From assembly GCA_029718625.1 (NCBI GenBank), contig JAINUF010000028.1:122501-186500 (forward strand): a stretch of DNA of 64,000 nucleotides. Reading direction: 5' to 3'. The stretch comes from Synaphobranchus kaupii (Eukaryota > Chordata > Actinopteri > Anguilliformes > Synaphobranchidae). Shown here piece by piece: positions 1-64,000 of this stretch. The first letter of the stretch is position 1. Each line of letters opens with the position of its first letter. The position numbers were made by a program, and so were the translations under genes. The notes beneath the pieces are model-generated. The model was not told the DNA's origin. It saw only the letters and a list, made by a program, of their open reading frames with translations, and did not search any database.

Positions 1-3000
1 ACAAACCACCACACACACAAACCCCCATCCACACACAAACCACCACCCACACACAAACCACCACACACACACAAACCACCACACACACACACACACACAC
101 ACAAACCCCCCCACACACACACAAACCCCCCACACACACACAAACCACCACCCACACACACACAAACACCCCACACACACACAAACCCCCCACAACACAC
201 ACAAACCCCCCCCACACACACACAAACCCCCCACACACACACACAAACCCCCCCACACACACACAAACCCCCCACACACACACAAACCCCCACACACACA
301 CAAACCCCCCCCCCACACACACAAACCCCCACACACACACAAACCCCCACACACACACCACAACCCCCCCACACACACACAAACCCCCCCACACACACAA
401 ACCCCCACACACACACACAAACCCCCACACACACACACAAACCCCCACACACACACACAAACCCCCCCACACACACAAACCCCCCCACACACACAAACCC
501 CCACACCCACACACAAACCCCCACACACACAAACCCCCATCCACACACAAACCCCCACACACACAACCCCCACCACACACACAACCTCCCACACACACAC
601 AAACCCCCATCCACACACAAACCCCCACACACCACAAACCCCCACACACACAAACCTCCACACACACACACAAACCACCCACACACACAAACCCCCACCC
701 ACACACAAACCTCCACACACACACAAACCCCATCCACACACAAACCCCCCACACACACACAAACCACCCACACACACAAACCCCCATCCACACACAAACC
801 ACCACACACACAAACCCCCATCCACACACAAACCCCCCACACACCCAAACCTCCACACACACACAAACCCCCATCCACACACAAACCCCCACACACACAA
901 ACCTCCACACACACACAAACCCCCATCCACACACAAACCCCCACACACACAAACCACCACACACACAAACCCCCATCCACACACAAACCCCCACACACAC
1001 AAACCTCCACACACACACAAACCCCCACACACACACTAACCCCCCATCCACACACAAACCCCCACACACACAAACCTCCACACACACACACAAACCCCCA
1101 CACACACACTAACCCCCATCCACACACAAACCCTCCACACACACACAAACCCCCATCCACACACAAACCCCCCACACACACAAACCACCACACACACAAA
1201 CCCCCATCCACCACACAAACCCCCACACACACAAACCTCCACACACACACAACCCCCCATCCACACACAAAACTCCACACACACACAAACCCCCCACACA
1301 CACAAACCACCACACACACAAACCCCCATCCACACACAAACCCCCACACACACAAACCTCCACAGACACACAAACCCCCCCACACACACACTAACCCCCA
1401 TCCACACACAAACCCCCATCCCACACACAAACCTCCACACACCACACAAACCCCCACACACACACAAACCCCCCACACACACACAAACCCCCATCCACAC
1501 ACAAACCTCCACACACACACAAACCCCCCATCCACACACAAACCCCCACACACACAAACCACCACACACACAAACCCCCATCCACACACAAACCCCCACA
1601 CACACAAACCCCCATCCACACACAAACCCCCATCCACACACAACCTCCACACACACACAAACCCCCATCCACACACAAACCCCCACACACACACAAACCA
1701 CCACACACACAAACCACCAGACACACACAAACCCCCACACACACACAAACCCCCACACACACACACAAACCACCACACACACACAAACCCCCATCCACAC
1801 ACAAACCTCCACACACACACAAACCCCCACACACACACAAACCACCACACATACACAAACCCCCATCCACACACAAACTCCACACACACACACAAACCTC
1901 CACACACACACACCACACACACACACAAACCCCCCCACACACACAAACCTCCACACACACACACACACAAACCTCCACACACACACACACACACACACAC
2001 AAACCCCCCCACACACACAAACCTCCACACACACACACAAACCTCCACACACACACAAACCCCCACACACACACAAACCCCCACACACACACAAACCCCA
2101 CACACACACAAACCCCCATCCACACACAAACCACACACACACACACACACACAAACCCCCATCCACACACAAACCACCACACACACACACACAAACCCCC
2201 ATCCACACACAAACCTCCACACACACACAAACCCCCATCCACACACAAACCACCACACACACAAACCCCCATCCACACACAAACCACCACCCACACACAA
2301 ACCACCACACACACACACACACAAACCCCCCCACACACACACAAACCCCCACACACACACAAACCACCACCCACACACACACAAACCCCCCCACACACAC
2401 ACAAACCCCCACAACACAAACAAACCCCCCCACACACACACAAACCCCCCCACACACACACAAACCCCCACACACACACAAACCCCCCCCCCCACACACA
2501 CAAACCCCCCCACACACACAAACCCCCCCACACACACACAAACCCCCACACACACAGAAAACCCCCACACACACACACAAACCCCCCCACACACACACAA
2601 ACCCCCCCACACACACAAACCCCCACACACACACACAAACCCCCACACACACACACAAACCCCCACACACACACAAACCCCCACACACACACAAACCCCC
2701 ACACACACACACAAACCCCCACACACACACAAACCCCCCACACACACACAAAACCCCCATCCACACACAAACCACCACACACACACACACACAAACCCCC
2801 ATCCACACACAAACCACCACACACACCACACACACACACCACACAAACCCCCATCCACACACAAACCTCCACACACACACAAACCCCCATCCACACACAA
2901 ACCACCACACACACAAACCACCACACACACAAACCCCCATCCACACACAAACCACCACCCACACACAAACCACCACACACCACACACACACACACAAACC

Positions 3001-3927
3001 CCCCCACACACACACAAACCCCCACACACACACAAACCACCACCCACACACACACAAACCCCCCCCCCACACACACAAACCCCCCCCACACACACACAAA
3101 CCCCCCCACACACACACAAACCCCCCACACACACACAAACCCCCACACACACACACAAACCCCCCCACACACACACAAACCCCCCACACACACACAAACC
3201 CCCCCCACACACACACAAACCCCCACACACACACAAACCCCCCCACACACACACAAACCCCCACACACACACAAACCCCCACCACACACACACAAACCCC
3301 CCCACACACACACAAACCCCCACACACACACAAACCCCCACACACACACACAAACCCCCACACACACACACAAACCCCCACACACACACAAATCCCCACA
3401 CACACACAAACCCCCATCCACACACAAACCTCCACACACACACAAACCCCCACACACACACTAACCCCCATCCACACACAAACCCCCATCCACACACAAA
3501 CCTCCACACACACACACAAACCCCCACACACACACAAACCCCCATCCACACACAAACCCCCATCCACACACAAACCACCACACAAACACAAACCACCACA
3601 CACACACAAACCCCCCACACACACACAAACCCCCACACACACACAAACCCCCATCCACACACAAACCACCACACACACACACACAAACCCCCATCCACAC
3701 ACAAACCACCACACACACACACACACACAAACCCCCATCCACACACAAACCTCCACACACACACAAACCCCCATCCACACACAAACCCCCACACACACAA
3801 ACCAGCACACACACAAACCCCCATCCACACACAAACCCGCACACACACAAACCCCCATCCACACACAAACCACCACCCACACACAAACCACCACACACAC
3901 ACAAACCACCACACACACACAAACCAC

Positions 3928-3958
<31 letters not shown>

Positions 3959-5297
3959 CCCCCCCACACACACACACAAACCCCCACACACACACAAACC
4001 CCCATCCACACACAAACCCCCATCCACACACGAACCCCCATCCACACACAAACCACCACACACACACAAACCCCCATCCTCACACAAACCCCCCCACACA
4101 CACAAACCACCACACACACAAACCCCCATCCACACACAAACCCCCACACACACACAAACCCCCACACACACACAAACCACCACACACACACAAACCCCCA
4201 CACACACACAAACCCCCACACACACACAAACCACCACACACACAAACCCCCACACACACAAACCCCCATCCACACACAAACCCCCACACACACAAACCTC
4301 CACACACACACAAACCCCCATCCACACACAAACCCCCCACACACACAAACCACCACACACACAAACCCCCATCCACACACAAACCCCCACACACACAAAC
4401 CTCCACACACACACAAACCCCCACACACACACTAACCCCCATCCACACACAAACCCCCACACACACAAACCTCCACACACACACAAACCCCCACACACAC
4501 ACTAACCCCCATCCACACACAAACCTCCACACACACACAAACCCCCATCCACACACAAACCCCCACACACACAAACCCCCATCCACACACAAAACTCCAC
4601 GCACACACAAACCCCCACACACACAAACCACCACACACACAAACCCCCATCCACACACAAACCCCCACACACACAAACCTCCACAGACACACAAACCCCC
4701 CACACACACACTAACCCCCATCCACACACAAACCCCCATCCACACACAAACCTCCACACACACACAAACCCCCACACACACACAAACCCCCACACACACA
4801 CAAACCCCCATCCACACACAAACCTCCACACACACACAAACCCCCATCCACACACAAACCCCCACACACACAAACCACCACACACACAAACCCCCATCCA
4901 CACACAACCCCCCACACACACAAACCCCCATCCACACACAAACCCCCATCCACACACAAACCTCCACACACACACAAACCCCCATCCACACACAAACCCC
5001 CCCACACACACACAAACCACCACACACACACAAACCACCACACACACAAACCACCACACACACACACACCCCCACACACACACAAACCCCCACACACACA
5101 CACAAACCACCACACACACACAAACCCCCATCCACACACAAACCCCCACACACACACACAAACCTCCACACACACACAAACCCCCACACACACACAAACC
5201 ACCACACATACACAAACCCCCATCCACACACAAACTCCACACACACCACACACACAAACCTCCACACACACACAAACCCCCATCCACACACAAACCT

Positions 5298-5355
<58 letters not shown>

Positions 5356-8300
5356 CCCCCCACACACACAAACCTCCACACACACACACAAACCTCCACA
5401 CACACACAAACCCCCACACACACACAAACCCCCCCACACACACCAAACCCCCACACACACACAAACCCCCATCCACACACAAACCACACACACACACACA
5501 CACAAACCCCCATCCACACACAAACCACCACACACACAAACCCCCATCCACACACAAACCCCCACACACCACAAACCTCCACAGACACACAAACCCCCCA
5601 CACACACACTAACCCCCATCCACACACAAACCCCCATCCACACACAAACCTCCACACACACACAAACCCCCACACACACACAAACCCCCCATCCACACAC
5701 AAACCTCCACACACACACAAACCCCCATCCACACACAAACCCCCACACACACAAACCACCACACACACACAAACCCCCATCCACACACAACCCCCCACAC
5801 ACACAAACCCCCATCCACACACAAACCCCCATCCACACACAAACCTCCACACACACACAAACCCCCCATCCACACACAAACCCCCACACACACACAAACC
5901 ACCACACACACACAAACCACCACACACACAAACCACCACACACACACAAACCCCCACACACACACAAACCCCCCACACACCACACACAAACCACCACACA
6001 CACACAAACCCCCATCCACACACAAACCCCCACACACACACACAAACCTCCACACACACACAAACCCCCACACACACACAAACCACCACACATACACAAA
6101 CCCCCATCCACACACAAACTCCACACACACACACAAACCTCCACACACACACAAACCCCCATCCACACACAAACCCTCCACACACACACACAAACCTCCA
6201 CACACACACACACACACACACACAAACCCCCCCACACACACAAACCTCCACACACACACACACACACAAACCTCCACACACACACAAACCCCCACACACA
6301 CACAAACCCCCCCCACACACACAAACCCCCACACACACACAAACCCCCACACACACACAAACCCCCATCCACACACAAACCACACACACACACACACAAA
6401 CCCCCATCCACACACAAACCACCACACACACACACACACACAAACCCCCATCCACACACAAACCTCCACACACACACAAACCCCCATCCACACACAAACC
6501 CCCACACACACAAACCACCACACACACAAACCACCACACACACACAAACCCCCATCCACACACAAACCACCACCCACACACAAACCACCACACACACACA
6601 CACACACAAACCCCCCCACACACACACAAACCCCCACACACACACAAACCCACCACCCACACACACACAAACCCCCCCACACACACACAAACCCCCACAA
6701 CACACAGAAACCCCCCCCACACACACACAAACCCCCACACACACACACAAACCCCCCCACACACACACAAACCCCCACACACACACAAACCCCCCCACAA
6801 ACACACAAACCCCCACACACACACAAACCCCCCCCACACACACACAAACCCCCACACACACACAAACCCCCCACACACACACACAAACCCCCCCACACAC
6901 ACACAAACCCCCCCACACACACAAACCCCCACACACACACACAAACCCCCCACACACACACACAAACCCCCACACACACACAAACCCCCACACACCACAC
7001 AAACCCCCCCCACACACACAAACCCCCACACACACACAAACCCCCACACACACACAAAACCCCCCATCCACACACAAACCACCACACACACACACACACA
7101 AACCCCCATCCACACACAAACCACCACACACACACACACACACAAACCCCCATCCACACACAAACCTCCACACACACACAAACCCCCATCCACACACAAA
7201 CCACCACACACACAAACCCCCATCCACACACAAACCACCACCCACACACAAACCACCACACACACACAAACCACCACACACACACACACACACACACAAA
7301 CCCCCCCACACACACACAAACCCCCCCACACACACACAAACCACCACCCACACACACACAAACCCCCCCCACACACACACAAACCCCCCCCACACACACA
7401 AACCCCCCCACACACACCACAACCCCCCGCACACACACAAACCCCCACACACACACACAAACCCCCCCACACACACACAAACCCCCACACACACACAAAC
7501 CCCCCCACACACACACAAACCCCCACACACACACAAACCCCCCCACACACACACAAACCCCCACACACACACAAACCCCCCACACACACACACAAACCCC
7601 CCCACACACACACAAACCCCCACACACACACAAACCCCCACACACACACACAAACCCCCACACACACACACAAACCCCCACACACACACAAATCCCCACA
7701 CACACACAAACCCCCATCCACACACAAACCTCCACACACACACAAACCCCCACACACACACAAACCACCATCCACACACAAACCCCCATCCACACACAAA
7801 CCACCACACAAACACAAACCACCACACACACACAAACCCCCATCCACACACAAACCCCCACACACACACAAACCCCCACACACACACAAACCCCCATCCA
7901 CACACAAACCACCACACACACACACACCACAAACCCCCATCCACACACAAACCACCACACACACACACACACACACAAACCCCCATCCACACACAAACCT
8001 CCACACACACACAAACCCCCATCCACACACAAACCCCCACACACACAAACCACCACACACACAAACCCCCATCCACACACAAACCCGCACACACACAAAC
8101 CCCCATCCACACACAAACCACCACCCACACACAAACCACCACACACACACAAACCACCACACACACACACACACACAAACCCCCCCACACACACACAAAC
8201 CCCCACACACACACAAACCCCCATCCACACACAAACCCCCATCCACACACGAACCCCCATCCACACACAAACCACCACACACACACAAACCCCCATCCTC

Positions 8301-9965
8301 ACACAAACCCCCCCACACACACAAACCACCACACACACAAACCCCCATCCACACACAAACCCCCACACACACACAAACCCCCACACACACACAAACCACC
8401 ACACACACACAAACCCCCACACACACACAAACCCCCACACACACACAAACCACCACACACCACAAACCCCCCACACACACAAACCCCCATCCACACACAA
8501 ACCACCACACACACAAACCCCCATCCACACACAAACCCCCATCCACACACAAACCACCACACACGCACAAACCCCCATCCACACACAAACCCCCACACAC
8601 ACAAACCCCCATCCACACACAAACCACCACACACACAAACCCCCACACACACAAACCCCCATCCACACACAAACCCCCACACACACACAAACCACCACAC
8701 ACACACAAACCCCCATCCACACACAAACCCCCATCCACACACAAACCACCACCCACACACAAACCCCCACACACACAAACCCCCATCCACACACAAACCC
8801 CCACACACACAAACCCCCATCCACACACAAACCCCCATCCACACACAAACCCCCACACACACAAACCCCCATCCACACACAAACCCCCACACACACAAAC
8901 CCCCATCCACACACAAACCCCCATCCACACACAAACCCCCACACACACACAAACCCCCACACACACACAAACCCCCCCACACACACAAACCCCCACACAC
9001 ACACAAACCCCCACACACACACAAAACCCCCATCCACACACAAACCACCACACACACACACACACAAACCCCCCCACACACACACAAACCCCCACACACA
9101 CACAAACCACCACCCACACACACACAAACCCCCCCACACACACACAAACCCCCCACACACACACAAACCCCCCACACACACACACCCCCACACACACACA
9201 AACCCCCCCACACACACACAAACCCCCCCACACACACACAAACCCCCACACAAACACAAACCACCACACACACACAAACCCCCATCCACACACAAACCCC
9301 CACACACACACAAACCCCCACACACACACAAACCCCCATCCACACACAAACCACCACACCACACACACACACATACCCCCATCCACACACAAACCACCAC
9401 ACACACACAAACCCCCATCCACACACAAACCCCATCCACACACAAACCACCACCCACACACAAACCCCCCCACACACACAAACCCCCATCCACACACCAA
9501 ACCCCCCACACACACAAACCCCCATCCACACACAAACCCCCATCCACACACAAACCCCCACACACACAAACCCCCATCCACACACAAACCCCCACACACA
9601 CAAACCCCCATCCACACACAAACCCCCATCCACACACAAACCCCCACACACACACAAACCCCCACACACACACAAACCCCCCCCACACACACAAACCCCC
9701 ACACACACACAAACCCCCACACACACACAAAACCCCCCATCCACACACAAACCACCACACACACACACACACAAACCCCCATCCACACACAAACCACCAC
9801 ACACACACACACACACACAAACCCCCATCCACACACAAACCTCCACACACACACAAACCCCCATCCACACACAAACCCACCACACACACAAACCACCACA
9901 CACACAAACCCCCATCCACACACAAACCACCACCCACACACAAACCACCACACACACACAAACCA

Positions 9966-10003
<38 letters not shown>

Positions 10004-12991
10004 CCCCCCACACACACACAAACCCCCACACACACACAAACCACCACCCACACACACACAAACCCCCCCACACACACACAAACCCCCCCACACACACACA
10101 AACCCCCCCACACACACACAAACCCCCACACACACACAAACCCCCCCACACACACACAAACCCCCCCACACACACACAAACCCCCACACAAACACAAACC
10201 ACCACACACACACAAACCCCCATCCACACACAAACCCCCACACACACACAAACCCCCACACACACACAAACCCCCATCCACACACAAACCACCACACACA
10301 CACACACACATACCCCCATCCACACACAAACCACCACACACACACACACACACACAAACCCCCATCCACACACAAACCTCCACACACACACAAACCCCCA
10401 TCCACACACAAACCCCCACACACACAAACCACCACACACACAAACCCCCATCCACACACAAACCCGCACACACACAAACCCCCATCCACACACAAACCAC
10501 CACCCACACACAAACCACCACACACACACAAACCACCACACACACCACACACACACACACAAACCCCCCCACACACACACAAACCCCCCACACACACACA
10601 AACCCCCATCCACACACAAACCCCCATCCACACACGAACCCCCCATCCACACACAAACCACCACACACACACAAACCCCCATCCTCACACAAACCCCCCC
10701 ACACACACAAACCACCACACACACAAACCCCCATCCACACACAAACCCCCCACACACACACAAACCCCCCACACACCCACACAAACCACCACACACACAC
10801 ACAAACCCCCACACACACACAAACCCCCCACACACACCACAAACCACCACACACACAAACCCCCACACACACAAACCCCCATCCACACACAAACCACCAC
10901 ACACACAAACCCCATCCACACACAAACCCCCATCCACACACAAACCACCACACACGCACAAACCCCCATCCACACACAAACCCCCCCCACACACAAACCC
11001 CCATCCACACACAAACCACCACACACACAAACCCCCACACACACAAACCCCCATCCACACACAAACCCCCACACACACACAAACCACCACACACACACAA
11101 ACCCCCATCCACACACAAACCCCCATCCACACACAAACCACCACCCACACACAAACCCCCACACACACAAACCCCCACACACACAAACCCCCATCCACAC
11201 ACAAACCCCCACACACACAAACCCCCATCCACACACAAACCCCCATCCACACACAAACCCCCATCCACACACAAACCACCACCCACACACAAACCCCCAC
11301 ACACACAAACCCCCATCCACACACAAACCACCACACACACACAAACCACCACACACACACACACACACAAACCCCCATCCACACACAAACCTCCACACAC
11401 ACACAAACCCCCATCCACACACAAACCCCCACACACACAAACCACCACACACACAAACCCCCATCCACACACAAACCCGCACACACACAAACCCCCATCC
11501 ACACACAAACCACCACCCACACACAAACCACCACACACACACAAACCACCACACACACACACACACACAAACCCCCCCACACACACACAAACCCCCACAC
11601 ACACACAAACCCCCATCCACACACAAACCCCCATCCACACACGAACCCCCATCCACACACAAACCACCACACACACACAAACCCCCATCCTCACACAAAC
11701 CCCCCCACACACACAAACCACCACACACACAAACCCCCCATCCACACACAAACCCCCACACACACAAACCCCCATCCACACACAAACCCCCATCCACACA
11801 CAAACCACCACACACGCACAAACCCCCATCCACACACAAACCCCCCCCACACACAAACCCCCATCCACACACAAACCACCACACACACAAACCCCCCACA
11901 CACACAAACCCCCATCCACACACAAACCCCCACACACACACAAACCACCACACACACACAAACCCCCCATCCACACACAAACCCCCCATCCACACACAAA
12001 CCACCACCCACACACAAACCCCCACACACACAAACCCCCACACACACAAACCCCCATCCACACACAAACCCCCCACACACACAAACCCCCATCCACACAC
12101 AAACCCCCATCCACACACAAACCCCCATCCACACACAAACCACCACCCACACACAAACCCCCACACACCACACAACCCCCATCCACACACAAACCACCAC
12201 ACACACACAAACCACCACACACACACACACACACAAACCCCCATCCACACACAAACCTCCACACACACACAAACCCCCATCCACACACAAACCCCCACAC
12301 ACACAAACCACCACACACACAAACCCCCCATCCACACACAAACCCGCACACACACAAACCCCCATCCACACACAAACCACCACCCACACACAAACCACCA
12401 CACACACACAAACCACCACACACACACACACACACACAAACCCCCCCACACACACACAAACCCCCACACACACACAAACCCCCATCCACACACAAACCCC
12501 CATCCACACACGAACCCCCATCCACACACAAACCACCACACACACACAAACCCCCATCCTCACACAAACCCCCCCACACACACAAACCACCACACACACA
12601 AACCCCCATCCACACACAAACCCCCACACACACACAAACCCCCACACACACACAAACCACCACACACACACAAACCCCCACACACACACAAACCCCCACA
12701 CACACACAAACCACCACACACACAAACCCCCACACACACAAACCCCCATCCACACACAAACCACCACACACACAAACCCCCATCCACACACAAACCCCCA
12801 TCCACACACAAACCACCACACACGCACAAACCCCCATCCACACACAAACCCCCCACACACACAAACCCCCATCCACACACAAACCACCACACACACAAAC
12901 CCCCACACACACAAACCCCCATCCACACACAAACCCCCACACACACACAAACCACCACACACACACAAACCCCCATCCACACACAAACCCC
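1..12991. repeat. A/C-only satellite-like array with higher-order structure
   Basis: Nearly 13 kb in which the + strand consists almost entirely of A and C. It is built from short variants of ACACACAAACCCCC alternating with CATCCACACACAAACC and ACCACACACAC modules. T appears mainly in CATCC, CCTCC and CTAACC variants, and G only at rare marker positions such as CACGAACC and AAACCCGC. A marker segment holding CACGAACC followed by ATCCTCACACAAACC recurs near 4030, 8250, 10635, 11640 and 12508, so blocks were duplicated as higher-order units. The minus strand is T/G only, with many GGGGG runs. Long open frames on the minus strand (up to 2532 codons of Cys/Val/Gly/Trp repeats) follow from the absence of stop codons in such sequence and are not genes. 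The array runs into a gap, so its true length is unknown. Confidence 0.95.
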
Positions 12992-13491
12992 NNNNNNNNN
13001 NNNNNNNNNNNNNNNNNNNNNNNNNNNNNNNNNNNNNNNNNNNNNNNNNNNNNNNNNNNNNNNNNNNNNNNNNNNNNNNNNNNNNNNNNNNNNNNNNNNN
13101 NNNNNNNNNNNNNNNNNNNNNNNNNNNNNNNNNNNNNNNNNNNNNNNNNNNNNNNNNNNNNNNNNNNNNNNNNNNNNNNNNNNNNNNNNNNNNNNNNNNN
13201 NNNNNNNNNNNNNNNNNNNNNNNNNNNNNNNNNNNNNNNNNNNNNNNNNNNNNNNNNNNNNNNNNNNNNNNNNNNNNNNNNNNNNNNNNNNNNNNNNNNN
13301 NNNNNNNNNNNNNNNNNNNNNNNNNNNNNNNNNNNNNNNNNNNNNNNNNNNNNNNNNNNNNNNNNNNNNNNNNNNNNNNNNNNNNNNNNNNNNNNNNNNN
13401 NNNNNNNNNNNNNNNNNNNNNNNNNNNNNNNNNNNNNNNNNNNNNNNNNNNNNNNNNNNNNNNNNNNNNNNNNNNNNNNNNNNNNNNNNNN
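12992..13491. other. Assembly gap (500 N)
   Basis: Exactly 500 N bases. The round length suggests a placeholder of arbitrary size rather than a measured distance. It begins inside the A/C array, so the array probably defeated assembly here. Sequence after the gap (13492-13620) is ordinary unique-looking DNA. Confidence 0.97.
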
Positions 13492-13620
13492 TATGGTAAT
13501 GCTTGTCTTTAGAATCTTTGCTCCACAGTCTGTATTTCAGCAGCAGTTCAGTTGTGACTTTAACCCCTTCGCACAGATGCCAAATTTGGTCAATTCTCAC
13601 CTATTTTCGGGGTGTTCTAT

Positions 13621-14179
13621 TTAACTCCTTCGTGACGGCCCTATTAAAAATGGTTCGAATTCGAACCATAGCGTCATTTGTCTCTCTGCTATTAGTTAAC
13701 CGTGGATTCGCGGTTGTTTTCATTTGAAAATGTTTTGGATAGTCAGCCAATGATTGCACAGATATTCTTGGCTGTGTGACGTGGTTCATTTACGCTGCAC
13801 TGTTGACGCACAATACGTTTTACTTTCACTTTCTTCTCCACTTTCCATTCCTCCATGTTCAGAATCAAAGTCACTGTCATTATCATCATTGCGCATAGTG
13901 CATATTTCAGCAACTTCGTCTGCAGTAAACCGGCGTTTACCACTGGCCGAAGCCATTTCGGAAAGGCTTGTAAAGACGTATAGCGCGTCAACAGTGCAGC
14001 GTAAATAAACCACGTCACACAGCCAAGAATATCTGTGCAATTATTGGCTGACTATCCAAAACATTTTCAAATGAAAACAACCGCGAATCCACGGTTAACC
14101 AATAGCAGAGAGACAAATGACGCTATGGTTCGAATTCGAACCATTTTTAATAGGGCCGTTCTAGTCGCGAAGGAGTTAA
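13621..14179. mobile_element. piggyBac-like non-autonomous element with long inverted repeats
   Basis: The element is bounded by TTAA at 13621-13624 and 14176-14179, the target site used by piggyBac transposases. Its ends are long near-identical inverted repeats of about 190 bp that begin CTCCTTCG. Each arm contains a perfect 20-bp palindrome centred on TTCGAATTCGAA (near 13651 and 14128). The roughly 180-bp centre contains the start of a transposase-like reading frame on the minus strand. At about 550 bp the element cannot encode a full transposase (usually 500-600 residues), so it is an internally deleted derivative. The superfamily call rests on TTAA and the termini; the family was not matched. 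Confidence 0.8.
13786..13956 (-). pseudogene. Truncated transposase N-terminus (piggyBac-type, remnant)
   Basis: An open frame of 56 codons starts at the ATG at 13956 on the minus strand with MASASGKRRFTADEVAEI and continues into an Asp/Ser/Glu-rich acidic stretch. It then runs into the left inverted-repeat arm and stops at 13786. An acidic, low-complexity N-terminus is typical of piggyBac transposases, and the position inside a TTAA-flanked element fits. The catalytic DDD domain is absent, so this is a leftover start of an ORF after internal deletion. Assignment to piggyBac is mostly contextual. Confidence 0.55.
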
Positions 14180-14486
14180 GGCTTTATAACTCCAGATATG
14201 AGCATCACAGAAACTTGCTAAATGGCTTACATGAAACAAGACAGTTGTACCATTTACAATACCAACTACTAGATTTGTTTATTTTCATAATTTAGGTCAA
14301 AATAAAGTGCCACAAATGCAAAGAAACTTTGGAAAAATGCAAAACAAAAAGAGATTTTTATTTAGTTTGCAATGAAAAACGGAGAGCTTAAAACCATACA
14401 TTTCCTGGATCATAAACTCTGTATCCACAAGTGTGCAAAGTCCGAGGCTGATATGCAGAACTACTAAAGATTTATGATGCAAAATA
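14180..14486. other. Short spacer between transposons, nothing recognised
   Basis: About 300 bp of AT-rich sequence between the piggyBac-like and Tc1-like elements. I see no gene, RNA or repeat structure in it. Confidence 0.5.
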
Positions 14487-14935
14487 CAGTGCCCTCCACT
14501 ATTATTGGCACCCCTGGTGAAGAGGAGTAAAAAAAGGTTAGAAAAATTCACCTTTTGATGTATTGGCTTAATCTCCCACTGAAAAAATGAGAAAAATTTA
14601 ATCTTTAATTGAAGTAAATTTATTCAGAGAAAACAAAATCCCTCAAGAAATTTATATATAGAATAAAGTAATCATTTTTAATATTTGGTCGCATATCCTG
14701 TGCATGCCATGACTTCTTGATGTCTGTGACCCAACAACATCAAAAGACTCTTCATATCTTATTTTCTGGTACTCTTACAAGCGATACGTTTTCTCATAAT
14801 AAATTTACTTCAATTAAAGGTTGGATTTTTCTCATTTTTTCAGTGTGACATTAAGCTAATTCACCAAACGGTGAATTTTTTTGAACCCTTTTTACTCATC
14901 TTTACCAGGAGTGCCAATAATAGTGGAGGGCACTG
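14487..14935. mobile_element. Tc1/mariner-type MITE
   Basis: Flanked by TA dinucleotides (14485-14486 and 14936-14937). The termini are inverted repeats starting CAGTGCCCTCCACTATTATT, followed by imperfect inverted homology reaching well over 60 bp into each end. The length of about 449 bp and lack of a transposase make it a non-autonomous derivative. Its internal stretch around 14655-14775 is related, in inverted orientation, to 36539-36665 in another element of this window, so the two descend from related Tc1-like parents. Confidence 0.85.
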
Positions 14936-15163
14936 TAGGCAGTGTACCATTTTGTCTCCAAATGTATCCAAAATGGATAAATTCTGCCCTGCTGTAAATC
15001 ATAATATAATTATATATTTAACTACAAATCAACTGTTTTGGCTCATAAATCTCACTTTTGCATCATTTTCATCAGTATAGGGGGATAGATATCTATGGGT
15101 CCGAAACCTATCCAAAGCCTGTCATGAAATGAAAAATATTTTTTGTCCATTATAAAGCATATA

Positions 15164-16679
15164 CAGTTGTGTTCAAATAAATAGCAGTGTGTTAAAAAAA
15201 GTGAATAAAGTGCAAATATTTTTTAATAGCTTTTAGTTCCATATTTCAAATGTAGTGGAAACATTACACATTCAATTCCAAATCAAAGCATTAACAAATT
15301 TTATCAAGTCTGCGTTATTCTTTTACAGGAAGCAAAGAAAAGGAATATTAATCTGTTCAAAAAAATAGCAGTGTCGACATTTTTCTCTTCAAACTCAAAC
15401 ACTTACTGTATAAACTGAAGAGATTTTTCAAGATTTAACTTCACTTTAAATTGCTGAACTAATATTTAGTTGCATAACCATTGTTTTTGATAACTGCTGC
15501 GCATCTGCGTTGCATCGAGTTAACCAACTTCTGGCACCTAGAAACAGGTATTTCAGCCCAGGATGAACAAACTACATTCCACAGTTCCTGTGAATTTTTG
15601 GGTTTTGCTTCAGAAACTGCATTTTTAACGTCACCCCACAAGTTTTCAATGGGGTTGAGGTCGGGGGATTGAGCTGGCCACTCCATTACCTCAATCCTTT
15701 TTGTCTGGAACCAAGATGTTGCTCGCTTACTCGTGTGTTTGGGGTCGTTGTCTTGTTGAAACACCCATTTCAGGAGCATTTCCTTTTCGGCATACGGCAA
15801 CATAATCTCTTCAAGTATTTTGATGTTTTCAAACTGATCCATGATCACTGGTATACGATAAATAGGCCTAACACCGTAGTATGAAAAACATCCCCATACC
15901 ATGATTTCAGCGCCACCATGCTTCACTGTCTTCACAGTGTACTGTGGCTTGAATTCAGTACCCGGGGGTCATCTGACGTACTGTCGATGACCACTAGACA
16001 CGAAAAGAACAATTTTACTCATCAGTCCACAGAATGTTACGCCATTTCTCTTTGGGCCAATCGATGTGTTCCTTGGCAAATTTTAACCGATTCTGCACAT
16101 GCCGTTTTTTCAACAATGGTGCTTTACGGGGGCTTCTTGCTGATAGCTTCGATCAAACGTCTTCGGACTGTAACAGCACTTACAGGTAATTTTAGATCAT
16201 CTTTGATCTTTCTGGAGGTGATGATTGGCTGAATCTTTGCCATTCTGACTATTCTTCGATCCGTTTTAACAGTAGCTGCTCGTTTTCTTCCGCGTGTTTC
16301 GGGTTTTTGTTGCCATTTTAAAGCATTTGAGATCATTTTAGCTGAGTATCCTATAATTTGCTTCACTTCTTTATACGTTTTCCCCTCTCCAATCAACTTT
16401 TTAATCAAATTACGTTGTTCCTCCGAACAATGTTTGGAACGGCCCATTTTACTTAGCAATTCAGAAGGAAATATATTTTATAACAATGTGTGAAACATTT
16501 GCTTCCCTTTTTCCTTAATAAAGGACAATTAATGACCCCTGTTTTTTCACAGAATGAATGAATTCTCTAATTAAACTCCACACTGCTATTATTTTGCCAT
16601 GCAGAAATATCACTACTACTAATAACAGTGGTTCATCAGGTTACTGATGTTGTACTGCTATTTTTCTTTAACACAACTG
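15164..16679 (-). mobile_element. Near full-length Tc1-like transposon
   Basis: The element is flanked by TA (15162-15163 and 16680-16681) with inverted termini starting CAGTTGTGTT and internal AAATAGCAGTG motifs. Its length of about 1516 bp is typical of Tc1 elements with a single transposase gene, which lies on the minus strand. The gene is broken (see its own entry), so the copy is not autonomous. Confidence 0.92.
15459..16447 (-). pseudogene. Tc1-family DD34E transposase, frameshifted
   Basis: The reading starts at the ATG at 16447 (MGRSKHCSEEQRNLIKKL), giving a paired-like helix-turn-helix N-terminal region, and ends at a TAG at 15459-15461. All three catalytic-triad contexts are visible: the first Asp in ILWTDE (near 16020), the second Asp in QQDNDPKHTS, and Glu in NPIENLWGDVK. 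The frame is lost near 16125, about two bases are missing just after the first Asp context, and an in-frame TGA (probably from CGA) lies near 15970. The C-terminal 158 codons (15935-15459) remain open. The family is clear; the copy cannot produce active transposase as it stands. Confidence 0.92.
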
Positions 16680-16935
16680 TACACATTCATACTCACTCCA
16701 AGGAAAATTTTACATTCATCTAGCACATATGCACAGTAAATTTGAATGAGTATTTTTCATGCCCTAAGTCAGCATTGCACAAACTGTCTGTTGCGGAATC
16801 GTTTAAGCTACATCAACATTCTAATACAATTATGCCTATTTGAACCAAGTGCTAGTATTCATTACTGTCATTCTGCATTTGGTACAAATAAATAGAAAAC
16901 ACATTTTTACTGTTTACATTTGACTATATTTAATA

Positions 16936-18560
16936 CACTGCCTGGCCAAAAAAAAAAGTCGCACACACTAATATTTCATTGGACTGCCTTTAGCTTTGAT
17001 TACGGCGCGCATTCGTTGTGGCATTGTTTTGACAACCTTATGCAACATCACAACATTTATTTCCATGCAGAGTTGCATAAATTTTTGGCCGAGATCTTGT
17101 ATTGACGACGGGAGAGTCGAACCACATCCCAAAGACTTTCAATGGGGTTAAAGTCAGGACTTTGGTGGCCAATTCATGTGTGAAAATGATTCCTCATGCT
17201 CCCTGAACCTTTCACAATTTGAGCCCGATGAATCTTGGCATTGTCGTCCTGGAATATGCCCATTGTAGTGTTGTCACGATACCAAAATTTTGACTTCGAT
17301 ACCGATACCAGGTTTAGTATCATGATACTCGATACTGAAACGGTACTTGAAACTGAAACGATACTGATTCGATACTCGGTACCTCTACTGAAATGACCTT
17401 AACCCTATTTACTTTGGCCCTTCAGAGGCAATTTCCTCCTGGTTTCTACTAGTTTTATTTAAATGTCAATATCTAAAAAATTATTCCCTGCACATCCATG
17501 GTTTTAAGTTCGAACTGAAGAATAAGCTGTATCATTCAGAAATTTGCTACAGAATACATTTATTTCAGAATAGTCACATACAGTATATATATAATAACCA
17601 TAACATACGTTGCCTAATGTATTTAAATACGTTTAAAAAGAACGTACAAAAGCGCGTGTGTATTCACACAAGTAGCTACAGCAACGTATTTCAGCCCTAA
17701 GTGAGAGGGGTGGTCACTGCGGAAATGTCGACTGTACGGGACTTTGGCTAAATATAACAAGATAAACTCTTCAGGGTTCATCAGAAAACAGCTGTAGCTG
17801 AATATACTGGTAAGTACTTGGTTTCTTAAACATATTTATACGAGAGATTTTGGAGAAAAAAATGAGGTGTCTTCTAAACCGAAAGTGCATCAGGTAGGCT
17901 ACTGTATATAGTACAGTAAGCAAGGGGAAACGGCGAATACTCATTTGTACAACGTTTTAAAAGAATATTATTGTTTCTATACGTGACATGATAAAATACG
18001 ACGACAGTCTATCGGGGTTATTTTCAGTGATTATACCATCATTTTTCAAGTCAAACTATCGTTAAATCCTTACTTTGTGCTCACCTAAATTCTCCGTGGA
18101 AGTAAGGCGTTAGTTTAGTAGGTAACGTAAAGTAGCCTATAGCTCTGCCGGCCAAAAACAATATCGCGCGTGTGAAAGAATCAGACTCGTAGTATTGTTA
18201 GCTAACGTTCACCTTTCATCCTCTCAATCAGTAATGCAGACACATAACAGCAGAGCACACATTTGACCTAAAAGTACCGAACGTCGGAAAATTCTAATAC
18301 CGAACCGTTTTTTTTTTTTAAGTATCGAAAAAGTACCAAAGTTTCGGTGTACCGTGCAACACTAGCCCATTGATGGGATAACCTGGTCATTCAGTACATT
18401 CAGGTACTCAGCTGACTTCATTTTATTGCTGCATAACGTAACGTTGCTGAGCCAAGACCAATTGAAGCAATCCCAGATCATAACACTGCCTCCAGAGGCT
18501 TGTACAGTGGGCACTATGCATGACGGGTGCAACGGCGACTTTTTTTTTGGCCAGGCAGTG
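16936..18560. mobile_element. Tc1/mariner-like element split by a hAT insertion
   Basis: TA-flanked (16934-16935, 18561-18562) with inverted termini CACTGCCTGGCCAAAAAAAA. Without the nested hAT at 17266-18364 the element is only about 520 bp. The sequence next to the left end resembles the 3' part of a Tc1 transposase gene in antisense, including a stretch corresponding to the GACTTTCAATGGGGTTAAAG region found in such genes, but no coding frame survives. It is an internally deleted element later used as a target by a hAT transposon. Confidence 0.85.
17266..18364. mobile_element. Non-autonomous hAT element nested in a Tc1-like element
   Basis: Flanked by a perfect 8-bp target-site duplication GCCCATTG (17258-17265 and 18365-18372), the length made by hAT transposases. 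Termini are imperfect inverted repeats: TAGTGTTGTCACGATACC at the left, and the complement of GGTGTACCGTGCAACACTA at the right. The subterminal region is rich in GATAC/GTATC motifs in both orientations. No transposase frame is visible in its 1099 bp. Confidence 0.88.
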
Positions 18561-18763
18561 TATGATCATGTAAATTATCATATTACTACTTTATTTAATC
18601 TTGACCTTAGCGCGTCATTACTACACTCTGCACGCCACGAGATGGCGCCGATTCGCCAAACTCTGCCCTTGATGCTCTTCGCTTTTCACATAAAAAATAA
18701 ATAAATCTGTAGCTATAGACATATTGGCTGGGATCATCAGACAAACTACAGTCTTTCACTCCC

Positions 18764-18952
18764 ACACACATAACGATTACAGCTGCGGCTTTACAGTGCA
18801 ACTAGCCTGAACTGCCCTGGACTACCACACACACAACGATTACAGCTGCGACTTTACAGCGCAACTAGCCTGGACTACCACACACACAACGATTACATCT
18901 GTGACTTTTCAGCGCAACTAGTCTGAACTGCCCTGGCCTACCACACACATAA
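18764..18952. repeat. Three degenerate tandem copies of a 60-78 bp unit
   Basis: Three consecutive copies contain the shared segments CACACACAACGATTACA, TTTACAGCGCAACTAG and, in two of them, TGAACTGCCCTGG. Copies differ by deletion of a segment of roughly 15 bp and by point changes. No other role is visible. Confidence 0.75.
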
Positions 18953-20027
18953 CAACGCTAGTTCTTATGCCAAACATTTTTAAAAGTAAGCTTACTCCTG
19001 AACTTAATAAATTGGAAGTGATGTGTATTCAACCCTGTAGCCAGGGGTGTGGGTCACATGTGGTCCCCCACGTAATACAAGTCAAGTGCAAATATGGCAT
19101 AAACTTCTGTTAATTTCATTATGCTTTTTGTGATTGCCTGCTGTCCAATCTTTTAGCTTTTAGGTATTAAAAACATGGCTAATGTCAGCAATGACATGTT
19201 AATCAATGAAAATGACATTAGTTTACGAAAAGTATGGATTGATATCCTTGGGTCATCGCTGAAAAAGTTTGTGCACCCCTGCTTTAGACAGAATGCAGTG
19301 TGTGCACGTGAGCAAGAAAATACACTTCTGACAGAAAATGTAGTTTGTTGTCCTTTTTTACTTTACTGCAGTGGAGATTATGACTTATGACTGAGTGCTA
19401 GCTTGTTATTAGCCTTTATTGATTGCAGTTTTATGCTGGGGATACCTGTCATGTTAGCAAGCACACTCAAATGGCACTAAAAATAGAATTTTAACATTAC
19501 TTCTTCAGTTGAACATTCAAAGTGATTATGGCCACGGACAATTTCTGTCATACCCTTTATAAATGCCAGAAGTACTGGGTTGAATTATATCCTTAAAATT
19601 TAGGCTATATGTTTCTAAATCAACACCAATCTTGCTTGACTGCTGTTGATGATTCTAAAAGCCAGTTCAGAACAAAGATTCACTATGAGACAAGTTTCAA
19701 CTGGCGACTCTTTGCAAAAGAATTCCTCTGCAACATTCTAAAATGGTTTAGTCAGTCAGTATAGCTATCACATGAAAACTCCATGTTGTACAATACGTTA
19801 TTTTAATGTTTAATATTTTAATCACAATATTTACATTAATTTGCAGTTTCCCTGTCTAGTGCTACTTTTTTCCATTTTTATGAATAGAAACATTGCATAA
19901 CACCGCCCCCTGTGGTGCGGTATATATGATGATATATAATATAATATATAATATCTGATTGGCAAAGCTTTATATTTTTCTAGGCCTATTTTTTGCGGCC
20001 ACAGATGCAGGTAATTAAATCACTGTG
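18953..20027. other. Intergenic or intron 1 sequence, nothing recognised
   Basis: AT-rich sequence of about 1.1 kb with no coding homology, RNA gene or clear transposon ends. Around 19920-19960 there is a short TA-rich stretch. Confidence 0.5.
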
Positions 20028-20473
20028 CAAATAAGTATGGGTGTAAAGATAAATCGATGCATTTGTCACGATAGAACTGCATCTGTCACGATAGAACTGC
20101 ATCGGTGTGACATGGCTGAATCGTGATGAATCATTCATTTACATGGCAAACTTACTTTACTTAAACCTTTAATTTAATTTTAACACTAGAAGCGCCAGGC
20201 TTTTTTCAGGGTCGGGAACTGCCAAAAGTCAACGCTAAACAGCATCTGCATCCTTTTGTTCTCACCTCCATCCCACATAGTGCACAAAGCAATAATGGCC
20301 AAAGCCCAGCCCCCAATTAACCTTATGTAACCACAAATGCTATAGATCAACAATAAACAGCTTCTTAAAATCTTACTGGTAGCCTATTTACACTTCTAGC
20401 AGTTTGCAATAGATGATGTTCATATGCTATCTATTTTCAGAAAAAATGTTTCCAGTGTCACCCTGCCCCCCAA

Positions 20474-20519
20474 TATACTTGCGTACTATTGTCTGTATAA
20501 ACAATAGTACGCAAGTATA
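20474..20519. repeat. Perfect 19-bp stem, 8-nt loop hairpin
   Basis: Positions 20474-20492 are perfectly complementary to 20501-20519, with the 8-base loop CTGTATAA between them. It lies directly before the ATG of the Tc1 transposase fragment (20526). It may be a remnant of the Tc1 5' region or an inversion artefact. Its role is unknown. Confidence 0.9.
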
Positions 20520-20525
20520 AACACC

Positions 20526-21099
<574 letters not shown>

Positions 21100-21340
21100 A
21101 GCACAAACCTCTGCCAAGCCTAACAACATCCCACAAGGCTACCAAAAATGATCAAAACCATAAGCAGACATGGCCTAGTAGTTGTTCCTTGTGTTTAAAT
21201 TATTATTATTATTGTTATTTTAGCCAATTCCTGTCAGAAGTTCATCAGTTCTACCTTGACACGTGAAACCTTGTGCCCCAGGTGAAAGTGTGTATGGTGT
21301 TCCGTGAATCAGTTCTGAAGTAATGCACCTATTTGTCATA

Positions 21341-21563
21341 TTGTACATTACATTACATTACAGGCATTTAGCAGACGCTCTTATCCAGAGCGACTTACAC
21401 AACTTCTTATTACATTTATCCATTCATACAGCTGGATATATACTGAAGCAATTCAGGTTAAGTACCTTGCTCAAGGGTACAACGGCAGTGTCCTACCTGG
21501 GAATCGAACCTGCTACCTTTCAGTTACAAGTCCAGTTCCTTAACCATTATACTACACTGCCGC
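21341..21563 (-). mobile_element. tRNA-derived SINE
   Basis: Read on the minus strand, the head at about 21563-21485 is tRNA-like, with an A-box-like TAGTATAATGGTTAAGG and a B-box GGTTCGATTCC, as needed for RNA polymerase III. The body ends in AGTCGCTCTGGATAAGAGCG and TCTGCTAAATGCC, a tail common to many teleost SINEs and related to LINE 3' ends. A short TGTAA-type tandem tail at 21341-21361 closes it. Tail homology to a LINE partner is from memory of such families; the Pol III boxes are visible directly. Confidence 0.85.
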
Positions 21564-21581
21564 CTATACTACATATGCCAC

Positions 21582-21770
21582 GCACACTGTCACGCCCCAT
21601 TTTGTCCAATTGGCATGAAAAGTTAATCGGTTCTTTCTCGGCCCATGACCAACCTTCCTACCAAATTTGGTGCAAATCCGTGCATAACTTTTTTTACATA
21701 TCTTGCTAAAAGACGGACACACAAACACACAGGTGAAAACATTAGCTCCTTGGCGGAGGTAATTATTCAC
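21582..21770. repeat. Dispersed repeat fragment
   Basis: The segment with CTACCAAATTTGGTGCAAAT and ending CTCCTTGGCGGAGGTAAT resembles an interspersed repeat frequent in fish genomes. Its end is similar in style to TTGGCGGAGGCATACAACCG at 62499 onward. The class is not known to me. Confidence 0.5.
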
Positions 21771-22030
21771 ATGGAAATTGCGGTTTTAAAAATGAAGCAA
21801 TATATTTTATACTTTGAAATTCATATTGTTTGTTATTTGAATGTCTGTGTCTGTGGGATGGGGAGGATCTGTCAAATCTAACGGTCACGTTAGTCACACG
21901 GTCACATCGCAGCTAATTGTATTGCATTGCATCGTATCATAAAATGTATAAATGAAGAGAAATCGCATTACGCCGCATGGTTGTTCAGAGTATCGTCATC
22001 AATTCAAAGGGTTACACCCCTACAAATAAG

Positions 22031-23395
22031 CCACTTTGATTGGTTTAGATGTATTGTGCGACTTCTACTGCGGTAAGGCTACATTTGTGATTGATACTGG
22101 CAACAGAGCTGTGCTGCGTCTATCTTAGTGGAAATCACTCAGCAGCCCCCCCGCCCCAGGAACGAGCAAGTACTTGAGCGCTCTGTCTAAATTCCCTCGG
22201 GTACTTGAGCACTGAAAATCATCCAAATTCCCATCCCTAGCGCATTGTCCTTATGTTTCCTTATCAGTGTGTCTTTTGTGCATTAATAAATTAGCCAGTG
22301 AAGTACGGAGGCCAATCAGAGGAGATGAGATTGAATGTGGGGTGTAATTTGTTGACCCTTGCCCTCACTCGCTTGACGTGGGCCTGTTTCCGAACTCCTT
22401 GGTTGAGGTCAGCTTTCCAAAAGAGGAGAAAGGAACTGATCGTGTGATGCTTTCATTGTCGTGTGTGCAGCACGGTTTAGTAGTACAGCTCATGGATTTC
22501 AGTGTAAAATCTCTCGTCTCTCTAGTGTATGATACGGTACCTTTCCATTTGGAAATTAATTTTGCAATAGTACATCAGCACAGCGCACGACGGCAACAAA
22601 ATTATACAGTCATTAAAAGAATGTTCAAAGTTGAACTGAACTGGTAATCATTCATTTTGGGACAGAAAATATCCTCATTTTACTTGGTTGAAGACCAGGT
22701 GCCCTGATTTTAATTCATGTAGCCGGTTTACTGGTGGGCTTTTGAATTCAGCTTTCCTTCCCTTTAACTTTTTGAGTGCCTGGATCTACTCTTCGTGTTA
22801 AAGTTATTATTTCTCTGTAGTATTGGGAAAGGTGGCAATGCAAAGGGTCTTGTAAGCTTACAAAACTGAGAGAAACTTATACGCCTTTTTTATAGATGTA
22901 CAATGAGAGTGGAAACGAATTCACTTGTTGAAGTAAGCGGTGTTTTTTTTGGTTTCACGCAGTACCAATCTCTTTTTGGCTGCACTCGTTGACACTTCAG
23001 TCTGTTGCACCATGTGAAACTAAAAGCTAGCCCAATCCAGTCTGTTCCTTTCAGCTGACCCTTCATTCCATGTTAAAATGTTTTAGAAAATGGATCAAAT
23101 TTGCTGCCAAGATGTCCAAAAATGTTTATTTCATGTTGTCCATTTTGATGTAAATGCAGCGGGCGGAGGAATGTTGTTTAAATGTTATCTTATTTCGCTT
23201 TTCCATCTACTTATCGTCTTATTTACAGTCATGCTACAAAGGGGAAATCGGTAGATACGGCTGAAATGTATCAGTGGGTTGGCAGTGCATGTTCTAATTG
23301 GAGGAAGTCGAACTTCGTGACCACATTTGGATTTGTGTCATCGTCCCACAGTTATTCACGGGTGCGTGAGTCAGTATGAAAGAAGTATGCCTGTG
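22031..23395. other. Intergenic or intron 1 sequence, mostly unrecognised
   Basis: No gene or RNA is supported. Near 22215-22245 the complement reads TAGGGATGGGAAT, a terminus type also seen at 63534, so a truncated hAT end may lie here. The rest is unremarkable AT-moderate sequence. Confidence 0.45.
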
Positions 23396-23522
23396 TGTGT
23401 GTGTGTGTGTGTGTGTGTGGGGGGGGGGGGTTGTTATAGGCCCTCAGGTAAGCCAGGTGGGGGGGGGGGGCAGGTGGGGGGAGGGGGCGGGCAGGTGGGG
23501 GTAGGGGAGGGGGGGGGTGTAT
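23393..23522. repeat. GT microsatellite followed by a G-rich tract
   Basis: A (GT)n run at 23393-23418 is followed by G runs of 5 to 13 bases up to 23517, including GGTGGGG, GGAGGGGG and GGGGTAGGGG. With more than six G runs of at least three it meets the sequence pattern for G-quadruplex formation on the + strand. Confidence 0.9.
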
Positions 23523-23975
23523 TCACACTGCTTCTCACAGTTGAGAATGTGAGAGAAACAAAAAAGGGGAAAAAAACGGTGCTCCTGAGCTAATGTTCCA
23601 TAAGGTGAAGGACCACACAAAGCATTTCTTTCAGACGGGATGGAAAGAGAGGGGGAGTGAACATGCTACTGGAGCTTATTTAATTCTGCACCTCTCTTTT
23701 GCTGATGGAGGGAATGGGGTCATTACAAAAATAAACACCATAAAAGCATCATTCTTAGAGACTGTAGCCTTTGGGGGTGAAACTGAAGCCGACGAGTGCC
23801 TGTAATATGGGTTTAATCAGCTTGGGGCTAGAGATTACAACATGTTGTTCTGTGAGGGGTCAAGCATATTGATGATATCGTATTATAATTCATCACAGTT
23901 ATAAAGAAGTTTCATGCTCATTCTCAAAAATGTTTGAGGCAAGCCTGCGCTTATTTTCAGTCTACGGTCAACGGG

Positions 23976-24195
23976 CTGGAGCTCTGCAGTCACTGCGCTG
24001 GAGCTCTGCAGTCACTGCGCTGGAGCTCTGCAGTCACTGCGCTGGAGCTCTGCAGTCACTGCGCTGGAGCTCTGCAGTCACTGCGCTGGAGCTCTGCAGT
24101 CACTGCGCTGGAGCTCTGCAGTCTCTGCGCTGGAGCTCTGCAGTCACTGCGCTGGAGCTCTGCAGTCTCTGCGCTGGAGCTCTGCAGTCTCTGAC
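23976..24195. repeat. 22-bp minisatellite, about 10 copies
   Basis: The unit is CTGGAGCTCTGCAGTCACTG plus CG, tandemly repeated with a CACTG/CTCTG variant. It includes the palindromes GAGCTC and CTGCAG. The open frames across it on the + strand are explained by the repeat. Confidence 0.95.
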
Positions 24196-25114
24196 AAAGA
24201 CCGATCAATGACCCTCAAGTCGATCAGAGGAGTGAAAATTGAGCAGTGATGTGGGAAATATTGTACCGGTTGAAACCCTCCCTCTTTTGGTGATGTCATG
24301 GCCAATTATCTGTAGCTTGGTGAGGCATTGCGAAGTAGGGTGCATGAGGCCTACAAACAAGGAATCTCATTTAATGCCAGAGAGAGAGGGGCCCTTTAAT
24401 TGGTAGCAGTTTTAATTGGGCCTCCTGGTGTGGGCCTATATGCCTTATTGAGACCACTGCGGTGAAGGTATGCGGTATGCACTGTATGGCAATGCTTTTG
24501 TCTGCAGTTTTCGGATTTGTAACCTTGGCAACCAACAAATAGCCCGAAGAGCGGTATTGTGGGAATTTGAGGCCCGGTGACCTCTCAGGGGGCAGATGCC
24601 TCCTCCTGGAGTGTCCCAGACCAGCCCCGGACTGTGGGCACACGGAGCCGAGCGGACGGTTGGAATCGGAGGGCTGAAAGAACTCTTGTTCTGCCAGAAT
24701 TCCAATGGCCGCATTTGAAAGAGAGATGAACGGAACTTCAGGCGCAGCGCTGCATTCCACCTTCAGAACTTATTCTCAGTGTTAAATTGACATTTGCAAA
24801 CGGGCTCATTTGGGATGGGCATTATTCTATCAGTCTGGGCCTTCATAGAATAGCTGAGTGCGTATCTAACAGCATTCCCCAGCATACCACTGAAAATGAT
24901 GGGAATAGGAGTACATCTCCCTGTTGAAAGCGTGGGAGTAGGAGGATAATGTCCATTTATTTGTGCAATGCCAATTGGGCCTGTTGAGAACTGGGAATAA
25001 GCAAGAACTCTAGCATTTTCATGCTGTCAGTTGTTTGTTTGTGTGTACACCTCCTCTCCGGCCCATGTGGCTACGTGTTGGGATTTGACCTTTGACCCCT
25101 CTCTCTCCGTTTAG
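24196..25114. other. Intron 1 sequence upstream of glypican exon 2
   Basis: No exon with glypican exon 1 features (signal peptide followed by a CSEVR-like segment) is visible here or elsewhere upstream in the window. Positions 24949-25033 are duplicated downstream at 27487-27569. The last bases, CTCTCTCTCCGTTTAG, form a good 3' splice site for exon 2. Confidence 0.6.
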
Positions 25115-25273
25115 GTGCCCACCTGAAGGTGTGTCCGCAGGGCTTCACCTGCTGCACGGTGGAGATGGAGGAGAAGCTGAGTCAGCAGAGCTGCTCTGAC
25201 CTGAAGGCCCCAGTCAACCAGCTGAGCAGCACCCTGCAGAGCACCTTCACCCAGAGGCACAGACACTTTGACC
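25115..25273 (+). CDS. gpc4: Glypican-4 exon 2 (first visible exon of the gene)
   Basis: The gene encodes a GPI-anchored cell-surface heparan-sulfate proteoglycan core protein that modulates Wnt, FGF and BMP-type signalling. Exon 2 encodes AHLKVCPQGFTCCTVEMEEK and continues to RHRHFD, the Cys-rich N-terminal part of the glypican core, very close to the vertebrate GPC4 segment. The acceptor is TCCGTTTAG and the donor ACC|GTGAGT, leaving one base of the next codon. Exons 2-9 together give 1544 coding bases, 513 complete codons plus stop. With a typical exon 1 of about 50 residues this matches the usual 555-565 residue length. The GPC4 over GPC6 choice rests on the HLK.CPQG segment, the VSQKVFQGCG and SSGEGSGSGC segments, and the neighbouring hs6st2-like exon. 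Exon 1 is outside the window, in the gap, or unrecognised. Confidence 0.88.
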
Positions 25274-27345
<2,072 letters not shown>

Positions 27346-27440
27346 TTATAACCTTGCCTTAAGGGTATGTATGCAGCCAGGATGCAGGGAAAATATATCC
27401 CACATTATTGAACTACTAGAACCATTCATTGGCGGAACAT

Positions 27441-27618
27441 TTGGTTTCCATTTTTTTGTTTCTACCCATTTTTACATTTCAAGAAAATGTCCATTTATTT
27501 GTGCAATGCCAATTGGGCCTGTTGAGAACTGGGAATAAGCAAGAACTCTAGCATTTTCATGCTGTCAGTTTGGTTTCCATTTTTTTGTTCCTACCCATTT
27601 TTACATTTCAAGAAAATG
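27441..27618. repeat. Duplicated segment pair: copy of the exon 2 upstream region between two direct repeats
   Basis: 27487-27567 is an essentially identical copy of 24949-25031, which lies upstream of exon 2. It is sandwiched between two direct copies of a segment with TTTGGTTTCCATTTTTTTGT and CTACCCATTTTTACATTTCA (27441-27488 and 27568-27618). Confidence 0.88.
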
Positions 27619-27687
27619 GAAAAAGTCTAAATCTTGGAAAGATTTAACCAAGGCCTACAGTTCTTAATGGTTTGCAACTGATTTTAG

Positions 27688-28011
27688 ATTGTCAGTGTTC
27701 TTGCTGACAGCTGGACTGGTCAGATTGTCAGTGTTCTTGCTGGCAGCTGGACTGGTCAGATTGTCAGTGTTCTTGCTGGCAGCTGGACTGGTCAGATTGT
27801 CAGTGTTCTTGCTGGCAGCTGGACTGGTCAGATTGTCAGTGTTCTTGCTGACAGCTGCACTGGTCAGATTGTCAGTGTTCTTGCTGGCAGCTGGACTGGT
27901 CAGATTGTCAGTGTTCTTGCTGGCAGCTGGACTGGTCAGATTGTCAGTGTTCTTGCTGGCAGCTGGACTGGTCAGATTGTCAGTGTTCTTGCTGGCAGCT
28001 GGACTGGTCAG
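27688..28011. repeat. 36-bp minisatellite, 9 copies
   Basis: The unit starts GATTGTCAGTGTTCTTGCTG and ends GGACTGGTCA. The period is a multiple of three, so a frame encoding a 12-residue LSVFLLAAGLVR repeat stays open on the + strand. There is no sign it is coding: it lies inside intron 2 and lacks splice context. Confidence 0.95.
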
Positions 28012-28138
28012 TGTGGCACTCTGAGAGGTCCGGGGGTGAGTGTTGGTGTCTCATTACAGTTTAAGGCCGTTACCACACATAATTGGGTGCCTTATTCTGT
28101 CATCATGATTGGATTCCACAACTCTCTTCTCTGCCCAT

Positions 28139-28222
28139 ACACGCACACACACAAACACACACACACACACACATGCACACACAAACACGCATGCACACAC
28201 ACACACACACACACAAACACAA
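28139..28222. repeat. CA-rich microsatellite
   Basis: Imperfect (CA)n with ACAAACAC and ATGCAC interruptions just before the 28-bp minisatellite. Confidence 0.9.
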
Positions 28223-28234
28223 GGCACTTCACTC

Positions 28235-31005
28235 CCTCCCACTCCCCTGCAGATTTCACTCCCCTGCAGATTTCACTCCCTCTCACTCCCCTGCAGATTT
28301 CACTCCCTCTCACTCCCCTGCAGATTTCACTCCCTCCCACTCCCCTGCAGATTTCACTCCCTCCCACTCCCCTGCAGATTTCACTCCCTCTCACTCCCCT
28401 GCAGATTTCACTCCCTCTCACTCCCCTGCAGATTTCACTCCCTCTCACTCCCCTGCAGATTTCACTCCCTCTCACTCCCCTGCAGATTTCACTCCCTCTC
28501 ACTCCCCTGCAGATTTCACTCCCTTTCACTCCCTCCCACTCCCCTGCAGATTTCACTCCCTCTCACTCCCCTGCAGATTTCACTCCCTCTCACTCCCCTG
28601 CAGATTTCACTCCCTCTCACTCCCCTGCAGATTTCACTCCCTCCCACTCCCCTGCAATTTCACTCCCTCCCACTCCCCTGCAGATTTCACTCCCCTGCAG
28701 ATTTCACTCCCTCTCACTCCCCTGCAGATTTCACTCCCTCTCACTCCCCTGCAGATTTCACTCCCTCTCACTCCCCTGCAGATTTCACTCCCTCTCACTC
28801 CCCTGCAGATTTCACTCCCTCCCACTCCCCTGCAGATTTCACTCCCTCTCACTCCCCTGCAGATTTCACTCCCTCTCACTCCCCTGCAGATTTCACTCCC
28901 TTTCACTCCCTCTCACTCCCCTGCAGATTTCACTCCCTCTCACTCCCCTGCAGATTTCACTCCCTCTCACTCCCCTGCAGATTTCACTCCCTCCCACTCC
29001 CCTGCAGATTTCACTCCCTCCCATTCCCCTGCAGATTTCACTCCCTCCCATTCCCCTGCAGATTTCACTCCCTCCCATTCCCCTGCAGATTTCACTCCCT
29101 CCCTCTCCCCTGCAGATTTCACTCCCTCCCACTCCCCTGCAGACTTCACTCCCTCCCACTGCCCTGCAGATTTCACTCCCTCCCATTCCCCTGCAGATTT
29201 CACTCCCTCCCATTCCCCTGCAGATTTCACTCCCTCCCATTCCCCTGCAGATTTCACTCCCTCCCTCTCCCCTGCAGATTTCACTCCCTCCCTCTCCCCT
29301 GCAGATTTCACTCCCTCCCATTCCCCTGCAGATTTCACTCCCTCCCATTCCCCTGCAGATTTCACTCCCTCCCATTCCCCTGCAGATTTCACTCCCTCCC
29401 TCTCCCCTGCAGATTTCCCCCTGCAGATTTCACTCCCTCCCTCTCCCCTGCAGATTTCACTCCCTCCCCACTCCCCTGCAGATTTCACTCCCTCCCCATT
29501 CCCCTGCAGATTTCACTCCCTCCCATTCCCCTGCAGATTTCACTCCCTCCCTCTCCCCCTGCAGATTTCACTCCCTCCCATTCCCCTGCAGATTTCACTC
29601 CCTCCCATTCCCCTGCAGATTTCACTCCCTCCCTCTCCCCTGCAGATTTCACTCCCTCCCACTCCCCTGCAGATTTCACTCCCTCCCACTCCCCTGCAGA
29701 TTTTCACTCCCTCTCACTCCCCTGCAGATTTCACTCCCTCTCACTCCCCTGCAGATTTCACTCCCTCTCACTCCCCTGCAGATTTCACTCCCTCTCACTC
29801 CCCTGCAGATTTCACTCCCCTCTCACTCCCCTGCAGATTTCACTCCCTTTCACTCCCTCCCACTCCCCTGCAGATTTCACTCCCTCTCACTCCCCCTGCA
29901 GATTTCACTCCCTCTCACTCCCCTGCAGATTTCACTCCCCTCTCACTCCCCTGCAGATTTCACTCCCTCCCACTCCCCTGCAATTTCACTCCCTCCCACT
30001 CCCCTGCAGATTTCACTCCCCTGCAGATTTTCACTCCCTCTCACTCCCCTGCAGATTTCACTCCCCTCTCACTCCCCTGCAGATTTCACTCCCTCTCACT
30101 CCCCTGCAGATTTCACTCCCTCTCACTCCCCTGCAGATTTCACTCCCTCCCACTCCCCTGCAGATTTCACTCCCTCTCACTCCCCTGCAGATTTCACTCC
30201 CTCTCACTCCCCTGCAGATTTCACTCCCTTTCACTCCCTCTCATCCTCCCCTGCAGATTTCACTCCCTCTCACTCCCCTGCAGATTTCACTCCCTCTCAC
30301 TCCCCTGCAGATTTCACTCCCTCCCACTCCCCTGCAGATTTCACTCCCTCCCATTCCCCTGCAGATTTCACTCCCTCCCATTCCCCTGCAGATTTCACTC
30401 CCTCCCATTCCCCTGCAGATTTCACTCCCTCCCTCTCCCCCTGCAGATTTCACTCCCTCCCACTCCCCCTGCAGACTTCACTCCCTCCCACTGCCCTGCA
30501 GATTTCACTCCCTCCCATTCCCCTGCAGATTTCACTCCCTCCCATTCCCCTGCAGATTTCACTCCCTCCCATTCCCCCTGCAGATTTCACTCCCTCCCTC
30601 TCCCCTGCAGATTTCACTCCCTCCCTCTCCCCTGCAGATTTCACTCCCCTCCCATTCCCCTGCAGATTTCACTCCCTCCCATTCCCCCTGCAGATTTCAC
30701 TCCCTCCCATTCCCCTGCAGATTTCACTCCCTCCCTCTCCCCCTGCAGATTTCACTCCCTCCCACTCCCCTGCAGATTTCACTCCCTCCCATTCCCCTGC
30801 AGATTTCACTCCCTCCCATTCCCCTGCAGATTTCACTCCCTCCCTCTCCCCTGCAGATTTCACTCCCTCCCATTCCCCTGCAGATTTCACTCCCTCCCAT
30901 TCCCCTGCAGATTTCACTCCCTCCCTCTCCCCTGCAGATTTCACTCCCTCCCACTCCCCTGCAGATTTCACTCCTCCCCACTGCCCTGCAGATTTCACTC
31001 CCTCC
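28235..31005. repeat. 28-bp minisatellite resembling 3' splice sites, roughly 100 copies
   Basis: The unit core is CTCACTCCCCTGCAG followed by ATTTCACTCCCT, with C/T variants. Each copy has a branch-point-like CTCAC, a pyrimidine tract and CAG|A. The array lies within intron 2, ending about 5.9 kb before exon 3. The period is not a multiple of three, so all three + frames stay open for about 1000 codons with Pro/Ser/His/Phe repeats. These frames are not genes. Two sub-blocks (28235-29700 and 29700-30990) show the same order of variants, including shortened units with GCAATTTC (near 28656 and 29981), so the array itself was duplicated. Confidence 0.96.
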
Positions 31006-31747
31006 CACTTTTTTTTTCTTTTTCATTTGCATTAAATTCATTTTCCTGTCTTTTTTTTGTCCGAGTGACTGAAGTATCAGAAACTGAAGGAGGTGGTTAA
31101 AATGGGTGTGAATACTTACAGATGGGGGAGTTGATTCTGGTCTGGGACAGGAAGGAAATTAGTGTGGAGTTTGGGAGCGCGTGGCTCTCCTGTGTTTTCC
31201 CACGGACCGTCTCGGGCATTACCCCTCGCAAACGCAGCGGAAAGTGTCATAGTATTTGAGTCCAATCCGAAGGGTCCGGTTGAAACCGGACGTTAATATA
31301 GTTTGTAAAAGCCGGTGATGTGATTGACATTACTTCTTAAAAGGCAATGAAACATTCATAAACAGGGATTAAATTCATAGGACAGAGGCGGAAAAGAGCA
31401 AACATTCAAGTAAGAGAGATGCCCCTTGTTCTTATTTAGACTGTGGGAGCAGCTGCAGCACAGCAATCCCACAATCCCGGCTCCACCTCCAGGGGTCTAT
31501 ATACCACATATTGCTACTATGTACAATATAAATATTTGAGGACTTTAATGATGACCATATTACCATTGATTACTAAAACAGATCGTATCCACAAGACTGA
31601 AACATGTCATTTATGAAATACAGAAATGTTTCTTATAAAGTATTTTTAAAAGGGGAAAATCTTTTTCCCAGACACCAGTTTCGAAACCCTTGTGTTATAT
31701 TAATGTCATAATCACATCACAGGCTTTTACAAACTATATTAATGTCA
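31006..31747. other. Intron 2 sequence with repeat fragments
   Basis: Mostly unrecognised. 31293-31326 is an extra copy of the AAAGCCGGTGATGTGATT motif found at 31748-31809. 31339-31413 has a diverged direct copy at 34866-34952 (shared AATTCATAGGACAGAGGCGG). 31414-31455 is the inverted partner of 34499-34540. Confidence 0.7.
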
Positions 31748-31809
31748 TAATCACATCACCGGCTTTTACAAACTATATTAATGTTTGTAAAAAGCCGGTG
31801 ATGTGATTA
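31708..31809. repeat. Short tandem repeat ending in a 26-bp hairpin
   Basis: A unit of about 41 bp with ATCACATCACCGGCTTTTAC is repeated in tandem. The last copy (31748-31773) is followed, after loop TATATTAAT, by its complement (31783-31809) with one extra base. The same motif is present at 31293-31326. Confidence 0.88.
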
Positions 31810-32204
31810 GAGAAGGGTGGGATTCCTGCCGTTCCACCTCATCAGTGACTCTGTGGTGCTTGTAGCCCGGGCCAGAGCATGACACTCCAGCTCTCTGCCT
31901 GGAGCTTTTATCTCCCTACAAAACACACCATTTTCCTGTCTCCTTCACTAACCTTTCACACACTTTCTCTCCACATACTACCAAACGGCAGTCATTTTTA
32001 TGGGAAACCATATGGGAGGAGCTGACAGCTGGAAGCTATGAGGGGAGAGAAGGGGTTTTAATGACTAAGCGAGGGCCTTGTGTAAGCATGCCGTCACGCT
32101 CCTGTGCATCGCTGCAGCACAGCAATCCCACAATTCAGCTTCTTAAGTAAGGAGTTTATTAGCAGCTGTGGCATTACCACTTACAGTCAGGAATACAGTT
32201 TCCC

Positions 32205-32253
32205 TTACCCCCCCCCCCACACACACACACTCTCTCACACACACACACACACA

Positions 32254-32290
<37 letters not shown>

Positions 32291-32369
32291 AGTATGAGAA
32301 GTGGAACCTGAGGACTTGAGGCTTGATGCGGTGTTTCCCCTACAGAGTCTGTCTTCCTGTCCGTGTGTG

Positions 32370-32400
<31 letters not shown>

Positions 32401-32407
32401 ACTCACA

Positions 32408-32443
<36 letters not shown>

Positions 32444-32545
32444 CTCTCACACACACACACACCGTATGAGAACTGGAACCTGAGGACTTGAGGCTTGATG
32501 CGGTGTTTCCCCTGCAGAGTCTGTCTTCCTGTCCATGTGTGATGC
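32205..32545. repeat. Tandem duplication of a CA repeat plus 80-bp unique segment
   Basis: 32289-32368 and 32462-32541 are near-identical (shared AGGACTTGAGGCTTGATGCG and AGAGTCTGTCTTCCTGTCC). Each is preceded by C-run, CA and CTCTCTCACACA microsatellite sequence, so one block of about 173 bp was duplicated in tandem. Confidence 0.9.
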
Positions 32546-34335
32546 AGACACTTTGCAGCGCTGGGACTTCCCAGAGCCCATATGTGGACATTTTAAAATG
32601 CCATTATCAGTAATGTGTTCCCATTAATCAGTTAGTCTGCAGTCTCTCTCTTTTGGCACAATTCATATCAAACTGTTACTTCTCACGGGTGTAAATGAAA
32701 ATAGGGTGTACCTCCATTTGCAAAAATAGGCATGTGCAGTACTCTGAGGTTGTCTGAGATATGCAAGCTATACGGGAGAGCTTTGCACCCATTTTAAGAT
32801 CTATCTTTTTCAAAATAGCATGGGAAAAGCCATATGTAAAAGGTGCTGATGTACACATTGTGCGTGCCGTGGGCTGTAATTGGAAAGACTGTGTGGTTTA
32901 ATCTCAGTGGTTAGATTTTAGGAGGAAGGTATCCTGCCAGTATAGTGAGGCGCAGAGAGCTGCGTGGAGCTCACCGTGAAAGTCCCTGGTTGTTGCTGGG
33001 CCTACATGCTCTGTTGATGGTCGAGGCTGACCCAGACCAGCTACCCTGCAGGGGGATTTACGCCCCCCGGCATTGCCTCCCCCATCTGCGAACGCTGACT
33101 TTAAACTTGTGGCAGCGGGGCCATTCTGACAGGGAAGTGGGGGTGTGTATGGGGGTGGGGGATTAGTGGTGGCGGGGGTCTGCAAGAAGTCTTTTGTTTT
33201 AATCTCTCTCAATGGACCGTGCTGCTTGGTGCCCTCTCTCCAGTCTGTGAGTGAGGGCAGGGGGCTTTGAGGTAAAAGGAGAGGCCACAGTGTTTCCGGT
33301 ACCCTTGGTAACACAGTGCTGTGGGGGGTGGGGTAAGTAAAAAAACTTAACCCACCAGAAGCCCCCCCTCCTCCCTCCTCCCTCCTTTCTTGGCCTTGTG
33401 TGTGTCTGTCTGAAGTGGAAGTGACAGACTTTGTCAGGGACTGCGTGGCAGCCTGCAGAGAAAGAATGCGTGCTCGCATTTCCATGCTGATGTATGCGAC
33501 TAATTATGGCGCGCATGGATTTGTTAACTGTCGTCATTGTTTACCGGTAATGACTGCGGTTTCAAATGCTCCGTCCTTTTGTTGACGCTCAGTTTGATTG
33601 ATGGAATATTCTGCCACCCTCGGGGCAACTAATACGGTCAAGGGGGGAGTGTGGGTGGAGTATCCCGTCGCAGAGCAAGGGGGTAGTGCCTGCGGGTTTG
33701 GGGGGGACGGGGAGGTGAGAGGTGAGAAACGAGGAATAATTCTGGCAGTATGAACATGTTCCGCGTGGAAACGGGGGAGTGGTAACGGACGGGGAGAGTC
33801 CACGGAGAAGAGGGAGGGAGTCGCGTGACCGTGTGCTGGGTTTTCCGCCCCAAGTTCAGTGTGCTCTCTGACTGAGCGGCTTTGGCAGCGTAACGGCTCG
33901 CCTGCTCCGCTCGCAGAGAGGGGGAGAAGGGGAGAGAGGTATTCTCATTTTGTACAGATTAGGGAAGTGAGAGGTGGGGAACGGTTGGGAGGGACGTTGG
34001 GGTTTGTTGGGAGAGTTGGGGGAATAGCATTCCTCAGGATGAAGTAGGTCATTGTTCCCTGTCTGCTGAAGGGAACCGTCTGAAGGAACTGATGATCTGA
34101 AAGGGAGAGAGCGTGAAGGGGAAAGGGGGTTTAGGGGGGGGTAAAGGGGGTACAGGTCATTTTTTTTCGAGGGGGGGGGGGGGGGGGGGGGGGCGGCTGC
34201 ATTATTCAGTAATCCTATTGAAAATGTCACTGAAGGACAGACAGAGAGAGAAAGGAGAATGGAATGTGACAGGAAAATGGCATTGATGGGAGTAGGCCTG
34301 AACCGGTCTGTTGGTAGTCATTACTTCTTAACGCC
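32546..34335. other. Intron 2 sequence, no gene recognised; poly-G tract
   Basis: No supported coding sequence. 33680-34200 is strongly purine-rich on the + strand and ends in an uninterrupted G run of about 23 at 34171-34193, a quadruplex candidate and a likely assembly-error hotspot. Confidence 0.6.
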
Positions 34336-34524
34336 AATCTGGACTAAAGAGCAGGCTCAGCTGCTCCCACAGTCTAAATAAGAATCTGGACTAAAGAGCA
34401 GGCTCAGCTGCTCCCACAGTCTAAATAAGAATCTGGACTAAAGAGCAGGCTCAGCTGCTCCCACAGTCTAAATAAGAATCTGGACTAAAGAGCAGGCTCA
34501 GCTGCTCCCACAGTCTAAATAAGA
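34336..34524. repeat. 47-bp minisatellite, 4 copies
   Basis: The unit begins AATCTGGACTAAAGAGCAGG and contains CAGCTGCTCCCACAG and TCTAAATAAG. The last copy extends to 34540 and is the inverted partner of 31414-31455. Confidence 0.95.
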
Positions 34525-34770
34525 ACAAGGGGCATCTCTCTTCATTCTCCCCCTCCCCTTTTCCTAAGCCAGTGTTCTTACCTCTTTCCAACCCTTATCC
34601 TCAAATTTCCCTACAAATTGCATGGTTCTGTCTTTTGGCGAGTTTCAATGTTTAAATGGAGCGCAAGTGTTTGTTCAAAAATCTGTTTAATGCGTAACTG
34701 CCCACGTTCCCGTTCTACTTCCAAACAAGCCTTTTTGGCAGCAGAAATGCAATCTTTGCAGAGCAGTTTA

Positions 34771-34960
34771 ATGCATATAATAATAATAACTTTATTTATA
34801 TAGCACCTTTAAAAACACAGTTTACAAAGTGCTTTGACAGACTAAATAAAAGCAGAATACTCAGATTATGAATTTAAAAGGCAATGAACCATTAATAAAC
34901 AGGGATTAAATTCATAGGACAGAGGCGGCAAAGAGCAAACATTCAAGTAAATAGTGGTAA
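34771..34960. repeat. Dispersed repeat fragments
   Basis: The stretch with TTATTTATATAGCACCTTTA and TTTACAAAGTGCTTTGACAG is typical of the 3' part of fish interspersed elements. It continues into a diverged direct copy of 31339-31413. The class is not certain. Confidence 0.6.
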
Positions 34961-35296
34961 AATCACAGGATGTAAAGTGCACGTGGCCAGTGCATTGAGA
35001 ATAAACTTGAGATGCCTCAAATTGAAAGTTTCTACTTGTACTGCCAAAGAATTCATAGTGATATTAGCATATTCCCTTTGTACAGTTCTTTATGATCTCC
35101 TGACTGCCTGTTTAGTGTAGTGTGTGCAACTAGAACGCAAGTTAAAAGTGGTGCAACTGTGCCATCTATACCTCCAGGTGTCTGATGGTTTTTTATTATA
35201 GCTGCAGTGTTTGAATTCTCAGTGTTTGAATTCTCACTTGCAATAAAATAATATTTCATATTGCTTCGCATTTAATGCATTCAGCATTGGAATATA
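34961..35296. other. Intron 2 sequence, nothing recognised
   Basis: No gene, RNA or clear repeat, except a short direct duplication of AGTGTTTGAATTCTCA around 35205-35236. Confidence 0.5.
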
Positions 35297-36116
35297 CAGG
35301 GGGTGGACAAAACATCGGAAGAAACAGTTTTTCATAAAACATAAAACTGCTGCTATATGTTTGCTTCCATTTCTCTTACCTATATTTTCTACACTCTTTT
35401 ATGACTGGCATACCATGTATACATTAGTTTAGTTTCTGTCTTGTTTTTTTTATTGGCTTGATAATGAATCATAATTAGCCATTAATCATATTATTATCAA
35501 ATAATACTAATTTATCAATTAAATGCTGCGTTTGTGTCAGTAATATGTGAGAACACTTATGAGCTAATGGAGGACAAAAACTAAAAGCATTTTGGTCCAT
35601 GACAACCGGAGATGTGCACCTCTGTACAGCTGTGGGGAGTGAACACCTCTGCTCAAAGTGAAGTGAACAGCTGAATAAAATAGAAGATCATTGAAACTCA
35701 TGTAACATGAGTCATGGCCCAATTGTTAATTATTCCTTTTCAGTTAAGTTTTTCATTAATCACATTCCACTGTACTACATAGAGGAGATCAACTCCAGTT
35801 GTTGAGGACCAAAATGTTTTCTGATTTCTTCTTGTACATTTGTTGAAGTGTACTCACTTATTACTGATATAACAGCGACATGTAATTTATGATTTATTAG
35901 CATTTCATAAAAATATGACTAACAGGCAATTATGGTTGATTGGCATAATTATAAAGAAAAACAAGTCATCATATAAAATGTACACATGGCACAAGATTCA
36001 CAATACAGCATAGATAATCAGGTTAGGAACAGAGGTTGCGGTTTTGCATAGCAAACAAGTGGCAGGTGTTATGTTTTCTGGAAAACTGGTGTTTCTGATA
36101 TTTTGTCTACCCCCTG
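35297..36116. mobile_element. Tc1/mariner-type MITE
   Basis: TA-flanked (35295-35296, 36117-36118). Inverted termini begin CAGGGGGTGGACAAAACATC at the left; the right end is the complement of GATATTTTGTCTACCCCCTG. It is 820 bp with no transposase frame. Confidence 0.88.
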
Positions 36117-36133
36117 TATTTTCTGTGACATAC

Positions 36134-36729
36134 AGTGCACTCCAAAAGTGTTAGGACAGTGAGACATTTTTTTGTTGTTTTGGCTCTGTACTCCCAACAC
36201 ATTGGTTTTTGAAATGGAACAGTGACTATGAGGTTAAAGTGCACTTCACTTCACTTTAGGGGTTGTTTCTCCAGACTTATTTTTCCACAGAGTTCAATAG
36301 GAAAGTTTGTCAGGAGAAACAACCCTTAAAGTGATCCATCCATATCTACTGCATATCTGGCAGCAGAGTGATGGTTTGAGGCTCGTTTGATACCTCAGAC
36401 CCTTGATGACTTACAGCCATTTAGCCAACCATGGGTTCCATACTATTCCCATGTAATTTACAGCTTAATCTAGTCCCACCCCCAATTCCCATAGAGATCC
36501 ATTTAAATGCAGAGAGGTTATAGTATCACTTGTAAGAGTACCAGAAAATAAGATTTGAAGAGTCTTTTGATGTTGTTGGGTCACAGACATCAGGAAGTCA
36601 TGGCATGCAAAGGATATGCAACCAAATATTAAATATGATGACTTTATTTAAGTTCATGTAAATTTGTCCAATTACTTTTGGTGCCCAAAACAAAACATGA
36701 GCCTCTGTCCTAACACTTTTGTAGTGCTC
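36134..36729. mobile_element. Tc1-like MITE with diverged right end
   Basis: The left end CAGTGCACTCCAAAAGTGTT and AGGACAG is matched in inverted form by CTGTCCTAACACTTTTGTAG near 36704-36723. An internal pair, TAGGGGTTGTTTCTCC (36256) and GGAGAAACAACCCTTAA (36314), is also inverted. 36539-36665 is related to the inside of the 14487-14935 element in the opposite orientation. No transposase survives. Confidence 0.8.
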
Positions 36730-36924
36730 TTTTCTAAACCTGCAGCAGAGCTTAACTTTTACACTGAAACCTGCACTTTCTATCAAAGTTATTTCTTTTG
36801 CACTTAAATTATTTTACCCTTAAACTCAAACCTTTTCCAAATGCATATTCAGAGTACAGTATTTGCATAAATGGTACCAAAGCAATTTATAAAAACTCAA
36901 ACCTGCATATTCTCCCGCCCGCAG

Positions 36925-37322
36925 AGTTTTTCCGCGAGTTGCTGGACAACGCAGAGCGCTCCCTGCACGACATGTTCGTGCGCACCTACGGCGTGATGTA
37001 CATGAAGAACGCCGAGCTCTTCAAGCACTTCTTCCAGGAGCTAAAGCTGTACTATGCGTCAGGCAGTGCGGCGGTCAACATGGACACAATGCTGGCCGAC
37101 TTCTGGGCGGAGCTGCTGGAACGCATGTTCAAACTGGTGAACGTTCAGTACGAGTTCCCCGACTCGTACATGGACTGCGTCAGCCGGCACACGGAGCAGC
37201 TCAAGCCCTTCGGCGACGTGCCGCGCAAGCTCCGCCTCCAGTTGACGCGCGCCTTCGTGGCCGCCCGCACCTTCACCCGCGGCCTGGAGTTGCTTCCTGA
37301 GGTGGCGGACAAGGTTTCCATG
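36925..37322 (+). CDS. gpc4: Glypican-4 exon 3
   Basis: The acceptor CTCCCGCCCGCAG precedes [18 protein letters not shown], and the exon runs through [54 protein letters not shown] and [17 protein letters not shown] to KVSM, with donor ATG|GTGAGA in phase 0. This is the alpha-helical core of the glypican ectodomain. The junction codon with exon 2 becomes CAG (Gln), where mammalian GPC4 and GPC6 have Glu. The exon is markedly GC-richer than the surrounding intron. Length and joins match the vertebrate gene. Confidence 0.95.
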
Positions 37323-37613
37323 GTGAGAGAGCCGTGTGGTGGAAAGAGGGGAGGAAAGGAGAGGAAACGGGGTCTGGGGAAGAGAAAGGGGGCGTCACAT
37401 AGTCCTTTTTTTGTTTTTTGTTAAGGTATTTTTTTTAATTTTTAAAAAAATACATTTTGGTTTCACCAAGTAGAAATTATATACATACACTGTAACCGGT
37501 ATTAATTTAAATGTAAATTAAAGGTGGGAGCCAGACGTGCCTCGTGCAGAGAAGTGGTACAGGCCAGGTTTAGTGTTATTGGAGCGAAGGCTATCATTTC
37601 CACTTGGGGTTTT

Positions 37614-38613
37614 TTCAGGGGCTTGGGGCTGATTGGGGCTGTTAGGGAGGCTAATTCAGGGGCTGATTGGGGCTGCTAGGGAGGCTAATTCAGGGGCTTG
37701 GGGCTGTTAGGGAGGCTAATTCAGGGGCTTGGGGCTGATTGGGGCTGTTAGGGAGGCTAATTCAGGGGCTGATTGGGGCTGTTAGGGAGGCTAATTCAGG
37801 GGCTTGGGGCTGATTGGGGCTGTTAGGCAGGCTAATTCAGGAGCTGATTGGGGCTGTTAGGGAGGCTAATTCAGGAGCTTGGGGCTGTTAGGGAGGCTAA
37901 TTCAGGGGCTTGGGGCTGATTGGGGCTGTTAGGGAGGCTAATTCAGGAGCTGATTGGGGCTGTTAGGGAGGCTAATTCAGGGGCTTGGGGCTGTTAGGGG
38001 GCTAATTCAGGGGCTTGGGGCTGTTAGGGAGGCTAATTCAGGGGCTTGGGGCTGTTAGGGAGGCTAATTCAGGGGCTGATTGGGGCTGTTAGGGAGGCTA
38101 ATTCAGGGGCTTGGGGCTGTTAGGGAGGCTAATTCAGGAGCTTGGGGCTGATTGGGGCTGTTAGGGAGGCTAATTTAGGGGCTTGGGGCTGTTAGGGAGG
38201 CTAATTCAGGGGCTGATTGGGGCTGTTAGGGAGGCTAATTCAGGAGCTTGGGGCTGATTGGGGCTGTTAGGGTGGCTAATTCAGGGGCTGATTGGGGCTG
38301 TTAGGGAGGATAATTCAGGAGTTTGGGGCTGATTGGGGCTGTTAGGGAGGCTAATTCAGGGGCTTGGGGCTGTTAGGGAGGCTAATTCAGGGGCTGATTG
38401 GGGCTGTTAGGGTGGCTAATTCAGGGGCTGATTGGGGCTGTTAGGGAGGCTAATTCAGGAGTTTGGGGCTGATTGGGGCTGTTAGGGAGGCTAATTCAGG
38501 GGCTTGGGGCTGTTAGGGGGCTAATTCAGGGGCTTGGGGCTGTTAGGGAGGCTAATTCAGGAGCTTGGGGCTAATTCAGGGGCTGATTGGGGCTGTTAGG
38601 GAGGCTAATTCAT
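37614..38613. repeat. G-rich compound minisatellite in intron 3
   Basis: About 1 kb of alternating modules GGCTTGGGGCT, GATTGGGGCT, GTTAGGGAGGCTAATTCAGG in variable order, more than two dozen copies of the CTAATTCAGG module. Each module has GGGG and often TTAGGG, giving G-quadruplex potential in the sense strand and therefore in the pre-mRNA. Confidence 0.93.
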
Positions 38614-39328
38614 GAGACAGTGGGAACGAGAGGTCAACATTTTCTTCATCTGATCGCGAGTTAGCTGTGCGGCAAGTAAAGTTATCAGAGCACCGTTTGA
38701 TTCCATCAAAAGTAAAGGAGCAAGAAAGGTTCAAAGCTGATTCATTTAAAAATTAAAAGCCAAGGAATGATTTCTTCAGTAAGGTAAGGTCATGCAGTCT
38801 GTTCATATGTATTGATTTGATCCTTTATGGTTGGTTTTTGCTAATTAGGATTATTATCTTACTGCGGTTCTTTGTCAATTTTAGCATGTGTTCTTGTTGC
38901 CAAGCTGTGATGACCAGTGCCTTCTTGTATAGCTAACAACATACAGGAGCGAAAACGATACAATTGAATAATTTTGTGTACATTTTTTGGCCAAAATAAC
39001 TTATAAAAATAAAATTGGCACAACTGTCGATATATATGCCTCAACGCCTGTAAAATAAGGGAGAGATGGGTTGGTTTTTTATGTGCATTGTACACTAAAA
39101 GTACACTGGCCATGGACACCCACGCTTTTCTATATTCGTAATCCACCCATCCCAAGGGAAATGACCAGGAACATGCTCAGAGACATGCTCTTGAGCTAAC
39201 TGCTAAGCTAGCTTTTTGGCAGCCATGCATCTCAGTCATGCATCTCAGTCATGTTGTCTGCCACGCATGAAATCAGTTGGTTGAAAACAACTGAACTCAT
39301 ATTAACGAAGAATACGCTTGATTCATTG
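38614..39328. other. Intron 3 sequence, nothing recognised
   Basis: No supported gene or RNA. A short tandem CAGCCATGCATCTCAGTCATG-type duplication lies near 39222-39252. Confidence 0.5.
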
Positions 39329-39694
39329 CAGTGCTGATTCACTGCAGTGCTCATTCATTGCAGTGCTGATTCACTGCAGTGCTCATTCATTGCAGTGCTC
39401 ATTCATTGCAGTGCTGATTCACTGCAGTGCTCATTCATTGCAGTGCTGATTCACTGCAGTGCTGATTCATTGCAGTGCTCATTCATTGCAGTGCTGATTC
39501 ACTGCAGTGCTGATTCAATGCAGTGCTCATTCATTGCAGTGCTGATTCACTGCAGTGCTCATTCACTGCAGTGCTGATTCACTGCAGTGCTCATTCACTG
39601 CAGTGCTGATTCACTGCAGTGCTGATTCACTGCAGTGCTCATTCACTGCAGTGCTCATTCATTGCAGTGCTGATTCACTGCAGTGCTCATTCAC
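39329..39694. repeat. 16-bp minisatellite, about 23 copies
   Basis: The unit is TGATTCACTGCAGTGC, alternating with TCATTCATTGCAGTGC. Many units contain the perfect 10-bp palindrome CACTGCAGTG. An open + frame across it reflects the repeat only. Confidence 0.95.
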
Positions 39695-40039
39695 TGTGTA
39701 CGTTGGCTATGAAGCGATGTGAAGCGAACAGCTGTAATAATGAATACACACACTCATGACCTCTCCGTGGTTTTTTTCTCTCTCGTTTAACCAGGTGTGG
39801 AAATTCCTATTGGGTAGTCATTTGGGATCAAAATGGCAGCTCCCTCTCCTTGTTGACCTACCTGTACACCTGTGTCTTTTTTTTTTCATCTGAGAGTCAG
39901 AGGTCAAGGTCTCTGGCTGTTTTTACACCTCTGTGTGTCTGAAAGGCTGATAAGTTGCCACTGTTAACGTGTGAGGTACAACAGAACCTTTATTAGCGTG
40001 ACAAGGTAGTAATAAATAAACCCGTCTTCTTAAAGTTTC

Positions 40040-40115
40040 CTCTTGCCCAATGCATGCTGGGATAGGCTCCCCGCCCCCCTGTGGCCCTGACCAGGAATAA
40101 CGGGTTAGATAATGG
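40040..40115. repeat. Dispersed fish repeat tail
   Basis: The stretch with CCCAATGCATGCTGGGATAG, CCTGACCAGGAATAACGGGT and TAGATAATGGAAGG is a widespread teleost interspersed-repeat 3' end by recollection. The class (LINE or SINE) is not resolved here. Confidence 0.55.
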
Positions 40116-40177
40116 AAGGATTAAAGTACTTCTGAAAGTACTCATTGTGTGCTCATGAAAGTGCTCCTCGATAAGAA

Positions 40178-40996
40178 AAGGCCGTGTACATTTCAGAGCA
40201 CCAGCGTTGCCTGTGGAAAAGGCCGTGTACATTTCAGAGCACCAGCGTTGCCTGTGGAAAAGGCTGTGTACATTTCAGAGCGCCAGCGTTGCCTGTGGAA
40301 AAGGCTGTGCACATTTCAGAGCACCAGCGTTGCCTGTGGAAAAGGCTGTGTACATTTCAGAGCACCAGCGTTGCCTGTGGAAAAGGCCGTGTACATTTCA
40401 GAGCACCAGCGTTGCCTGTGGAAAAGGCCGTGTACATTTCAGAGCACCAGCATTGCCTGTGGAAAAGGCTGTGTACATTTCTGAGCACCAGCGTTGCCTG
40501 TGGAAAAGGCCGTGTACATTTCTGAGCACCAGCGTTGCCTGTGGAAAAGGCTGTGCACATTTCAGAGCGCCAGCATTGCCTGTGGAAAAGGCTGTGTACA
40601 TTTCTGAGCACCAGCGTTGCCTGTGGAAAAGGCTGTGTACATTTCAGAGCACCAGCGTTGCCTGTGGAAAAGGCCGTGTACATTTCAGAGCACCAGCGTT
40701 GCCTGTGGAAAAGGCCGTGTACATTTCAGAGCACCAGCGTTGCCTGTGGAAAAGGCCGTGTACATTTCAGAGCGCCAGCATTGCCTGTGGAAAAGGCCGT
40801 GTACATTTCAGAGCACCAGCGTTGCCTGTGGAAAAGGCCGTGTACATTTCAGAGCACCAGCGTTGCCTGTGGAAAAGGCCGTGTACATTTCAGAGCGCCA
40901 GCGTTGCCTGTGGAAAAGGCTGTGTACATTTCAGAGCACCAGTGTTGCCTGTGGAAAAGGCCGTGTACATTTCAGAGCGCCAGCGTTGCCTGTGGT
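40178..40996. repeat. 41-bp minisatellite, about 20 copies, in intron 3
   Basis: The unit contains GGAAAAGGCCGTGTACATTT, CAGAGCACCAGCGTTGCCTG and T, with CCG/CTG, GCACC/GCGCC and CAGA/CTGA variants. Open frames of up to 293 codons through it on the + strand are repeat products. Confidence 0.96.
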
Positions 40997-41137
40997 CATC
41001 TTTTACGGATGGCTCAGTTGTGGGGGCGGGAGGGGAGACGGTCTTTTTTCTGGACGATTACAGTGTATTTTAGCTGGTGTCAGTGCAGGATGTGGTTACA
41101 GAGTCTCCCAGTCATGACGGTAACGGGTCTCCCACAG

Positions 41138-41303
41138 GTGAGCGCCTCTCCTGACTGCCAGCGGGCTGCTATGAAGATGCTGTACTGCCCCTATTGCTCG
41201 GGACAGGTGGCCCTCAAGCCCTGCCAGAACTACTGCCTCAACGTGCTGCGCGGCTGCCTGGCCAACCAGGCCGACCTGGACTCCGAGTGGAACAACTTCC
41301 TGG
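41138..41303 (+). CDS. gpc4: Glypican-4 exon 4
   Basis: The exon follows acceptor GGGTCTCCCACAG and encodes VSASPDCQRAAMKM, CPYCSGQVALKPCQNYCLNV and LRGCLANQADLDSEWNNFL, ending G|GTGAGA. This is the Cys-dense segment used as the glypican family signature. The residue after CSG is Gln, whereas GPC4 and GPC6 of mammals carry Leu. The Cys spacing is intact. One base carries over to complete a Glu codon with exon 5. Confidence 0.96.
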
Positions 41304-41960
41304 GTGAGAGGAAGTGGGGGGGCACGGGAGGGGTGGAGGTGCAGTTGTTTTCCAGCGGCAGATGTTGTCATATAGCAAATAATTCTAACAGACCAGAATA
41401 CTTTCCAGAATGTTAAACAACAGATGTACCAACAGGAAATGGTTTAACGCCACATTCATTTATAGTCTTAAATTCTCTGTCATTGTGGTCATTCTAATTA
41501 AGGCTTTACTTGAAGCAGTGGCATAAAAGATTTATCTGTGACAAACAGCAGCCCACACAGTGGGGCTGCTGGATTAGGGTGTGAAGGCCCCTTGTTCTGG
41601 AGGATTTAGAACAGAGGCAAAATGCAGATGTCACTGGAAGCAAAAGGATGCTTAGGACTTGGGGACGTCCACTCTGCGGCAGTGCTGTTCCCAGCCTATG
41701 AGGGAGGGGGGGCGGAGAAAGGGACGGTCCTCTGAGTGCAGTTTGGGTCTCAGTGTGGCTCTCCACAGGGGCTCTTTGTCACACTTTAATTGGTGCGCCT
41801 TGTTAAAACCCCTGGCTGCTTTACAAGCCTCACACAGCACAGCATCGACAGTGATGTACTGACTACGGGAGCGCCCCCTTGTGGCGTACAGGGGTAATGG
41901 GGGGAAAAACAAAAAAATTTTGTGGCTCCTTTATTTTCCAAAGGTCACTAAAAGTGATTT
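41304..41960. other. Intron 4, nothing recognised
   Basis: No supported gene or RNA between exon 4 and the 28-bp minisatellite. The short motif GCGCCCCCTTGTGGCG near 41870 resembles the inside of common interspersed repeats. Confidence 0.5.
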
Positions 41961-42218
41961 AGCGAGGGGTTGGGCGGTGTGTAGCACCCACGCGGGGTTA
42001 GGCGGTGTGTAGCGCCCACGCGGGGTTAGGCGGTGTGTAGCGCCCACGCGGGGTTAGGCGGTGTGTAGCGCCCACGCGGGGTTAGGCGGTGTGTAGCGCC
42101 CACGCGGGGTTAGGCGGTGTGTAGCGCCCACGCGGGGTTAGGCGGTGTGTAGCGCCCACGCGGGGTTAGGCGGTGTGTAGCGCCCACGCGGGGTTAGGCG
42201 GTGTGTAGCGCCCACGCG
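41961..42218. repeat. 28-bp GC-rich minisatellite, about 9 copies, in intron 4
   Basis: The unit contains GCGGGGTTAGGCGGTGTGTA followed by GCGCCCAC. It is highly homogeneous apart from the first copy, which suggests recent expansion, and it is CpG-rich (GCG and CGC several times per unit). Confidence 0.95.
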
Positions 42219-42498
42219 GGTGACGCACGGTCGCCTGTTACGTGCAAGAATGCTTAACCGCACACCACTGCCACTGAATAGGGAAGCTGTTTAGAACAAA
42301 AAAGATGTGGATGATTAGGAGGTCAGTTTAAGTGAACCCAATTGAGTTTGACCAGTGCACATTCCTGACTGCAGGGAGCCAGGCTTGTGAAAGCGAGTTT
42401 GCCTTGTGATGTTTGTTTGTGTAGTCTAAACGTGGGGGTCTTGCACACTAAATGTACCTGCCTCATCACAGATGTAAAACGTGTCTGAAAACCCTTTA

Positions 42499-42571
42499 CC
42501 CCTCTTTTCTTTCCCCCTGTTCTTTTCTCCTGTTCTTTACCCCTCTTTTCTTTCCCCCTGTTCTTTTCTCC
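42499..42571. repeat. Duplicated pyrimidine tract before exon 5
   Basis: Two tandem copies of ACCCCTCTTTTCTTTCCCCC plus TGTTCTTTTCTCC lie immediately upstream of exon 5's acceptor and extend its pyrimidine tract. Confidence 0.85.
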
Positions 42572-42608
42572 AACTTTTTTCTTTTAATTCCCACCGTCTT
42601 TCTCCCAG

Positions 42609-42739
42609 AGGCGATGTTGAGTCTGGCAGAGAGACTGGAGGGCCCATTTAATTTTGAGTCTGTAATGGACCCCATCGATGTGAAGATCTCTGATGCCATC
42701 ATGAACATGCAGGAGAACAGCATACAGGTCTCACAGAAG
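42609..42739 (+). CDS. gpc4: Glypican-4 exon 5
   Basis: After acceptor TCTTTCTCCCAG the exon encodes (E)[37 protein letters not shown] and IQVSQK, with donor AAG|GTGAGT in phase 0. The segment is among the most conserved in GPC4 and GPC6. VSQK at the end favours GPC4, as mammalian GPC6 has VSAK. Confidence 0.95.
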
Positions 42740-43455
42740 GTGAGTGTGTGTCTCTAATGAGTGTGCTCATGTCATGTCATTTCATAAGGTGTATTTTTAT
42801 TTAGACTCTGACAGCTGTACTTAATGGTTAAATGCAGTTTTTAATTATGTGAGTGTGCGCCTACACCAGACAAGAGTGTACTGCTCTGATAGGTTGAATG
42901 CTTAGGTCACATTAACCTTGTGAGCTCAGCCTTTCCTCCAAAAGAGGAAAGCCTGGCAAACAATCACTCGTAAAACGGAGGTCCGCTTGCAACAGCTCGG
43001 GGGCGGTGCTCTTTGGTCAGCTGCTTCAATCGACCAATTGTAGGAAAGCAGGTGTTCGGCAATAGGAAAGTGTTGCAGGCAAAGACGTCTCTTTCAGCAG
43101 TGAGATTTTTTATGCAAAGGCACTCTATTGGCTTCAAAGACGAATAGAATTTTGTAAATGATGCATGTCTCTTTAATTACTTCTTAAAATATCTCCCAGA
43201 TATATAAATTTTTCTTAGTAAAACTGTCTTTGTCTTTTAGTTTCGCCTGGGAATGAATGTAACAAACCGGCCGCGGGAATCTCAGGCCACATCCGTTATC
43301 TCCATTTTTCAGCAAAGACTGTCTAGACTAGGTCACATTGAGGGTTCTTAGTCATTCATAAACTACATTACATTACTACACCTGCAACCAGGGCCAAGAC
43401 GGTGACTGTGAGCTACTCAATTACATGCAATAAGGAAGCACTCTTGGACCTACTG
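42740..43455. other. Intron 5 sequence, nothing recognised
   Basis: About 700 bp between exon 5 and a GT microsatellite. No gene, RNA or transposon ends are supported. Confidence 0.5.
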
Positions 43456-43556
43456 AGTAGCTGTGTGTGTGTGTGCGTGCGCACGCGTGCATGTGTGTGT
43501 GTGCGTGTGCGCGCATGTGTGTGTGTGCGCATATGTTCATGTGTGCTTGTGAGTGA
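43456..43556. repeat. GT/GC-rich microsatellite
   Basis: Alternating GT with GCGC interruptions, including GTGCGTGCGCACGCGTGC. It is a purine-pyrimidine alternating tract inside intron 5. Confidence 0.9.
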
Positions 43557-43671
43557 GCATGGCTCTCTATAAAACACAAAAACTGTTTTTTTAAAAACGG
43601 CCTTGTACCCTGATTGCAGCAGCCTACCTTTAACCTCTCTGCTTCTGAAATCCTGCACAACATTCGCTCCT

Positions 43672-44548
43672 GTCTGCGTGTCACTGAATGGTTGAGTAGT
43701 CGGGCATGCCTGAGCTGCAGGCTGTGTGTCACTGAATGGTTGAGTAGTCGGGCAGGCCTGAGCAGGCTGTGTGTCACTGAATGGTTGAGTAGTCGGGCAG
43801 GCCTGAGCAGGCTGTGTGTCACTGAATGGTTGAGTAGTCGGGCATGCCTGAGCTGCAGGCTGTGTGTCACTGAATGGTTGAGTAGTCGGGCAGGCCTGAG
43901 CTGCAGGCTGTGTGTCACTGAATGGTTGAGTAGTCGGGCAGGCCTGAGCTGCAGGCTGTGTGTCACTGAATGGTTGAGTAGTCGGGCAGGCCTGAGCAGG
44001 CTGTGTGTCACTGAATGGTTGAGTAGTCGGGCAGGCCTGAGCAGGCTGTGTGTCACTGAATGGTTGAGTAGTCGGGCAGGCCTGAGCAGGCTGTGTGTCA
44101 CTGAATGGTTGAGTAGTCGGGCAGGCCTGAGCAGGCTGTGTGTCACTGAATGGTTGAGTAGTCGGGCAGGCCTGAGCAGGCTGTGTGTCACTGAATGGTT
44201 GAGTAGTCGGGCAGGCCTGAGCAGGCTGTGTGTCACTGAATGGTTGAGTAGTCGGGCAGGCCTGAGCAGGCTGTGTGTCACTGAATGGTTGAGTAGTCGG
44301 GCAGGCCTGAGCAGGCTGTGTGTCACTGAATGGTTGAGTAGTCGGGCAGGCCTGAGCAGGCTGTGTGTCACTGAATGGTTGAGTAGTCGGGCATGCCTGA
44401 GCTGCAGGCTGTGTGTCACTGAATGGTTGAGTAGTCGGGCAGGCCTGAGCTGCAGGCTGTGTGTCACTGAATGGTTGAGTAGTCGGGCAGGCCTGAGCAG
44501 GCTGTGTGTCACTGAATGGTTGAGTAGTCGGGCAGGCCTGAGCTGCAG
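43672..44548. repeat. 45/48-bp minisatellite, about 19 copies, in intron 5
   Basis: The unit holds GTGTGTCACTGAATGGTTGA and GTAGTCGGGCAGGCCTGAGC, with or without the extra triplet that turns GAGCAGG into GAGCTGCAGG. Both lengths are multiples of three, so frames stay open for about 340-400 codons on both strands. No start, splice or homology evidence supports coding. Confidence 0.96.
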
Positions 44549-44563
44549 GCATGAACGTGTACG

Positions 44564-44572
44564 GTTTGTGTG

Positions 44573-44604
<32 letters not shown>

Positions 44605-44622
44605 TGTGCGTGCCTGTGTGTG
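44564..44622. repeat. GTGC tetranucleotide microsatellite
   Basis: (GTGC)n of roughly ten perfect units with GT-rich flanks, 40 bp before exon 6. Confidence 0.93.
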
Positions 44623-44661
44623 CCCTCTCTCTGCCCCAACTCATCTGACCTCCTCTTCCAG

Positions 44662-44808
44662 GTGTTTCAAGGTTGTGGTCAGCCCAAGCTAGCCACGGTC
44701 GTCCGGTCCAGGAGGTCCATCAAAGATGGAAGCTTCCCTGGACGCTTCAGGCCTTACACCCCTGACGCCTGGCCCACCACTGCAGCCGGAACCAGCCTGG
44801 ACAGGCTG
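44662..44808 (+). CDS. gpc4: Glypican-4 exon 6 with proprotein convertase site
   Basis: The exon encodes [19 protein letters not shown], then [20 protein letters not shown] and TSLDRL, in phase 0 at both ends (acceptor CTCTTCCAG, donor CTG|GTAAGG). RSRR followed by Ser (44704-44715) matches the furin-like convertase motif where glypicans are cleaved into two disulfide-linked subunits. [12 protein letters not shown] is a vertebrate GPC4/GPC6 hallmark. Confidence 0.95.
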
Positions 44809-45246
44809 GTAAGGGAACGCAACACGGACGGCCTCCTCTGGCTTATGACTCAAGTATAACATGACTTTAAGTTCCAGTCTCCAAAGCAGGTTTATTTCAC
44901 TGGAGAAGACCCGGACATATGGTGCAGTTAAGCATCCGTGCAAGTGTACACCCCTGTCCAGTTCAGTCCCATTAACACTGAGTATCTAATGAATGGACCA
45001 TATATACCATTGCTTTTAGCAAATTTGTAACCATACATCTGTGTAGAATTTTCTAACTAAAATATCTTTAGTAAAAACTATGTCATTTCAATACATTCAA
45101 ATACAACTATGAAATTTCGTACATCTTTATTTTACAGCAGTTATTAGTTGTAGAGCTGTCCACCAGGGCATGCTGTTGTAAAATCACCCCACCCCCACCC
45201 CCCGACTCCCTCTCTACCCCCCTCACTCCCTTTTTCGGGCCTATAG
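44809..45246. other. Intron 6, nothing recognised
   Basis: A short AT-rich intron ending in a C-rich tract before the CTATAG acceptor of exon 7. Confidence 0.7.
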
Positions 45247-45371
45247 GTGACGGATGTGAAGAAGAAACTCAAGCAGGCGAAGAAGTTTTGGTCCACTCTG
45301 CCGGAGAATGTGTGTGTTGGGGACAGGGTGGCACCAGGGGATGAGTGCTGGAACGGCACTGCCAGGAGCAG
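45247..45371 (+). CDS. gpc4: Glypican-4 exon 7
   Basis: The exon encodes [40 protein letters not shown] and S, ending AG|GTCAGA, two bases into the Arg codon. The donor is weaker than its neighbours (GTCAGA instead of GTRAGT), and a G run lies 25 bp downstream. NGT is a potential N-glycosylation sequon. Confidence 0.93.
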
Positions 45372-45841
45372 GTCAGAGAGGGTGGGGTTAGGGAGGGAGG
45401 GAGGGAGGGGGGGGGGGGGCATAGATGCACTTTGGCCTCATGCCCTCCTCTGAGTGTGAGGACAAGTACTCAGCAGAAATTCCTGTGTGTACTAAGGAGA
45501 CTTTTGGAAGGTGAAAATAATTTTTTTATTATTATTAAATTATTAACAAAGAATTAATAATTTTGTGAATGCTGGTTTTTCTTTACTTCTTAGGTGTATT
45601 CTTCTAACTTGAATAAAACGGTTACTTTTATTCTGATTTCATCTTGTTTTACCATGTTTTTCTTTTTTAAATTATATTTTTTATTTATTTTTTTGCTTCA
45701 TCAATTATTATTTTTTTTTTTAAATTTATTTATTTTTTACAGTGAAGTACTTTGGGCATTTTATTAACACTGTTTAAAATGGAGCTGTAAACTGACCCGA
45801 GTCCCCCTCTAAATACATGCTCCTGACTCGACATTTCTCAG
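45372..45841. other. Intron 7, AT-rich
   Basis: About 470 bp with a G run of 10 near 45409-45418 and a T/A-rich tract at 45640-45740. No other feature is seen. Confidence 0.75.
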
Positions 45842-46014
45842 GTATGAGTCCACCGTCATGGGCAGCGGCTTAGCCAATCAGGTGTCGAATCCCGACGTGG
45901 AAGTCGACATTACAAAGCCAGATGTGATGATCCGCCGTCAGATCGCGATATTGAAGGAGATGACCAGCCGACTGAAGGCGGCCCACAGTGGCAATGACAT
46001 CACCATTGAGACGG
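45842..46014 (+). CDS. gpc4: Glypican-4 exon 8
   Basis: The exon encodes (R)YESTVMGSGLANQVSNPDV, EVDITKPDVMIRRQIAILKE and MTSRLKAAHSGNDITIET, then one base of the next codon before GTGAGA. The acceptor is CATTTCTCAG. GLANQ, NPDVEVDITKPD and the GND segment are standard in glypicans. Its donor must skip over the 5-kb intron 8 minisatellite to join exon 9. Confidence 0.94.
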
Positions 46015-46283
46015 GTGAGAATAGAGGGGAGCTCATCAATGTCGTTGTTGCTGCCGTCCCCAAGCCACCGATTCACACACTTGTTTGAGGTTGGAAACAT
46101 ATCAGCTTATTTATTGCTCTCTCCCTCGCTAAATTCAGATTCAAGTGTGCTTTATTTGCCTGATATGAGAACTTGTGTTGCTAAAGTAGTGAATAAAATC
46201 AAACAGACACACAGATGCACACAGGCACCCCACATGGCCCACTTTCAAAATCAAAGTTTCAACCGACAAAATATGAAACTGTA

Positions 46284-49200
46284 ATGAATGACAGAAGAAA
46301 TGTATGAATACTGAATGAATCTCTGTCTCTAGATGAGGAAATGTATGAGTAATGAATGAATCTGTCTCTAGATGAGGAAATGTATGAGTAATTAATGAAT
46401 CTGTCTCTAGATGAGGAAATGTATGAGTAATGAATGAATCTCTGTCTCTAGATGAGGAAATGTATGAGTAATGAATGAATCTCTGTCTCTAGATGAGGAA
46501 ATGTATGAGTAATGAATGAATCTCTGTCTCTAGATGAGGAAATGTATGAGTAATGAATGAATCTCTGTCTCTAGATGAGGAAATGTATGAGTAATGAATG
46601 AATCTCTGTCTCTAGATGAGGAAATGTATGAGTAATGAATGAATCTGTCTCTAGATGAGGAAATGTATGAGTAATGAATGAATCTGTCTCTAGATGAGGA
46701 AATGTATGAGTAATGAATGAATCTGTCTAGATGAGGAAATGTATGAGTAATGAATGAATCTCTGTCTCTAGATGAGGAAATGTATGAGTAATGAATGAAT
46801 CTGTCTCTAGATGAGGAAATGTATGAGTAATGAATGAATCTCTGTCTCTAGATGAGGAAATGTATGAGTAATGAATGAATCTCTGTCTCTAGATGAGGAA
46901 ATGTATGAGTAATGAATGAATCTCTGTCTCTAGATGAGGAAATGTATGAGTAATGAATGAATCTCTGTCTCTAGATGAGGAAATGTATGAGTAATGAATG
47001 AATCTCTGTCTCTAGATGAGGAAATGTATGAGTAATGAATGAATCTCTGTCTCTAGATGAGGAAATGTATGAGTAATGAATGAATCTCTGTCTCTAGATG
47101 AGGAAATGTATGAGTAATGAATGAATCTCTGTCTCTAGATGAGGAAATGTATGAGTAATGAATGAATCTCTCTAGATGAGGAAATGTATGAGTAATGAAT
47201 GAATCTGTCTCTAGATGAGGAAATGTATGAGTAATGAATGAATCTCTGTCTCTAGATGAGGAAATGTATGAGTAATGAATGAATCTCTGTCTCTAGATGA
47301 GGAAATGTATGAGTAATGAATGAATCTCTGTCTCTAGATGAGGAAATGTATGAGTAATGAATGAATCTCTGTCTCTAGATGAGGAAATGTATGAGTAATG
47401 AATGAATCTCTGTCTCTAGATGAGGAAATGTATGAGTAATGAATGAATCTGTCTCTAGATGAGGAAATGTATGAGTAATGAATGAATCTCTCTAGATGAG
47501 GAAATGTATGAGTAATGAATGAATCTGTCTCTAGATGAGGAAATGTATGAGTAATGAATGAATCTGTCTCTAGATGAGGAAATGTATGAGTAATGAATGA
47601 ATCTCTGTCTCTAGATGAGGAAATGTATGAGTAATGAATGAATCTGTCTAGATGAGGAAATGTATGAGTAATGAATGAATCTGTCTCTAGATGAGGAAAT
47701 GTATGAGTAATGAATGAATCTGTCTCTAGATGAGGAAATGTATGAGTAATGAATGAATCTGTCTCTAGATGAGGAAATGTATGAGTAATGAATGAATCTC
47801 TGTCTCTAGATGAGGAAATGTATGAGTAATGAATGAATCTCTGTCTCTAGATGAGGAAATGTATGAGTAATGAATGAATCTCTGTCTCTAGATGAGGAAA
47901 TGTATGAGTAATGAATGAATCTGTCTAGATGAGGAAATGTATGAGTAATGAATGAATCTGTCTAGATGAGGAAATGTATGAGTAATGAATGAATCTGTCT
48001 AGATGAGGAAATGTATGAGTAATGAATGAATCTCTGTCTCTAGATGAGGAAATGTATGAGTAATGAATGAATCTCTGTCTCTAGATGAGGAAATGTATGA
48101 GTAATGAATGAATCTGTCTCTAGATGAGGAAATGTATGAGTAATGAATGAATCTCTGTCTCTAGATGAGGAAATGTATGAGTAATGAATGAATCTGTCTC
48201 TAGATGAGGAAATGTATAAGTAATGAATGAATCTGTCTAGATGAGGAAATGTATGAGTAATGAATGAATCTGTCTAGATGAGGAAATGTATGAGTAATGA
48301 ATGAATCTGTCTAGATGAGGAAATGTATGAGTAATGAATGAATCTGTCTAGATGAGGAAATGTATGAGTAATGAATGAATCTCTGTCTCTAGATGAGGAA
48401 ATGTATGAATAATGAATGAATCTCTGTCTCTAGATGAGGAAATGTATGAGTAATGAATGAATCTGTCTCTAGATGAGGAAATGTATGAGTAATGAATGAA
48501 TCTGTCTCTAGATGAGGAAATGTATGAGTAATGAATGAATCTCTGTCTCTAGATGAGGAAATGTATGAGTAATGAATGAATCTCTGTCTCTAGATGAGGA
48601 AATGTATGAGTAATGAATGAATCTCTGTCTCTAGATGAGGAAATGTATGAGTAATGAATGAATCTGTCTCTAGATGAGGAAATGTATGAGTAATGAATGA
48701 ATCTCTGTCTCTAGATGAGGAAATGTATGAGTAATGAATGAATCTCTGTCTCTAGATGAGGAAATGTATGAGTAATGAATGAATCTCTGTCTCTAGATGA
48801 GGAAATGTATGAGTAATGAATGAATCTCTGTCTCTAGATGAGGAAATGTATGAGTAATGAATTAATCTGTCTCTAGATGAGGAAATGTATGAGTAATGAA
48901 TCTGTCTAGATGAGGAAATGTATGAGTAATGAATGAATCTGTCTCTAGATGAGGAAATGTATGAGTAATGAATTAATCTGTCTCTAGATGAGGAAATGTA
49001 TGAGTAATGAATGAATCTGTCTAGATGAGGAAATGTATGAGTAATGAATGAATCTGTCTCTAGATGAGGAAATGTATGAGTAATGAATGAATCTGTCTCT
49101 AGATGAGGAAATGTATGAGTAATGAATGAATCTCTGTCTCTAGATGAGGAAATGTATGAGTAATGAATGAATCTCTGTCTCTAGATGAGGAAATGTATGA

Positions 49201-51439
49201 GTAATGAATGAATCTGTCTCTAGATGAGGAAATGTATGAGTAATGAATGAATCTGTCTCTAGATGAGGAAATGTATGAGTAATGAATGAATCTGTCTCTA
49301 GATGAGGAAATGTATGAGTAATGAATGAATCTCTGTCTCTAGATGAGGAAATGTATGAGTAATGAATGAATCTCTGTCTCTAGATGAGGAAATGTATGAG
49401 TAATGAATTAATCTGTCTCTAGATGAGGAAATGTATGAGTAATGAATGAATCTGTCTAGATGAGGAAATGTATGAGTAATGAATGAATCTGTGTCTCTAG
49501 ATGAGGAAATGTATGAGTAATGAATGAATCTCTGTCTCTAGATGAGGAAATGTATGAGTAATGAATGAATCTGTCTCTAGATGAGGAAATGTATGAGTAA
49601 TGAATGAATCTCTGTCTCTAGATGAGGAAATGTATGAGTAATGAATGAATCTCTCTAGATGAGGAAATGTATGAGTAATGAATGAATCTCTGTCTCTAGA
49701 TGAGGAAATGTATGAGTAATGAATGAATCTCTGTCTCTAGATGAGGAAATGTATGAGTAATGAATGAATCTCTGTCTCTAGATGAGGAAATGTATGAGTA
49801 ATGAATGAATCTCTGTCTCTAGATGAGGAAATGTATGAGTAATGAATGAATCTCTGTCTCTAGATGAGGAAATGTATGAGTAATGAATGAATCTCTGTCT
49901 CTAGATGAGGAAATGTATGAGTAATGAATGAATCTCTGTCTCTAGATGAGGAAATGTATGAGTAATGAATGAATCTCTGTCTCTAGATGAGGAAATGTAT
50001 GAGTAATGAATGAATCTGTCTCTAGATGAGGAAATGTATGAGTAATGAATGAATCTCTGTCTCTAGATGAGGAAATGTATGAGTAATGAATGAATCTGTC
50101 TCTAGATGAGGAAATGTATGAGTAATGAATGAATCTCTGTCTCTAGATGAGGAAATGTATGAGTAATGAATGAATCTCTCTAGATGAGGAAATGTATGAG
50201 TAATGAATGAATCTCTGTGTCTAGATGAGGAAATGTATGAGTAATGAATGAATCTCTGTGTCTAGATGAGGAAATGTATGAGTAATGAATGAATCTCTGT
50301 CTCTAGATGAGGAAATGTATGAGTAATGAATGAATCTCTGTCTCTAGATGAGGAAATGTATGAGTAATGAATGAATCTGTCTCTAGATGAGGAAATGTAT
50401 GAGTAATGAATGAATCTCTGTCTCTAGATGAGGAAATGTATAAGTAATGAATGAATCTGTCTCTAGATGAGGAAATGTATGAGTAATGAATGAATCTCTG
50501 TCTCTAGATGAGGAAATGTATGAGTAATGAATGTGTCTCTAGATGAGGAAATGTATGAGTAATGAATGAATCTCTCTAGATGAGGAAATGTATGAGTAAT
50601 GAATGAATCTCTCTAGATGAGGAAATGTATGAGTAATGAATGAATCTGTCTCTAGATGAGGAAATGTATGAGTAATGAATGAATCTCTGTCTCTAGATGA
50701 GGAAATGTATGAGTAATGAATGAATCTCTGTCTCTAGATGAGGAAATGTATGAGTAATGAATGAATCTGTCTCTAGATGAGGAAATGTATGAGTAATGAA
50801 TGTGTCTCTAGATGAGGAAATGTATGAGTAATGAATGAATCTGTCTAGATGAGGAAATGTATGAGTAATGAATGAATCTGTCTAGATGAGGAAATGTATG
50901 AGTAATGAATGAATCTGTCTCTAGATGAGGAAATGTATGAGTAATGAATGAATCTCTGTCTCTAGATGAGGAAATGTATGAGTAATGAATGAATCTCTGT
51001 CTCTAGATGAGGAAATGTATGAGTAATGAATGTGTCTCTAGATGAGGAAATGTATGAGTAATGAATGTGTCTCTAGATGAGGAAATGTATGAGTAATGAA
51101 TGTGTCTCTAGATGAGGAAATGTATGAGTAATGAATGAATCTCTGTCTCTAGATGAGGAAATGTATGAGTAATGAATGAATCTCTGTCTCTAGATGAGGA
51201 AATGTATGAGTAATGAATGAATCTCTGTCTCTAGATGAGGAAATGTATGAGTAATGAATGAATCTCTGTCTCTAGATGAGGAAATGTATGAGTAATGAAT
51301 GAATCTCTGTCTCTAGATGAGGAAATGTATGAGTAATGAATGAATCTCTGTCTCTAGATGAGGAAATGTATGAGTAATGAATGAATCTGTCTCTAGATGA
51401 GGAAATGTATGAGTAATGAATTAATCTCTCTGCCTCTAG
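46284..51439. repeat. 35-41 bp minisatellite of 3' splice-site-like units, about 125-130 copies
   Basis: The unit begins ATGAGGAAATGTATGAGTAA, continues TGAATGAATC and ends in a pyrimidine stretch of variable length: TCTGTCTCTAG, TGTCTCTAG or TGTCTAG. Length variation is mainly in 2-bp steps in this stretch. The array fills nearly all of intron 8, and its last copy supplies the acceptor of exon 9. Each unit's AG is followed by ATGAGGA, close to the start of exon 9 (ATGAAGA), so the unit appears to derive from that junction. Confidence 0.96.
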
Positions 51440-51684
51440 ATGAAGATGGGAGCAGTGGGGAGGGGAGTGGCAGTGGGTGTGAGTCTCCCTCCTGTGAGGA
51501 GAACCTGGACATTTACTTCTCCACGGCTAGTCCTCGCAAGCCCTTCGTACCGCGCGTGAAGGAGGTGAAGGCGGTGAAGGCAGTGGAGGAAGACGGGAGC
51601 GGTGCGGGCCTGGAGAGCCGGAGCAGCAGGACCCTGGTGCTGGCAGGGCTAGCCCTGGCTCTGTTCTTACCTCTCTGGAGATAG
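51440..51684 (+). CDS. gpc4: Glypican-4 terminal exon 9 (glycosaminoglycan sites and GPI signal)
   Basis: The exon starts with two bases of an Asp codon and encodes EDGSSGEGSGSGCESPSC, then EENLDIYFSTASPRKP and a Lys/Glu-rich stretch. It ends with a hydrophobic tail, TLVLAGLALALFLPLWR, and stop TAG (51682-51684). The SSGEGSGSG cluster next to acidic residues is the heparan-sulfate attachment region. The tail is a GPI-anchor signal, with the likely omega site among the small residues in GSGAG or SRSS. The middle is shorter and more basic than in mammalian GPC4. The acceptor TGCCTCTAG lies in the last unit of the intron 8 repeat. Confidence 0.95.
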
Positions 51685-51711
51685 ACAGACCACGAGAGAG
51701 AGAGAGAGAGA

Positions 51712-51754
<43 letters not shown>

Positions 51755-52377
51755 GAAGAAGAGGAGGACACTGTCAGAGGACATTTGACTGCCTTCAGGA
51801 CCTTTGTCTGCCGTCTAGGGATGAATTTTGAGCTGTTCACCGTTTTAATCATTTCACCCTAGTGTTTATTTTTCTTGTGAATGGACATAATTGTACACCA
51901 ATGGGACCTGAATTCCCTTCCTTTTAAATCATCTTCTTGCAGCCTTTTTTTAATTGGTTTCCCCCATATGATTGACAGCGTCCGTTTTTAATTCAGTCTG
52001 TGTCTTATTTTCTAAAGATGCGCATGGTCATCTGTGTGTTTGCGCGTGTGTGTGTTTGTGCGCGTGTGTGTGTGTGTGCGTGCATGCGAGCGTGCGTGCA
52101 TAAAAGAGGGAGAAAGTGTATGCATTCCTTTTCTAAACCACAACGTATCCTCTGACATTTCAGTGTTGTGTAAACCAATCTCCAATTTTAAATAAGTTTT
52201 CCATTGAGAATTACTCTATTTAATTGGGGCGACAACACCTCTTAAGTTTGTTTTAACCCTGTTTGATTATCATGGATGTGTGTGCATAAGGCTATTTGGT
52301 TTTGATCATTTCATCTGACTACGGGCCTGAAATTCTCAGCTCACATTTGAAAGAGGACGTGTGTGTGTGTGTGTGTG

Positions 52378-52409
<32 letters not shown>

Positions 52410-53238
52410 ACAGAGTGTGTGTGTGCACAGGTGTCCTTGTGCATCCCAAAGGGGGTGGAAAGAATGGATTCTGGGGTTGAATCTGGGTAAGGAGGGCAAA
52501 AGGATTCTTTGTCCAATGAAAAACAATTGGGTGTGGCTAAGAGATGGAGGCGGGGCTTAAGGGGAAGGTGGGTGTAAATTAAAGGAAGCTGGGATGGGAT
52601 TGATACAAAGAGGACACGGACAATAAAAGGGTGATAGGATGGTAATAGCCAGGGTTTGGGTTGAGTGGGAAGGTTTTGTATTGGGAGTAATGAAAGAAGT
52701 ATGTGTGAGAGCAGGTCCATGCAATGCATGCGTAAGTGGCAATGCTGAATTTGTGGATTCACACTCAATAAACGCAGATGGGAAGTGTTTGGGCTGGCCG
52801 ATTAGCAGCACACGAGAGAAATGTCCGATAGTGTCATGTGCATTTACAATGTGGAACATGCCCATAAGAAATGCCTGGGACTTCTCACTGTACATTAAAT
52901 GTTGAAGAGGGAAAAACCAGCCCTGAAGGAACAAACCCAACAGCTAGAGTCTAGAAAGCAGGAGGAGGATACTGTGCACAATCCATCCCATCCTCTCACA
53001 CGAGAGCAGGTGAGCCTCGTGGTGTATTTGATAGCATAACTGATAAGACATAAGCTGACCTGACCGAGGCGGTGTGGATTTTGTGTGTGAATGTGCAAGA
53101 GATTTTACGGTTCAGAAAAACCAAAATGGAATTGAGGGTGTTCTAAAACAAATCTTTTATGCAGAAGGAGTTTTACTTTCATATATGGTACTTAAGTTAA
53201 TTTTATCTCCAGTTCCAAAAGGAAGACTGAAGTGTTTG
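51685..53238. other. gpc4 3' untranslated region and downstream flank
   Basis: It starts with a GA microsatellite (51693-51760), followed by unique sequence with GT repeats near 52036-52085. Candidate AATAAA polyadenylation signals are at about 52622 and 52767; I cannot tell which is used. 52359-52408 is a (GT)n-TA-(CA)n self-complementary tract. Confidence 0.6.
52359..52408. repeat. Self-complementary GT-TATA-CA microsatellite
   Basis: About nine GT units, then TATA, then about 14 CA units. The two arms are reverse complements of each other, so the tract can fold into a hairpin in RNA or a cruciform in DNA. Confidence 0.93.
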
Positions 53239-53753
53239 TGTGCACCCCAAACCTTCCATCTGTGTACCAGGACAGTGTGCACCCCAAACCTTACATCTGT
53301 GTACCAGGACAGTGTGCACCCCAAACCTTCCATCTGTGTACCAGGACAGTGTGCCCCCCAAACCTTCCATCTGTGTACCAGGACAGTGTGCACCCCAAAC
53401 CTTCCATCTGTGTACCAGGACAGTGTGCCCCCCAAACCTTCCATCTGTGTACCAGGACAGTGTGCCCCCCAAACCTTCCATCTGTGTACCAGGACAGTGT
53501 GCCCCCCAAACCTTCCATCTGTGTACCAGGACAGTGTGCACCCCAAACCTTCCATCTGTGTACCAGGACAGTGTGCCCCCCAAACCTTCCATCTGTACCA
53601 GGACAGTGTGCACCCCAAACCTTCCATCTGTGTACCAGGACAGTGTGCCCCCCAAACCTTCCATCTGTGTACCAGGACAGTGTGCCCCCCAAACCTTCCA
53701 TCTGTACCAGGACAGTGTGCACCCCAAACCTTCCATCTGTGTACCAGGACAGT
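53239..53753. repeat. 37-bp minisatellite, about 14 copies
   Basis: The unit contains CCCCAAACCTTCCATCTGTG and TACCAGGACAGTGTGCA, with an A/C variant in GCACCCC/GCCCCCC and a 4-bp deletion (33-bp units) in two copies. Open frames on both strands are repeat products. Confidence 0.96.
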
Positions 53754-56700
53754 GGCAATCTATTGTTTGTATGTGCTCATATGTATGTGCAGTGCATTTC
53801 CACTCCGTTCTTTATCTTATCCCTCTTATGTCAGTTCACTTGTGCGCCTGTAGAGGCAGCAGTGTACCCAACTTTGCAACCTAGGTTCATTGTTGTAACT
53901 GTCATTTAGGGACAGCCACTTCACTGGTGAAAGGAGAGACCGGTCTTGATCTTTCAAAAACCATAACCTTAATCCTGTAGTTAAGTGCCTGAAAATGTCC
54001 TGTTTGCTTACATTGGCCAATGTGATTGTTGACCATAGTTGTTTTTTATTATTATTTAATTATTTTGCTTTTGATCATTGACATATATTTTTAGTGGAAA
54101 ATCAGGTGAATCAATATTTCAGTTTAAACTAACTTTAAGTCTTTTTTTTTTCACCAACCTCAAGCCTTTGTCATCTCCAGATTCTATTAATTGCCTTACA
54201 TTAGACATTGTCTAGGTCATGTACAGTAAATTATTTAATTGCATGTTAATTTTATGGAAGGTAATTTACAAACACACACTCAAAAATTGCTTCCATAGCT
54301 ATCTAAACAATACAGAATTGATACAAATAAAATATATATTTACATACAGTTACAGATTTGGGGGGGGGGGGGGGGGGGGGGGGTGGCATTCTAATGGTAT
54401 TTGAAGAGTTAACTAGTTTTATAATAACTTTATGCTGTCTGTTTTAAAAAAAATTACATTACATTATGTAAAACAGATTGTATTGTATGTCATGGACTTT
54501 TTTTGTAAGGTGATGATGTAGACTGATTTTGCTGTGCTCTTGACCAGATCTGGCCAACTCCCCATCTAAGGTACATTTCCAGGGATCAGTAATTACAGCT
54601 ATTAAAAACTGGGGGGTGATTTCCTCAAACTCAACCGGGAGATGACACGCGCAGTCTTGAGATTGAGTGGAAGTCAGAATCACTTCAGAATCAGTTCCAT
54701 ATTATAAAGCTGGGCCAGTCCCTGGACTCAGGCCAGGGTGTTGTTCAGAATCAGTTCCATATTATAAAGCTGAGCCAGTCCCTGGACTCTCAGGGTGTTT
54801 GTTGTTCAATGAGAAATAGCAGCACCTTCTGCAGAAAATGGGAGAACTGGATTCTTTGTGCTGAACCTGACGATCACCAGACAGAAGGTAACGGTGTTTG
54901 ATATTCCACACAGTGTTGTCCTGATGTGAGCTTAAAGTGTAAGAAATGGTGGAAATGAAATTTAATCACTCAGCAGCCCTCGCTGTTGCCGTGTTTTGTT
55001 TGTTCGGCCCCCAGTGTATGAATGATTGTAAATGGACGTTTTTTGTGTGATTGAGGAAACTGAACTGGGGCGAGTTATGAGTGTGCCATTTACAGATTGT
55101 GTGGATTCTGGCGTGGTGGAAAACAGCCCAAACTTTTTGGCCTTGCGTAATATTCCCATCTCAATCACACATGGCAGGAAAAATTGCTCAGAGCAGGGGA
55201 TGGTAACTCCAGCTCTTAAGGCTGGGCTCTATGAGGTATTCTAGAGATTAAATAGCAGGTGACAAATACCTGGAATAACAAGGGATTTAATTTCAGATCC
55301 AAATAATGGTTTTAATCCAGTAACTGAGACTTGCGATGGACTGAATTCCCTGTGGCACAATGAGGGCTGGACTTGGCCGTCTCGAGTTATCGAGCAACTG
55401 GATAAATCCTTGTAAATACTGAAAAGCCATTTTGTAATGTTAGAATCTCTGAAAGAAGCCTTAACAAATCCTGTTTGACGGGGAGAGATTGAGAGAAGAT
55501 AGATACTAAAATGTAAAAAAAAAAATATTGAAAAATTTCTTGTTAAAATAAAGACAAGTATTTAATTTGTCTGTTGGACATTATTTTATGCACTCCTGGA
55601 ACACAGTACAATGACAATAAGAATGTTATTAAAGCTGGGAAATGTACTTTCTCACTGAAGAAAATGGTGAAGAAAGAGTTGACAAAGTATTACCTTCTCA
55701 ATAAATGTGTTACGACGACTCAGATTCCCTATTGGTTATATCTCAGAAGATGAGGAAAATATAAAATGATGCAAAATTATGTATATTTGTAGTACACAAG
55801 TACTCTAACATGCAATTTATCCAACCTCCTGCCACACACCAGTTCGGTAAGGAAATGAAGTCAGTCAGTGAAGGGTCTATGGCTCATTATGAGGTCTGTC
55901 AATTTTAAAATAAAAAAAATGATGGCCAGGGCTTAATAAACATAAATGAGCTTGCAATAGATGCTCGGTTCCCAAGTGCCCCAAAGGAAGTGGGACTGAT
56001 TGAGAGAAAACTGTGTGCCCAAGATAAATGTAACAGGAGAAGTGCAACATTCAGTCCAAAAACAGGATCTGGACTCGTGGACTCAAAGGTGCGTTCTCAT
56101 TAAGTTGGTGAGGGCTTTGGGCTGTCCCATTGTGAAAGTGTTTTGTGAAAGTGTTTTTGGCAAGTGCTCTTATGTGGGATTTTCACACCCTCTACCCGCA
56201 CTTTTTGCAAGTCCACATCAATGCAGACTTGCCTGCCCTCTGAAATACGCCATTAAAGTCTGCTGTGTCCGAATCAGAGCCTTATCTACTGCGCCCTTTC
56301 TCCTCCATACAGTGCACTGGCAGAAGTGTGCTGTTTATTGTGCACTGTTTAGCAGTCCACGAAAAATACCCGCCATACTATTTTCCAACTGCACTGCGGA
56401 AGTGTCGTAAGCAGGTCATAAGACGTCCCACCAGTGTTGCCATGTCCACGGTTTTACAGCTAAATTGGGATACTTTCAAATTGCAGTCACGGGTAAAAAT
56501 TAGAAGTCGCAGAGCACGCACTTATTTTAAAAAGTAAAAACACGATTTCTATTTAAAATACGTTGGGTTCGGTTAAATATAGCCTATAATTTGGGCTAGT
56601 TTTGAGTCGCCATTTGGCTGGAAAGTCTTACAAGATCTGGCAACCCTGCGCCCCACTCTTGCGCTGCCATGTCACGTGTTGTTTTTGTTGTATTTGAAGG

Positions 56701-58188
56701 AAAACGTCATTTTAAAAAAAACGAAGCTTCACGTCATATTTATGTGACCAAAATGTTTGTGTACTTCTTGAAAAGTGTGCTCCTGAATGTACTCAGCGAA
56801 ACCCCCGGAAGTAAGTGTGTCATCCGGGTGCTTGAAGTATACTGCAATTTTAAATATTTTTGCGTACTCTACGACTTTCTCGCCCCGATCTACTCACCAA
56901 GGCTACTCAACAGTGTGGAAGAGTGCTGATTCGGAAACGACCCACGAGTCCATGAGGGCTCAGTTTGGGATTCAGCCATTGAGAAGGCTGGCTAGTTGAG
57001 GACCCATCCGCCACCTTCAGACAGCTGGGGTGGGTCCCAATAGTCAAAAAATGCACCCTCCCTTCCTCCACCACCACCTCCTCTACTCCCTTCCTCCACC
57101 TCGTCTCCTCCCTTCATCCACCTCCTCTCCTCCCTTCCTCCACCACCACCTCCCTTCCTCCACCACCACCTCCTCTACTCCCTCCACCACCACCTCCTCT
57201 ACTCCCTTCCTCCACCACCACCTCCTCTACTCCGTGCCCCGGAAACAGATCTTTGTGTTTTAATCTAATGTTGCTGATTGGTTACATAATATGTCTCGAG
57301 GCAAACCGCAATGTCAGGTACATTGTATACTGTACATGCAAATACTTAAATACTCAAAACGTTCAGACAGTTTTGCATACTTCCGAGTAGGAGAGGAGTG
57401 GTAGTGGGGGAGTGGAGGAAGGGAGGTGGGGAGTGAAGAATATCGGGATGCACCCCTGGTGTAATTATACTGCTCATTCATGGGCATCCATTCAGAGCTG
57501 TATATTACCTGGATTACCTGTATATTACCTGGATGGGCTGATTGTGTATGCAGATGATTAGCCTGATGATTATAAAAACTGCTGTAAATGAGACTTGTGA
57601 ACAAAGTTTACAACTTTAAACCAAATTGTCTCCCATTCTTAGTTATAGCACCTGTTTCACCATTTCCGTTTCCTCTCCCCATTTAAACTAAACTGACTAT
57701 TTTCCAGATGGATATTTTCATTTAACAGCCATTAAACCCTGCAAATGTAAAAACGTCATAGCATATATGGTTGTTATTCACAAGATGAAAGTTGGCTGGC
57801 TCATGCTGTAGCTCTCGTACTCTTCAGGAAGCAAAGCAATAAATGATCATAACTGTTGATGTGCAACACATCCTTCTTCTTTAAATGTGTGCGTTAACTT
57901 TAAATAGTAATGCATTAGTATGCAAATGTATTGCTGCTGTATTAAGTTAAAAGCTAGTATAAAAAAACATTGCCTTGTCACTCATATTAAGAGAACCTTA
58001 AGTGAGCTGAATAATCTATATATTTTCTTTACACAAATTTGCTCATACCATTCATTTTAATGCACTCACTTTTAAGGGAAGAAAAAAAACAAAATTTTAA
58101 GGGAAGGATGATATTTTTACAAGTGGTTTGTGTCATGTTCGTATTCCAGGCAGAAACTACATACCCACCAGACACAAAGAAAGCAAAA
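53754..58188. other. Intergenic region, no gene recognised
   Basis: About 4.4 kb between gpc4 and the tRNA. Visible structures: a G run of about 24 (54359-54382); a 59-bp-period tandem duplication sharing AGAATCAGTTCCATATTATA (54686-54790); and a pyrimidine-rich CTCCACCACCACCTCCTCTA repeat (57055-57235), with complementary GGAGTGGAGGAAGGGAGG near 57408. No coding or RNA homology was recognised. Confidence 0.6.
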
Positions 58189-58261
58189 TGCCGAAACCCG
58201 GGATCGAACCAGGGACCTTTAGATCTTCAGTCTAACGCTCTCCCAACTGAGCTATTTCGGC
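58189..58261 (-). tRNA. tRNA-Phe(GAA)
   Basis: Read on the minus strand the 73 bases begin GCCGAAATAGCTCAGTTGGG and end with TTTCGGC plus discriminator A. The 7-bp acceptor stem GCCGAAA/TTTCGGC pairs perfectly. Box A is TAGCTCAGTTGGGAGAGC and box B GGTTCGATCCC. The anticodon GAA is at 58228-58226. TTTT (58188-58185) follows directly as the Pol III terminator, and there is no intron. It matches the vertebrate cytosolic tRNA-Phe consensus with no visible damage, so it is probably functional rather than a SINE-derived copy. Confidence 0.96.
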
Positions 58262-59148
58262 GTGGCGAAAACATCTCCCATAAAATCAACTTCACCATAA
58301 GGAACATCGCCACACTAAAAAATGATATCTCCGGCAATGTATTGAAGTTCGCGTAAAAATATATGCTTTCGTTGTTCACGGAAAATATAGCCTTTTCTCT
58401 AACGTTAGCAAGCAAGGCTAACGTATTCTACTTGTTTTCACATTACGCTTCCCTTAATAGCCAGCTGTAAGCAAGCAAACAAACGCAAATATCTAACCAC
58501 TAAATACTTACATTAAATGTTTTTTTTTTTTTTTTAGCAAGGAGTGCTTGAAATGTAACGTTACTTTAACAAGTATAACAACTTTAACATTACTGACGTT
58601 CATCTTCGCCACGATAACCTGTATCTTAGTTCAGAAAGTAACGTTATGGACACAAAAGCCACTGCAATATGTTCCTTGTTACATAATTCTCTTTTTTCCG
58701 AACCATTTTTATTTAAACGATTTCTTAGTAACGTTGTAGCCTACCTTAGATATAAAGCCACATAGCTACCATACTCGTCATGCAGCCTCGCCAAATTAGC
58801 TCCCGGTTGCTGTTAGCACAAGAAGAACCAAGTGCAAAGCTCAAAGCTTTCTTTAGAGCGCAAATATGTTATGGTTTCTACCTCCATCCTAAGAGCTCAA
58901 CTAAAATAAAGCGCGCAAATGCATGCATTGTAATAGTAGGGAAGAGAGTCACAGAGAAGCTCGTGTTGCGTTTTTATCTTAGTCTTAGTAACGATCTACG
59001 TTAGCCTATTTTAACTGCAGTATTGTAGGCTAAAGCTTGCTGGCTAGCTATTTGACCGTCGAGGAGCATCATCTAGATAGCTAGATTTCCCCGATTGAGT
59101 GGTGCTTTAATTCCAGTACAGTAATCTTACTTGGTTTCGCACGAGAAG
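58262..59148. other. Region upstream of the hs6st2-like exon
   Basis: About 890 bp of AT-rich sequence with a T run at 58520-58536. It could contain the hs6st2 promoter and 5' untranslated region, but I see no clear TATA box or CpG island. Confidence 0.45.
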
Positions 59149-59772
59149 ATGGATGAAAAGTCCAACAATAGCCGGCTTCTGCTGGCTCTGTTGATGGCGC
59201 TCTTGTTTTGTATAATTGCAAGTGTTACAGTAGGCTTATCTGTGTCCTGGCACCGATTGCCAACTGCAGCTACACGTGAGCTCGCTGTCCAAATTTGGTG
59301 AAACTACATCGGGGACTCGTAGTGGAAGAATCAACAGCAGTAGAGAAGTTGTTACTGGAAGGGACCCCATACATTGCAGAAGACGTCCGATTTTTTCCTA
59401 GGTTTAATTTCACCACAAACGACCTGAGACGCACAGTTGATTTCGTTGATGTGATCGTCTTTTTACACATCCAAAAGACCGGGGGCACCACATTCGGTCG
59501 CCACCTAGTGCGCAATATTCAGCTGGAGAGGCCTTGTAAGTGTCGGGCTGGCCAGAAGAAGTGCAGCTGTTACTGACCAGGTAAGCGGGAGACCACCTGG
59601 CTGTTTTCGCGCTTCTCGGCCAGTTGGAGCCGTGGGCTGCACGTGGACTGGACCGAGCTCACCAGCTTCTGCCAGCAGCTGCCCTCGCGCATGGACACAG
59701 CAGAGCAACTCAACATGCAGAAGGTTTCCAGGTCCTGCAATAAGAGGAACAACCCCAATCTGGACAATTCAA
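59149..59772 (+). pseudogene. hs6st2: hs6st2-like first exon, disrupted
   Basis: HS6ST2 is a Golgi type II membrane enzyme that transfers sulfate from PAPS to O-6 of glucosamine in heparan sulfate. The ATG at 59149 gives MDEKSNNSRLLLALLMAL, a short cytoplasmic tail and membrane anchor very like vertebrate HS6ST2. That frame stops at TGA 59299-59301. Homology resumes in another frame: FFPRFNFTTNDLRRTVDF, then VIVFLHIQKTGGTTFGRHLV (the PAPS 5'-phosphosulfate-binding loop, near 59453-59512) and RAGQKKCSCY, then an in-frame TGA (59573-59575) where the family has Arg. It continues PGKRET.WLFSRFSASWSRGL and DWTELTS to a possible donor near 59773. Three residues before VIVFLH are missing, one is added in RETTW, and the conserved Cys after GWS is Arg. 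The rest of the enzyme is not in the window. It is either a decayed copy or a real exon with sequencing errors. Confidence 0.8.
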
Positions 59773-61863
59773 GTAAAATATCATGTAGCGTAGGCTACTT
59801 GCTGTGATTATTGTAACATGGAATTGTTTTAAATAAATACGTTTTCTGCGTACAGAAGTGAGCGCACAAACAAATAATGAATGCAACATGTAGTAGCTAG
59901 GCTAATAAGGAGCGTCATTTTATAAAATGTTAAATTCCACTGTTTATCTTGATGGAGATGTCACTGTCGCATAGGGATTTTAAAATTCCCAGTCAAAGTT
60001 TAACTTTGACTTAGGTTTGACTTAAAACATTTCCACATTGCAAAAATAATTTTCAAATTAGCCTAGGCCTACATTACCGATATAATCACATTTTAAAATA
60101 AATCCCCGATGTACCTACAGCTATAGGCTAGCCTAGGATATCATGAGCTTTTCGTTGACAACAGTGCAGCAAAATGTCACTATCAGTATAATATCTGCAG
60201 CCTGAACAGTTTGAGGACCACTTAAAGGAGCTATATGTAACAAATTTACTGTACTAAATCATAAAATGACCATGATATGTCATCAGAGAAAGAAGGAAAC
60301 ATGCTAAGTCGAAATACTGGCTTCTCCGACAACAATGCTACAGCCAGTATGTTCTCCTTTGAAATTTCCATTCCGGGTTGGAACGTCTGTATTTGTTTTG
60401 GCCTGTGTGATTCACTGTTTTCTGAGTTGACTCCGAGTCCACTGCCCATTACGAACAACCAGATGTACTCCGGCACCCCGACAGCCGATTTACGAATGCC
60501 TAAGCTAAGTTCAACATCGTTTCCATTTAGCTAGCTAGCTAAAGATTTAAATATATATATATATATGTGTGTGTGTATATAGTTACTCGCTAAACATACC
60601 ACTAATGTTAGCTTATATCTGTGTGACCGTAAACATAGCCAGCCATGCATCTAGCTAACATTGACAGAGTTATAAAAAATCCACATGAGCTGGTTTATAA
60701 TTTGCAAACAATAAATATTAAACAAATTGCAAACGTATACATTTGCTGATCAACTTACATTGTAGGACCCATCGTCGCTTGTCATTGTCAAAATAGAATA
60801 AGCTCGTCTCAAAATATAATGTTGCGCTCGGCTCGTCTTGCGCTCGTGTTCGTTCAGTGTCTCAACTCTCCAATATTGTGAATTTGGATTGCAGTACCCA
60901 TTTTAAATGCTCGGTGTCAATGTTACATATAGCTCCTTTAATAGTTTCCATTTCGTTACAATTCTTCAGAGAAATTAAGGATGGTGACTCCGCTCTCCCC
61001 CAGCCCCTCCCCTCGGTCTGCACTATGGGTTTGCATGTGCTACCTTGTCAAGAGTGCCTCATTTGTCTGTCAAGCAGAAACAAAGGGCTGACACCAGGAC
61101 TGCCTTGTTTACTCTTGGGGGGGAAAAAACCCTTGACAGCAGGCGTCTTCCACTTATCTTTTATCTTGGATTTTAGTTTTAATTCCCATGGGCACAAGAG
61201 GGGAACAGAACAGGACCCCACAACATCTGGGCCTTCACAGCCAAGCATATCCCCCATTCAGCACTGACAGTCACTGGTCCTGCTCTTGTCTTGAGTGGAT
61301 ATACTCTTGGGTTTAATCTGGCAAGTGTCAGTCTGGTGATTAATAAGCGTGTAATTGCAATGTCAAGAGTTTTTCTGAATCATGTTTTTTAATATCCTAC
61401 TCAACCTCATTTTACTCCGTCAAAGTTGTATATGATCATTCTCTTAAAACACACTTCTCAGAGTAATTCCCCATATGATGAGGCACACTTTTCAGGGAAT
61501 GTTTTATTTTGTCCTATACTTGATATGGGCATGGTATGTTTTTATGTGAACTGGATGTACTGGTTGTTGGTATGTGGTTCCTGCTTAGATTTTTTAAAGC
61601 CAGTGTCGGTAGGATATGGTGTAGTAAGAGGATAAGCGACAGTCACCGATCTTGGAAGTATCCTTTTTTAGCATATAGAATAAAAGAAGAAAGAAACTTT
61701 TGACCTATACTAATCAAGTGAAAATGTTCCCATTAAATGAATTGATTGTAATAATAAAACCCACATTAGCTCACTTAGTAATAGGTAATTTCAGTTAAAA
61801 TAGCATGTTTTTTAATTTTTTTTGATGATGATGATGATGATGCGTTTGTGATGGTTAAGAGGC
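59773..61863. other. Downstream (possible hs6st2 intron 1), no gene recognised
   Basis: AT-rich sequence. 60555-60580 holds (AT)n followed by (GT)n and TATA. 61823-61842 is a GAT triplet repeat. No further sulfotransferase exon is seen. Confidence 0.55.
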
Positions 61864-62019
61864 CGGAGGCATTATGTTTTCGGGTTGTCCGTCCGTCCGT
61901 ACGTACATTCTCGTGAACGCTATATCTCAGGAACGCCTTGAGGGAATTTCTTCACATTTGGCCTAAACGTCCACTTGGACTCAAGGATGAACTGATTATA
62001 TTTTGGTGGTCAAAGGTCA

Positions 62020-62034
62020 AGGTCACTGTGACCT
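62020..62034. promoter_or_regulatory. Perfect consensus estrogen-response-element palindrome (copy 1)
   Basis: AGGTCACTGTGACCT equals the nuclear-receptor inverted repeat AGGTCA-3-TGACCT. It overlaps TCAAGGTCA (62017-62025), the extended half-site bound by ERR and SF-1 type receptors. The sequence match is exact; binding or activity is not shown. Confidence 0.6.
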
Positions 62035-62152
62035 CACAAAAGACGTTTTTGGCCATAATTCAATAATTCCTATGCTAATTATGGCTACATTTCACACAAA
62101 TGTCTACTTGGACTCAAGGATGAACTGATTAGATTTTGGTGGTCAAAGGTCA

Positions 62153-62167
62153 AGGTCACTGTGACCT
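62153..62167. promoter_or_regulatory. Perfect consensus estrogen-response-element palindrome (copy 2)
   Basis: Second exact AGGTCACTGTGACCT, 133 bp after the first and in the equivalent place of the repeat unit, again overlapping TCAAGGTCA. The third, degenerate unit near 62285-62306 has lost the palindrome. Confidence 0.6.
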
Positions 62168-62540
62168 CACAAAAGACATTTTTGGCCATAACTCAAGAAT
62201 TCCTACGCTAATTATGACAACATTTCCACAAATGTCTAATAGGATAAAATGATGAAGTGATGACATTTTATATCCAAAAGTTCAAAGGTCAACTTCACTG
62301 TGACATCATAATGTTTTGCTTACCATTGTAGCTGAGAAGCATGTTTCTCACTGGAAATTATTCACTGGAATCATACAGTCAATATAGTGATAACTTCCAA
62401 TACACTTCATACCTTTTAAATTAAAGTCCTTCAAAGTCTTCACTACATATATTTTATGAGTCTGGACAGACATGGATGTAAACTGCAACTTGACTTGTTG
62501 GCGGAGGCATACAACCGCAAGGCGGTTATTTCTAGTTTTA

Positions 62541-63526
62541 TTATTATAAGCATTAAGGATTTCAGGGATGGAGCCTAAAAAGAGGGTTTTCATGCACCTT
62601 CATAAATTTGAATGGACGTAATTTATCAAAAGCACATGTATCTGTGTATTGCTCTGTGTGTCTGCCTGGTTCTCTTCTTCTAAGTAGGTATGCCCAAGTG
62701 TGCCTTGTTTTGCATTCAGTGCTTGTTTATTTCATATTTGGTTGGTTTATGAATTAAGAATATATTCTGTTGTACCATTGCCCTCTCCTTGGGACATTGT
62801 CTTGATTTGTCTTCTACACCCAGGCAGACACACATACACCCTCCTGTTCCATATGGGCCATAACATAAGACGGTGCTGTTAAAAGCAAACTCGCAGCCAG
62901 TCTGTGGCCACTTAAAGCTCATCACATTCTCACTGTAAATTTCTCTGACAGTGGTATGTCTGCATGTGTGCATGCAGGGTATTGTGTGTGCTTTTCAACA
63001 GTAGTGATAAATGTGCTTTAAGAATGCATGTTGTCAGGGTGCCACACTGGCTACTTCCTGAATAATACACAGTGGCCTAGTTCTGACCCGCTATGTTCCT
63101 ATAACTTTTGCACATAACACACATGCAAACTACCCAACATGAATTCAGAAAGGTGTTACACAGATGTATTGGTTTGAAGTTGTGCTTTTAACACTGATTT
63201 CTGTTTAGGCACTCGGACACGTGTGCATACTTCATGTCTGCACAGCGGCTGATTTCTATAGTTTCTCTTATTTAATAATAGGAGTGCGGACATTCTACCC
63301 TCCTTATGAATTTTTAGAACTTTATAAACGGGGAGGGGGGTCATAATACAGAGTGATTCAGATGTGTTGCACTTAGAAAGGAAACAGTATCTTTTCAATA
63401 AGTAGGAAACTTTTCAATAAGTAGATTTGGATAAGGATGAAGCAGATTGTTGTATAGTGTATTGTAGTGATGTGAACTGACTGTAATAGAGTAAACCCTA
63501 AGTCCACCACTCAACTCACCTCTCTC
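62541..63526. other. Nothing recognised
   Basis: About 1 kb with no supported gene, RNA or repeat apart from a short direct duplication of CTTTTCAATAAGTAG near 63391-63425. Confidence 0.5.
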
Positions 63527-63532
63527 AACAGT

Positions 63533-64000
63533 AGGGATGGGAATCGTTAGATTTTATTGATACCGATGCCATTATCGATTCCGCTTATCCATCCGATTCT
63601 TTATCAATTCCTTAAATATAATTTGCTCCCAGGCTATTAAAAGACCAACTATTACTATTGGGTGGTCATCTAAAATGGATTCAATGACACATTTATGAAG
63701 TATAAAGCATTCGTTTTTCATTCATATTTCTTAGTCATATCATGGAAAATATTTGTCTGCTATATTTATGCCTGCCCAAGTGGCAGAACATCCAATAAAA
63801 GTCTGAATTGTATAATTCTGTAAATTGAAATGGCATTATAAATGTCATTTGGCTTGATCAATACGAGTGCTTAAAAATATCAGACATCAAAGAAAATAAG
63901 AGACACCGGAAAATAATGAAAAAGGACACGAGAAGAGACGATAAATTATCAGTTTAACGTTATGTCAAATATTGTTGTTTAACCGCTGCTCTGTGATTGG
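63533..64000. mobile_element. Left end of a probable hAT element, cut by the window edge
   Basis: TAGGGATGGGAATCG at 63533 followed by GATACCGATGCCATTATCGA is the terminus and subterminal style of vertebrate hAT elements. The right end and target duplication would lie beyond the window, so the class is inferred from the terminus only. Confidence 0.5.

Follow-up and report, generated by a model that had tools for sequence, protein, structure and literature searches.

Organization of a glypican-4-like gene

The window (C28:122501-186500, the whole 64,000-nucleotide stretch of Synaphobranchus kaupii DNA analyzed here) comes from a scaffold of 1.41 Mb, in an assembly of 94 contigs and 1.50 Gb, and covers a glypican-4-like gene from exon 2 to exon 9. 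Exon 1 of the gene is split off from this scaffold, which is short and contains gaps, and no frame breaks are seen in exons 2–9. The features discussed below are as follows.

25115..25273, + strand: exon 2, with donor GTGAGT at 25274
25616..25695, + strand: the end of exon 2 and its donor, repeated 405 bp downstream (two-copy mirage)
28257..31009, + strand: 27-bp minisatellite in intron 2 (99 AGs scored)
36925..37322, + strand: exon 3
41138..41303, + strand: exon 4
42609..42739, + strand: exon 5
44662..44808, + strand: exon 6
45247..45371, + strand: exon 7
45842..46014, + strand: exon 8, with donor gtgaga; a split Arg codon is completed by its first base
46015..51439, + strand: intron 8, 5425 bp, of which ~5.15 kb is array
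46284..51439, + strand: 41-bp minisatellite of intron 8 (putative mirage), 129 decoy 3′ splice-site modules and the true one
46294..46298, + strand: GAAGA at the left array edge, recurring in exon 9 at 51442-51446
51397..51439, + strand: 43-bp unit that closes the array and carries the true acceptor
51440..51684, + strand: terminal coding exon 9, with stop TAG at 51682-51684, an SG-rich region and a hydrophobic tail
52622..52627, + strand: AATAAA, candidate polyadenylation signal, with another at 52767

Exons 3–9 join into a single open frame of 460 residues, for which the sole Pfam match (cut-off E 0.001) is Glypican (PF01153; E 2.5e-184). The best relatives are a Conger conger ‘glypican-4-like’ protein (87%, over 100% of the query) and those of Aldrovandia affinis (86%) and Anguilla anguilla (86%), and both the Pfam match and these closest relatives identify the gene as glypican-4-like. 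In a paralogue (glypican-4) on contig C8, intron 8 measures ~1.2 kb and lacks the array, with only TC-rich repeats before the acceptor; there are 1-base frame breaks in this copy.

A minisatellite spanning the intron 8–exon 9 boundary

The array is placed by TRF at 46297-51443, with 130.0 copies of a 41-bp unit and 95% matches, which is far beyond chance expectation. The sequence TAGATGA occurs 130 times within it, between 46330 and 51437, and exon 9 starts at 51440, directly after the last array TAG. There are thus 129 decoys followed by the true exon 9 acceptor, in agreement with the preliminary description, which estimated 125–130 tandem decoys before the terminal exon and took the true acceptor to be the last repeat. 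The unit was also read correctly there, as all 129 decoys retain the TAG after a pyrimidine stretch, and all 129 units between sites begin with ATGAGGA. Spacing between adjacent sites (n=129) is 41 bp in 68 instances, 39 bp in 35, 37 bp in 19, 35 bp in five, and 33 bp and 43 bp in one each, the unique 43 bp interval being the last, true unit. Lengths change in steps of 2 bp through changes in or adjoining the pyrimidine stretch; only four of the first 26 positions of the unit are variable, and the remaining variation is downstream, in or adjoining the pyrimidine stretch. Both edges of this homogenized core are divergent: among the array units the ctctctgcctctag stretch is found only in the last, and 46284-46296 forms a degenerate left edge, with the first TAG at 46330.

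Fourteen unit types are present in a mixed map, and 64 of the units are identical. Neighboring units are alike in 57 pairs compared with a shuffle mean of 39.4 (reached in 0 of 2000 shuffles), a pattern as in local minisatellite expansion. The array contains no runs of N, and among the matches listed for the unit in this one assembly, all fall within it. Duplication of larger blocks inside the array was considered and rejected, the longest repeated word of unit types being eight units, a length matched in 106 of 500 shuffles; this word is a run of the commonest type.

Decoy units align with the true junction in 37-nt matches at 86.5%, with 30 intron and seven exon bases, and the exon part has one mismatch in seven relative to exon 9. 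The unit spans approximately the last 36 bases of the intron and the first 5–7 bases of the exon and contains the intron-exon boundary. As had been proposed, the array resembles a junction of intron and exon that has been amplified, its unit including the TAG together with the opening bases of exon 9. The GAAGA shared by the left edge and exon 9 is a possible microhomology of the founding duplication, and this 5-base match may be due to chance.

Strengths of the decoy and true splice sites

Scoring of the 3′ splice sites used an approximate vertebrate matrix, by which the true exon 9 acceptor scores 8.74 and the decoys (n=129) score 0.15 to 7.15. The top decoy score of 7.15 is common to 66 of the 129, and all 66 exceed the acceptors of exons 7 (5.52) and 8 (6.70), two of the seven acceptors of the gene that were scored, so about half of the decoys are adequate by sequence. 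A consensus branch-point motif (yTnAy) is missing from 125 of the 129 decoys, with three having it at −12 and one at −16. The true site has a branch-point-like TTAAT at −16, which is nearer than the usual 18–37, and the common decoy unit, on inspection, has at about −22 a GTAAT that fits the TNA core. Work on the AG exclusion zone and first-AG scanning (PMC1431707) frames which AG each branch point serves; it deals with long AG-free zones, whereas here each decoy has its own AG and an AG-free zone of 14–34 bases. If a branch point takes the first downstream AG, each would serve its own unit, and the choice of unit would amount to the choice of branch point.

A naive additive competition between scores gives the true exon 9 site a share of only 4.2%. 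However, the 27-bp minisatellite in intron 2 indicates how such a number should be viewed: 96 of its 99 AGs score at least as high as the exon 9 acceptor, yTnAy is present at 95 of the 99, and exon 3 would have a share of only 0.7%. Because the protein encoded by exons 3–8 is conserved in spite of this, naive competition is a poor guide. We note that intron 2 is an imperfect control, as decoys there would need a downstream donor. Selection of the final site, out of 130 in register, had been called a notable splicing problem; the case for a singular problem is weakened by the acceptor-like repeats of intron 2 and by the amphioxus repeats that are reported not to interfere with splicing (see below).

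Predicted decoy products and conservation of exon 9

Splicing of exon 8 to a decoy would give a reading frame ending in DEEMYE-stop for 127 of the 129 and DEEMYK-stop for the other two, so the DEEMYE ending reported earlier holds for nearly all of them. DEEMYE is absent from all 120 listed of the 1232 homologues found. Exon 9 encodes the SG motifs, which we take to be the heparan-sulfate sites, and a hydrophobic C-terminus that is presumably the GPI-anchor feature of glypicans; as the preliminary description pointed out, both would be lost from a decoy product. Its further suggestion that decoy transcripts escape nonsense-mediated decay (NMD) is only partly sustained: there is no downstream junction, but the 3′ UTR would be as long as ~6 kb in some cases, and a long 3′ UTR can by itself trigger NMD. 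Unlike the decoys in intron 2, those in intron 8 share the real terminal exon and poly(A) signals, so that exon definition would protect less against their use.

Exon 9 is open and has retained its SG motifs and hydrophobic tail. Across the join of exons 8 and 9 the protein reads TDED here and in four of the six closest relatives, with NDED and NDEY in the other two. Relative rates of change were compared among seven sequences, with pairs that are not independent and with small counts. The ratio of exon 9 to exon 3–8 differences averages 3.37 for the six pairs that include this gene, compared with 2.44 for the 15 pairs among the six relatives, and is the highest of the seven sequences (the others range from 2.15 to 3.02). 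At columns invariant in the other six, private changes are present at 5 of 36 in exon 9 and at 4 of 284 in exons 3–8. These differences possibly reflect a mild relaxation of constraint on exon 9, as leaky splicing would give, and they count for part-time or relaxed use of exon 9 and against the reading that we prefer below.

Relationship to amphioxus mirage minisatellites

Tandem copies of an intron-exon boundary have been described as ‘mirage’ minisatellites in the amphioxus genes Adh3 and the globins BflGb6 and BflGb9 (PMC3087553). The Adh3 units are 10–72 bp, and the BflGb6 mirage has six and three units of 150–160 bp in two haplotypes and is unstable in length; RT-PCR suggests that regular splicing is undisturbed. 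The intron 8 array resembles them in being composed of tandem boundary copies, many with splice signals, and in that the cluster boundaries escape homogenization; it differs in that its 41-bp unit is present 130 times, that the host is a vertebrate, and that the exon it precedes is a terminal one. A second report (PMC3902484) describes tandem repeats of 60 and 108 bp across splice sites of lancelet PGBD5, with accurate splicing said to be unaffected, and also names Adh and troponin C. The position of these repeats over splice sites is similar, but the 108 bp repeat of PGBD5 is an imperfect triplication. We found no vertebrate minisatellite spanning such a boundary in a narrow search of open-licence literature, and the array described here would add a vertebrate to the lancelets in which boundary-spanning minisatellites are known. 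It would also provide a natural test of 3′ splice-site choice, with 130 near-identical acceptors in cis to one terminal exon that differ mainly in the length of the pyrimidine stretch, in 2-bp steps.

The array, the junction, the reading frame, and the open exon 9 can be read directly from the DNA. The array most likely represents a tolerated, extreme form of a known kind of repeat, the mirage. In the explanation that we prefer, tandem duplication of a 41-bp segment across the junction of intron 8 with exon 9 was followed by growth into a minisatellite, in a genome that is rich in such repeats, and every copy retained nearly all of a 3′ splice-site module, namely the branch-point-like GTAAT, the pyrimidine stretch, and the TAG. 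Exon 8 would still be joined mainly to the last copy, at 51440, because its pyrimidine stretch is the best of all, its branch-point motif fits the consensus, and it alone adjoins the coding terminal exon. The decoys would for the most part go unused, perhaps with leakage that yields some truncated transcripts. We consider such a tolerated mirage, with mainly correct splicing, to be probable, if not strongly so. The 37-nt matches across the junction, the score lead of the true site and its yTnAy motif, the open exon 9 with its SG motifs and hydrophobic tail, the likeness of neighboring units, the lack of DEEMYE from the 120 listed homologues (of 1232), the array-free C8 paralogue, and the undisturbed splicing reported for amphioxus mirages all favor it. 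Against it are the 4.2% naive share, the 66 strong decoys, the four decoys with yTnAy, the motif of the true site lying as near as −16, the GTAAT at about −22 in the common decoy unit, and the poly(A) signals that decoys share.

Alternative explanations

The decoys could instead be used at a meaningful and possibly regulated level, giving a secreted glypican without heparan-sulfate sites or GPI anchor. This seems possible but unlikely. Each of the 129 decoys would lead to an early stop within a would-be last exon, 66 of them outscore two of the gene's own acceptors, naive competition favors them, exon 9 is changing relatively fast in this copy, and the C8 paralogue could relax constraint. However, exon 9 has kept its open frame and its motifs, amphioxus mirages are said not to disturb splicing (PMC3087553), and none of the 120 listed homologues (1232 found) has such an end. 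A regulated soluble isoform, raised in the preliminary description, was set aside as the main reading, given that exon 9 stays open.

Another explanation is that an intronic minisatellite reached exon 9 by chance, the match to the exon being coincidental and no junction having been duplicated. Only seven exon bases are shared, one of them mismatched, and there are arrays beside three other glypican exons that end 4, 10, and 11 bases short. We regard this as improbable, as the last unit is the true acceptor and keeps the register for 30 or more intron bases, and exon 2 of the same gene has a clear boundary duplication at its donor. There the end of exon 2 recurs with its donor, alike at 67 of 68 bases, inside a CA-rich array. 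The stretch leading to this copy is in frame and has no stops, and splicing from the second donor would add 135 residues, chiefly His-Thr repeats and a second copy of the exon 2 end, with exon 3 still in frame. The open 405-bp stretch is uninformative as to use, because CA repeats are stop-free in these frames and a length divisible by three has a one-third chance.

The three arrays ending short of an exon come from a survey of 24 other glypican exon cores, taken from 25 of the 41 glypican matches outside C28 (49 in all) as six-frame matches, not exact exons, with ~600 bp flanks (one, L040, includes 500 N). The homology of the local array stops 10 bases before the exon at L049 and 11 bases before it at L052, and starts after four intron bases at L041. 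These three of 24 were flagged, and none of the 24 is boundary-spanning on inspection, compared with two of the eight exons in the array-bearing gene; the idea that mirages are common in the S. kaupii genome was rejected.

A bolder proposal is that the array acts as a copy-number-tunable switch, in which 129 decoys competing with one acceptor would set the ratio of membrane heparan-sulfate glypican to a secreted DEEMYE core, varying with allele length, with the relatively fast change in exon 9 reflecting part-time use and the second exon 2 donor adding its in-frame 135-residue insertion. We think this quite improbable as a whole. Leaky decoys, if real, would mean that protein output is set by allele length.

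It is very doubtful that assembly errors account for the copy number or for the 2-bp variants. The short, gapped scaffold, separated from exon 1, and the 1-base frame breaks of the C8 paralogue would be compatible with errors, but the 14 unit types form a mixed map in which block copying is not seen, the array has no N run, and exons 2–9 show no visible frame break.

Retention of the array as a sink or silencer binding a splicing factor such as PTBP1 or U2AF is extremely improbable: TCTCT is dense (36.7 per kb, compared with 0 to 3.7 in seven other stretches counted), but the PTBP1 motif YUCUYY shows no enrichment (array, 1.4 per kb; elsewhere, 1.8 to 10.7) and the array is missing from the paralogue. 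PNCTR, a PTBP1-binding repeat RNA with the YUCUYY motif (PMC6224606), likewise has pyrimidine-rich tandem repeats, and differs in that YUCUYY is not enriched in intron 8; a PTBP1 sponge RNA was rejected on this density.

Minisatellites with a period of 10–120 and a length of at least 200 bp were counted in 20 stretches of the genome, all 1 Mb from contig starts. Seventeen arrays are present in the 183 kb sampled, accounting for 8.7% of the bases, and two have more than 116 copies. The copy number of the intron 8 array is unremarkable for this minisatellite-rich genome.

Repeats and duplication around exons 1 and 2

Two features of the glypican-4-like gene lie at and beyond the end of exon 2 (window coordinates, forward strand):

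25616–25695, duplicate of the last part of exon 2 with its donor, 405 bp downstream of the first copy and in frame
28257–31009, 27-bp minisatellite in intron 2

If used, the second donor would insert 135 residues, mainly His-Thr. An 88-bp stretch located 5′ of exon 2 (24945–25032) is repeated beyond the CA array at 27483–27570 with 98.9% identity, hinting at a larger duplication around exon 2. The sense strand of the intron 2 array carries 99 AGs, of which 96 equal or exceed the exon 9 acceptor in score under an approximate vertebrate matrix.

A locus on another contig (L047; C10:53517548–53517697, reverse strand) has an 88% match to Conger residues 1–56 and is likely to be exon 1 of the glypican-4-like gene on C28. 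Scaffold C28 may belong with C10, with the break lying inside the CA-rich, gapped intron 1. We note that an 18-bp CA-rich satellite of 13 kb (window 10–12991) adjoins a 500-base gap.

Exon 9 and other glypican loci

Relative to exons 3–8, exon 9 (window 51440–51684) is faster-changing in the S. kaupii copy than in six relatives, and it contains a three-residue insertion (KAV). Arrays are also present near exons at three other glypican loci in the genome, ending 10 (L049), 4 (L041) and 11 (L052) bases from the exon, and none of the three spans the splice site. The glypican-4 paralogue (L033; C8:3330100–3331900) has an apparent single-base frame break in exon 8 and another in exon 9 of the assembly, which reflect either sequencing error or decay.
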